This document shows, one piece after another, positions 1-36,377 of a DNA stretch of 36,377 bases. The position numbers and the translations under genes are program-made. Position 1 is the stretch's first letter. Every line of letters begins with the position of its first letter. The notes below the pieces were generated by a model that saw nothing but the letters and a program-made list of their open reading frames with translations, made no database searches and was not told where the DNA came from. Source of the DNA: a virus; IMG/VR virus record IMGVR_UViG_3300025889_000390, positions 1 to 36,377 of that record; one strand, 5' to 3'.

Positions 1-453
1 GGGGCCTGCCCTCAAGCGTCCTAGTGCTTTGTGTGCCACCTCTGCTGTGAGGGTTTGGCACTCATCGATGAGGCACACACCGCTTGTAATGTTGAGGCCC
101 TCCAATGGGTTATGCGTGGCCTCTCTAGTGCCAGGTCGATAATATGAGCGACACCACACTGATGAGCCTGTGTATGTATCTGTCCATAGTCTCAGCGTGT
201 GGTTATATTCCCATCCCAATGGTTCAAGCCATTTACTAATTTCAGGCATCAACACTGATGAGTAGCGTGGCGTGGTGTCTGTGATGAGCAGGCTTGAGCA
301 CCCCCTGCGCCATTTGCTCACCATCAATAGGGCAAACACTAGCGCTGATGTTTTACCGCTACCCCATCCACAGCGCGCTGATATTACCTCATCCTGTCTG
401 ATGATGCGTGCAATAATCGAGCGCTGCAGCTCATTGAGATTAATCTCACTCAT
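1..453 (-). CDS. Terminase large subunit, left copy, cut by the window edge
   Basis: These are the first 151 codons of a large terminase (DNA-packaging ATPase). They stay open to the window edge and are nearly identical to residues 1-151 of the complete gene at 34512-35885. Walker A (GWGSGKT, residues 29-35) and Walker B (LIDE, about 128-131) are both present. The start is the ATG inside an ATGAGTGA overlap with the small terminase stop, as in the right copy, which indicates translational coupling. The nuclease half lies outside the window. Substitutions against the right copy are mostly synonymous, so this copy looks functional as far as it is visible. Confidence 0.9.
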   Translation of the reverse strand, partial: MSEINLNELQRSIIARIIRQDEVISARCGWGSGKTSALVFALLMVSKWRRGCSSLLITDTTPRYSSVLMPEISKWLEPLGWEYNHTLRLWTDTYTGSSVWCRSYYRPGTREATHNPLEGLNITSGVCLIDECQTLTAEVAHKALGRLRAGP

Positions 454-850
454 CAGACTCCTCATCAATGGCATTCTGCTCAGCAATGAGCTGTTGAGCC
501 TGTGCCACCATACTCACCACCACATCAGAGCCATCACTCTTGTTTATCGTTACGTCTAGATCTCGCTTAGCCCCAAACTCATGAGGCCATCTGCGCTCAA
601 GCAGCCACGCAGCTGCGCGCCAGTCCTGCCTAGCCTCACCTAGTGTTTTTATTTCATTGAGCAGCACAGCCTTACTCACATCAATAGCAGCCTCAACATC
701 AGCAGATAGCTCAGCATCCTCATCACACCATCTGTGCAGAGTTTGGCGCGCTATGCCTGCCTGAGTGCATGCAATATCTCTAGTCATGCCCTGCCTGAGG
801 TTCATTAATATTATCTCTATCACCTCTGATGTTTTTTTGTTCCTGCTCAT
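446..850 (-). CDS. Terminase small subunit, left copy
   Basis: This 134-residue protein would recognise phage DNA for packaging and hand it to the large subunit. The N-terminal third carries a helix-turn-helix (around residues 21-42, GMTRDIACTQAGIARQTLHR), followed by a helical oligomerisation-type region and an acidic tail ending DEESDE. I chose the ATG at 850 over a GTG at 859 because GAG lies 8 bases upstream of it. The family call rests on the HTH, the size and the position directly before the large subunit, with an 8-base overlap. It differs from the right copy at six residues (around the SADVE segment, H/Q, L/V and N/S). Its 5' end overlaps the upstream (Ala-His) gene by about 71 bases. 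Confidence 0.8.
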   Translation of the reverse strand: MSRNKKTSEVIEIILMNLRQGMTRDIACTQAGIARQTLHRWCDEDAELSADVEAAIDVSKAVLLNEIKTLGEARQDWRAAAWLLERRWPHEFGAKRDLDVTINKSDGSDVVVSMVAQAQQLIAEQNAIDEESDE

Positions 851-1073
851 AATGTTCACTCAATGCTGCTATTAGTGTTTTTTCAATGTGGGTATAGAGT
901 TCTCTGCTCTCAGCGCTCAGCTCAGCCTCATCAGCTAACCATAAGCGCCTGCGTAACTCAGCCAAGATCTGCAGAGAGGCTGATTGACTCATGCGCGCTT
1001 GCGCGTGAGCGTGGGCATGTGCGTGCGCGTGCGCGTGCGCGTGGGCTGTCTCTGTTTGTAATATATTACTCAT
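780..1073 (-). CDS. Small protein with an N-terminal (Ala-His)7 repeat
   Basis: I do not recognise this 97-residue protein. After a short leader (MSNILQTET) it has seven Ala-His dipeptides (DNA 1005-1046), then a charged, mostly helical region rich in Glu, Leu and Arg. The repeat mixes synonymous codons (GCG, GCC, GCA and GCT; CAC and CAT), so the protein repeat may itself be selected, perhaps for metal binding; that is inference. I chose the ATG at 1073 because AGGTGA lies 5 bases upstream, overlapping the stop of the preceding gene. It overlaps the small terminase start by about 71 bases. A terminase-adjacent role is possible from position alone. Confidence 0.6.
   Translation of the reverse strand: MSNILQTETAHAHAHAHAHAHAHAQARMSQSASLQILAELRRRLWLADEAELSAESRELYTHIEKTLIAALSEHYEQEQKNIRGDRDNINEPQAGHD
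1005..1046. repeat. Alternating purine-pyrimidine (GCGTGC) tract coding for (Ala-His)7
   Basis: The 42 bases coding for seven Ala-His pairs include a 29-base uninterrupted alternating purine-pyrimidine run at 1015-1043, rich in GC/GT steps. Such runs can adopt Z-DNA when negatively supercoiled. The 6-base unit keeps frame, so copy-number changes would alter the His count without a frameshift. Confidence 0.8.
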
Positions 1074-1078
1074 CAGCA

Positions 1079-1588
1079 TCACCTATAATAACTGGCATTT
1101 AGCTCTCTGATATGTTGCCTATTCTCAGCCCTGTATTTTTTTCCATACTCACGCCTATATTGCTGCCAATACTCAGCCCTCTCCTCAGGAGTATCACCGT
1201 GTTTGGCGTTGCGTAGTCCTCTCTGATCAGCAATGCCTAAACAAAACTGTCTTAGCGTGGTGAGGCCAAATGGTCTTTTAGTGCGTGGGTTGATCCACCC
1301 CTCAGCCTGCATAATATCAAGCACCTCATCATAGGTAGCGCCTGCCTTTTTGATCTCAATTGCGCGTTGCTCTGCTCTCTCATATGTCTCAAGTGCACCC
1401 TCACACATCCATAGGTTTTTAATAGCCTTTGATGTATAAGGGGCTAATGTTGCAGGGTTAATATATCCCTCAAATTGTAAATGCATGGCAGCCTCTGCAC
1501 ATGTGATGTTTTTTTGCATAGCTCTCAGCTCTCTCACTCGATGCTCTGCTTTTCTGCGTTGCTTAATCTGCGCCTCATTTAGATTCAT
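1079..1588 (-). CDS. Hypothetical protein with two HTH-like repeats
   Basis: This 169-residue basic, helical protein is unrecognised. It contains two similar segments about 75 residues apart: GYINPATLAPYTSKAIKNLW and GWINPRTKRPFGLTTLRQFC. Each reads as G-aromatic-INP-x-T-x-x-P-aromatic followed by a short helix. The pattern resembles the helix-turn-helix of serine-recombinase 'Recombinase' domains, but there is no catalytic resolvase domain. The C-terminus is rich in Arg and Tyr. AGGAGG sits 8 bases before the ATG, and the start overlaps the preceding gene by 14 bases. A DNA-binding role is inferred; packaging or late regulation are both possible given the downstream terminase. Confidence 0.65.
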   Translation of the reverse strand: MNLNEAQIKQRRKAEHRVRELRAMQKNITCAEAAMHLQFEGYINPATLAPYTSKAIKNLWMCEGALETYERAEQRAIEIKKAGATYDEVLDIMQAEGWINPRTKRPFGLTTLRQFCLGIADQRGLRNAKHGDTPEERAEYWQQYRREYGKKYRAENRQHIRELNASYYR

Positions 1589-2852
1589 TGTCTAGCCTCC
1601 TCTCTAGGCTTTCAATGCGTAGTATCTGCGCCTTGACGGTATCTAGTAGAATATCAATGATCTCTCTATTTTCCTGACATAATCTAGAGTCACCATATGC
1701 CCACAGCTCACCCTGCACAGCATCTCTAATATCCTCACGCCTCACAGGTTTTGAGTCGAGTTTGTGATTAAACTGATATCTAGCCTGAGATTTACAGGCC
1801 ACAAAAAAGGCTGATTGAGTGTGGTACCTAAACCATCTGCTCAGCGTAGTGTTTGCCACATTGAGAACAGCAGGCAATTTGCCAGCTTTAGCAGATGCTC
1901 TGATACAATCCCCATCAGCAGGCGAGAAGCGCCTCACAGAGTTAGGGCTGAGTGCTCGTTTGTTTCCATTGACCTGCCCATAGGCAGACTTAAAGGATTT
2001 GATGAGCTCCTGCTCAAAGTCCTCAAAGCTCATCTCTCTCATGGCCTGTGGGGCTAGCCTATTGTTTATGTCCTGCAGCATCAATGGGCGCTCATCATGA
2101 GTGATATTTTTAGAGATAAGATCATCTAAAATCTGCTGATGACTCATGCCTGATTTAGAGAGCTGTGCAATGAGATCATGTATGCCCTGTATCTCATTAA
2201 TGCTGCGAGATCTCACAGGCTCAACAGGTATTTGCTTGAGTGCATTGATGCGCTCATCAGCTTGATTGCCATGTAGCTCATCAGATGGCAGATGAGCCAC
2301 CTGTAATAGCTGATCATATGTAAAGCGTGGGCATGCATTGAGCAGATTGCTCACAGCCTCTGCATATGATGTGCCTGGCAGGTCAATATCTCTGAGATGA
2401 TTGATGTGATTACATGCGCATACATCATCACGCCCAATAATCACCATGTAGTCATGAATGGGGCAGTTATCGAGATCAATATATAACTGCTCAATGTTCT
2501 CACCAAAATTGGCACGATGAAACCCTATAATAAAAATATAGGGCAGGCCTGTTTTAATGAGCTGATCAAATTGGCGCCTGAATGTTTGGTTATCCTCAAA
2601 AAACATTCTGAGCATATTGCCTGCCACAGAATCACCACCATAGAGCCTGCGCCCCTTGATCTCAATGAGGCATGCCACTTGTCCTGTGGCATCAAGCTCA
2701 GCTGCATCTGCCAGAGTCATGTGCACCTTTTGGCTGATATCTCGCTGAGGGGTGAGAGGTGATTTAAGTGAGCTTAATTGCTCGATCACATGGCGCTCAA
2801 ATCGAGCAAACCATTTTAATTGAGAATTTACGTTTATTAGTTTACTATTCAT
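1575..2852 (-). CDS. PD-(D/E)XK nuclease-like protein
   Basis: This 425-residue protein has an N-terminal pattern typical of the PD-(D/E)XK nuclease fold: a helix with Glu at about 21-24, then D54-x9-E64-I-K66 (within AELDATGQVACLIEIKGRR). Hydrophobic strands surround the catalytic positions. A later segment (KLPAVLNVANTTLSRWFRY) looks like a helix-turn-helix, and the C-terminus ends in a short leucine-rich coiled coil. Its place beside SSB suggests recombination or DNA processing, possibly as the exonuclease partner of the RecT-like protein encoded on the other strand; that pairing is inference. The start follows AGGAGTAATGAACAG, a leader shared with other early genes here. Confidence 0.55.
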   Translation of the reverse strand: MNSKLINVNSQLKWFARFERHVIEQLSSLKSPLTPQRDISQKVHMTLADAAELDATGQVACLIEIKGRRLYGGDSVAGNMLRMFFEDNQTFRRQFDQLIKTGLPYIFIIGFHRANFGENIEQLYIDLDNCPIHDYMVIIGRDDVCACNHINHLRDIDLPGTSYAEAVSNLLNACPRFTYDQLLQVAHLPSDELHGNQADERINALKQIPVEPVRSRSINEIQGIHDLIAQLSKSGMSHQQILDDLISKNITHDERPLMLQDINNRLAPQAMREMSFEDFEQELIKSFKSAYGQVNGNKRALSPNSVRRFSPADGDCIRASAKAGKLPAVLNVANTTLSRWFRYHTQSAFFVACKSQARYQFNHKLDSKPVRREDIRDAVQGELWAYGDSRLCQENREIIDILLDTVKAQILRIESLERRLDNESK

Positions 2853-2917
2853 CTGTTCATTACTCCTATGGCCTCTATGCTTGGTGTCAGCTCAGCATAG
2901 AGGCCTGTGGTTAAAGG

Positions 2918-3376
2918 TTAGCGTTGCCAGCCTGTGTTTGATGGGTGAGGCTCACCCCATTTAGTTTGTGGCTCAGCAGGCGCAACATGCCAAGGCTGAG
3001 GCTGAGGTTGTGAGCGCGGTGGCTCAGGTGGTAAAAATTGGTCTGAGGTTTTGACCTCCTCATCACGCTGTGAGAGGTTGCGCCATGTGAGAGCTTTAAT
3101 CTCAAACATGCGTTTACTCTCATATTCATATGAGCGCAGTGAGCCCTCAATATACACTAGATTGCCCTTGCGCAGCTGCTGTACACATCGATCTGCAGAG
3201 GGCCCCCAAACCTTTACAGTGTGCCACTCTGTATCAGTCTGCCAGACTCCCTGCCTGTCCTGATAGTTTTCATTTGTGGCCATGGTAAATCTGGCATACT
3301 GCTGATTACCTGCTGCTTTTAGTTCTGGTGGCTGCCCTATGTTGCCTATCAGTGTTACTCTGTTTATTGAAGTCAT
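2918..3376 (-). CDS. ssb: Single-stranded DNA-binding protein
   Basis: This is a 152-residue SSB. Residues 1-105 have the classic OB-fold signatures: SINRVTLIGNIGQPPELK, a WHTVKVWGPSADRC strand, then GNLVYIEGSLRSYEYE. A Pro/Gln-rich linker follows. The acidic DDDIPF-type tip by which cellular SSBs recruit partners is absent; the protein ends GWQR. The linker motif PPRSQPxPQP also occurs in the RecT-like protein. GAGAGG lies about 7 bases before the ATG. It sits between a small hypothetical gene and the nuclease-like gene and should protect ssDNA during phage replication and recombination. Confidence 0.93.
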   Translation of the reverse strand: MTSINRVTLIGNIGQPPELKAAGNQQYARFTMATNENYQDRQGVWQTDTEWHTVKVWGPSADRCVQQLRKGNLVYIEGSLRSYEYESKRMFEIKALTWRNLSQRDEEVKTSDQFLPPEPPRSQPQPQPWHVAPAEPQTKWGEPHPSNTGWQR

Positions 3377-3518
3377 TTAACTGCCTCTCTAGATCATAGA
3401 TGCGCTGTGCAAAATAATCAGCTGTTACTGCTGCGGTGGGTAGGTGTCTGTTTTGATTCCAAAACGCATAGTATGTTTTGGCCTCTCTCAGTGCGTTCTC
3501 TATTTGTGCTTTGCTCAT
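3306..3518 (-). CDS. Small helical hypothetical protein overlapping both neighbours
   Basis: This is a predicted 70-residue protein beginning MSKAQIENALREAKTYYAFW. It is mostly amphipathic helix, ending in a basic tail. It overlaps the ribbon-helix-helix gene by about 100 bases upstream and ssb by 71 bases downstream, so only about 40 bases are private to it. The N-terminal sequence looks protein-like (balanced aromatic and charged residues), while the last 17 residues are read from the ssb start region. A TTG nine bases upstream is an alternative start. Function unknown; whether it is translated is uncertain. Confidence 0.45.
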   Translation of the reverse strand: MSKAQIENALREAKTYYAFWNQNRHLPTAAVTADYFAQRIYDLERQLNDFNKQSNTDRQHRAATRTKSSR

Positions 3519-3645
3519 ATTGCTCAAGCCCCTGTGTGATCATTTCGTTTGCTATGAATGATACAGTGCGCCTGTGCAAATGTGCTAGCTCATTGAGCCT
3601 CTGTTTATGTGATTCATCAATCCTCAGCGTTAATATTGTTTTCAT
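3418..3645 (-). CDS. Ribbon-helix-helix (CopG/Arc-like) transcriptional regulator
   Basis: This 75-residue protein has a typical RHH core in its first 45 residues: the strand KTILTLRID, then two helices (ESHKQRLNELAHLH and TVSFIANEMITQGLEQYEQ). Such proteins bind tandem palindromic operators as dimers of dimers. Two tandem TGTATACAA repeats lie in its own promoter at 3747-3764, so autoregulation is likely (inference). I chose the ATG at 3645 because GAGGTGA lies 7 bases upstream; an upstream in-frame start at 3681 lacks support. The last 30 residues overlap the next gene and may be nonessential. It is the first gene of the leftward recombination operon. Confidence 0.75.
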   Translation of the reverse strand: MKTILTLRIDESHKQRLNELAHLHRRTVSFIANEMITQGLEQYEQSTNRERTERGQNILCVLESKQTPTHRSSNS

Positions 3646-3666
3646 AAAATCACCTCGGATTAAATG

Positions 3667-3714
3667 ACAGCCCCCCACCACATAACCTTTGAACGGTTAG
3701 CAGAGAGGGGCTGT
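3667..3714 (-). promoter_or_regulatory. Hairpin in the 5' leader of the RHH operon
   Basis: An outer stem of ACAGCCCC/GGGGCTGT (3667-3674 with 3707-3714) encloses a small inner stem AACC/GGTT. It lies between the predicted promoter at 3736-3764 and the RHH ribosome-binding site (about 3650), so it would form in the untranslated leader. It could be an attenuator or a protein-binding site; no U-tract follows. Confidence 0.4.
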
Positions 3715-3735
3715 GCTAAATACAACCTCAGAAAC

Positions 3736-3764
3736 ACTATAGCCTATGTATACAATGTATACAA
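3736..3764 (-). promoter_or_regulatory. Sigma70-like promoter with tandem palindromic operators
   Basis: On the minus strand, TTGTAT (3764-3759), a 17-base spacer and TATAGT (3741-3736) fit a sigma70 promoter. The spacer and -35 are built from two abutting 9-base repeats, TGTATACAA on the plus strand (3747-3755 and 3756-3764), each containing the palindrome TGTATACA. This is the expected geometry for a ribbon-helix-helix repressor, and the first gene downstream encodes one. Confidence 0.65.
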
Positions 3765-3783
3765 TAGGAAATTTTAAAAACAA

Positions 3784-3819
3784 AGGCCCCTGACAGCATA
3801 ACCATCAGAGGCCCCTGAT
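3784..3819. repeat. Direct repeat AGGCCCCTGA with a near-palindrome
   Basis: AGGCCCCTGA occurs at 3784-3793 and 3809-3818. The second copy sits in a 16-base near-palindrome (ATCAGAGGCCCCTGAT, 3804-3819). It lies in the roughly 300-base noncoding stretch 3682-3993, which otherwise holds the RHH promoter and leader hairpin and the 3929-3974 terminator. In 3820-3928 I see nothing recognisable. Confidence 0.5.
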
Positions 3820-3928
3820 CGATATTGATTCCAAAGAGTTTTTGGCGACACGGCAGAAATCAACATCAAGAAAGATTGATCTATGAGTACTAACTAATAT
3901 CATTTATCAGATCATGCAAGCATAAAAT

Positions 3929-3974
3929 CCATCATGGGGGCCTGTGTTGTATGATGGGCCTGCCCCCATGATGG
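3929..3974 (-). terminator. Terminator-like hairpin after the replication operon
   Basis: A perfect 13-bp inverted repeat (CCATCATGGGGGC at 3929-3941; GCCCCCATGATGG at 3962-3974) encloses a 20-base loop. In the leftward transcript the stem is followed by AUUUUAU. It lies 20 bases after the stop of the last replication-operon gene and before the next leftward promoter, as expected for a terminator. The long loop and short U-tract leave a protein-binding or origin-related role possible. Confidence 0.55.
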
Positions 3975-3993
3975 CGAAGCTGACATTATGATT

Positions 3994-4332
3994 CTATACA
4001 GATGGCGCACAAGGTTGCAAGTAATCTAACGCAGGACACTGCTGTAATGTTTGAATGATAGGCCCTAGGCATGTGGCGCACCTGGCAGCTATAAATGGGC
4101 TATCAGCATAAACCATTGAACCGCGTACATATCTCAGCCACCTCATTGCCTGTTTGCGTGCCTCATGGTTTATTCTCACCTCTGATGTGAACCGATAATC
4201 ACCACGCACTGTGTGTGCATAGTCATCAGTGAGTATTTGCAGCAGGGTGCTCTCACAGTATATCACTCGATCACCTGTATCTGTGATCATAGCAGCATCA
4301 TAAAATGATCGAGGTTGTAAATATTGTTTCAT
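3994..4332 (-). CDS. Hypothetical protein, last gene of the replication operon
   Basis: This is a 112-residue protein with no family I recognise. It is soluble, with two Cys close together near the C-terminus (AARCATCLG) that could bind metal or form a disulfide. The start taken is the ATG in an ATGA overlap with the DnaC-like stop; an in-frame ATG 9 bases upstream is the alternative. The overlap points to co-translation with the helicase loader, so a role in replication or its control is plausible from context only. Confidence 0.6.
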   Translation of the reverse strand: MKQYLQPRSFYDAAMITDTGDRVIYCESTLLQILTDDYAHTVRGDYRFTSEVRINHEARKQAMRWLRYVRGSMVYADSPFIAARCATCLGPIIQTLQQCPALDYLQPCAPSV

Positions 4333-5267
4333 ATGAGCCATGCCTTACTGAGAGGTTTTGCCTGCCTGCGATCTGTGCCCATCATCTGCACAGGCTCATC
4401 AAACATCTGCACTAATCTTGACCATGCAGCAGGATTATCTAAAAGCTCATGAATCAGTGATGGCCTCAGATTTGTGCCCATGATTACTGCCAGCTCACCT
4501 GCTGCCCATTTTTCATAGATTGCTTGAATCATGGCCACGCTTTGAGCTCTAAACCAATCAGTGTGAGCGCGCCCACCACCTACGCCACCAAACTCATCGA
4601 GTAAAAGTACATTAACTCCGGTCAGCCATCCCTCAAATGGATCATCTGCTTTACCTGAGAATGACCGTTTAAGCTGATCAAATAGCTGTGTGTGTGTAAC
4701 CCATCTCACAGAGAAATCATTAAACACGCACCATTTGGCAAGTGCATAGCTCAATGTGGTTTTGCCATTACCAGGTGGCCCCCACATTAGCAGTGATGGT
4801 GAGTGCTGATCATGATCATCAGTGCCACCATAGGTGAGCCAATGCATGAGCTGGTTTACTCTGTGTCTCTGCTCTGAGCTATCCCACTCATACATCTCAA
4901 GATGTGCCCCTTGTGCATCAGAGGGCAGATGCAAATCATTGAGTCGCTTGAGTCTTCTGCGTGGGCGCTCACAATGATCACAGAGATGGACTGCAGATGA
5001 GCCATCTGTTTTAGTGATCCGCACCCATCCATCCATGCACCTGCCACAGTGGGGTAGATCTTTTGCTCGATAATGGGCAGCCCTCTCATAGATGATGCCC
5101 TCAGCCTCTAGATTTGTTGGGTTTAAATGTCTGAAATCTAGCAGCTGCGCTGGCGCTTTAATGTTTTGAGGTCTATCTGCTATCGAGCGTTTAAGGCTGT
5201 TGAGCATTTGATTGATTGCAGGACTATCACCTAGCCTCTGCATATTGTCTGATTTAGAGCTGTTCAT
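4329..5267 (-). CDS. DnaC/IstB-like AAA+ helicase loader
   Basis: This 312-residue ATPase is likely to load the host replicative helicase at the phage origin, as lambda P or DnaC do. Residues 74-99 carry a CxxC-x18-CxxC zinc-binding module. The AAA+ core follows: Walker A GPPGNGKT (163-170), Walker B LLLDEFG (221-227), a GTN sensor (264-266) and a candidate Arg finger in WSRL (about 284). An N-terminal zinc module before a DnaC-type core is common in phage loaders. SD GAGGGGG precedes the ATG, and the start overlaps the initiator gene by 14 bases. Together with the initiator it forms an O/P-like replication pair. Confidence 0.88.
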   Translation of the reverse strand: MNSSKSDNMQRLGDSPAINQMLNSLKRSIADRPQNIKAPAQLLDFRHLNPTNLEAEGIIYERAAHYRAKDLPHCGRCMDGWVRITKTDGSSAVHLCDHCERPRRRLKRLNDLHLPSDAQGAHLEMYEWDSSEQRHRVNQLMHWLTYGGTDDHDQHSPSLLMWGPPGNGKTTLSYALAKWCVFNDFSVRWVTHTQLFDQLKRSFSGKADDPFEGWLTGVNVLLLDEFGGVGGGRAHTDWFRAQSVAMIQAIYEKWAAGELAVIMGTNLRPSLIHELLDNPAAWSRLVQMFDEPVQMMGTDRRQAKPLSKAWLI

Positions 5268-5925
5268 AATACCCCCCTCTGTGGAGTCTGATGTTTAAAT
5301 GTTTACGCGCCACTCTGCAGCGCTCATAAAAACCTGTTTTAAAAGAGCAGTGTTGCTCGATGATTGCAATCTGCTCATCAGTGAGTTTGTGCCAGCTGTT
5401 GAGCTTTGTAGGGCGCTCATCAGTGACCTCATCAAAACTAAAATCTCTCTCTTCCTCCTCAGCCATTGGCTCAGGTTGATCATGTTGAAAATTAGGTTGA
5501 TTAAAGGTTGTTAATTGTAAGGGTGCAAATTTTGCAGGGGTAGGGGTGCAAATCTTGCCACCCAAGGGCTGCAGATTTTGCCTATCTACATGGGCAGTAT
5601 TTGCCACAGTGGCAATATTTGCAGGGGGTGCAGTATTTGCCACAGTGGCAATATTTGCAGTGTTTAATGTGATGATGGGCATGGCCTTACCTGCAGCGCT
5701 GCCCCATCCTCTGCTGAGCATGTTGAGCTCCTCTGCTGCCTGTAAACCATAGCGCACAGTACGAGCACTGATGCCTGCCAGCTGTGCAAGGTCTGCGACT
5801 GTGCAGGGGCCTGCCCACGTTTGCCAATCAACACGCAATAGCACAGCCATCAGTGTGAGCTTTGTGCCTGCGTTTATATCTGTGCGCCTCATCAGAGCGC
5901 GCCTTAAATCGTTTTCTGTTGTCAT
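5254..5925 (-). CDS. Replication initiator (lambda O-like) carrying origin iterons
   Basis: This 223-residue protein has an N-terminal winged-helix-type domain (HTH about residues 42-62, TVADLAQLAGISARTVRYGL). The linker (88-140) is low in complexity, with repeated ANIATVANTA, and the C-terminal region (about 170-223) is acidic then helical, a likely loader-contacting part. The linker DNA contains seven regularly spaced iterons beside an AT-rich stretch, the arrangement of lambda O with its internal origin. I chose the ATG at 5925 because GGAGG lies at good distance within the shared leader GGAGGTAATGAACACATG. The next gene is the helicase loader. Its promoter lies at 5949-5977 under the divergent operators. 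The initiator role is inferred from iterons, HTH and context rather than from a recognised family. Confidence 0.75.
   Translation of the reverse strand: MTTENDLRRALMRRTDINAGTKLTLMAVLLRVDWQTWAGPCTVADLAQLAGISARTVRYGLQAAEELNMLSRGWGSAAGKAMPIITLNTANIATVANTAPPANIATVANTAHVDRQNLQPLGGKICTPTPAKFAPLQLTTFNQPNFQHDQPEPMAEEEERDFSFDEVTDERPTKLNSWHKLTDEQIAIIEQHCSFKTGFYERCRVARKHLNIRLHRGGYYEQL
5478..5659. other. Candidate replication origin: seven 13-bp iterons plus AT-rich region
   Basis: Seven copies of the 13-base motif KGCARWWYTTGCM begin at 5524, 5547, 5570, 5593, 5611, 5629 and 5647. The first three intervals are exactly 23 bp and the last three exactly 18 bp. Copies 4+5 and 6+7 also form the palindrome TTGCCACAGTGGCAA between them. 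An AT-rich stretch (about 5478-5520) flanks copy 1 and could be the unwinding element. Because 23 is not a multiple of three, the first spacing cannot come from a protein repeat, so selection at the DNA level is indicated. The array sits inside the initiator gene, as in lambda. Confidence 0.8.
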
Positions 5926-5948
5926 GTGTTCATTACCTCCTGCCCCCA

Positions 5949-5977
5949 TATATATGAGGCCTAATATAGATAGTCAA
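5949..5977 (-). promoter_or_regulatory. Leftward promoter of the replication operon
   Basis: On the minus strand, TTGACT (5977-5972), a 17-base spacer and TATATA (5954-5949) form a good sigma70 promoter about 25 bases before the initiator start. The -35 overlaps the first 18-bp operator, so a bound repressor would block it. Confidence 0.65.
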
Positions 5978-6011
5978 AGTTTTTTTTGATTCAGTCAAAG
6001 TTTTCTTTGAC
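5973..6011. promoter_or_regulatory. Two 18-bp operators between divergent early promoters
   Basis: A perfect inverted repeat, GTCAAAGTTTTCTTTGAC, lies at 5994-6011. A near copy, GTCAAAGTTTTTTTTGAT, lies at 5973-5990. Their starts are 21 bp apart, two helical turns, so proteins would bind the same face. The left copy overlaps the leftward -35 and the right copy overlaps the rightward -35 (TTGACA). The small HTH protein encoded just downstream is the likely binder. Confidence 0.8.
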
Positions 6012-6035
6012 AAGCGCTTCATGTGCTGTTAATCC
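6007..6035 (+). promoter_or_regulatory. Rightward early promoter
   Basis: A consensus -35, TTGACA (6007-6012), overlaps the right operator. With a 17-base spacer the -10 would be the weak TAATCC (6030-6035); GTTAAT with a 15-base spacer is an alternative. It would transcribe the repressor, membrane protein and RecT-like genes. Confidence 0.5.
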
Positions 6036-6073
6036 TCATCTCATCACTAACCCATCACACAGGAGTAATGAAC

Positions 6074-6283
6074 ATGAGCCCTGATAAACGTGAGGCTCTA
6101 AAACGCTTTACCAAACTCAGCACGCTGGCACAGGCTGTTGAGATCTCAACTAACTATCTCAGCCTTATCATCAATGGCCATAGATCTGCAGCGCCTCAGC
6201 TTGCTGAGCGACTCGCAGCAGCTGCCAATGCACTCACCCTACAGACTAACTATTTCACCCCCTCAGATTTCACACAGGAGTAA
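6074..6283 (+). CDS. Cro-like HTH repressor
   Basis: This 69-residue protein is essentially one helix-turn-helix domain: KLSTLAQAVEISTNYLSLI is followed by NGHRSAAPQLAERLAAAA, the Cro/YdaS-like pattern in which the second helix would read DNA. There is no cleavable or dimerisation domain of the CI type. I chose the second of two nearby in-frame ATGs (6074) because AGGAG is 8 bases away; the ATG at 6068 is too close. It lies next to the two 18-bp operators and probably represses both divergent promoters, including its own. Its stop TAA lies within the ribosome-binding leader of the next gene. Confidence 0.75.
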   Translation: MSPDKREALKRFTKLSTLAQAVEISTNYLSLIINGHRSAAPQLAERLAAAANALTLQTNYFTPSDFTQE

Positions 6284-6288
6284 TGAAC

Positions 6289-6600
6289 ATGCACCCTGAT
6301 AAAACTTTGGTAAATGACCTCTCTATTTTCATCCTTGGCTCATCTATGGTTTTACTACTCATCTACATCATGAGCTCATCATCAACAGGCTACCCACCTG
6401 CAGATCAATGTGCACAAACATTGCGCACTACTCTCAGCCCCTATCAGGCACAAGCGCTCACAGAATCTGATGAGATGCCCATCTCATATGAGACTGCACA
6501 CTCATGGTGTGAGGCTCACATTAACAGCTACGCCACTGAGATCACACGCGCCACATCTTGGCCCATGTATCCTGCTGTCGATATGTACAGCGAATATTAA
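6289..6600 (+). CDS. Small single-helix membrane protein
   Basis: This is a 103-residue protein of unknown function. One hydrophobic segment (about residues 9-29, LSIFILGSSMVLLLIYIM) is followed by a soluble domain with two Cys (one after the helix, one in HSWCEAH) that could form a disulfide outside the membrane. It is the second gene of the rightward early operon, between the repressor and the RecT-like gene. The start at 6289 is preferred to the ATG at 6283 for SD spacing. Early membrane proteins in this position sometimes act in superinfection exclusion, but nothing in the sequence proves it. Confidence 0.6.
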   Translation: MHPDKTLVNDLSIFILGSSMVLLLIYIMSSSSTGYPPADQCAQTLRTTLSPYQAQALTESDEMPISYETAHSWCEAHINSYATEITRATSWPMYPAVDMYSEY

Positions 6601-6626
6601 TCACACACACCACAGGAGCAATGAAC

Positions 6627-7733
6627 ATGCAATTATACATCCCACAAACTAATCAAGAACTGATCGAGACTGCCAACCTACTCACAAACAATCATGCACA
6701 GCAGGCATATGAGCTGATTCTCAATCATGCATCATTTGGCCATCACTTTGGTGGGCATATGGGGCTTGTGCTTGTGAACTGTGTAACCATCAAAGGCAAG
6801 CCCACCATGAGAGCTGATGCCCTTGCAGGCATCTGTAGAAACAGTGGCCTGGTGAGGCGTTTGCAGGTGGTGCGCCATACTGACACACTGTGCGTGATCG
6901 AGTGTGAGCGCAGTGATGAGCCTGCAGGCGTGGTGCACACGTTTGAGTTTACATGGCAGATGGCTGAGCAGATGGGCCTCACTCGTAACAGTAATTGGTC
7001 ACGCATGCCTATGCAGATGTTACGCGCTCGATGTGTGGCCATGGCATGCAGAGCAGTATGGCCTGATGCTGTCTCTGGCATTTATACTGCTGATGAGATG
7101 GCTGATAGTCTAGACCTCAGTGATCGTGAGCGATTTGAGATTACTACACAATCATTAGGTGAGGATGATGTGAAGTATGAGCCATCACAGCCACCACGCT
7201 CACAGCCTGCCCCTCAGCCATCACGCAAACCTCAAGCTCAGAGAGCCCCTCAGCCATCACGCCCACCACAACCACAGCGTGCCCCTCAGCGCTCACTCTA
7301 TGATTTCAGTAGTGAGGCATCATTTTGGGCTGTGATTGCTGAGCATGATATTAATGCAGATGAGGTGAGAGGCCTATTGCATCGACTCAGTGAGGATGTG
7401 AGCGTGATGAGTACAACTGAGCTTGAGGCTTTCTTCTATGAGCATTGCCTATTTGCTGTTACTCGCCTCACTGCAAATGTGCCAGCAGAATGGTGGCAGC
7501 TGCCACAGACTAAGCGCCAGGTAGTGCATGATGGCTATGTTGCTCAAAGCCCATGCCTCACACTGTTTGAGCCTGAGTTTTATGGCCCTCGGTTGTCTCA
7601 TCCTGCATGGGTCGAGGTGATGCGCTATCTTAATCATATTACTGATGATGAGAAGCGCTCAGAGGGCCTAGGCGTATTGAGACAAATGCAGCCTAATGAT
7701 TGGAGCGCCTACGATTATATTATGAGCCTGTGA
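6627..7733 (+). CDS. RecT-type single-strand annealing protein with extra C-terminal domain
   Basis: This is a 368-residue recombinase. The RecT/Redbeta-like core occupies about 1-165: GHHFGGHMGLVLVNCVTIKG, KPTMRADALAGICRNSG, then W-x2-M-P-x-QMLRARCVAMACR and WPDAVSGIYTADEM, the family's final signature. A Pro/Gln-rich linker (about 187-222) has the same PPRSQPxPQP motif as the phage SSB. A further domain of roughly 145 residues, not usual in RecT, is unrecognised. It would anneal ssDNA for recombination or concatemer formation. No exonuclease gene is adjacent; the PD-(D/E)XK protein at 1575-2852 is the candidate partner. The start at 6627 follows CACAGGAGCAATGAAC. Confidence 0.85.
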   Translation: MQLYIPQTNQELIETANLLTNNHAQQAYELILNHASFGHHFGGHMGLVLVNCVTIKGKPTMRADALAGICRNSGLVRRLQVVRHTDTLCVIECERSDEPAGVVHTFEFTWQMAEQMGLTRNSNWSRMPMQMLRARCVAMACRAVWPDAVSGIYTADEMADSLDLSDRERFEITTQSLGEDDVKYEPSQPPRSQPAPQPSRKPQAQRAPQPSRPPQPQRAPQRSLYDFSSEASFWAVIAEHDINADEVRGLLHRLSEDVSVMSTTELEAFFYEHCLFAVTRLTANVPAEWWQLPQTKRQVVHDGYVAQSPCLTLFEPEFYGPRLSHPAWVEVMRYLNHITDDEKRSEGLGVLRQMQPNDWSAYDYIMSL

Positions 7734-7739
7734 AGGCGT

Positions 7740-7756
7740 GGGGCTAGTCTCGCCCC
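7740..7756. terminator. Hairpin between convergent transcription units
   Basis: GGGGC and GCCCC (7740-7744 and 7752-7756) pair around a 7-base loop, exactly at the 10-base junction where the rightward RecT gene and the leftward lysis genes converge. There is no clear U-tract on either side, so it would be a weak or bidirectional terminator. Confidence 0.45.
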
Positions 7757-8058
7757 TCCAATGATGATGAGATCATTGTTTTAAAAGGCGCAGGGGTATC
7801 GATTAATTTATGCCCCCTACGCCCTAATAACAGGTTTAGGTGCGCCTCTAATCTAGCGTTTGACTCCATCAGCTGGCTGAGCTTTTGATCTACATCACCT
7901 AATTTAGTATCGATGAGCGCAGCTCTGCTCTCTAGAGATCTCACCTGCTGTTTGATTTTGCCCATCTCCTCAGCATGTATGGCGCGTGTTTCGCTGAGTT
8001 TATAGAATAGACCAAACACAGCCAACACTGTGCCGATATCAAGTGCGCTCATATCCAT
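7744..8058 (-). CDS. Membrane-anchored coiled-coil protein (XhlA/holin-accessory-like)
   Basis: This 104-residue protein has one N-terminal membrane segment (about residues 5-20, LDIGTVLAVFGLFYKL), then a long heptad-type coiled coil (about 25-80), and a polar tail. This build resembles haemolysin XhlA-like lysis accessory proteins, although in those the membrane segment is usually C-terminal. GAGGG precedes the ATG; MSALDIG six bases further in is an alternative start. It is the last gene of the leftward late region, after two other small membrane proteins, which supports a lysis role by context. Confidence 0.5.
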   Translation of the reverse strand: MDMSALDIGTVLAVFGLFYKLSETRAIHAEEMGKIKQQVRSLESRAALIDTKLGDVDQKLSQLMESNARLEAHLNLLLGRRGHKLIDTPAPFKTMISSSLEGRD

Positions 8059-8067
8059 TGGGGGCCC

Positions 8068-8517
8068 TCATTTCAGTATTGCATAGATGGTGGCACTTCC
8101 TGCGATAGCAGAAAGACCTGTGGCTAGGTACATCAATATTTTATTCTGTTTGTAACTAACCTGCAATTCACCCTCAATGATTTTTAACCGTTGCTCATAA
8201 GCTGTGATGAGCTGTTGGTCTGATGTTTCACGCCCTAGCATAATCTCTTTTTCACGCTGTAGCCCTGCAGAGCACTGCTTGACTGCCAGATCAATGGCAT
8301 GTGTGCAGAGATCAGGTGAATGTTCGATGGCACTTTTGAGCTCTATAAACTCATAGGGTGTGAGCACCATGCTGAGCGTAGGGGCCACCCATCCCTTTTG
8401 CACTTTGATTGCTGTGATGGGCTCAATGTACTCACCTAAATAAATCTGATTGGCAGGGATATCAACAGGCCTAAGGGGCACTAGAAACAACATGAGCACA
8501 GATACAATCTGAATCAT
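8068..8517 (-). CDS. Exported or membrane protein of the lysis cluster
   Basis: This 149-residue protein starts with a hydrophobic signal-like segment (MIQIVSVLMLFLVPL). Next is a soluble domain with two Cys (DLCTHAIDLAVKQC), a coiled-coil stretch (about 95-125) and a C-terminal hydrophobic helix (about 130-148). Such a protein would sit in or across the inner membrane with its body in the periplasm. The start at 8517 follows GAGGA at 6 bases. It may act in lysis with the spanin-like protein directly upstream, but I do not recognise the family. Confidence 0.5.
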   Translation of the reverse strand: MIQIVSVLMLFLVPLRPVDIPANQIYLGEYIEPITAIKVQKGWVAPTLSMVLTPYEFIELKSAIEHSPDLCTHAIDLAVKQCSAGLQREKEIMLGRETSDQQLITAYEQRLKIIEGELQVSYKQNKILMYLATGLSAIAGSATIYAILK

Positions 8518-8518
8518 G

Positions 8519-8815
8519 TTAATCCTCACAGACTATATCAGTGTGATTTTTTAATGCATCTCTCACACGCTCAGCGCAGATGGGGCCACAATCGAGCACA
8601 GCCCCCCCTGCTTTGGTGGCCTTGCATGTGGTGAGCTCCTCATTGAGCTTAGAGGCTTTCTCAGTTTGGCGCTCAGCCTCTACTACATATGAGGCACAGA
8701 TCTGCGCCTCATCTTGATGGCCTAATAGATAGCCCATAACTGTTGCCAGGCAGATGGCCACAATGGCTAGGGCATAGGGCATGGCCTCTCTGTGTGCTAG
8801 TAATTGCTCGATCAT
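8519..8815 (-). CDS. Spanin-like (Rz-type) small membrane protein
   Basis: This 98-residue protein has one membrane helix near the N-terminus (about 12-32, MPYALAIVAICLATVMGYLLG), then a periplasm-facing coiled coil and four Cys after the helix. That is the build of an inner-membrane spanin of Gram-negative phages. The start is the ATG in an ATGA overlap with the preceding gene. No lipoprotein (Rz1-type lipobox) partner is obvious; the next gene begins with a signal-like segment but lacks a clear lipobox. Function is inferred from topology and position. Confidence 0.5.
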   Translation of the reverse strand: MIEQLLAHREAMPYALAIVAICLATVMGYLLGHQDEAQICASYVVEAERQTEKASKLNEELTTCKATKAGGAVLDCGPICAERVRDALKNHTDIVCED

Positions 8816-9162
8816 CGTATGTAAACCATCACTAAATCGCCTGCCACACGCGCAGGTTGTCCATGTGGTAATGGCGCAATGATGCCACAATGATCCGCAG
8901 TATTATCAACATAGACCTTGCCATTATTAACGGTCATCTCACCACCCTCATTAGGGATATCTCTATCTGCCAATGCGTAGGCTGTGCCAGCAAAACGCAC
9001 AACTCCAAACACCTCTGCTGTGATCACATCTTGAGTAATCTGCTCTAACACGCCTACAGGAGTGTTTAGATTTTGCGCCAGTACCCATGATGAGCTTACC
9101 TCTGAGTAGGATAATACTGAGCCTATTGCTAGGCCCTCAGCTATTTTCACTTTTACCCACAT
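8812..9162 (-). CDS. Hypothetical beta-rich virion-type protein
   Basis: This 116-residue protein begins MWVKVKIAEGLAIGSVLSYS and is rich in Val, Gly and Asn, with a predicted all-beta pattern. The pattern recalls small capsid-decoration or DUF2190-like proteins (AEVFGVVRFAGTAYALADRDI), but it lies after the fibre genes. The start at 9162 is preferred over a TTG at 9183 because AAAGGA lies 9 bases upstream. It overlaps the spanin-like gene by ATGA. It could be a fibre accessory or virion surface protein. Confidence 0.55.
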   Translation of the reverse strand: MWVKVKIAEGLAIGSVLSYSEVSSSWVLAQNLNTPVGVLEQITQDVITAEVFGVVRFAGTAYALADRDIPNEGGEMTVNNGKVYVDNTADHCGIIAPLPHGQPARVAGDLVMVYIR

Positions 9163-9175
9163 AGAATTTAATCCT

Positions 9176-9838
9176 TTATGCAATAGTCCTAATAATCATG
9201 TTTTCGCCATTATGAAGATAATCGCCTGAGAGATCAGCAGATCCGCTAAGATATCTGATCTTTAACGATAGATAGAGGCTACTAGCCATTGATGATTCAT
9301 ATACAAATCTACCATAGGCAGTATCCGCATGACCCTGCCCCTCTACTACTACAGGAGGGCCAATAGGTGTGTAAACATTAGTGATACCAATGACCCACTG
9401 ATATTCAATTCGTGTTGCTGTTGTGGTAGCTGGTGAAATACTTGCCTCTAGTAGAATCGTTTGACCCTCAAAACCACTTTTATAAATTTGGACAGATTGA
9501 AACCAGCTAGAATTAGCTACAGGAACATAAGCGCCTGTAGATGTATACTGATAAACTAAATTGTTTTTTGCATAGTTATTTTTAGAATCAAAAAAAATGT
9601 AGTTATCAATAGCAGCATACGGGTAAACACCAACGCCATAATATCCATAATATGTTATTGAAAAAATAGTCTCAGCAGATACATCAGAGATTGCTGATGT
9701 ACTCCAATCTGTTGCTGCTTTGGCTAAAAATTGGCCATCAGTAGGCGTGTTGATTGTGATTAAATCCGTTAGTGCTGTGGATACCTCAGCCTGCCTATTA
9801 GGTTCATTATCATTTACATTGATTAGATTGTGACTCAT
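9176..9838 (-). CDS. Fibre-like protein, AT-rich, paralogue of the next upstream gene
   Basis: This 220-residue protein has an N-terminal segment (MSHNLINVNDN, then ALTDLITINTPTDGQFL) matching the start of the 9842-10501 product and the repeat unit of the large fibre (L-x-DL...G-Q-x-L). The remainder is Tyr- and Ser-rich beta structure. The DNA of 9480-9700 is visibly richer in A and T than its surroundings, with runs such as seven A's, suggesting acquisition from another source. A receptor-binding or fibre-tip role is likely from position and modular homology. Confidence 0.6.
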   Translation of the reverse strand: MSHNLINVNDNEPNRQAEVSTALTDLITINTPTDGQFLAKAATDWSTSAISDVSAETIFSITYYGYYGVGVYPYAAIDNYIFFDSKNNYAKNNLVYQYTSTGAYVPVANSSWFQSVQIYKSGFEGQTILLEASISPATTTATRIEYQWVIGITNVYTPIGPPVVVEGQGHADTAYGRFVYESSMASSLYLSLKIRYLSGSADLSGDYLHNGENMIIRTIA

Positions 9839-9841
9839 TTA

Positions 9842-10501
9842 TCACTCAACTTTCTCAATAAAGATAAGCCCAAACTCTGAGGGTGTGTTGCCTTGGTTAG
9901 CTATTGAATCGATATTACTACTAGTCACCATCTCTAGATTATATGTGGTGCTAGATGTAATCTGAACAAAACCACGCGCTGTGCTATTTGATGGGCCATA
10001 GGCAACGCCTCTAGAATCACCTACAACGCCATAGGCAGTAACAGCAGTGCCTGCGCTAGTAAACATTTGATAAACGCCATATCCTGACGCGCTAAACTCA
10101 AACATGGTTTGCACTCTAAAAACATAATTCCCTGCTGGTAGCGTGATTGATTGAACCCAGTCATTCTCATCAGCGGTAGCACTGCCAGAGGTAACTGAGA
10201 TGCTAGCCCCTGTAATTGTGTTTATTGGTGCATCATCCCAAATATAAACTGTTTGGCCTGCATTGAATGATGTAGCAGGGCTGTTTGAATACGCTTTAGC
10301 TTTCCCACCTATCCAAATATGTTGAACAGTACTGCTAGGCGCATCCACAGCAGACCATGAAGCAGTACCACTTGAGTATTGGATGAGCTGCCCTGTGGTA
10401 GGAGCTGCCGCGCTTACATCACTGAGATCATTTAAACCAACTGTAACATCACCTTGAATATTAGGACTCTGACCTCCCACCTTTGTATTATTATGGCTCA
10501 T
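9842..10501 (-). CDS. Small tail fibre or receptor-binding protein
   Basis: This 219-residue protein starts MSHNNTKVGGQSPNIQGDVT and continues VGLNDLSDVSAAAPTTGQLIQYSSGTASW, a single copy of the module repeated in the large fibre. Its C-terminal 150 residues are a beta-rich domain (GNYVFRVQTMFEFSASGYGVY) typical of a fibre head. The start at 10501 is a TAATG overlap with the fibre stop, with GGGAGA upstream; an in-frame start at 10516 is less likely. It probably assembles with, or competes with, the large fibre for the tail tip. Confidence 0.65.
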   Translation of the reverse strand: MSHNNTKVGGQSPNIQGDVTVGLNDLSDVSAAAPTTGQLIQYSSGTASWSAVDAPSSTVQHIWIGGKAKAYSNSPATSFNAGQTVYIWDDAPINTITGASISVTSGSATADENDWVQSITLPAGNYVFRVQTMFEFSASGYGVYQMFTSAGTAVTAYGVVGDSRGVAYGPSNSTARGFVQITSSTTYNLEMVTSSNIDSIANQGNTPSEFGLIFIEKVE

Positions 10502-13053
10502 TAGATGATCTCCCAATGTGAACCGGTTGAAACAAGTGTGATAGCTGAGTATTGTACATCCATTGTGTAATCATTTGTTGATCCATCAATGTTCTGTGTC
10601 TGTGGGTCAATGGTGATGGTACCTGTGCCCATGTTTTTAATTCTAATCTCTTGACCTGCGCTCACTCCGCTTGTGGGTAGGGTGATTGTGAATGTGCCTG
10701 TGCATGAATAGTGGTAGCCTGCCTGTGCATTGGCAGGGTCTGCAGTGATTGCGCTATAAGTCCACCCTCCACCTGATGCTGCAGCATTTACCCATGCAGA
10801 GCCATTGTAGCTGAGTACTTGGCCATTAGTCGCAGTCGTGATGGTTACATCACTCAAATCACCAATGCTCTCACCTGTAATGCCTGTGAGATATCCTGCA
10901 TCATTAGTAAACGTGCTCACATTCGTAGGTGTGCCACTGAGATCTGAGTAAGCGAGCACAGCATCTACCCACGCTGAGCCATTATATCTGAGCACCTCAC
11001 CTGATGCTGCCCCTGTGATGGTAACGTCTGACAGATCACCAATGCTCTCACCTGTGATGCCTGTGAGATAGCCTGCATCATTGGTAAATGTGCTCACATT
11101 CGTAGGTGTGCCTGATAGATCAGAATAGGCGAGTGTGGCATCTACCCACACTGAGCCATTGTATCTGAGCACCTCACCTGTGCTAGCTGCTGTGATGGTT
11201 ACATCACTGAGGCCTGCCAATGAGCCTGCAGATGCTGCGCTATTCACCCATGCAGAGCCATTATAGCTGAGCACCTGGCCATTAGTCGCAGTGGTAATAG
11301 TAACATCAGAGAGATCACTAATGCTCTCACCTGTGATATCTGTGAGGTAGCCTGCATCATTATTAAATTTACTGAGGCCTATTGCGCTGAGCGCAGTGCT
11401 CACAGATTGATTACTCGCATTGCCTAAAAAGATCTTGTCTTGATCTAGATTAGGGGTAGCAGCTGAGCGCCCTGCGCCACCTACATTAATCACCCCATCA
11501 CCATTGTTTGAGCGTACTACGCGCCCAATATTTTGCAGCTGTGATGTTTCGCCTGTGGGCTTTGTTGCTGTGAGCGCTCCTGCTGTGGTGCTGATATAGA
11601 GTGTATCTCCCACGCTAAATGTGGATGTGTTGAGCCCACCTAAATTGCCAAATGAGACAACCTGCACCTCTGCTTGATCATTAGCCCCTGCAAATGCTAG
11701 CCCAAATGCAGGCATTTTAGATGCATCATTTGCATCAGCTAGGCCCACTGTAGGTGTAGTGCCATCACCTGCTAGACCCTTAATATAGAGGGCCTGCCCT
11801 GCAGTGATTGCAGCCCCCTCATCATTCTTAGCCTTGAACCTCACAGCCCCATTGAGATCAGAGTAAGTGGTGATGTATCGGTTATCCTCAGAACCTATGG
11901 TATGAGTAGCATCTGCATCTGGCACTAGATCAGCACCTATTGAGATATTACCTGTGCCATTTGGATTAATACTGACATCAGCATTTGAGGCTGAGGTGAT
12001 GGCATTGCCATTGGTATCAAGTGCACCACCTAATTGGGGGCTAGTATCATCTACAACACTCAGCGCTGCATCTACCCATGATGAGCCATTATATCTGAGG
12101 TATTCACCATCTGCAGGGGCAGTGATAGTAGTATCAGTTAGCCCTGCTAGTGAGCCTGCAGATGCTGCGCTATTCACCCATGCAGAGCCATTGTAGCTCA
12201 GCACTTGGCCATTGGTCGCAGTCGTGATGGTTACATCACTCAAATCACCAATGCTCTCACCTGTGATATCTGTGAGGTAGCCTGCATCATTAGTAAACGT
12301 GCTCACGTTTGTAGGTGTGCCACTGAGATCTGAGTAAGCGAGTGTGGCATCTACCCATGCTGAGCCATTGTATCTGAGCACCTCACCTGTACTAGCTGCT
12401 GTGATGGTTACATCACTGAGATCACCAATGCTCTCACCTGTGATATCTGTGAGGTAGCCTGCATCATTGGTGAGGGTGCTGATATTATCACCACTCTCTA
12501 GTTTTGTGCCTAGTGTGGTATCAATGCCACTGAGATGGCCATCAATGTTGCTATTTGTGGGGCTGTAATTACTCGCAGCGTGATCTGCTGCGAGATCATC
12601 AGCGCTGAGCACTATTGCACCAGAGGTAAAACCATTTACTGAGGTGATGGCATCTGTGTTGTCTATTTTGTCGATTTTACTATTGAGGATCACTCCACCG
12701 CCTATATCCTCATTAATCAGCAGATGGTCACCTACTGCCCATATACGCCCAAAGGCAGTGCCAGCTGTGTCGATGATATAAAGATCACCCTGCAGAGCAT
12801 TGCTCAAACTAGGTAGCTGTGTTGTAGCATTAAATGACCCCTTATATGTGAGGCCTGCTGCAAGTGTGCCTAGCTTAGTATCTATGCCTGAGAGGTGGCC
12901 ATCAATGTTGCTATTTGTGGGGCTGTAATTACTCGCAGCGTGATCAGCTGCGAGATCATCAGCGCTCAGCACTACAGCAGGGCCTGTGTCACCATTTACT
13001 GAGGTAACACCACCACCACCACCACCTGTGAATGTGTCAAATTTAATAGCCAT
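10501..13053 (-). CDS. Large modular tail fibre protein
   Basis: This 850-residue protein is built of repeats. After a Gly-rich start (TGGGGGG), a unit containing VVLSADDLAADHAASNYSPT is duplicated. Seven copies of a roughly 30-residue module (L-x-D-x-TIT...G-[EQ]-x-L-x-YNGSxWV) follow, several separated by YSDLSGTPTNVSTFTNDAGY. A middle domain (VRFKAKNDEGAAITAGQALYI onward) and the C-terminal domain (FTITLPTSGVSAGQEIRIKN) are familiar from phage fibres. It should trimerise and bind the host surface. AAGGGG precedes the ATG by 8 bases. The repeats could let recombination change fibre length. Confidence 0.85.
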   Translation of the reverse strand: MAIKFDTFTGGGGGGVTSVNGDTGPAVVLSADDLAADHAASNYSPTNSNIDGHLSGIDTKLGTLAAGLTYKGSFNATTQLPSLSNALQGDLYIIDTAGTAFGRIWAVGDHLLINEDIGGGVILNSKIDKIDNTDAITSVNGFTSGAIVLSADDLAADHAASNYSPTNSNIDGHLSGIDTTLGTKLESGDNISTLTNDAGYLTDITGESIGDLSDVTITAASTGEVLRYNGSAWVDATLAYSDLSGTPTNVSTFTNDAGYLTDITGESIGDLSDVTITTATNGQVLSYNGSAWVNSAASAGSLAGLTDTTITAPADGEYLRYNGSSWVDAALSVVDDTSPQLGGALDTNGNAITSASNADVSINPNGTGNISIGADLVPDADATHTIGSEDNRYITTYSDLNGAVRFKAKNDEGAAITAGQALYIKGLAGDGTTPTVGLADANDASKMPAFGLAFAGANDQAEVQVVSFGNLGGLNTSTFSVGDTLYISTTAGALTATKPTGETSQLQNIGRVVRSNNGDGVINVGGAGRSAATPNLDQDKIFLGNASNQSVSTALSAIGLSKFNNDAGYLTDITGESISDLSDVTITTATNGQVLSYNGSAWVNSAASAGSLAGLSDVTITAASTGEVLRYNGSVWVDATLAYSDLSGTPTNVSTFTNDAGYLTGITGESIGDLSDVTITGAASGEVLRYNGSAWVDAVLAYSDLSGTPTNVSTFTNDAGYLTGITGESIGDLSDVTITTATNGQVLSYNGSAWVNAAASGGGWTYSAITADPANAQAGYHYSCTGTFTITLPTSGVSAGQEIRIKNMGTGTITIDPQTQNIDGSTNDYTMDVQYSAITLVSTGSHWEII
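10786..12475. repeat. Tandem coding repeats in the tail fibre gene
   Basis: Two blocks (10786-11360 and 12070-12475) hold near-identical DNA copies of the seven fibre modules and their YSDLSGTP spacers, separated by the unique middle domain. Repeated phrases such as CACCAATGCTCTCACCTGT recur several times. A second duplicated pair (around 12530-12610 and 12890-12970) codes for the LSADDLAADHAASNYSPT unit. Confidence 0.85.
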
Positions 13054-13064
13054 GAGTGCACCCC

Positions 13065-13454
13065 TTATTTATTAAAGCCACAATAGAGGATGAAGCTGTC
13101 ACCAGCTGCTGCCTTTTTATAGGCCATGCTTGTAACTGTTGAGCCCTCACTGAGCGCTTGAACATCAACATCATAACGTCCTAATAGAGGTATCACACCA
13201 TCAGTGTTGCCTGTGCCATCACCTGCGCCTGCTGCCTCTCTGAGTTTAATAAATGAGACTGCAGATGTGCTCGATGATACAGCGCCCACAAATGAGAACT
13301 GCAGGCCATCTGTGAGCTGTGCACCTGTGATGGGGTTATAAAACTCATTAGAGGTGAGGCTGTGCCAATCTGTATCTGCTACTGATGAGGCATTATATGC
13401 GCCAATAAATTGGCCTGCTGTGATTGGGTTTTGAACGCCTAGTTTGTTACTCAT
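13065..13454 (-). CDS. Hypothetical virion protein between holin and fibre
   Basis: This 129-residue beta-rich protein begins MSNKLGVQNPITAGQFIGAY. It is rich in Ser, Ala and Gly and has no membrane segment or recognisable motif. The ATG lies in an ATGA overlap with the holin-like gene, after an A9 run. The position directly before the fibre gene suggests a fibre connector or minor tail protein; that is inference. Confidence 0.55.
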   Translation of the reverse strand: MSNKLGVQNPITAGQFIGAYNASSVADTDWHSLTSNEFYNPITGAQLTDGLQFSFVGAVSSSTSAVSFIKLREAAGAGDGTGNTDGVIPLLGRYDVDVQALSEGSTVTSMAYKKAAAGDSFILYCGFNK

Positions 13455-13672
13455 TTTTTTTTATCCTCTTCAGTGTTGAGGGGCTGTCTTTTAGCCACCA
13501 CGTTTGCGCCAGCATAAAATAAATATAATGTATCGATGAGGCCTAGCACCTCAGTATGCGCTTTATCGAGCAGGGCCAATAATAGGCATGAGCTCAATGC
13601 AGCATAAAAGCCTAGGGCCTTGCGCCCTCCTGCTCTCTCAGTGAGAGTGTTTTGTTTCACGTCCTCACTCAT
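13451..13672 (-). CDS. Holin-like small membrane protein
   Basis: This 73-residue protein has two hydrophobic segments (ALGFYAALSSCLLLALL and VLGLIDTLYLFYAGANVVA) joined by a short polar loop, a charged N-terminus and a basic C-terminus (EEDKKK), the usual build of a class II holin. I chose the ATG at 13672 because of the ATGAGTGA overlap with the endolysin stop, which matches the terminase pair. It lies directly after the CHAP endolysin, as lysis pairs often do. The second segment is only moderately hydrophobic. Confidence 0.6.
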   Translation of the reverse strand: MSEDVKQNTLTERAGGRKALGFYAALSSCLLLALLDKAHTEVLGLIDTLYLFYAGANVVAKRQPLNTEEDKKK

Positions 13673-14333
13673 CAAAATCCTCACCTAGTAATCTATAAAC
13701 ATGAGCAATTTCTGAGCGTGCACGCTCACGAGTAATCACACCCTCACCCCGTGAGCCATCACCTAATGTGCCATGGGCGTTGCCTTCAATGGTGGTGATT
13801 GATCCTGTGCTGAGATACTCAGAGGCATCTACACATAGCGTGATGTGATCACCCTGCACTGCTCTCTTGCCTGAGTACACTACCACAATATCGCCTGCTC
13901 TTAGATTGTCAGGGTGAATATAACGTGAGGTTTTAGCCCAATTAGTGTGCAGTCTGTAACAGCTAGGAAAAATCTTTTTTCTGATCAATGGGCGTACTTT
14001 GGTATAACAAAAACTAGCAAACGCCCCACACCATGCAAACTGCCCATTTTTTACATAGGGCTCCTCCCAAGACCAATGCAGGCCTGCGCTTGATCTAATA
14101 TATGTATCAATGCGCTCCTCAGGCTCACGCACATTAAGGGCCCATTCTGCCTGTGCTCGTTTGATTGCCTCAAGCGCATGCTCTGAGATGTGGGGCGTGA
14201 CCTCTGCAAAATCATTCACTTCATCAATGCTGAGATCAATACTAGCCTGCCCAAGCGCTCGATTCATGCGCCTTAAATCTGTTTCAAGCAGATCAACTTT
14301 GGCCTGCAGCTGCGCCTTGGTTAAATTACTCAC
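13665..14333 (-). CDS. CHAP-type endolysin (peptidoglycan amidase/endopeptidase)
   Basis: This 222-residue protein has an N-terminal helical region (1-60) and a CHAP-like cysteine peptidase domain: catalytic Cys102 in QFAWCGAFAS, His163 in GDHITLCVD and a following acidic/Asn element in TIEGNAHG (about 182-188). LRAGDIVVVY is a typical CHAP strand. It should cut peptidoglycan at lysis or, less likely, as a virion enzyme. It has no signal peptide, so it would need the adjacent holin. The start is a GTG overlapping the previous stop by one base, with GGAG about 9 bases upstream. Confidence 0.8.
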   Translation of the reverse strand: MSNLTKAQLQAKVDLLETDLRRMNRALGQASIDLSIDEVNDFAEVTPHISEHALEAIKRAQAEWALNVREPEERIDTYIRSSAGLHWSWEEPYVKNGQFAWCGAFASFCYTKVRPLIRKKIFPSCYRLHTNWAKTSRYIHPDNLRAGDIVVVYSGKRAVQGDHITLCVDASEYLSTGSITTIEGNAHGTLGDGSRGEGVITRERARSEIAHVYRLLGEDFDE

Positions 14334-17300
14334 TAGCTCATCTCCTGTGCATTTACAGTGGTGTTGATAATGTTTGAGCTATTTGCCAGATAGGCATCAG
14401 CTCTGTGTGTTGCACTCGCATCAGCGTATGTGGTGGGCTCAAGCGTGCCCTCTGCTGATGTTATACCATGAGCAGAGCTAAATGTAATTATATTAGCGCT
14501 GATGTTACTGATGGTTAGTGCTGTGATGGCGCTGTCTTGATCGCCTGTAGGCACATAATCAACTACATCACCCACTGCAAAAAATGACACATCACCTCCA
14601 TCTGCAAAACTATAGTCATTGGCAGCAACCTCAACAGCAGTGAGACTAGTGATAGCATTCACCTGCGCTGAGCTATTCCAAGCAACAGGGCTGAGGCCTG
14701 TTGTGATGAGCTCTAAATCACAGCCCTCATTCATGAGTTCTTGACGTATCGAGCGCACCATGCCCACGCCATCAGTCACACCATACTCATCACCATATCC
14801 ACGCAAATGAGGTGATGAGCATTTAACATATGCGCCTAGATCTAGCAGTGCGCTGTGGCCTGTGCCAATGCTACCGCGCCACACTCTGAGAGGATCACTG
14901 AGCAAATTAAATATGCGCTGTGAGGTAGGTAAAAACTCTGCATACACATCACCTGCGCCCCTGCCAAATTGCTCAGAGCTGATGCCAGGTAATGTGAGAG
15001 TGATCTGTGAGCGCTCACCCCCATATCTGCTGATAGCCTCCTGATTATTAAAGAAGACCTCAGCCCTAAACTCATCTGCAATAGGATCATAATCGTATTC
15101 ATATTTAATCTGAGTAACGATATCATCTAGGCTATCCCAATGGGGTGCAGGCTCTGTGAGCCAATCACCTGCACTGATAGTGGCTGACACATCTGCAGGA
15201 CGCTCAGCACCTATAGGCATGAGAGTGATGAGACTTTGCCCCTGTGTGTTTCGCCTCATGACCATCACAGCCCCAATGAGCTGCAGTAGATTATTGATGG
15301 TCTCACGCGCATCAGTGCCCACGCCTAGAAATTGGCCACTCACTGTGAATGGGCTAGCAGCATCAATGGCTAGAAATGAATTCACATCTATATGAGAGGG
15401 TGTGAGATTGCACCCTACTGAGAACACATCATAATCAGAGCTATTATAGCCCTGCCCCCCTCCACTCATTAACAGTTTGAGCATGGCTGTGCCAGGTCGC
15501 TCATTCTCAAAACGCCCACCCATAGAGATGAGTGCACGCTCACCATCTGACCAATCACCAAATGATTGATTCTGATAAATGTAATTTCTATCTAAATGGA
15601 TATAATAACCTACATTAGAACCGTTATGTGTAGCCACGCTTTGATGTGTAGCCTTAAACACCTGCTCTTTTATAGTTTGGCTTTGTCGGTCAAAGAACTG
15701 AGCTACTATATCAAATCGATCTGTGCCAGCAGTCGTAGGCAGGCCTAGGCTGTCCTCTACTAAAAGCCTATCCTCTCTATATTGATAATAGGCCATGGCT
15801 ACATCTTTAAGCTGTTGTGATATGTTAGGCTGTGCAGAGCTCACTCTAATATCTCGCACCACACCTCTTGAGCTATCCTCAATAAATGGCTGTTCATCTG
15901 TGCCAATATCTAGACCATACCATAGGCGCATGTGATTCTCAGCAGGTGGCTGTGGTATGTTGCCATCCCAATACATAGCCCTATCAAACTCATCATCCAT
16001 CAGTGACCTAAGCGCCTGCCACCTAGTCCACAGCCTCAGCTGTGCAGGCTTATCACCATCACTGAGCTTTGAAACTATGAGCTCATTTTGTTCATTTAAT
16101 CGCCATGAGAGTAGGCCACCGCTTGTGCCCTGTGTGGTAGTAGGCCCCTCACTCTCTAATGTGCTGTTGATAATGTCAGGCCATAACTGCAGGCCACTCA
16201 GCTCATGCTGTTTGATCTCTGTGCGTGTTTCTATCTCTGCTGCATATGCAGCCTGTGCCACTGCTGTAGTCAGTGAGCCTGTTGGGGTTGAATCGAGCGC
16301 ACACTCATAAACATCAGTGCCATTGATATTAGAGGTGGCTGTGATGGCTGTAGGATATGCAACATGGCTGCCCACTTTTAAACGTGGGTATCGTGGGTGA
16401 GCTGTTGATGTGTAGGGCTCATCATTTGAATCTAGACCTGTTGGCAATGACACATCAAAATCTTGAACTAATATATTAGTGCCTCTAAAAAATGTGATGG
16501 TGTTAGCAGTCTGTGTGGCTGAGTCATCCATGCGTATTTCATGCACATGTGATGTGGCTAGGTCTAGTCTCATGGCATACTCTAGAGTGTTGCCAGCATC
16601 AGAGCCATAATAGTGATAATTATGCAGCAGGCGTGTTTGGTTTAGCCCCTTGTCAGTCGATATCTGATCGATGAGCGCCACCATAGGCACTAAGCTCAGG
16701 CTCACTGTATCACCTGCCTCAATCACAGGTGTGCTCTCTATAAACCCATTGCAGACCACAGCCCATGAGCTGAGTGAGCCATCTGCATATTTATGAGCCA
16801 TATAGAGTTTGGCCCTGCGCCCTCTAAATATGGTGATCTCAGTAGAGATCTCTGGCACTGATACGCCCTCTAGATCAATGCTGTGATTTTGCAGAGGGGT
16901 ATTGCCTGCGCCACGTCCTGCACCACATGCCAAAACAGAGGCAGTGGCAGCGCTCACTCTCACAGACTCTGCACCTATGTGCATTAATCTAGGATAACTG
17001 AGCGCAGTAAGATTTGTATCTACTCTGATGAATCCATCTGCTCTGTCTACATTAGCTGTGATGCGTGCTGATGTGCTGACAGATCGAGCGCCACAGCGCC
17101 CAAATACTATGCCAGCATCAGATAGACCTGCTTTTCGATTAATGCCTAATGTAACAGTAATAGGCTCATATTGACCTACTCCTCCGCTTGGATCGATTGA
17201 CGCACCAAAGGCCCCCACTGAAATGATGCCCTCTACATCTACATAGTTAATCCCTGTGGCTATGGTAGTGAGCAGGCCATCTGTGCCACCTCCGCTATGA

Positions 17301-17368
17301 TAACGATAGATGAGGCCCCCCACCTCTAGTGCAAATACTCTGCGCCCTAAATCAGATGTGTAGCTCAT
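14333..17368 (-). CDS. Large tail tip / hub protein
   Basis: At 1011 residues this is the largest protein in the window. It is mainly beta-rich, starts MSYTSDLGRRVFALEVGGLI, contains many Ser/Thr/Gly stretches and has no enzyme motif I can see. Its size, its place after the tape measure and just before lysis and fibre genes, and its overlap (ATGA) with a small tail gene fit a tail hub or central tip protein of a siphovirus. The C-terminal 100 residues (VNAITSLTAVEVAANDYSFA...) look like a separate beta domain that could carry fibres. No close family recognised. Confidence 0.65.
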   Translation of the reverse strand: MSYTSDLGRRVFALEVGGLIYRYHSGGGTDGLLTTIATGINYVDVEGIISVGAFGASIDPSGGVGQYEPITVTLGINRKAGLSDAGIVFGRCGARSVSTSARITANVDRADGFIRVDTNLTALSYPRLMHIGAESVRVSAATASVLACGAGRGAGNTPLQNHSIDLEGVSVPEISTEITIFRGRRAKLYMAHKYADGSLSSWAVVCNGFIESTPVIEAGDTVSLSLVPMVALIDQISTDKGLNQTRLLHNYHYYGSDAGNTLEYAMRLDLATSHVHEIRMDDSATQTANTITFFRGTNILVQDFDVSLPTGLDSNDEPYTSTAHPRYPRLKVGSHVAYPTAITATSNINGTDVYECALDSTPTGSLTTAVAQAAYAAEIETRTEIKQHELSGLQLWPDIINSTLESEGPTTTQGTSGGLLSWRLNEQNELIVSKLSDGDKPAQLRLWTRWQALRSLMDDEFDRAMYWDGNIPQPPAENHMRLWYGLDIGTDEQPFIEDSSRGVVRDIRVSSAQPNISQQLKDVAMAYYQYREDRLLVEDSLGLPTTAGTDRFDIVAQFFDRQSQTIKEQVFKATHQSVATHNGSNVGYYIHLDRNYIYQNQSFGDWSDGERALISMGGRFENERPGTAMLKLLMSGGGQGYNSSDYDVFSVGCNLTPSHIDVNSFLAIDAASPFTVSGQFLGVGTDARETINNLLQLIGAVMVMRRNTQGQSLITLMPIGAERPADVSATISAGDWLTEPAPHWDSLDDIVTQIKYEYDYDPIADEFRAEVFFNNQEAISRYGGERSQITLTLPGISSEQFGRGAGDVYAEFLPTSQRIFNLLSDPLRVWRGSIGTGHSALLDLGAYVKCSSPHLRGYGDEYGVTDGVGMVRSIRQELMNEGCDLELITTGLSPVAWNSSAQVNAITSLTAVEVAANDYSFADGGDVSFFAVGDVVDYVPTGDQDSAITALTISNISANIITFSSAHGITSAEGTLEPTTYADASATHRADAYLANSSNIINTTVNAQEMS

Positions 17369-18027
17369 GGTGTCACCTGTAACTGATAAACATCATAGAT
17401 ATGCAGAGCTATCAAGCTCAGGCTATTTACTGTGATTTTTATATTGAGTAACTCACCTCTATTAGCAGAGGGAATCACTAAAGGGCGTGGCTTGTCTAAT
17501 GGGTCTGTGATGAGAGAGTTCCCCACCTCAATAGACCTGCACCCTGTGAACGCCCATTGATCAGATGGCACTGCCTCACCTAATGGTGTGCTTAATGCTG
17601 TGAGGTAGGTGGGGGCTGTAAACTCAATGCCATAATCTAGCACAGTGCCATTGTAGCTGTTTGAGCCTGTGGCCCTCACCTCTGCTGTGATGCTCACAGA
17701 ACCTGCTGAGTAATCTGCCCCATATACCATGAGCAATGCCAGACGCTCACTTAATGCAGTGCTCTGATATAAAAAATTGTACTCATAATTTTTATATGTA
17801 GATCTCACTCTAGTGCCACCTGTTAGGCGTGACCCATATTTTTCAGCGCCCCACAGCGTGCTGTAGGTGCTATGAGATATCTGATAATGTGCCTCACCTA
17901 GATATTTGCAGTGGCTGAGCTGCGCCAATGCAGAGGCCATCTGTGAGAGATTGCCACCCATTACCAGCTGATTATTATAGCACCCCTGCTCTGCTGGCAT
18001 TTGTCGATAGGCTGTCGGTATTAGCAT
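17365..18027 (-). CDS. Minor tail protein
   Basis: This 220-residue soluble protein of mixed, mainly beta character begins MLIPTAYRQMPAEQGCYNNQ. It contains three scattered Cys in the first 160 residues and no known motif. It lies between two other tail-tip genes, four bases after the preceding stop, and overlaps the large hub gene by ATGA. A structural role in the tail tip is inferred from the operon position. Confidence 0.55.
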   Translation of the reverse strand: MLIPTAYRQMPAEQGCYNNQLVMGGNLSQMASALAQLSHCKYLGEAHYQISHSTYSTLWGAEKYGSRLTGGTRVRSTYKNYEYNFLYQSTALSERLALLMVYGADYSAGSVSITAEVRATGSNSYNGTVLDYGIEFTAPTYLTALSTPLGEAVPSDQWAFTGCRSIEVGNSLITDPLDKPRPLVIPSANRGELLNIKITVNSLSLIALHIYDVYQLQVTP

Positions 18028-18030
18028 GGG

Positions 18031-19113
18031 CTAAACTCCAATGATGCACAGGCCTGCCACATAGCCTGATGTGCTCGGTGGGTATGTGGGTGAGGCTATC
18101 CCATTTACATTAGCAGTACGCTGATCAACTCCTGCTCTGTACATGCTGAGCCCAAACTGATCAGAGAGGCTGAGCTGATCCTGCATTAAATCAATATCAA
18201 ACTCTGTCCACCCATTAGCATTAATCTCTAATGTATTGCCCATCACAATAAATGAGAATGAATCACCAGCACCTAGATTTTTTACATTGAGATAGGCTTT
18301 AACATTTAAACCATTTTCAATAGTGCCCATGAATATGGCTGCAGGTGAATAGAATGATGGTAGATCACCTGGCCCTATTGCGCGTGGTGGTGATTTTGCC
18401 TCATCAAAATTATAAAGAGCTGATGATGCACCCTCAACACCAGACCAATTAAACAATACACGCCCACGCGCTCTGAGCGTGTTAATATTGTTAATTGTCT
18501 GTACTCCAAATCGAGACGATAGAGGCAGATCTGCCCCCTGTCTATTTTGGCCCTGTGGCACAAATGATCTGCTATTGATCTGTAAAACACCTGTGCTGAG
18601 AGGTGAGGTGAGCGCTTGCCAATTGGCCTGCACTGCTAAAATAACAGCCTCCTGCCCTGCAGGTGCTTTTAACTCCATTGAGAGCTGTGCTGTATCTCCT
18701 GCATGTGAGCCTGTGATGCTGACTGTGCCTTGATTAAATGAGCTTGTGTATCTGCCTTGATCAGTGATGCTGATCTCAGTGCTATATGTGGTGGCATCAT
18801 TCATGGTGAGTGTGAACCGCGCTGTGGCATTGGCTGCTGTGGGGCAGTAGCCACTCACATTAATCACCAATGAGTCATGCTGTCTGCTCAGTAGTGGTAT
18901 AGTCCACTCACACATGCTCACATAGGTGGTGCTATCCTGTATAAAACACAGATCATCAAACATTTGACTGAGCACATTATGAGTGCCACCTGTTGCAAAA
19001 ATATAATTCTGCAAATCAGCCAAACGCGCAATCTCTGTAGTGCGTATCGTTTGCCCTGCTGTGAGCCTGCCAGGGTCTACTAATGTGGGTGTAGATGTAA
19101 AGCTATTGCTCAT
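18031..19113 (-). CDS. Minor tail protein
   Basis: This 360-residue beta-rich protein starts MSNSFTSTPTLVDPGRLTAG. Residues 20-50 contain a helical segment (TTEIARLADLQNYIFATGG) similar in style to fibre or collar proteins. The middle has sandwich-type strands (SLVINVSGYCPTAANATARF; STEISITDQGRY). The ATG overlaps the upstream stop by ATGA. Probably a tail-tip or side-fibre component; no family recognised. Confidence 0.55.
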   Translation of the reverse strand: MSNSFTSTPTLVDPGRLTAGQTIRTTEIARLADLQNYIFATGGTHNVLSQMFDDLCFIQDSTTYVSMCEWTIPLLSRQHDSLVINVSGYCPTAANATARFTLTMNDATTYSTEISITDQGRYTSSFNQGTVSITGSHAGDTAQLSMELKAPAGQEAVILAVQANWQALTSPLSTGVLQINSRSFVPQGQNRQGADLPLSSRFGVQTINNINTLRARGRVLFNWSGVEGASSALYNFDEAKSPPRAIGPGDLPSFYSPAAIFMGTIENGLNVKAYLNVKNLGAGDSFSFIVMGNTLEINANGWTEFDIDLMQDQLSLSDQFGLSMYRAGVDQRTANVNGIASPTYPPSTSGYVAGLCIIGV

Positions 19114-20312
19114 AGGTGTTCGATCTCCACAGACACAGGCACACGCCTCTGCAGTCGTGTGGGGTAGCTCAGATCATAGGAGGCTGTTTTCAAGCTGCCT
19201 CTAATTCTGCCATAGGCCCCATTATGCTCTGATGTATATAATGAGTCATATGCAGGCTGATCAGCATTTACATCAGCAGTGATCAGAGCGCGCCTGCTAT
19301 CACCCCATGATTGATAAAAATTGATACGCTCACCATCACTTACTAAGGGTAGAAACTTGTTTGTAAAATGCCTGTAATCATCAACAGCATCAAGCAGGGC
19401 ATCGAGATCAAATGTAAGCTGTGAGCTCACATATGTGCCTATGTAGTTTGCCACATAGCCCCCACCTATTTTGCGCCTGCTCTGGCTCACCTGCTCAACA
19501 GAGAGATGATGTGATTGATATGGGCGTGATGGGATGAGTACCCCACTACATTTGTAGGTAGATGTGAGCCTATAGGTGAGGCCATCGAGCACAGGCTGCT
19601 CATCTCCTGTAAAGCCTAGCAGATTGCGCAACTCATCATTGAGCCATGTAATATCAGCTATTGAATTGATGTAATGGCATTGAGTGTGGCCACTATCAGT
19701 GATGAGCCATGTGATGCTAGTTGAGCCCATGGCAGTGTTATCAAGCTCTTGCAGAGAGGTGAGGCCAAAATCATCAGCATCACTTGAGCCTGTAGCCCTC
19801 ACCCATGTTGATAAGTCTTGTATGTCAGGTGAGAGACTAGAGAACAGTTCAAATGTGCCAGCGCCACCTACCTCATCAATCGTGTATCTCATATCACTCA
19901 GCACACTCACCCCACGCGCCCAATCGTGTGGGGCAGTAGCCACATAATCAGAGCCTACTAAAACAGAGCTTACTGTAACTGATCCAAACCCTAGACCATC
20001 TATAGAGCCTGTAGATGTGATCTCAAACTCAGTATCTGAGCTAATCTGCATATGGTCTGATGAGTTAATACTGATGGCCCATGATGCGCCAAATGTTTTA
20101 ACTGTAGCAATATGAGCATCAGCATTAACGCTCGATGATGAGATGCGCCCATTGAGAAACAAAACCACATCATCATAAACACCCTCACCTGCTGAATAGC
20201 TAGGCAGTGTGATGAGTGTGCCACCTCTAGAGAATGGGGATAGACCACTGAGGCCGCGCATATCCCATGAGGTTAATAGCCCAAAGTTTGGGGCAGGGTT
20301 ATTCAGTGGCAT
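19110..20312 (-). CDS. Tail protein following the tape measure (distal-tail candidate)
   Basis: This 400-residue protein begins MPLNNPAPNFGLLTSWDMRG and is mostly beta with an Arg-rich C-terminal 80 residues. It is the first gene after the tape measure, a position often held by the distal tail protein, but I see no diagnostic motif. AGGAG lies before the ATG, overlapping the tape-measure stop region. The structural role is inferred from context. Confidence 0.55.
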   Translation of the reverse strand: MPLNNPAPNFGLLTSWDMRGLSGLSPFSRGGTLITLPSYSAGEGVYDDVVLFLNGRISSSSVNADAHIATVKTFGASWAISINSSDHMQISSDTEFEITSTGSIDGLGFGSVTVSSVLVGSDYVATAPHDWARGVSVLSDMRYTIDEVGGAGTFELFSSLSPDIQDLSTWVRATGSSDADDFGLTSLQELDNTAMGSTSITWLITDSGHTQCHYINSIADITWLNDELRNLLGFTGDEQPVLDGLTYRLTSTYKCSGVLIPSRPYQSHHLSVEQVSQSRRKIGGGYVANYIGTYVSSQLTFDLDALLDAVDDYRHFTNKFLPLVSDGERINFYQSWGDSRRALITADVNADQPAYDSLYTSEHNGAYGRIRGSLKTASYDLSYPTRLQRRVPVSVEIEHL

Positions 20313-20314
20313 AA

Positions 20315-22384
20315 TTATCTCCTAGGTGCACCACGCCTGCGCGTGTTTTGCAATGTTGTGATTCTGTCTGCCATGGCCTGCTCAGCAGCTCTCTGTGTGT
20401 CATAGATCACAGCCCCACCGAAATTGATATTAAACACCATAGGGGCCTGCTCAGCCTGCTCACGCTGAGGGGCAGGGGCTTGGGTAGGTGCGCCTGATGG
20501 CGTTGCACCACCACCACCACCTGCAGCACCCCCACCCCCACCCATGGCTTTGCCTGTTACCCCTGCAGCTGCAGATACACCTGCAAAAATAGCAGATGCT
20601 TTAAAGTGGCCTGCTGCCTCAGCCTGTCCAAATGGTTTAAACAGTGCTGCTGTGCCCTGTGCTAATTCCATCAGACTCTGTATTGCTGCTTGCCTGCCTA
20701 GTGCGATCAATATTTGCCCGGTGGCCTTGGTGAAGCTCTCACCAAACAACAGAGATGAGTATGCAGCCTCTGCTAGCCCTGCGCCATAACTACTAGCAAA
20801 CTGCCCTATCTGTTCTATCTGAGCTTGTGTGCTAGCCTCAATGATGCGCTCACGCTCGATGGCCTCACGCCTGTTTAGTTCTGTGATCTCATTTTGAGTA
20901 GTAGCATTGAGATGGCGCTCACGCTCATAGCGCAATGTTAATAGAGCCATCTCTTTTTCTAGGCCCTCACTCATCATCTGCAGATCAAACTCTAGTGAGC
21001 TATATGCCAGAGTCTCAGCCTGCTTTCTCATTTCCTCCTCACGCTGCCTGCGCTGAGTCTCAGCCTGCTCACGCTTGGTGGCCTCCTGCTGATTAATCTG
21101 AGTGAGTGCTATCTCATAGCGCTTAGCAGCGATCAGCCCCTTTTCATGATTGCCCTCTGCTGCAGTGAGCTCATCTTTATAGCGCTCATTTGCAATCTGC
21201 AGAGCTGATGCACCATCAAGCGCCATCTGCTGTAGCTCAAGCTGCCTGAGCACTCTGAGATCAGCTTGTTTCTGTCGCTCAAGTGCCATCTCTTTAATGC
21301 GCTGATCATCAATGCGTTTGATTGAGCTTTTAGCGCTTTGTTTTTCTGATGCCTGTGCTGCCTGCCTTCGTTTAATCCTTAGAGCTTCGATCTGCTTTTC
21401 TTGATTAAATTCTGCTAGCTTCGCTTTGAGCTTATCCTCAAGCAGTGCCAGGGCTTTAGCATCCTCTTTATTTACCTCAGCCTGCAAAAGTGCAGTCTCT
21501 TTTGTTGCTGTGATTTCTATCTGCTGTAATTTAAGGCCCTGCTCAGTGAGATCAATCTCAGCTTGTCTCAACTGCAGTGATTCCAATAGGGCTATATTTT
21601 CTTTAACTCTGCTGAGCGTGGCCTCTGCTGATGAGTCCTCTAAATCAGTGTTGAGCTTAGCAGCTGTAGAGATCTTTTTATTGACCTCATCCTGCATGGG
21701 TAACAGTTTGCCCACCTCAGTATTATATTTTGATTGAGCCTCAGCAAGTGATTGGCGTGCCTCTGCTAAACCATCAGTTAAACCAATAGATTGGCTGAGC
21801 ACATCTAGAATGTTGCCAGAGGTATAGACGCGCTCAGCCTTGGTAACCTCCTCTTGAGCATCTAATATTTTACCATAGCTTTTAGTGAGCTTTTCAAATC
21901 TGAGCTGTAATAATTCTTTAGCGACCTGTGCATCAATCGTGGCGCGTGTGAATTCTTTTAATTGCTCTGTGGTAGGTAAAACGCCTTTTTCAGACAGTGC
22001 CTCAAGTTTGCTCTGCAAATCACCTGCAGCAGCTGCCATGGCCTCTGTCCTGTTCTCAGCCTCCTGTGCAGCGCCTGAGATATTCATAAAAGTTTCATAT
22101 AGGGCAAAACCTGCAGCCACCACAGCGCCCACAGCAGGCACTAGGCCCATGAGGCTTGCTGTACTCATAGAGCCCATGCTTTTAGTCGCTGCACCTAGCT
22201 CACCCATTGAGCCAACAAGCTCACCCACATTATCAGTGAGACTGCTGAGGCCTTCACCTAGTTTGCTGTTTTCAGAATCAAAGCGCTCAGCCATTTTGCC
22301 AGCAGTCTCACCAATACCGCTGAGCCCCTTTTGTGCTTGCTCTGCACCTGATAAGACAACCTCAACCTCAACTTGATTAGACAT
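20315..22384 (-). CDS. Tape measure protein
   Basis: This 689-residue protein has the usual tape-measure plan. An N-terminal region (MSNQVEVEVVLSGAEQAQKG) leads into helices and a hydrophobic segment (about 75-100, LMGLVPAVGAVVAAGFALYE). Next comes a very long Glu/Gln/Lys/Arg-rich coiled coil (about 110-530), a second hydrophobic stretch (about 540-610) and a Gly-rich C-terminus (GGGGGAAGGGGG). It sets tail length and probably helps DNA entry. At the usual 1.5 angstroms per residue the tail would be near 100 nm (estimate). It overlaps the chaperone T reading frame by 8 bases. Confidence 0.9.
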   Translation of the reverse strand: MSNQVEVEVVLSGAEQAQKGLSGIGETAGKMAERFDSENSKLGEGLSSLTDNVGELVGSMGELGAATKSMGSMSTASLMGLVPAVGAVVAAGFALYETFMNISGAAQEAENRTEAMAAAAGDLQSKLEALSEKGVLPTTEQLKEFTRATIDAQVAKELLQLRFEKLTKSYGKILDAQEEVTKAERVYTSGNILDVLSQSIGLTDGLAEARQSLAEAQSKYNTEVGKLLPMQDEVNKKISTAAKLNTDLEDSSAEATLSRVKENIALLESLQLRQAEIDLTEQGLKLQQIEITATKETALLQAEVNKEDAKALALLEDKLKAKLAEFNQEKQIEALRIKRRQAAQASEKQSAKSSIKRIDDQRIKEMALERQKQADLRVLRQLELQQMALDGASALQIANERYKDELTAAEGNHEKGLIAAKRYEIALTQINQQEATKREQAETQRRQREEEMRKQAETLAYSSLEFDLQMMSEGLEKEMALLTLRYERERHLNATTQNEITELNRREAIERERIIEASTQAQIEQIGQFASSYGAGLAEAAYSSLLFGESFTKATGQILIALGRQAAIQSLMELAQGTAALFKPFGQAEAAGHFKASAIFAGVSAAAGVTGKAMGGGGGAAGGGGGATPSGAPTQAPAPQREQAEQAPMVFNINFGGAVIYDTQRAAEQAMADRITTLQNTRRRGAPRR

Positions 22385-22805
22385 TATTTTTTGCCTCTCT
22401 CATGGTGCGTTCTGTCGCTCGATAGTGGGCTTCTTCGGTATTATAATGTAAAACCTCAATAGCCTCAATGATTGCACATGTGGGGTTTGGATAGCTCTGA
22501 GTGATAGGCATGAGCCCTGCTCTATGGCGCTGATATGCCTGCACCACTGAGGCCAATCTATTACTATCAGCTACAGGGCAAGATCTCACCTTATAATCTG
22601 CATAGCCCTCTCCACAGTCTGGCGCTATTCTATACCCCATCACATAGCGCCCCTCCTCATCAGTCATACTCTGAGGCAGGCCACGCTGAAAAGGGCCACC
22701 ACAATTGCCACGCTGAGCGCGTAATTGTGGGTTTGCTCTGCATTGATCACAGGCCCACGCCCTGCCCCTGCTGTGGTTTAACCATATAGCAGAGGCAAGT
22801 GCTAT
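22377..22805 (-). CDS. Tail assembly chaperone T domain, made by -1 frameshift
   Basis: This frame stays open upstream of its first ATG (22667) as far as the slippery site. It has no good ribosome-binding site of its own, so it is best read as the C-terminal extension of the upstream chaperone (lambda G/GT type). After slippage it adds 142 residues, giving a fusion of about 312. The extension has a possible zinc-binding cluster (WACDQC... then GNCGGPF). A GT-type fusion would bind the tape measure, whose gene follows with an 8-base overlap. If internal initiation at 22667 occurs, a 96-residue product would result. Confidence 0.75.
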   Translation of the reverse strand: MALASAIWLNHSRGRAWACDQCRANPQLRAQRGNCGGPFQRGLPQSMTDEEGRYVMGYRIAPDCGEGYADYKVRSCPVADSNRLASVVQAYQRHRAGLMPITQSYPNPTCAIIEAIEVLHYNTEEAHYRATERTMREAKNNV

Positions 22806-23314
22806 TTTCCCTGTTCACCTAGCAAACTGATGCGCTGAATATGCATCACTAACTCACTGATGGTGGCTGCCCTCTGATCATCAGGGCGTATCATTTGCAC
22901 CTGCTCAATGCTACCAGGCTCACCATCAATGAGGATGAGAGAGGCACTGAGCATCTCAATGTAAACTCTGTTTAAATACGCCTGATAATCAGCCATAGCT
23001 GAGCGCTCATCATCATTGAGCTCATGATGCCATCGAGCACGTTCATGCACATCATTAGGGGCCTCAATCCATAACAAGCGCCCAAGCTCACTGCGAGTGT
23101 ATGCACCTGCCCTCTGCTCAGCGTCCTCACGCTCAGAGGGTGAGAGGGCTTTTAGAGTAAATCTAGTAGCCTCAGCATCAATATGCTGTAACACAGCTCT
23201 ATCACCACTGCTGAGATAACTAGCCCTTTCCTCTGCAGAGGATTGCACAGATGGATCCACAGTAACCACAACCTCAATAGTATACTCTGCATTACTCGCA
23301 AATCTCAGCGCCAT
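22802..23314 (-). CDS. Tail assembly chaperone (G-type)
   Basis: This 170-residue protein, beginning MALRFASNAEYTIEV, lies between the tail tube and tape measure genes. It has a beta start and a mainly helical, acidic body (RAGAYTRSELGRLLWIEAPN; AYLNRVYIEMLSASLILI). It ends at a stop directly after the slippery heptamer, so a fraction of ribosomes should continue into the T frame. This gene order and frameshift are hallmarks of long-tailed phage chaperones, which coat the tape measure during tail assembly and are absent from the virion. Confidence 0.8.
   Translation of the reverse strand: MALRFASNAEYTIEVVVTVDPSVQSSAEERASYLSSGDRAVLQHIDAEATRFTLKALSPSEREDAEQRAGAYTRSELGRLLWIEAPNDVHERARWHHELNDDERSAMADYQAYLNRVYIEMLSASLILIDGEPGSIEQVQMIRPDDQRAATISELVMHIQRISLLGEQGK
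22805..22811 (-). promoter_or_regulatory. Programmed -1 ribosomal frameshift site GGGAAAA
   Basis: On the minus strand the chaperone reads CAG GGA AAA TAG. The heptamer G-GGA-AAA fits the canonical X-XXY-YYZ slippery pattern, and the zero-frame stop follows at once. Slipping back one base gives ATA GCA CTT..., which runs open to 22377. The lambda tail chaperone uses the related GGGAAAG. Confidence 0.85.
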
Positions 23315-23315
23315 A

Positions 23316-24626
23316 TTAGATGCCCAATCCTAGCCTAAATGGTGAGCATCCTGCATTACTCTCATAAGTGGCAGCTAAATCACCTGAGTAATCACCTGCA
23401 TATCTGCTCTGCTGATAGGTCAATGTTTGTCTCACAATATCATTGCCACTCACATCATAGACATTGGGGTCTACAGTGAGCTGAGCTGCAGGCAGCATGA
23501 TGGCACAGCCTAGACCATCACCCACAGGGCCTGTGCCAATAAGCACCTGGCGCACTGCTCGATTGAAGAAATCATCCTTGATGGTGGTATTGACTGAGCT
23601 TAGTGTGAGGCTCAACTCAACAGCCACATCTGTAATTTCCATATCACTCATGGCTAGAATGCTATTACTATGGCCCAATGGCGTGAGTGTATTGGTAACA
23701 GTCACAGAGAACTCCTCAGCATCGAGCGCCAAACGACCCTGCGTCTCACCTACAGTGGCATTAATTAGGCTAGCAGGTGAGCCACTTGAGAGCACTGCAT
23801 AAGCACCTCTAAAAAATGGCGCGTTGCCTGTGTTGTAGGATGGCTCAACAGGCCCTGCTGCGTTAGCATGATCATCAGTGATATATGCGCTCTGATAGGT
23901 AAACTCAGCCATTAAGCGCCCATTGTCTAAACTGATATTGAGTGATTCCAAAACACAGCCATAGGCATAAGTTCTAAAATTGTTGCCATCAATTCTGAAA
24001 GCCACGCTTGAGCCATATGTGCCTGCTGTGCCTCTGCTTGGCGTATACCATGTTTGCAAACCTCTCGCAGCTGTGTAGCTCGATGTGCTGAGCGCAGGGC
24101 TGATGGTGACATTGCCACCCCCACTAAGGTTGTGATTAGTCACAGCAGAATACTCAGCACGCCCACTGATAGAGGATGAGATGAGCGTGCCTATGTCAGA
24201 CTCAGCAAATGCACTAGCAGGGGTGAATGTGTTTGCATCCACTGCAGTAGTATTGCCTGTGAGGATTGAGGGCAATTGAGTGAGGAATCCTGCGCCCAAT
24301 AAATAGCCTAAATAGTTTGATGCGTAGGTATCTGCAGCAGTGCCAATGGTGGTGAGATCAACACGACAAACCACTGAGCCTGTGCGCCTCCTCACTCTAT
24401 TGCCAGAGCCATCATATACAGTATCAATCTCAGGAGGCACAAAGTATGGGCCATCACGCGCATCATTACGCTCTGAGATTACAGGCTCACCTGCAATCAC
24501 AATAGGATCACGCTCACAGGGGATTGAGATGAATGTGAGCCCTGATGCTGAGGGGATGCCATCAGAGCCTAATGAGCCAAATGCACTCTCTGATGCAATG
24601 CTGAGAGATCGATGTGTAACAGCCAT
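23316..24626 (-). CDS. Major tail tube protein
   Basis: This 436-residue beta-rich protein begins MAVTHRSLSIASESAFGSLG and is rich in Thr, Ser, Gly and Ala, with an insertion-like middle and a C-terminal segment (QTLTYQQSRYAGDYSGDLA) typical of tail-tube subunits. It lies between the tail terminator candidate and the chaperones, the standard position for the tube gene. GGAGG precedes the ATG. It is longer than many tube proteins, so an extra surface domain is likely. No sheath gene is found, indicating a non-contractile tail. Confidence 0.75.
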   Translation of the reverse strand: MAVTHRSLSIASESAFGSLGSDGIPSASGLTFISIPCERDPIVIAGEPVISERNDARDGPYFVPPEIDTVYDGSGNRVRRRTGSVVCRVDLTTIGTAADTYASNYLGYLLGAGFLTQLPSILTGNTTAVDANTFTPASAFAESDIGTLISSSISGRAEYSAVTNHNLSGGGNVTISPALSTSSYTAARGLQTWYTPSRGTAGTYGSSVAFRIDGNNFRTYAYGCVLESLNISLDNGRLMAEFTYQSAYITDDHANAAGPVEPSYNTGNAPFFRGAYAVLSSGSPASLINATVGETQGRLALDAEEFSVTVTNTLTPLGHSNSILAMSDMEITDVAVELSLTLSSVNTTIKDDFFNRAVRQVLIGTGPVGDGLGCAIMLPAAQLTVDPNVYDVSGNDIVRQTLTYQQSRYAGDYSGDLAATYESNAGCSPFRLGLGI

Positions 24627-24629
24627 TTT

Positions 24630-25094
24630 TTATGCCTCCAAATAAAGCAGATCAAACTGCATGGTAAAGATATGGGCGATAATATCGCCCTGTGCGTCTA
24701 GTATAGGGTCTAACATGGTGGGCAGTGGGATGAGTGAAACTATGCCAGTGGTAGCAGTCTGATAGTTTGGCCCTTTGAGTGTATCAATCAACTGTGATGC
24801 ATCCTCATTGATTAACCTCATCAGATAGCCCTGATCGTTTGGGATATCATAGCGCACTCTGCAATTGATGCGTGTGCGTTTTCTGCCACTGATGCCTGCC
24901 TGGCCATCATCTGTAGCAAATGCATCAATCTCTAGTGAGAAATATCTATTACTGTTTGGGCGATTCTCAAGCGCTGCCCCATATCCATTGCCCCTGCTTA
25001 CAGCGACATACCCATGATGAGAATCAGATTTAGGCGTGATGCTCTCGATGAGGTTTTCTAAAAATGTTAGCGCTGAAAATATGCCCTGACTCAT
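24630..25094 (-). CDS. Tail terminator / head-tail joining protein
   Basis: This 154-residue alpha/beta protein begins MSQGIFSALTFLENLIESI. It contains strands compatible with a tail-terminator ring subunit (RYFSLEIDAFATDDG; IAHIFTMQFDLLYLEA). It sits between a tail-completion-type protein and the tube gene and starts in an ATGA overlap. The assignment depends mainly on gene order and size. Confidence 0.6.
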   Translation of the reverse strand: MSQGIFSALTFLENLIESITPKSDSHHGYVAVSRGNGYGAALENRPNSNRYFSLEIDAFATDDGQAGISGRKRTRINCRVRYDIPNDQGYLMRLINEDASQLIDTLKGPNYQTATTGIVSLIPLPTMLDPILDAQGDIIAHIFTMQFDLLYLEA

Positions 25095-25603
25095 TTTGAT
25101 AGCCCTAATTTTTTACGCACCTCAATTTCAACAGTGCGAGTGAGTATTTTTACATCATCATCAGTGAGCCCTATAAACTCACGCTTATCATTTACATGAT
25201 AACCATAGCTCTGCACATGCTTGGTGAGGCCTATAGTAAATCTATCAACTGTGGCATCTAATACGATTAAATTATTCATCAGCTGCCCACTGAGCACTAG
25301 ATCAACCTCAGCACTATCATTGCCACCCCTGCGCCTGCTCTCTTCTTTATATTGTTTATAACCACCCTGATAATAAACTGAGCGCCCTGTGCGTGATGGT
25401 CTGCCACCTTTGGGGGCTAAACGTGCGCCACGCTTAGCTACATAGAGAGGCTTTTTAGAGTAATCAGCAAACGCCTCACCATTGGCATCTATGCCCTTTG
25501 ATGTGCGTAGCTTAATCGCTGCCAGAGTATTCTGAGCTAGTCTCAATGTATCCTGAGCTGACCACAGAGTGCGTGGTATTTTTATATCAACTGAGGCAGC
25601 CAT
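25091..25603 (-). CDS. Tail completion / neck protein
   Basis: This 170-residue basic protein has the layout of the gp10-like/virion-morphogenesis neck proteins: an N-terminal helix with a KIPRTLWSAQDTLRLAQNTL start, a flexible Lys/Arg/Gly-rich middle (KGIDANGEAFADYSKKPLY; RGARLAPKGGRPSRTGRSVYY), then LVLSGQLMNNLIV and a final helix. It would join head and tail. The start is a TGATG overlap with the upstream connector gene. Confidence 0.7.
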   Translation of the reverse strand: MAASVDIKIPRTLWSAQDTLRLAQNTLAAIKLRTSKGIDANGEAFADYSKKPLYVAKRGARLAPKGGRPSRTGRSVYYQGGYKQYKEESRRRGGNDSAEVDLVLSGQLMNNLIVLDATVDRFTIGLTKHVQSYGYHVNDKREFIGLTDDDVKILTRTVEIEVRKKLGLSK

Positions 25604-26559
25604 CAGTGTTTCATGCCCCTAGCAGGTGAAAAGAATTCATCATTAGAGCTCTTGATGTATGAGCGCCATGAGGCTCTAAAATCAGTGGATGAGCCACCTG
25701 TCTTTTTTACACTCTCCTCACCCTCATCAATCACGCCATCACCATCAGCATCTATGGCTACAGATTCAAGCGCTTTACTTAACAGCTCAGAGCACCTAGC
25801 CCTCATAGCATCTGCCATATCAAGCTGAGCGCTTTGCTCATAGATCAGAGCAGCTGAGCAATAGGCATGGGCTAGCTGAAATGATTGAGCATTGAAAACC
25901 TCATCCTCAGTGAGTTCATCAGCAAGCAAATGAGATCTGATGTGCATGGCTATCTCATCGAGTGCTGCTGAGATCTGTGGTGCAAAATCACTTTGCCTGC
26001 GTGGTATCATATCAGCAAGCTGAGCAAATGTGAGCACTAACGAATCATGATCTAGCCCTGTATCAAATGGGCGCAAAGTTACTTTGATTACGCCCTTTTC
26101 TGTCTGCTCTCGATTCTGTGAGCCTAGGTCTGCTGTATAGCTCACAGTGTAACTATAATAGCCATCAGTATCAGTGAGCTGAGCAGCTGTGAGTGTAGTG
26201 TAATACATAGGCACATGCAGAGTGGCAGCTGTGCTGAGATCAATCTCTCTAGGCAATGGCTCAGCCAATATGGCAGTAGTGCCTACTATGCGTGAGAGAG
26301 TCACTGCAAAATAGGTGTCTCCTGAGGTGATCACAAATGCCCTCTGCTGATCAGCCTGCAATGGGTCTGCCTCAGCGCTCAATGTGAGAGTGCGTCTATC
26401 TGTTGCAATGGCTGTGATCGATGAGTTAGCCCTGCTTTGAGTGAGGCCTACACTAATGGCAGCAGATGCACCAAACACCTGCAACGTCACTGCACCAGTG
26501 GTGGGGCGTGGCGCTGTCCACTGAAACATGTAATCATCATTACGCGCTACTTTGATCAT
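25603..26559 (-). CDS. Head-tail connector with N-terminal beta domain and EF-hand-like loop
   Basis: This 318-residue protein seems to be a fusion. The N-terminal 150 residues are an immunoglobulin-like beta region, and the rest is helical and resembles head-completion connectors (LAQLADMIPRRQSDFAPQIS; LAHAYCSAALIYEQSAQLD). Near residues 270-281 it has DADGDGVIDEGE, which matches the 12-residue EF-hand calcium loop at every ligand position. It overlaps both neighbours by 1-4 bases. The connector role is inferred from order (minor head gene before, neck gene after). Confidence 0.6.
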   Translation of the reverse strand: MIKVARNDDYMFQWTAPRPTTGAVTLQVFGASAAISVGLTQSRANSSITAIATDRRTLTLSAEADPLQADQQRAFVITSGDTYFAVTLSRIVGTTAILAEPLPREIDLSTAATLHVPMYYTTLTAAQLTDTDGYYSYTVSYTADLGSQNREQTEKGVIKVTLRPFDTGLDHDSLVLTFAQLADMIPRRQSDFAPQISAALDEIAMHIRSHLLADELTEDEVFNAQSFQLAHAYCSAALIYEQSAQLDMADAMRARCSELLSKALESVAIDADGDGVIDEGEESVKKTGGSSTDFRASWRSYIKSSNDEFFSPARGMKH

Positions 26560-27473
26560 CTTTTGCCCCCACTGTTAGCTTTGCCAATATCTGATGCTGA
26601 GGCCTGTGTAAGCTCAGCAGCCTCAATAAATGATTCTGTCACAGGTGACCATGAGTGCCTGCAGTTATACCCACCGCCTGATGTTTTGACTGCTAGCCCC
26701 TGCCCATTATTTAAACGCGCCATTTGTGTTTCTGTCACTACCTTATTCACAAGCGCTCTGCAAAATGGGCGTGTGATGCCATCGATGGGGCCTGTGTATA
26801 AATAATGATCTAGCCCTGCAGCTGCGCCTGCTATTGCAGTGATACCGCGCCCATATTGAGAGATTTTAGTTTTGATCTCTGTGAGCTGTCTGCCCTGCGC
26901 TCGACTCATGCGCACCTGCATATTGCTCATTACTGTATTGAGAGGCACTGCTGCATTGAGATCTCGCAGGCTATCTCTCACCGTTGTTTTAACTGTGGGT
27001 ATAACCACACCCTCAAAAATATCTGAGATTGTTTGAGTCTGTAGTGTTTCAACATCTGAGGCTATTAGCCCCATGTTAAACTGTGGATCTACAGCGCTCA
27101 GTGTTTTATTAACAGCCTCATTAATGCGTTGCTGTTGAGTTATAAACCCATCAATCGCATCACCTAGGCCACCTGTAATCAACAGCTCAAGCAATTGCTC
27201 ATCTGTTGCCTGTAGTATCACATTAGGCCCTGCACTCTGTACAGTGGCCTCAATGGTATCTAGTAGAGATGAGACTGCAGTGTTTAGTGCAGCCTCAAAC
27301 TCTCTCTCTGCTCTCACCTCAGCCTGTATTTGATCACGCCTTGCTCTAATCAATGTGGCCATCACGCCTGTGGCGTTTTTAGCCTGCCTAGTCAGATCAT
27401 CAATAGCGATCTGATCAGCATCTGCCTCAGCAAGTAGCTGAGCATGTTGGGCAGCACCACAAACACAGAGCAT
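26556..27473 (-). CDS. Minor head protein (head-morphogenesis type)
   Basis: This 305-residue protein is mainly helical. Its C-terminal part reads YTGPIDGITRPFCRALVNKV and then GGYNCRHSWSPVTE, the conserved T-R-x-F-C...GGxxCRHxW pattern of phage minor head/morphogenesis proteins. The Cys and His could bind metal. The N-terminus contains an odd Cys-containing start (MLCVCGAAQH) without a clear SD, so the start is uncertain. It lies directly after the major capsid gene and overlaps the connector gene by ATGA. Confidence 0.7.
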   Translation of the reverse strand: MLCVCGAAQHAQLLAEADADQIAIDDLTRQAKNATGVMATLIRARRDQIQAEVRAEREFEAALNTAVSSLLDTIEATVQSAGPNVILQATDEQLLELLITGGLGDAIDGFITQQQRINEAVNKTLSAVDPQFNMGLIASDVETLQTQTISDIFEGVVIPTVKTTVRDSLRDLNAAVPLNTVMSNMQVRMSRAQGRQLTEIKTKISQYGRGITAIAGAAAGLDHYLYTGPIDGITRPFCRALVNKVVTETQMARLNNGQGLAVKTSGGGYNCRHSWSPVTESFIEAAELTQASASDIGKANSGGKR

Positions 27474-27482
27474 GGCGATTCA

Positions 27483-28469
27483 TCAACAGCCTGTTAGGAC
27501 GTGGCCTAGTGTGCCATCAACCGCATGGAAGGTGTTGACCTCTTCACCCCAAACATAACGTCTTGTTTTGTCGAGGCTATCATATTGGCCTGCCACCATA
27601 TCAGAGAAGCGCAAATCAAGTGCAGCCACAGGCATGCCCTTTACATTGCCAGACTTTTGCACAATCGCATCAGAGCCTCTGAGGATACCCATAAAGCATT
27701 TAGTACCATCCCAAATAGCTGCTTCTGATGAGGTTGCGCCAGGTACTGCAGTCTCTCTGAGCGCTTGCCCTACATAAATGTTAGGGATACCAAGCACATC
27801 ACGCAGTACAGAAAGCACTGCCTCATCATTAAGAATCTGATTACCTGATGCAATGCCTGCAGTGCTATCACCAACATAGCCACGCACCTCAGGGTTTTTG
27901 GCTAGGTCACGAAAACAAGCACGTCCCAAAATAAGGGTGTCCGGATTGATGCCATGAGCTGCTGCAAACACAGTGTCTTTAAGGTCAAACAGGTATGAGA
28001 GAGGCTCTGAGCCTGCTGCGCCAAATGCTGCAGATGCTGCTGATGTGGTGAATGTGCTAGTGTTAAATAGCACATCTGCTAGTCTTTTCTCTCGGTCGAG
28101 CTTGAGAACTCGCGCAACCTTTCGAGCAATACGCGCCTCTTCATTGCCAGGATATTGGCTATCAAAGATATCCTCCATTGCAATGCTATCAGATGCGCTG
28201 TAGATCTTGGCCTTGAAGGTTTGGCTTGAGCGATCAAAGCCCCCAATCATAGCGCGTGATGCACCTGGTGCTCTTTCGAGATCAAGCCCTGCAGCTGCGC
28301 CCATGAAATTGCGCGTCTCTTCTAATAAGAGAGTGCCTGAGCGCTCAGGTATTTTGATGCTCTCAATGCACTTGTCTGCGATGAGCTGATTATCTGATGG
28401 CACTGCCTCAGCAACTAGGCCACTGAGGATCTGATCAACAGGATGTAAATTAGAGTATGATGATGCCAT
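27483..28469 (-). CDS. Major capsid protein
   Basis: This 328-residue protein begins MASSYSNLHPVDQILSGLVA and has the plan of HK97-fold capsid proteins of the Mu-like/P22-distant type: an N-terminal arm, an axial domain, a long helix (EEARIARKVARVLKLDREKRLADVLF) and FRDLAKNPEVRGYVG. AGGAG lies about 9 bases before the ATG, the strongest SD in this region, in keeping with high expression. It follows the protease/scaffold and decoration genes in the usual order. Confidence 0.85.
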   Translation of the reverse strand: MASSYSNLHPVDQILSGLVAEAVPSDNQLIADKCIESIKIPERSGTLLLEETRNFMGAAAGLDLERAPGASRAMIGGFDRSSQTFKAKIYSASDSIAMEDIFDSQYPGNEEARIARKVARVLKLDREKRLADVLFNTSTFTTSAASAAFGAAGSEPLSYLFDLKDTVFAAAHGINPDTLILGRACFRDLAKNPEVRGYVGDSTAGIASGNQILNDEAVLSVLRDVLGIPNIYVGQALRETAVPGATSSEAAIWDGTKCFMGILRGSDAIVQKSGNVKGMPVAALDLRFSDMVAGQYDSLDKTRRYVWGEEVNTFHAVDGTLGHVLTGC

Positions 28470-28484
28470 GTGGTTTATCTCCTA

Positions 28485-28874
28485 TTAGGCATTGAGGCTG
28501 CTAGGGCCAAAGAAATACACAAAGCCCTGCTCGTTAGCATTAACCTGTGTTTGATTGATGTTAGGCAATAGGCGTGCAATTGGGTAAAAAGTCACATCTG
28601 CAGCCTCACAGGGTTGCAGCTTGCCATTGGTAGCAGCAGAGAGAATTGGCGTAGTCTCATCAATTGCCTCTGATGCAATCATACGAGTGATGCCATGCAC
28701 CAAAACCTCAACAGCATCACCAGTGGCACATGCACGCTGTGCCACACCTACCACCTTGTTATCAGTAGCAGCATCAGTGATGACAATCTTGCCTGCACTG
28801 TCCATAGAGACAACAGCAAACTCAGTGATGGCCTCAGCAGCCACAAAACTCATGATGTTATTATTAGTGCTCAT
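28485..28874 (-). CDS. Capsid decoration protein (DUF2190-like)
   Basis: This 129-residue beta-rich protein has the pattern of small phage decoration proteins: EAITEFAVVSMDSAGKIVI, then VVGVAQRACATGDAVEVLVH and a C-terminal FGPSSLNA. It lies between the protease/scaffold gene and the major capsid gene, the usual place. GGAGG, overlapping the previous stop, serves as SD. It would bind the capsid outer surface and stabilise the head. Confidence 0.75.
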   Translation of the reverse strand: MSTNNNIMSFVAAEAITEFAVVSMDSAGKIVITDAATDNKVVGVAQRACATGDAVEVLVHGITRMIASEAIDETTPILSAATNGKLQPCEAADVTFYPIARLLPNINQTQVNANEQGFVYFFGPSSLNA

Positions 28875-28879
28875 ATGGG

Positions 28880-30460
28880 TTAGCCTCCAAATGCTTGAGC
28901 GTAGTAGTCAGGGTTATCCTGTCGAAATTGATTTAATGCCTCAGAGTATGTAAGGCCCTTTTCTGCCTGCAACTCTTGAACACGCCTATTTAAAGTGGCC
29001 TTTGTGATTTCCTCACCTGATGCGCCATGCCCAATCTGAGTGAGAGGCACTGCACTATTAGCAGGGCGCTCAGAAAACATCTGCCAAAATTCAGGCTGTA
29101 GCTCACGCATAGCAAATGCACTGTGCGCAACCTTCTCCTCATTGGGTGTGATGCGCCCCTCTCTCAAGAGAGCGCCAACAGCCTCACGCGCTAAAACTGC
29201 GCGCTTCTCAGCCTCAATGGCCTCAATACGCTCAGATAGCTTATTATTAGCCTCACGCAATGATTGTACCTCAGAGAGTAGCGTTGACTCTGAGAGCTTC
29301 TCACTCATGGCATAGCCTTTTTTCTTTTCTTCCTCAGTCATTTGCTCGGCCTCATCAACAGGCTCATCAGTGACCTCCTCAGCCATCTGCTCGGCCTCAT
29401 CCTCAGCCTCTACAAGTTTGGCCTCATTATCTGCGGCCATCTCTGCAATTTTGTTTTCGAGTTCACGCACCATCTCATCCTTAGCAATGAGCATAGCGCG
29501 CAAATCCTCAACAGACATAGACTCTAGATTATCAATCATAGATATCCTTTCATTGAGTGTAACCCTGCTGATTTTGTCATGTGATTGCGCAGGGCGTGGG
29601 GTTAAAGTGATTGCGAGTAATTGAGCAGTGCCAATGAGTGCCCCACCATCTCTAGTGTAGACCTCACCACAAATAAACTCAGGGGATGACCAAAGCACCC
29701 CACCTGCGTTTTTAACTACACTTAGGCCGCGCTCATTATATGCAGGCACTGCATAAAGGCCATCATGCCTCAGCTCTAAATCAATGATGAGGCCCAAAGC
29801 ATTGCCGCTCTCAGGTGGCGCAGGTGGGCCCCCATTGAATGGGCTAGTAGCATGTTGCCAGTCTATAATCACAGGGTCTGCAAATCTGCGTTTGCGATAA
29901 ACTCGCACCATCTCAGTGAGCATGGCAAGATCGATCTCTTGACCAATATGTTCACCGCTCATGCGTGAACTTACCTGACCTAGCGCTAGGGTTTTAAATG
30001 CCCTGCCAATAGTCAGCCCCTCTGGCACTTCATATGTGGGGACAGGCTCAGCGATCTGCACCGCCTCACCATAGGCTCTGAGTGCTGTAGTTTTCTCATC
30101 TGCTGTTTTCATCTGCGTTAAAACTTTCTTGGCCCATGTATAGCCCTCATCACCTCCCCATCCCATCCAAGCCTGCCACCCTTTGCCCTGATCATCCCAA
30201 GTTGACCCCTGCTTATCAATCTCATGGCGCGTAAAATATGCCACCATGCGCTTGATGGTATCAGGGCTGAGTGTTTTACCGTTGGCTAAATCACGCGCAC
30301 GTGCAATGCCTGTGGGTGTCATCCCTCTGTTAGATGCAGCCTTATCTGCTCTCACCTCAAGTGCACGTTTGGCATTTGCCTGCACGCCCTTTGGGGGCTC
30401 AAATGAGATGTGGCTATATTTATTAGGTATGCTGAGTTTAATTTTAATACGCCTAGCCAT
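28880..30460 (-). CDS. Head protease and scaffold fusion (Mu I-like)
   Basis: This 526-residue protein has three parts. Residues 1-110 are a conserved phage module (SFEPPKGVQANAKRALEVR, GIARARDLANGKTLSPDTIK, WMGWGGDEGYTWAKK). Residues about 145-320 match Mu I-type head maturation proteases (DWQHATSPFNGGPPAPPESG, ALGLIIDLELRHDGLYAVP, YNERGLSVVKNAGGVLWSSP). From about 330 there is an acidic, Glu-rich coiled coil and a C-terminal domain expected of a scaffold. It overlaps the portal gene by 8 bases and precedes the decoration and capsid genes. Confidence 0.8.
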   Translation of the reverse strand: MARRIKIKLSIPNKYSHISFEPPKGVQANAKRALEVRADKAASNRGMTPTGIARARDLANGKTLSPDTIKRMVAYFTRHEIDKQGSTWDDQGKGWQAWMGWGGDEGYTWAKKVLTQMKTADEKTTALRAYGEAVQIAEPVPTYEVPEGLTIGRAFKTLALGQVSSRMSGEHIGQEIDLAMLTEMVRVYRKRRFADPVIIDWQHATSPFNGGPPAPPESGNALGLIIDLELRHDGLYAVPAYNERGLSVVKNAGGVLWSSPEFICGEVYTRDGGALIGTAQLLAITLTPRPAQSHDKISRVTLNERISMIDNLESMSVEDLRAMLIAKDEMVRELENKIAEMAADNEAKLVEAEDEAEQMAEEVTDEPVDEAEQMTEEEKKKGYAMSEKLSESTLLSEVQSLREANNKLSERIEAIEAEKRAVLAREAVGALLREGRITPNEEKVAHSAFAMRELQPEFWQMFSERPANSAVPLTQIGHGASGEEITKATLNRRVQELQAEKGLTYSEALNQFRQDNPDYYAQAFGG

Positions 30461-31868
30461 TGCGCCTGCTCCTCACTAGACGCTCAGCAAATGCACCAAG
30501 GCTGCCACCTGTTGATGCTGTGCGCTCACTCGCTGTACGCTGTGCCTCCTCAGGCAAATCACCTGCGCCTAGCCTCTCTCTGATAGCACGCTCGAGCTCA
30601 TCATCTGGCGTGAGTATACCTGCCTGTACAAGCTGAGGCAACATGGCCATGCTATCTGCTAAATCATCAGTATCTAGGCCTGTGTGTGTTAGGCGTGGCA
30701 ATTTTGATGGGTCTATAGCGCCATAGTTCCAACGCACCAAACGACCAATAGTGCCACCCCCTCTGCGATCAATGCCACTAATCTGAGAGGCTACCAAATC
30801 ACACAGATTGATAGCTGCACGTCTAAACACGCTGAGATGTATCTCACCCACTGAGCGTGCACCTGTCTCAGTGTTGCCTAGGTCTGCAAACTGAGTAAGA
30901 AAAGCAGAGGCAATCTGTGAATCACATTTATTGATGATATCTAGAGGCCCCTGTGCATAGAGGTTAGGCTGTTGAGCATATGAATCAAACTTTACTGCTG
31001 CAGTCTCTACTAAATAGCTCTGCTCTGTGCTGAGAAAAGCCTGCGCTTGTGCCTCTGCATCATCGATCATAGCAGTGATATCAGCATCAGTGAGGCCCAA
31101 TGCCTCAGCCTGTGACCTGTCTACAGTAATTTTAGGCGTAGGCACTGCCCATCTATCGAGCCCCACACACATGAGATTTGATGCGCGTTGCTTGGTGCGC
31201 CACCACCACCACACAGGGCGCAACATGCCCACGCCCTCAAAGTTTGAGCCTGTTTTATTGAGGGTGAGCAATAGCAGCTTATTTGATGGTATGGGCTCAG
31301 GGGCTACTGATGAGCCCACAATATTCTGCATCACGCCATCGAGCTGCTGAGAGTCACGGCTCAGCCACCTATTATGCGCTGATGGCTCACGGTCTGCATA
31401 TTGATCTAGCCAAACTCTGATGCGCCCCTCACTATCGGGCCCTACTCTATAGACCTCCTCAGCGTATCTATAACCCAAGGGGATAAACTCAAATAGATAT
31501 GCCAGCTGCTCCTCAAAGCTCAGAGACATTTGCCCTGCATAGCCATCAAATCCATAGGCCTCATTTGCAAAGCGCGCTAGCTCATCAGCAATAGCATCAC
31601 CCTCAATGCCAGGCTCAAAACGCCATGATGCGCTGAGCAGTGTTTGCCTCAGCATATGCCATGAGCGCCGAACAATAGGATCAGTCCTCAGCATCTCCTC
31701 AGCCTCATGCACCCATGAGAGGCCTGTGAGCTGTGGGTTTTGTTCTTTGCCTGTGATAGTGCCACCACTGAGCTGAGTGCCAGTGATACCACGCACGCCA
31801 AAGCGTGGGGCTATTGCTCTCATGTGGCGTGGGTTTCGCTCATCTATATTCATGGCATCCCTGCTCAT
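30453..31868 (-). CDS. Portal protein (Mu gp29 / DUF935-like)
   Basis: This portal of up to 471 residues has LRTDPIVRRSWHMLRQTLLS followed by ASWRFEPG, the signature N-terminal pattern of Mu-type portals. Next are FEFIPLGYRYAEEVYRV, then PNLYAQGPLDIINKCDSQIA and the helical C-terminus. It forms the dodecameric DNA channel at one capsid vertex. The start is uncertain: ATG at 31868, or ATG at 31853 (MNIDERN) with AGGGA four bases upstream. It is the first gene after the promoter at 31901-31929. Confidence 0.82.
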   Translation of the reverse strand: MSRDAMNIDERNPRHMRAIAPRFGVRGITGTQLSGGTITGKEQNPQLTGLSWVHEAEEMLRTDPIVRRSWHMLRQTLLSASWRFEPGIEGDAIADELARFANEAYGFDGYAGQMSLSFEEQLAYLFEFIPLGYRYAEEVYRVGPDSEGRIRVWLDQYADREPSAHNRWLSRDSQQLDGVMQNIVGSSVAPEPIPSNKLLLLTLNKTGSNFEGVGMLRPVWWWWRTKQRASNLMCVGLDRWAVPTPKITVDRSQAEALGLTDADITAMIDDAEAQAQAFLSTEQSYLVETAAVKFDSYAQQPNLYAQGPLDIINKCDSQIASAFLTQFADLGNTETGARSVGEIHLSVFRRAAINLCDLVASQISGIDRRGGGTIGRLVRWNYGAIDPSKLPRLTHTGLDTDDLADSMAMLPQLVQAGILTPDDELERAIRERLGAGDLPEEAQRTASERTASTGGSLGAFAERLVRSRRNG

Positions 31869-31900
31869 CTATTTGCGCACTATAACTCTGTTTAGCATTT

Positions 31901-31929
31901 ATCATATGTGAGATTATAGATTTTATCAA
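31901..31929 (-). promoter_or_regulatory. Late promoter for the head gene operon
   Basis: On the minus strand TTGATA (31929-31924), a 17-base spacer and TATGAT (31906-31901) give the best sigma70 match in the window, about 33 bases before the portal start. It separates the methyltransferase-cyclase-2TM cassette from the head genes. A small palindrome (CACAGC/GCTGTG, 31994-32007) lies between the cassette end and this promoter and could help stop upstream transcription. Confidence 0.7.
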
Positions 31930-32027
31930 CACCCTCTGCTAATCTCAGCATGCTCATGGTATGCAATCGAACAAACGCATTTAACCATAAACACACAGCT
32001 GGCTGTGATACAGGGGCCATGAGCATT

Positions 32028-32492
32028 TTATGTCCATCTCTGCACGTCAGGATGTAGGATAACCTCATCCTCTGTGGGTGGCGTTACAGGTGAGCCACTG
32101 AGCATGCTGAGCTTTTCAATGATGGTGGTTTGCAATGTCAACAAATGATCATGTTTAATCTGCATTTGAATCTGTGCATCTCTGAGCCTAGCAATAAGTG
32201 CCTCTCTATCTGAGTTAGCTGAGGCTAATTTGTCTTTAAGCTCCTCAACCTCTGAGGGGTCACGCCCTGAGGCAATGGCCATCATCGATGAGATACTGCC
32301 TGTGATCACACCTAGTATGCCAATTAACACATCACGATTCTCATCTACTATTTTTACATAGGTTAGAAATAGGATGAGGCCCACCACCATGCATAGAAAT
32401 ACCACACTAAACCACCACCCCCTGCGCGCTTTCTCTGTTTGCGTGAATTCTTTATGGCTCTGCATCTGTGGCTTTGGCTGTTTGTCGCTCAT
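32028..32492 (-). CDS. Two-helix membrane protein with coiled coil, partner of the cyclase
   Basis: This is a 154-residue protein. A polar N-terminus is followed by two membrane helices (about 26-48, WWFSVVFLCMVVGLILFLTY; about 55-75, VLIGILGVITGSISSMMAIA) with a short loop between. A long coiled coil (about 78-130) and a Pro/Glu-rich tail follow, probably cytoplasmic. No cyclic-nucleotide-binding domain is visible. The start is the ATG in an ATGA overlap with the cyclase stop (an in-frame start 51 bases upstream is less likely), so the two are translationally coupled. It could be the cyclase's effector, regulator or membrane scaffold; holin-like activity is an alternative. Confidence 0.7.
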   Translation of the reverse strand: MSDKQPKPQMQSHKEFTQTEKARRGWWFSVVFLCMVVGLILFLTYVKIVDENRDVLIGILGVITGSISSMMAIASGRDPSEVEELKDKLASANSDREALIARLRDAQIQMQIKHDHLLTLQTTIIEKLSMLSGSPVTPPTEDEVILHPDVQRWT

Positions 32493-33301
32493 GGTAGCTC
32501 TGGCAATATCTCTATGATGATGTAAATGATAGGGTCTAGCCATGTTAGGCCATTCATTAACCTAGCATGAGGATCAATAATAATGGGGGCTAATATACTG
32601 ATCCACCATGCAAGGATGATCAGAGCTAGGTTTTTAGTAAACCACCATAGCCATTCTCTCAATGCTCGATCTCTCAAGCGTGATCTAATTTTTTTAGGGC
32701 CTGCTAAGCGCTTCACCTTCTCAGATGATGGTGGTGGCTGTAGTGATTCAATGGTAGCCCCTACAGTATAGATAAGCTGAGGCTCACGCACACCCTTAAA
32801 TCTATATTCACCTGCTAACGCATAGCGTGTGCCCTTAGGTGTAAAATTATTAGTACGCCCTTTAACAGCCCTCATGGCCTCAGCTGTGAGAAGTACCTGC
32901 CCTGCGCCACATAGGCTCATTGTGCGTGCTGCAATGTTTTTAGCTATGCCCTCAAGCTCAATGCTTTTAGCACCTGCCATCACACTCAGCTCATCCTGCT
33001 GCACCTCCACTATCACGCCATAATGCACACCAATGCGCGCATGTAGTTTGGTTTTCTCAGGTATGCTCTGCTGATAGATGAGGGCAAAATTAACAGCATC
33101 TACAGGCCTCTCAAAGCTCAGCAAAAAGCCATCAGATCTATCTATTTCTCTACCATCAAATTTGTAAACTAATGAGCGTGCTAATCTGTCATGATACTGC
33201 AGCCATTTTGCACCCTGCAGAGCTCCTGCTCTCTGCACAAATGCTGTGCTGCCTATAAGATCGAGTAATACTATAGTGAGATAGCGCTCAGTGTATTGCA
33301 T
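32489..33301 (-). CDS. Class III nucleotidyl cyclase with C-terminal membrane helices
   Basis: This 270-residue protein has a class III cyclase homology domain (about 5-180). The two metal-binding Asp are present (D14 in LLDLIGST; D57 in RSDGFLLSF), as are RIGVHYG and the catalytic N122/R126 in AKNIAARTM. The purine-selecting Lys/Asp pair is not canonical: Ile stands where Lys is usual and Glu115 where Asp is usual, so the substrate base cannot be assigned. A basic linker leads to two hydrophobic segments (about 218-241 and 252-266). Start: ATG at 33301 with GAGGTGA overlapping the methyltransferase stop. Enzymes of this type are rare in phage late operons. Product and role are unknown. Confidence 0.85.
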   Translation of the reverse strand: MQYTERYLTIVLLDLIGSTAFVQRAGALQGAKWLQYHDRLARSLVYKFDGREIDRSDGFLLSFERPVDAVNFALIYQQSIPEKTKLHARIGVHYGVIVEVQQDELSVMAGAKSIELEGIAKNIAARTMSLCGAGQVLLTAEAMRAVKGRTNNFTPKGTRYALAGEYRFKGVREPQLIYTVGATIESLQPPPSSEKVKRLAGPKKIRSRLRDRALREWLWWFTKNLALIILAWWISILAPIIIDPHARLMNGLTWLDPIIYIIIEILPELP

Positions 33302-33309
33302 CACTCACC

Positions 33310-34515
33310 TCAGAACAGGCTGAGCTGATCACCTGCTTTGATTGTGGGTTTCTTGTTTGTAGGTGTTGAGGGTTCATATGCACCACCTGACCAATGAGCC
33401 AACCTTGCCTGCGCAATTTCAACATACTCAAGCTCACGCTCAATGCCTAGCATATTGAACCCCTCAAGCGCAGCTGCGCAGAGTGTTGTGCCTGATCCTG
33501 CAAATGGATCAAGCACAGTTCCATCAGGTGGGGTGATGAGCCTGCAGAGATAGCGCATGAGATCAATGGGCTTTACAGTGGGGTGTGTGTTTGCCCTTGG
33601 CTGTGCGCCACTTGTGCCTGCGTAGGGATTAGCTTTTTTCATGCCATTTTCATGCAACATCACTAATCCTGCTGAGCCCTCTTTTCTACCTGTAATCTCA
33701 CTGCTGCTCACTTTAGTGAGCCCCTCCAAGCCTGCTTCACGTTCTTTCTTACTAGCCTTAGTGGTATAGAAGAATCTATCAGCCCCTTTCAGCATATCAG
33801 CAGCAACCTCATCAAGCATGACGTTTGCAGGCCATCTGCCCAACTGCTCAAGCCCTGCCTGCTTTCTCAAATATGCGCTGCTTGCCCCATTGCCAACTGC
33901 AAACATACCACCATCAATTTTGTTCATACGTCCTAGATCATCTGAAGTATCAATTCTGCATGAATCTATATTAATAGCACCACAGCCATGGCTTAAAGTA
34001 TTCTGAGCTACAGTGCCCTCTAAAGGTTTTCTGATTAAAATAATAGGCTCATAAGCAGGCTTAAGAGCTGTACCCCATCCCTGCCATTTTTGTGATGCTG
34101 CTTCTTTAGGTTCATATTTATCAATGCTTAAGGCCACATTATGAGACTTTGGGAATCCACTGCCATAAAGCCACACTAGCCTATCTCTCACCTCAAAGCC
34201 GCTCAGCCTCAGCGAAATGCTCATTAAGTCCTCAGTGCGTGAGCCACTAAAAACAAGCCCATGAGCGCCTGGCTTTAACACTCTATAAACCTCACGCCAT
34301 AGCGCAGGATCAGGCACCCATTTATCCCATGCTTTACCCATAAAGCCTGTGCCTTTCGCGTTATGAGTTGAGCCACTGAGCCAAGCATTAAGGCACTCAG
34401 CCACAGCTGTGGGTGAGGTATCACCTAGCCCATAAGGTGGATCTGTAACAAGGGCCTCGATACTATTAGACTCAAGCTCTCTGAGCTTCTCAATGCTATC
34501 ACCATGAATAATCAA
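33310..34515 (-). CDS. DNA methyltransferase (N6-adenine/N4-cytosine, beta-type order) with clamp-binding tail
   Basis: This 401-residue methyltransferase has the DPPY catalytic motif at 25-28, then a long central target-recognition region and the SAM-binding FAGSGTT motif at 338-344, the order of beta-class enzymes. HPTVKP before motif I is also typical. The last five residues, QLSLF, match the consensus bacterial sliding-clamp-binding peptide QL[SD]LF. It probably protects phage DNA from host restriction. The start is TTG (34515), 6 bases after AGGAG and overlapping the terminase stop. There is no cognate restriction gene nearby, so it is an orphan enzyme. Confidence 0.92.
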   Translation of the reverse strand: MIIHGDSIEKLRELESNSIEALVTDPPYGLGDTSPTAVAECLNAWLSGSTHNAKGTGFMGKAWDKWVPDPALWREVYRVLKPGAHGLVFSGSRTEDLMSISLRLSGFEVRDRLVWLYGSGFPKSHNVALSIDKYEPKEAASQKWQGWGTALKPAYEPIILIRKPLEGTVAQNTLSHGCGAINIDSCRIDTSDDLGRMNKIDGGMFAVGNGASSAYLRKQAGLEQLGRWPANVMLDEVAADMLKGADRFFYTTKASKKEREAGLEGLTKVSSSEITGRKEGSAGLVMLHENGMKKANPYAGTSGAQPRANTHPTVKPIDLMRYLCRLITPPDGTVLDPFAGSGTTLCAAALEGFNMLGIERELEYVEIAQARLAHWSGGAYEPSTPTNKKPTIKAGDQLSLF

Positions 34516-35885
34516 AATGTTCTCCTACTTGAACTGCCCACTTGCACACGCCTGCTGCCCCCGTTGCGCTTTAATCTAGGCTGATAATGTTTTGAGTCTA
34601 TAATAGTGTCATGCCAGTTAAACATAATGCAGTCATATCTGAGCGCGTCTAGAGGATCCTCACGCCCATCCTTTTTAGGTTTCTCGTCATTATCCCATGA
34701 ATAACTGAGCAGAGCTTTTCTGAGGCTGTTACCTCTGGCACGCTCACCACGTTGCCACACCTCAGCAGTGATCAGATAACGCCTAGATGAGAAAGCGCGT
34801 TTAAGGCGTTGGATGCCATTGAGGATATCTACTCTGATGGGGTCTGATGTGTTGCGTAGTGGCATGCCTAGCCCTGCAGGTGGTGGTGCTCTCATGGCTC
34901 TAAATGCTGAGGCCCCTGTTTGATCATTGCGCGCTTTGCCTGCCTTATCTGCCACCCCATCATCTAGCCATATGCGTGGCCCTGGTGCCTGTCCTTGCAG
35001 TGAGCGTGGCCATGCTATGCTGAGAATCATCTCAGCTAGCTGTGATGTAGTGACCTCAGCAGGGTTGATCTCATGGCAGATCACTGAGGCCTGCAGCCTC
35101 TCATCATAGGCCATAATTAAAACAGAGGGTTTTCTAAACCCCCAATCTATGGCAATGCGCGCAGTCATGCTCTCATTGTATTGCCAGCCTTCAATTACAT
35201 GCGACTCAGTAAACTCAGAATAGATGAGGCCTGTGGGAGGTGCAGGTCTATTCATCACCATAGCCTCACGCTCAGATTGTGGCAGCAGTTTAGTAGCCTC
35301 AAACCATGCCTCTGATAGGTTCGCTTGATTTACATATGAGGTGAACAATAGAGGGTCATAGCCTGCCTGCTCAGCCATCGAGCACCACCATGCATCTGCC
35401 ACAGGTAGGCCTACCAAGATGAGGATAGGTGAGGGGCCTGCCCTCAAGCGCCCTAAGGCTTTGTGTGCCACCTCTGCTGTGAGGGTCTGGCATTCATCGA
35501 TGAGGCACACACCGCTTGTAATGTTGAGGCCCTCCAATGGGTTATGCGTGGCCTCTCTAGTACCAGGTCGATAATATGAGCGACACCACACTGATGAGCC
35601 TGTGTGCGTATCTGTCCATAATCTTAGAGTGTGGTTATATTCCCATCCTAATGGCTCCAACCATTTACTAATCTCAGGCATTAACACTGATGAGTAGCGT
35701 GGCGTGGTGTCTGTGATGAGCAGGCTTGAGCACCCCCTGCGCCATTTGCTCACCATCAATAGGGCAAACACAAGCGCTGATGTTTTACCGCTACCCCATC
35801 CACAGCGCGCAGAGATTACCTCATCTTGTCTGATGATGCGTGCAATGATCGAGCGCTGCAGCTCATTGAGATTGATCTCACTCAT
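34512..35885 (-). CDS. Terminase large subunit
   Basis: This 457-residue packaging motor has Walker A GWGSGKT (29-35), Walker B CLIDE (127-131), and the nuclease domain with Asp in AIDWGF (247), WLDDG (308-309) and DPLDALRY (410-417). It would cut concatemers and pump DNA through the portal. The start is the ATG in ATGAGTGA shared with the small-subunit stop; an in-frame start 33 bases upstream would place extra residues inside the small subunit. The first 151 codons are duplicated, with about 5% divergence, at 1-453. The C-terminus is Ser/Arg-rich (SSSRRTF). Confidence 0.93.
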   Translation of the reverse strand: MSEINLNELQRSIIARIIRQDEVISARCGWGSGKTSALVFALLMVSKWRRGCSSLLITDTTPRYSSVLMPEISKWLEPLGWEYNHTLRLWTDTHTGSSVWCRSYYRPGTREATHNPLEGLNITSGVCLIDECQTLTAEVAHKALGRLRAGPSPILILVGLPVADAWWCSMAEQAGYDPLLFTSYVNQANLSEAWFEATKLLPQSEREAMVMNRPAPPTGLIYSEFTESHVIEGWQYNESMTARIAIDWGFRKPSVLIMAYDERLQASVICHEINPAEVTTSQLAEMILSIAWPRSLQGQAPGPRIWLDDGVADKAGKARNDQTGASAFRAMRAPPPAGLGMPLRNTSDPIRVDILNGIQRLKRAFSSRRYLITAEVWQRGERARGNSLRKALLSYSWDNDEKPKKDGREDPLDALRYDCIMFNWHDTIIDSKHYQPRLKRNGGSRRVQVGSSSRRTF

Positions 35886-36282
35886 CAGACTCCTCATCAA
35901 TAGCACTCTGCTCAGCAATGAGCTGTTGAGCCTGTGCTACCATACTCACCACCACATCAGAGCCATCACTCTTGTTTATCGTCACATCTACATCACGCTT
36001 GGCCCCAAACTCTTGAGGCCATCTGCGCTCAAGCAGCCAAGCAGCTGCGCGCCAATCTTGCCTAGCCTCACCTAATGTTTTTATCTCATTGAGTAGCACA
36101 GCCTTGCTCACATCAATAGCAGCCTCAACCTCATCAGCTAGCTCAGCATCCTCATCACACCACCTGTGCAGAGTTTGGCGCGCAATGCCAGCTTGAGTGC
36201 ATGCTATATCTCTAGTCATGCCCTGCCTGAGGTTCATTAGTATTATCTCGATCACCTCTGATGTTTTTTTGTTCCTGCTCAT
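35878..36282 (-). CDS. Terminase small subunit, right copy
   Basis: This 134-residue HTH protein (helix-turn-helix about 21-42) overlaps the large subunit start by 8 bases. It has ADEVEAA where the left copy has SADVEAA, and Q, V and S at three later positions (H, L and N in the left copy); all other residues agree. The start is the ATG at 36282, as in the left copy. Because it is followed by the complete large subunit, this copy belongs to the intact packaging pair in the window. Confidence 0.82.
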   Translation of the reverse strand: MSRNKKTSEVIEIILMNLRQGMTRDIACTQAGIARQTLHRWCDEDAELADEVEAAIDVSKAVLLNEIKTLGEARQDWRAAAWLLERRWPQEFGAKRDVDVTINKSDGSDVVVSMVAQAQQLIAEQSAIDEESDE

Positions 36283-36377
36283 AATGTTCACTCAATGCTG
36301 CTATTAGTGTTTTTTCAATGTGGGTATAGAGTTCTCTGCTCTCAGCGCTCAGCTCAGCCTCATCAGCTAACCATAAG
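36212..36377 (-). CDS. (Ala-His) protein, right copy, C-terminal part only
   Basis: The reading frame of the 780-1073 gene continues here up to the window edge, with the same stop and only one amino-acid change visible (Ile to Thr near the C-terminus). The N-terminal half, including the Ala-His repeat, is outside the window. It shows that the same gene precedes the right terminase copy. Confidence 0.7.
   Translation of the reverse strand, partial: LWLADEAELSAESRELYTHIEKTLIAALSEHYEQEQKNIRGDRDNTNEPQAGHD

Follow-up and report, generated by a model that had tools for sequence, protein, structure and literature searches.

A predicted sliding-clamp-binding motif at the C-terminus of a phage DNA methyltransferase, conserved in its clade and recurrent in its family

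A 36,377-nucleotide stretch of viral DNA (IMG/VR record IMGVR_UViG_3300025889_000390; the window hereafter) encodes a predicted DNA methyltransferase whose exact C-terminus is GDQLSLF followed by the stop codon, and QLSLF is a candidate ligand of the bacterial sliding clamp. We consider it likely that this protein is an orphan beta-class methyltransferase whose tail is tethered to the host clamp, allowing fresh phage DNA to be methylated before packaging; the orphan status is a predicted part of this reading and shares its probability. The final pentapeptide would fit into the hydrophobic pocket of DnaN, the beta clamp of the host, and the tail of roughly 26 residues would give the catalytic domain access to DNA close by. 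Clamps at forks, together with those left on lagging-strand fragments, would keep the enzyme on phage DNA that has just been copied. Forks are where clamps are concentrated, and clamps stay on DNA after use, with about 46 DNA-bound clamps in E. coli in steady state (PMC4284645). Target sites would then be methylated before packaging by the terminase encoded beside the methyltransferase, and the methylated progeny would be protected from restriction in the next host. Such protection is reported for methyltransferases of lactococcal 936-type phages (PMC4190342). Clamp binding by this protein, its localisation at forks and the protective purpose, or benefit, of methylation are the steps that we infer.

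The methyltransferase and its C-terminal tail

The methyltransferase gene starts with a TTG codon, shares 4 bases with the 3' end of the gene for the terminase large subunit and stops at TGA. Its product matched the PF01555 N6_N4_Mtase profile (E 3e-27; 96.4 bits against a curated cut-off of 26.7) and the phrog_67 DNA methyltransferase family (E 3e-63). Both signature motifs are intact, with DPPY first and FxGxG C-terminal to it, which is the beta-class order, and fold comparison gave CcrM (6pbd) as the best solved structure (E 6.5e-16), with RsrI and M.PvuII also found. From sequence and modelled fold, the product is a predicted beta-class N6/N4 DNA methyltransferase. The search for a restriction enzyme beside it gave no endonuclease family match among the scanned proteins, which were part of the gene set; the identified neighbours are the terminase and, following the methyltransferase in this order, a cyclase-like gene, a small gene and the portal gene. 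Coordinates are collected in Table 1.

Table 1. Features of the methyltransferase gene and related genes in the window
Feature	Position	Strand	Evidence
DNA methyltransferase gene	33310..34515	(-)	401 aa; PF01555, phrog_67, fold match CcrM 6pbd
Catalytic motif IV DPPY, residues 25-28	34432..34443	(-)	invariant in 45 aligned homologues
SAM-binding motif I FAGSG, residues 338-342	33490..33504	(-)	F338, G340 and G342 invariant in 45 aligned homologues
Unstructured linker, residues 376-396 (GGAYEPSTPTNKKPTIKAGD)	33328..33390	(-)	no secondary structure; sequence and length vary among homologues
QLSLF, predicted sliding-clamp-binding motif, residues 397-401	33313..33327	(-)	translation, homologue conservation
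Terminase large subunit, upstream of methyltransferase, same gene block	34512..35918	(-)	phrog_5653 E 1e-7; order same in L005, L009, L014
Portal protein, downstream of methyltransferase	30453..31868	(-)	PF06074 Portal_Mu E 3e-27; phrog_113
DnaC-like helicase loader	4329..5267	(-)	phrog_50 E 1e-23

The first-pass annotation had placed a QLSLF pentapeptide at the extreme C-terminus, and this was borne out by translation of the reading frame (...KPTIKAGDQLSLF*, with ...EPSTPTNKKPTIKAGDQLSLF as the final residues before TGA), in which the motif is encoded by CAG CTC AGC CTG TTC. The range of 33310-33324 assigned to it was one codon off, with the stop codon occupying 33310-33312 and the Gln codon (33325-33327) falling outside. 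The flexible linker proposed to precede the motif is supported by an AlphaFold model, in which the domain is confident and the last helix (residues 362-375) is followed by no secondary structure up to residue 401, with a block-mean pLDDT of about 47-50 for the tail. Flexible tails are a usual place for clamp-binding motifs. The pentapeptide fits both QL[SD]LF and the consensus Q-aliphatic-x-[LM]-[FL] (PMC13254535). Its proposed identity as a bacterial clamp-binding peptide is strengthened by affinities measured for the exact sequence in another protein: PolC of B. subtilis naturally has QLSLF as its C-terminal clamp motif, which shows a KD of 3.8 uM for B. subtilis DnaN and about five-fold tighter, sub-micromolar binding to E. 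coli DnaN (PMC12309361). Clamp binding in E. coli is helped by a free C-terminal carboxylate and acidic flanks (PMC11139829), and in the methyltransferase the motif ends at the carboxylate and directly follows an Asp.

The neighbouring gene pair consists of a class III nucleotide-cyclase-like gene (32489-33304, minus strand) beside the small gene (32028-32543, minus strand). The cyclase-like protein matched PF00211 (8e-5) and TIGR04510 (5e-46, below its cut-off), contains VLLDLIGST and DRSDG and has a hydrophobic C-terminus, while the small protein carries RRGWWFSVVF in most copies. PADLOC gave no match for the pair in the window. The cyclase was found in at least five related phages, beside the methyltransferase in L004, L005 and L014 (numbers with the prefix L denote loci of our homologue set) and also at 7437-8749 of L012 and 10795-12134 of L013; it occurs away from the methyltransferase as well. 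Elsewhere, the small-subunit terminase region, together with the first part of the large subunit, is present at both ends of the window (1-859 and 35433-36291), in copies that resemble each other without being identical (94% over the first 300 bases). It looks as though variants from two strains, with a genome either circular or redundant, had been joined here. A predicted 850-residue protein (10501-13053, minus strand) contains three families of internal DNA repeats with 70-90% identity.

Conservation and recurrence of the motif

A tail not conserved among homologues had been named in the first-pass annotation, next to a failure of the peptide to bind, as an observation that would speak against its proposal; the proposal withstood the comparison of homologues. 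In a FastTree analysis of 269 sequences, restricted to the methyltransferase domain so that the tail was left out, the window protein fell in a clade of 32 sequences (support 97), a count free of selection for motif presence. The motif is kept in 31 of these, L008 being the exception, with 21 Q-type (Qxx[LMI]F), eight PLF-type and two other LF forms, while the linker has diverged, varying from 11 to 26 residues in length and having, in most columns, a commonest residue in well under half of the rows. By position, Gln1 is present in 21/32, Leu2 in 30/32, Leu4 in 32/32 and Phe5 in 31/32, and position 3 is free (S, P, N, D, E, K or T); position 3 is also the least important one in published clamp motifs (PMC11139829). 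The 21 Q-type motifs are written in 17 different codon strings, indicating by this scatter of synonymous codons that their identity is not just the result of recent common descent of the DNA. Retention of the motif while the linker diverges bears, as judged from these alignments, the mark of selection acting on a short linear motif. Position identity among tails picked for having the motif is biased by that choice and was dropped as evidence.

Across the wider family, four viral scans and a bacterial genome scan gave about 330 loci, from which 250 closed tails, extending 5-60 residues past the last conserved helix, were grouped into 149 clusters at 60% tail similarity. LF was present in 68 of the 149 clusters (46%), compared with a shuffled mean of 11 (7%), and similar excesses were seen for Qxx[LMI]F (25 clusters; 0.8 in shuffles), QLxLF (10; 0.03), [LVIQ]PLF (12; 0.13) and an exact LF ending (28 tails; 0.7), with the observed counts reached by none of 5000 shuffles. 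The LF enrichment is not due to composition because the reversed dipeptide FL, used as a control, was rarer than expected (2 versus 11). When methyltransferases were compared with the other proteins of the same loci, QLxLF lay within the last 30 residues of 14/192 versus 2/849, and an LF ending was found in 31/192 versus 3/849. The two QLxLF exceptions outside the family are a small-domain methyltransferase (PF05175) at 7233-8039 of L082, ending in QLTLFGEAA, and a protein at 799-1350 of L297 that ends in QLNLFEEDNQ and has no Pfam family match.

The trait is recurrent in the wider family, conserved in the window's branch and not universal. At least 19 changes of the Q-type state, and at least 33 of the any-LF state, occurred on the tree. 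Many distant homologues have no such motif; among the cultured phages sampled, it is lacking in 9NA, SP069, Proteus RS10pmA, Klebsiella BU9, Vibrio CKB-S1, Corynebacterium Kimchi1738 and several mycobacteriophages, the proteins of which stop shortly past the last helix. It is kept in the alphaproteobacterial cultured relatives Rhodobacter phage RcCronus (GQASLFDL) and RHph_X2_25 (QPADLFGVVA) and in a Bradyrhizobium plasmid (AGPLFSG), and in some homologues further residues follow it.

In prophages of Rhizobiales, the motif takes the form [GDA]LPLF at or near the end of the protein (NGLPLFSPL in L087, EGLPLFGG in L088, EDLPLFGGA in L090 and SALPLFGDN in L082). MutS carries DDLPLF in all four of the corresponding host genomes, in which DnaE2 also carries RLPLF, close to where GQ[SN]D[MI]F lies in DnaE1. 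Given that a role of LPLF in DnaE2 is only putative, MutS is the main comparison, and in C. crescentus the DLPLF motif of MutS is needed for replisome recruitment (PMC8034640). Sequence comparison places the motif type in register with the host MutS form in Rhizobiales. Searches of alphaproteobacterial genomes matched 3 of 385 genomes at the class level and 12 of 397 at the order level, and PLF or another LF form was found near the end of 10 of 13 further homologues (one fragment and the L087 copy were set aside). The motif may also hint at the host, since the Rhizobiales copies carry the form of their own hosts' MutS.

The partner clamp and competing explanations

Profile searches of the window gave no match for DNA polymerase A (PolA), DNA polymerase B (PolB), DNA polymerase III alpha or the beta clamp. 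Its replication genes encode a single-stranded DNA-binding protein (SSB), the DnaC-like loader, which points to use of the host replisome, and a RecT-like protein. Because no recognisable phage polymerase or clamp is present, the partner of the tail should be host DnaN, and to judge from this gene content the phage would most likely use the host replisome and clamp. Tethering to the fork for immediate methylation, as originally proposed, is plausible and agrees with both the order of the genes and the lack of a polymerase in the phage. Against the preferred reading, the placement of the gene among packaging genes might mean that little enzyme is present when replication starts.

That 9NA and Proteus RS10pmA have their own polymerase and lack the motif raised the possibility that the motif is confined to polymerase-free phages. 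This was rejected, as a family A or B polymerase was encoded in 5/26 motif-bearing versus 3/24 motif-free contigs among 50 viral contigs. A phage-coded clamp as the partner was likewise rejected; none was found in the window, and the clamps in 4 of 50 other contigs were divided between two with the motif and two without. L095 (52.7 kb) and L096 (63.2 kb) each combine their own beta clamp (PF02767) with a methyltransferase tail containing GPLF, and in these the tail's partner may be the phage clamp. The SSB of the window (2918-3376, minus strand) ends in GEPHPSNTGWQR, as does that of the L005 relative, without the acidic DDIPF-like tip that is the usual means of partner recruitment by SSB.

Clamp binding could also serve to time methylation with packaging or to shorten the hemimethylated state, as in control of terminase cutting, rather than to counter restriction. 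In the window, L005 and L014 the gene has the terminase on one side and the portal on the other, and in L009 it comes immediately after the terminase, as such a role would suggest, but its position differs in the motif-bearing phages L013 and L012, and we regard this explanation as unlikely. Still less credit can be given to the LF tail being a dimer contact, a DNA contact or a self-docking element and no clamp ligand. Although the tail directly follows the last helix of the fold, the AlphaFold model shows no structure in it, only the clamp pattern stays constant as its length and sequence change, some members extend past the motif, and the motif type tracks the host MutS form in Rhizobiales. 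By another account, the tail would occupy host clamps and thereby slow host replication or block repair factors, with methylation independent of it. The same motif evidence would fit, and SocB provides a precedent by blocking DnaN in Caulobacter (PMC9690074); however, a phage that relies on Pol III of the host would impair its own replication, and one C-terminal motif with micromolar affinity, carried by an enzyme whose catalytic motifs are invariant, would make a poor inhibitor, which renders this account very doubtful. Five-residue motifs can arise by accident, but mere resemblance is exceedingly improbable given that 0.0004 occurrences of QLxLF are expected at the C-termini of all 43 window genes from the window's amino-acid composition (with no further occurrence elsewhere in its predicted proteome), that the family counts exceeded all shuffles and that, as chance would not predict, the motif persists in the clade while the linker diverges.

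Comparison with known clamp clients and methyltransferases

The motif itself, phage methyltransferases, transposases using the same device and the DNMT1-PCNA pair are already known; as far as we have seen, the combination of motif and methyltransferase, its repeated appearance in the family and its match to the host's form of the motif are new. We lean towards the broader view that a general trait has evolved repeatedly in phage and prophage methyltransferases, namely tethering to the clamp through a motif adapted to the host's own form (QLxLF in one set, xLPLF in Rhizobiales), as a prokaryotic counterpart of DNMT1-PCNA. If true, it would explain how progeny methylation is completed in the brief interval from DNA synthesis to packaging, and it raises the question of whether phage DNA modification is limited by access to the replication fork.

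CcrM and the M.RsrI-type beta-class enzymes share the fold and motif order of the window protein at low sequence identity, and CcrM has a C-terminal domain where the window protein has its short tail. The methyltransferases of lactococcal 936-type phages are likewise phage-borne (PMC4190342), and we saw no account of a clamp-binding tail in them. More generally, no clamp-binding motif was reported for a bacterial or phage methyltransferase in the literature covered, in which subscription papers and preprints were thinly represented.

The bacterial beta-clamp binders PolC, Pol II, Pol IV, Pol V, MutS and Hda carry the same canonical C-terminal motif, the QLxLF pentapeptide, after a flexible tail, and Pol V has the QLNLF seen in the relatives L004, L010 and L269 (PMC11139829). 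Here, by contrast, the client would be a phage DNA methyltransferase, a class absent from that 2024 review of the beta clamp, the text of which contains no word beginning with 'methyl'; DNA methyltransferases would thus join the clients of the bacterial sliding clamp. Insertion sequence transposases that bind host beta (e.g. IS1634) are also enzymes of mobile elements with a recurrent, convergent C-terminal QLxLF (PMC4549789), but they move DNA, whereas the methyltransferase modifies bases and its motif is conserved within the closest clade. Finally, eukaryotic DNMT1 is a methyltransferase recruited to newly copied DNA by the sliding clamp PCNA (PMC9690074). It is an unrelated cytosine methyltransferase, and the present case differs in its predicted partner, the beta clamp, in its C-terminal motif and in its phage setting. 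If the proposed reading is true, phages would couple the marking of DNA to its copying, in parallel to the PCNA-bound maintenance methyltransferase of eukaryotes.
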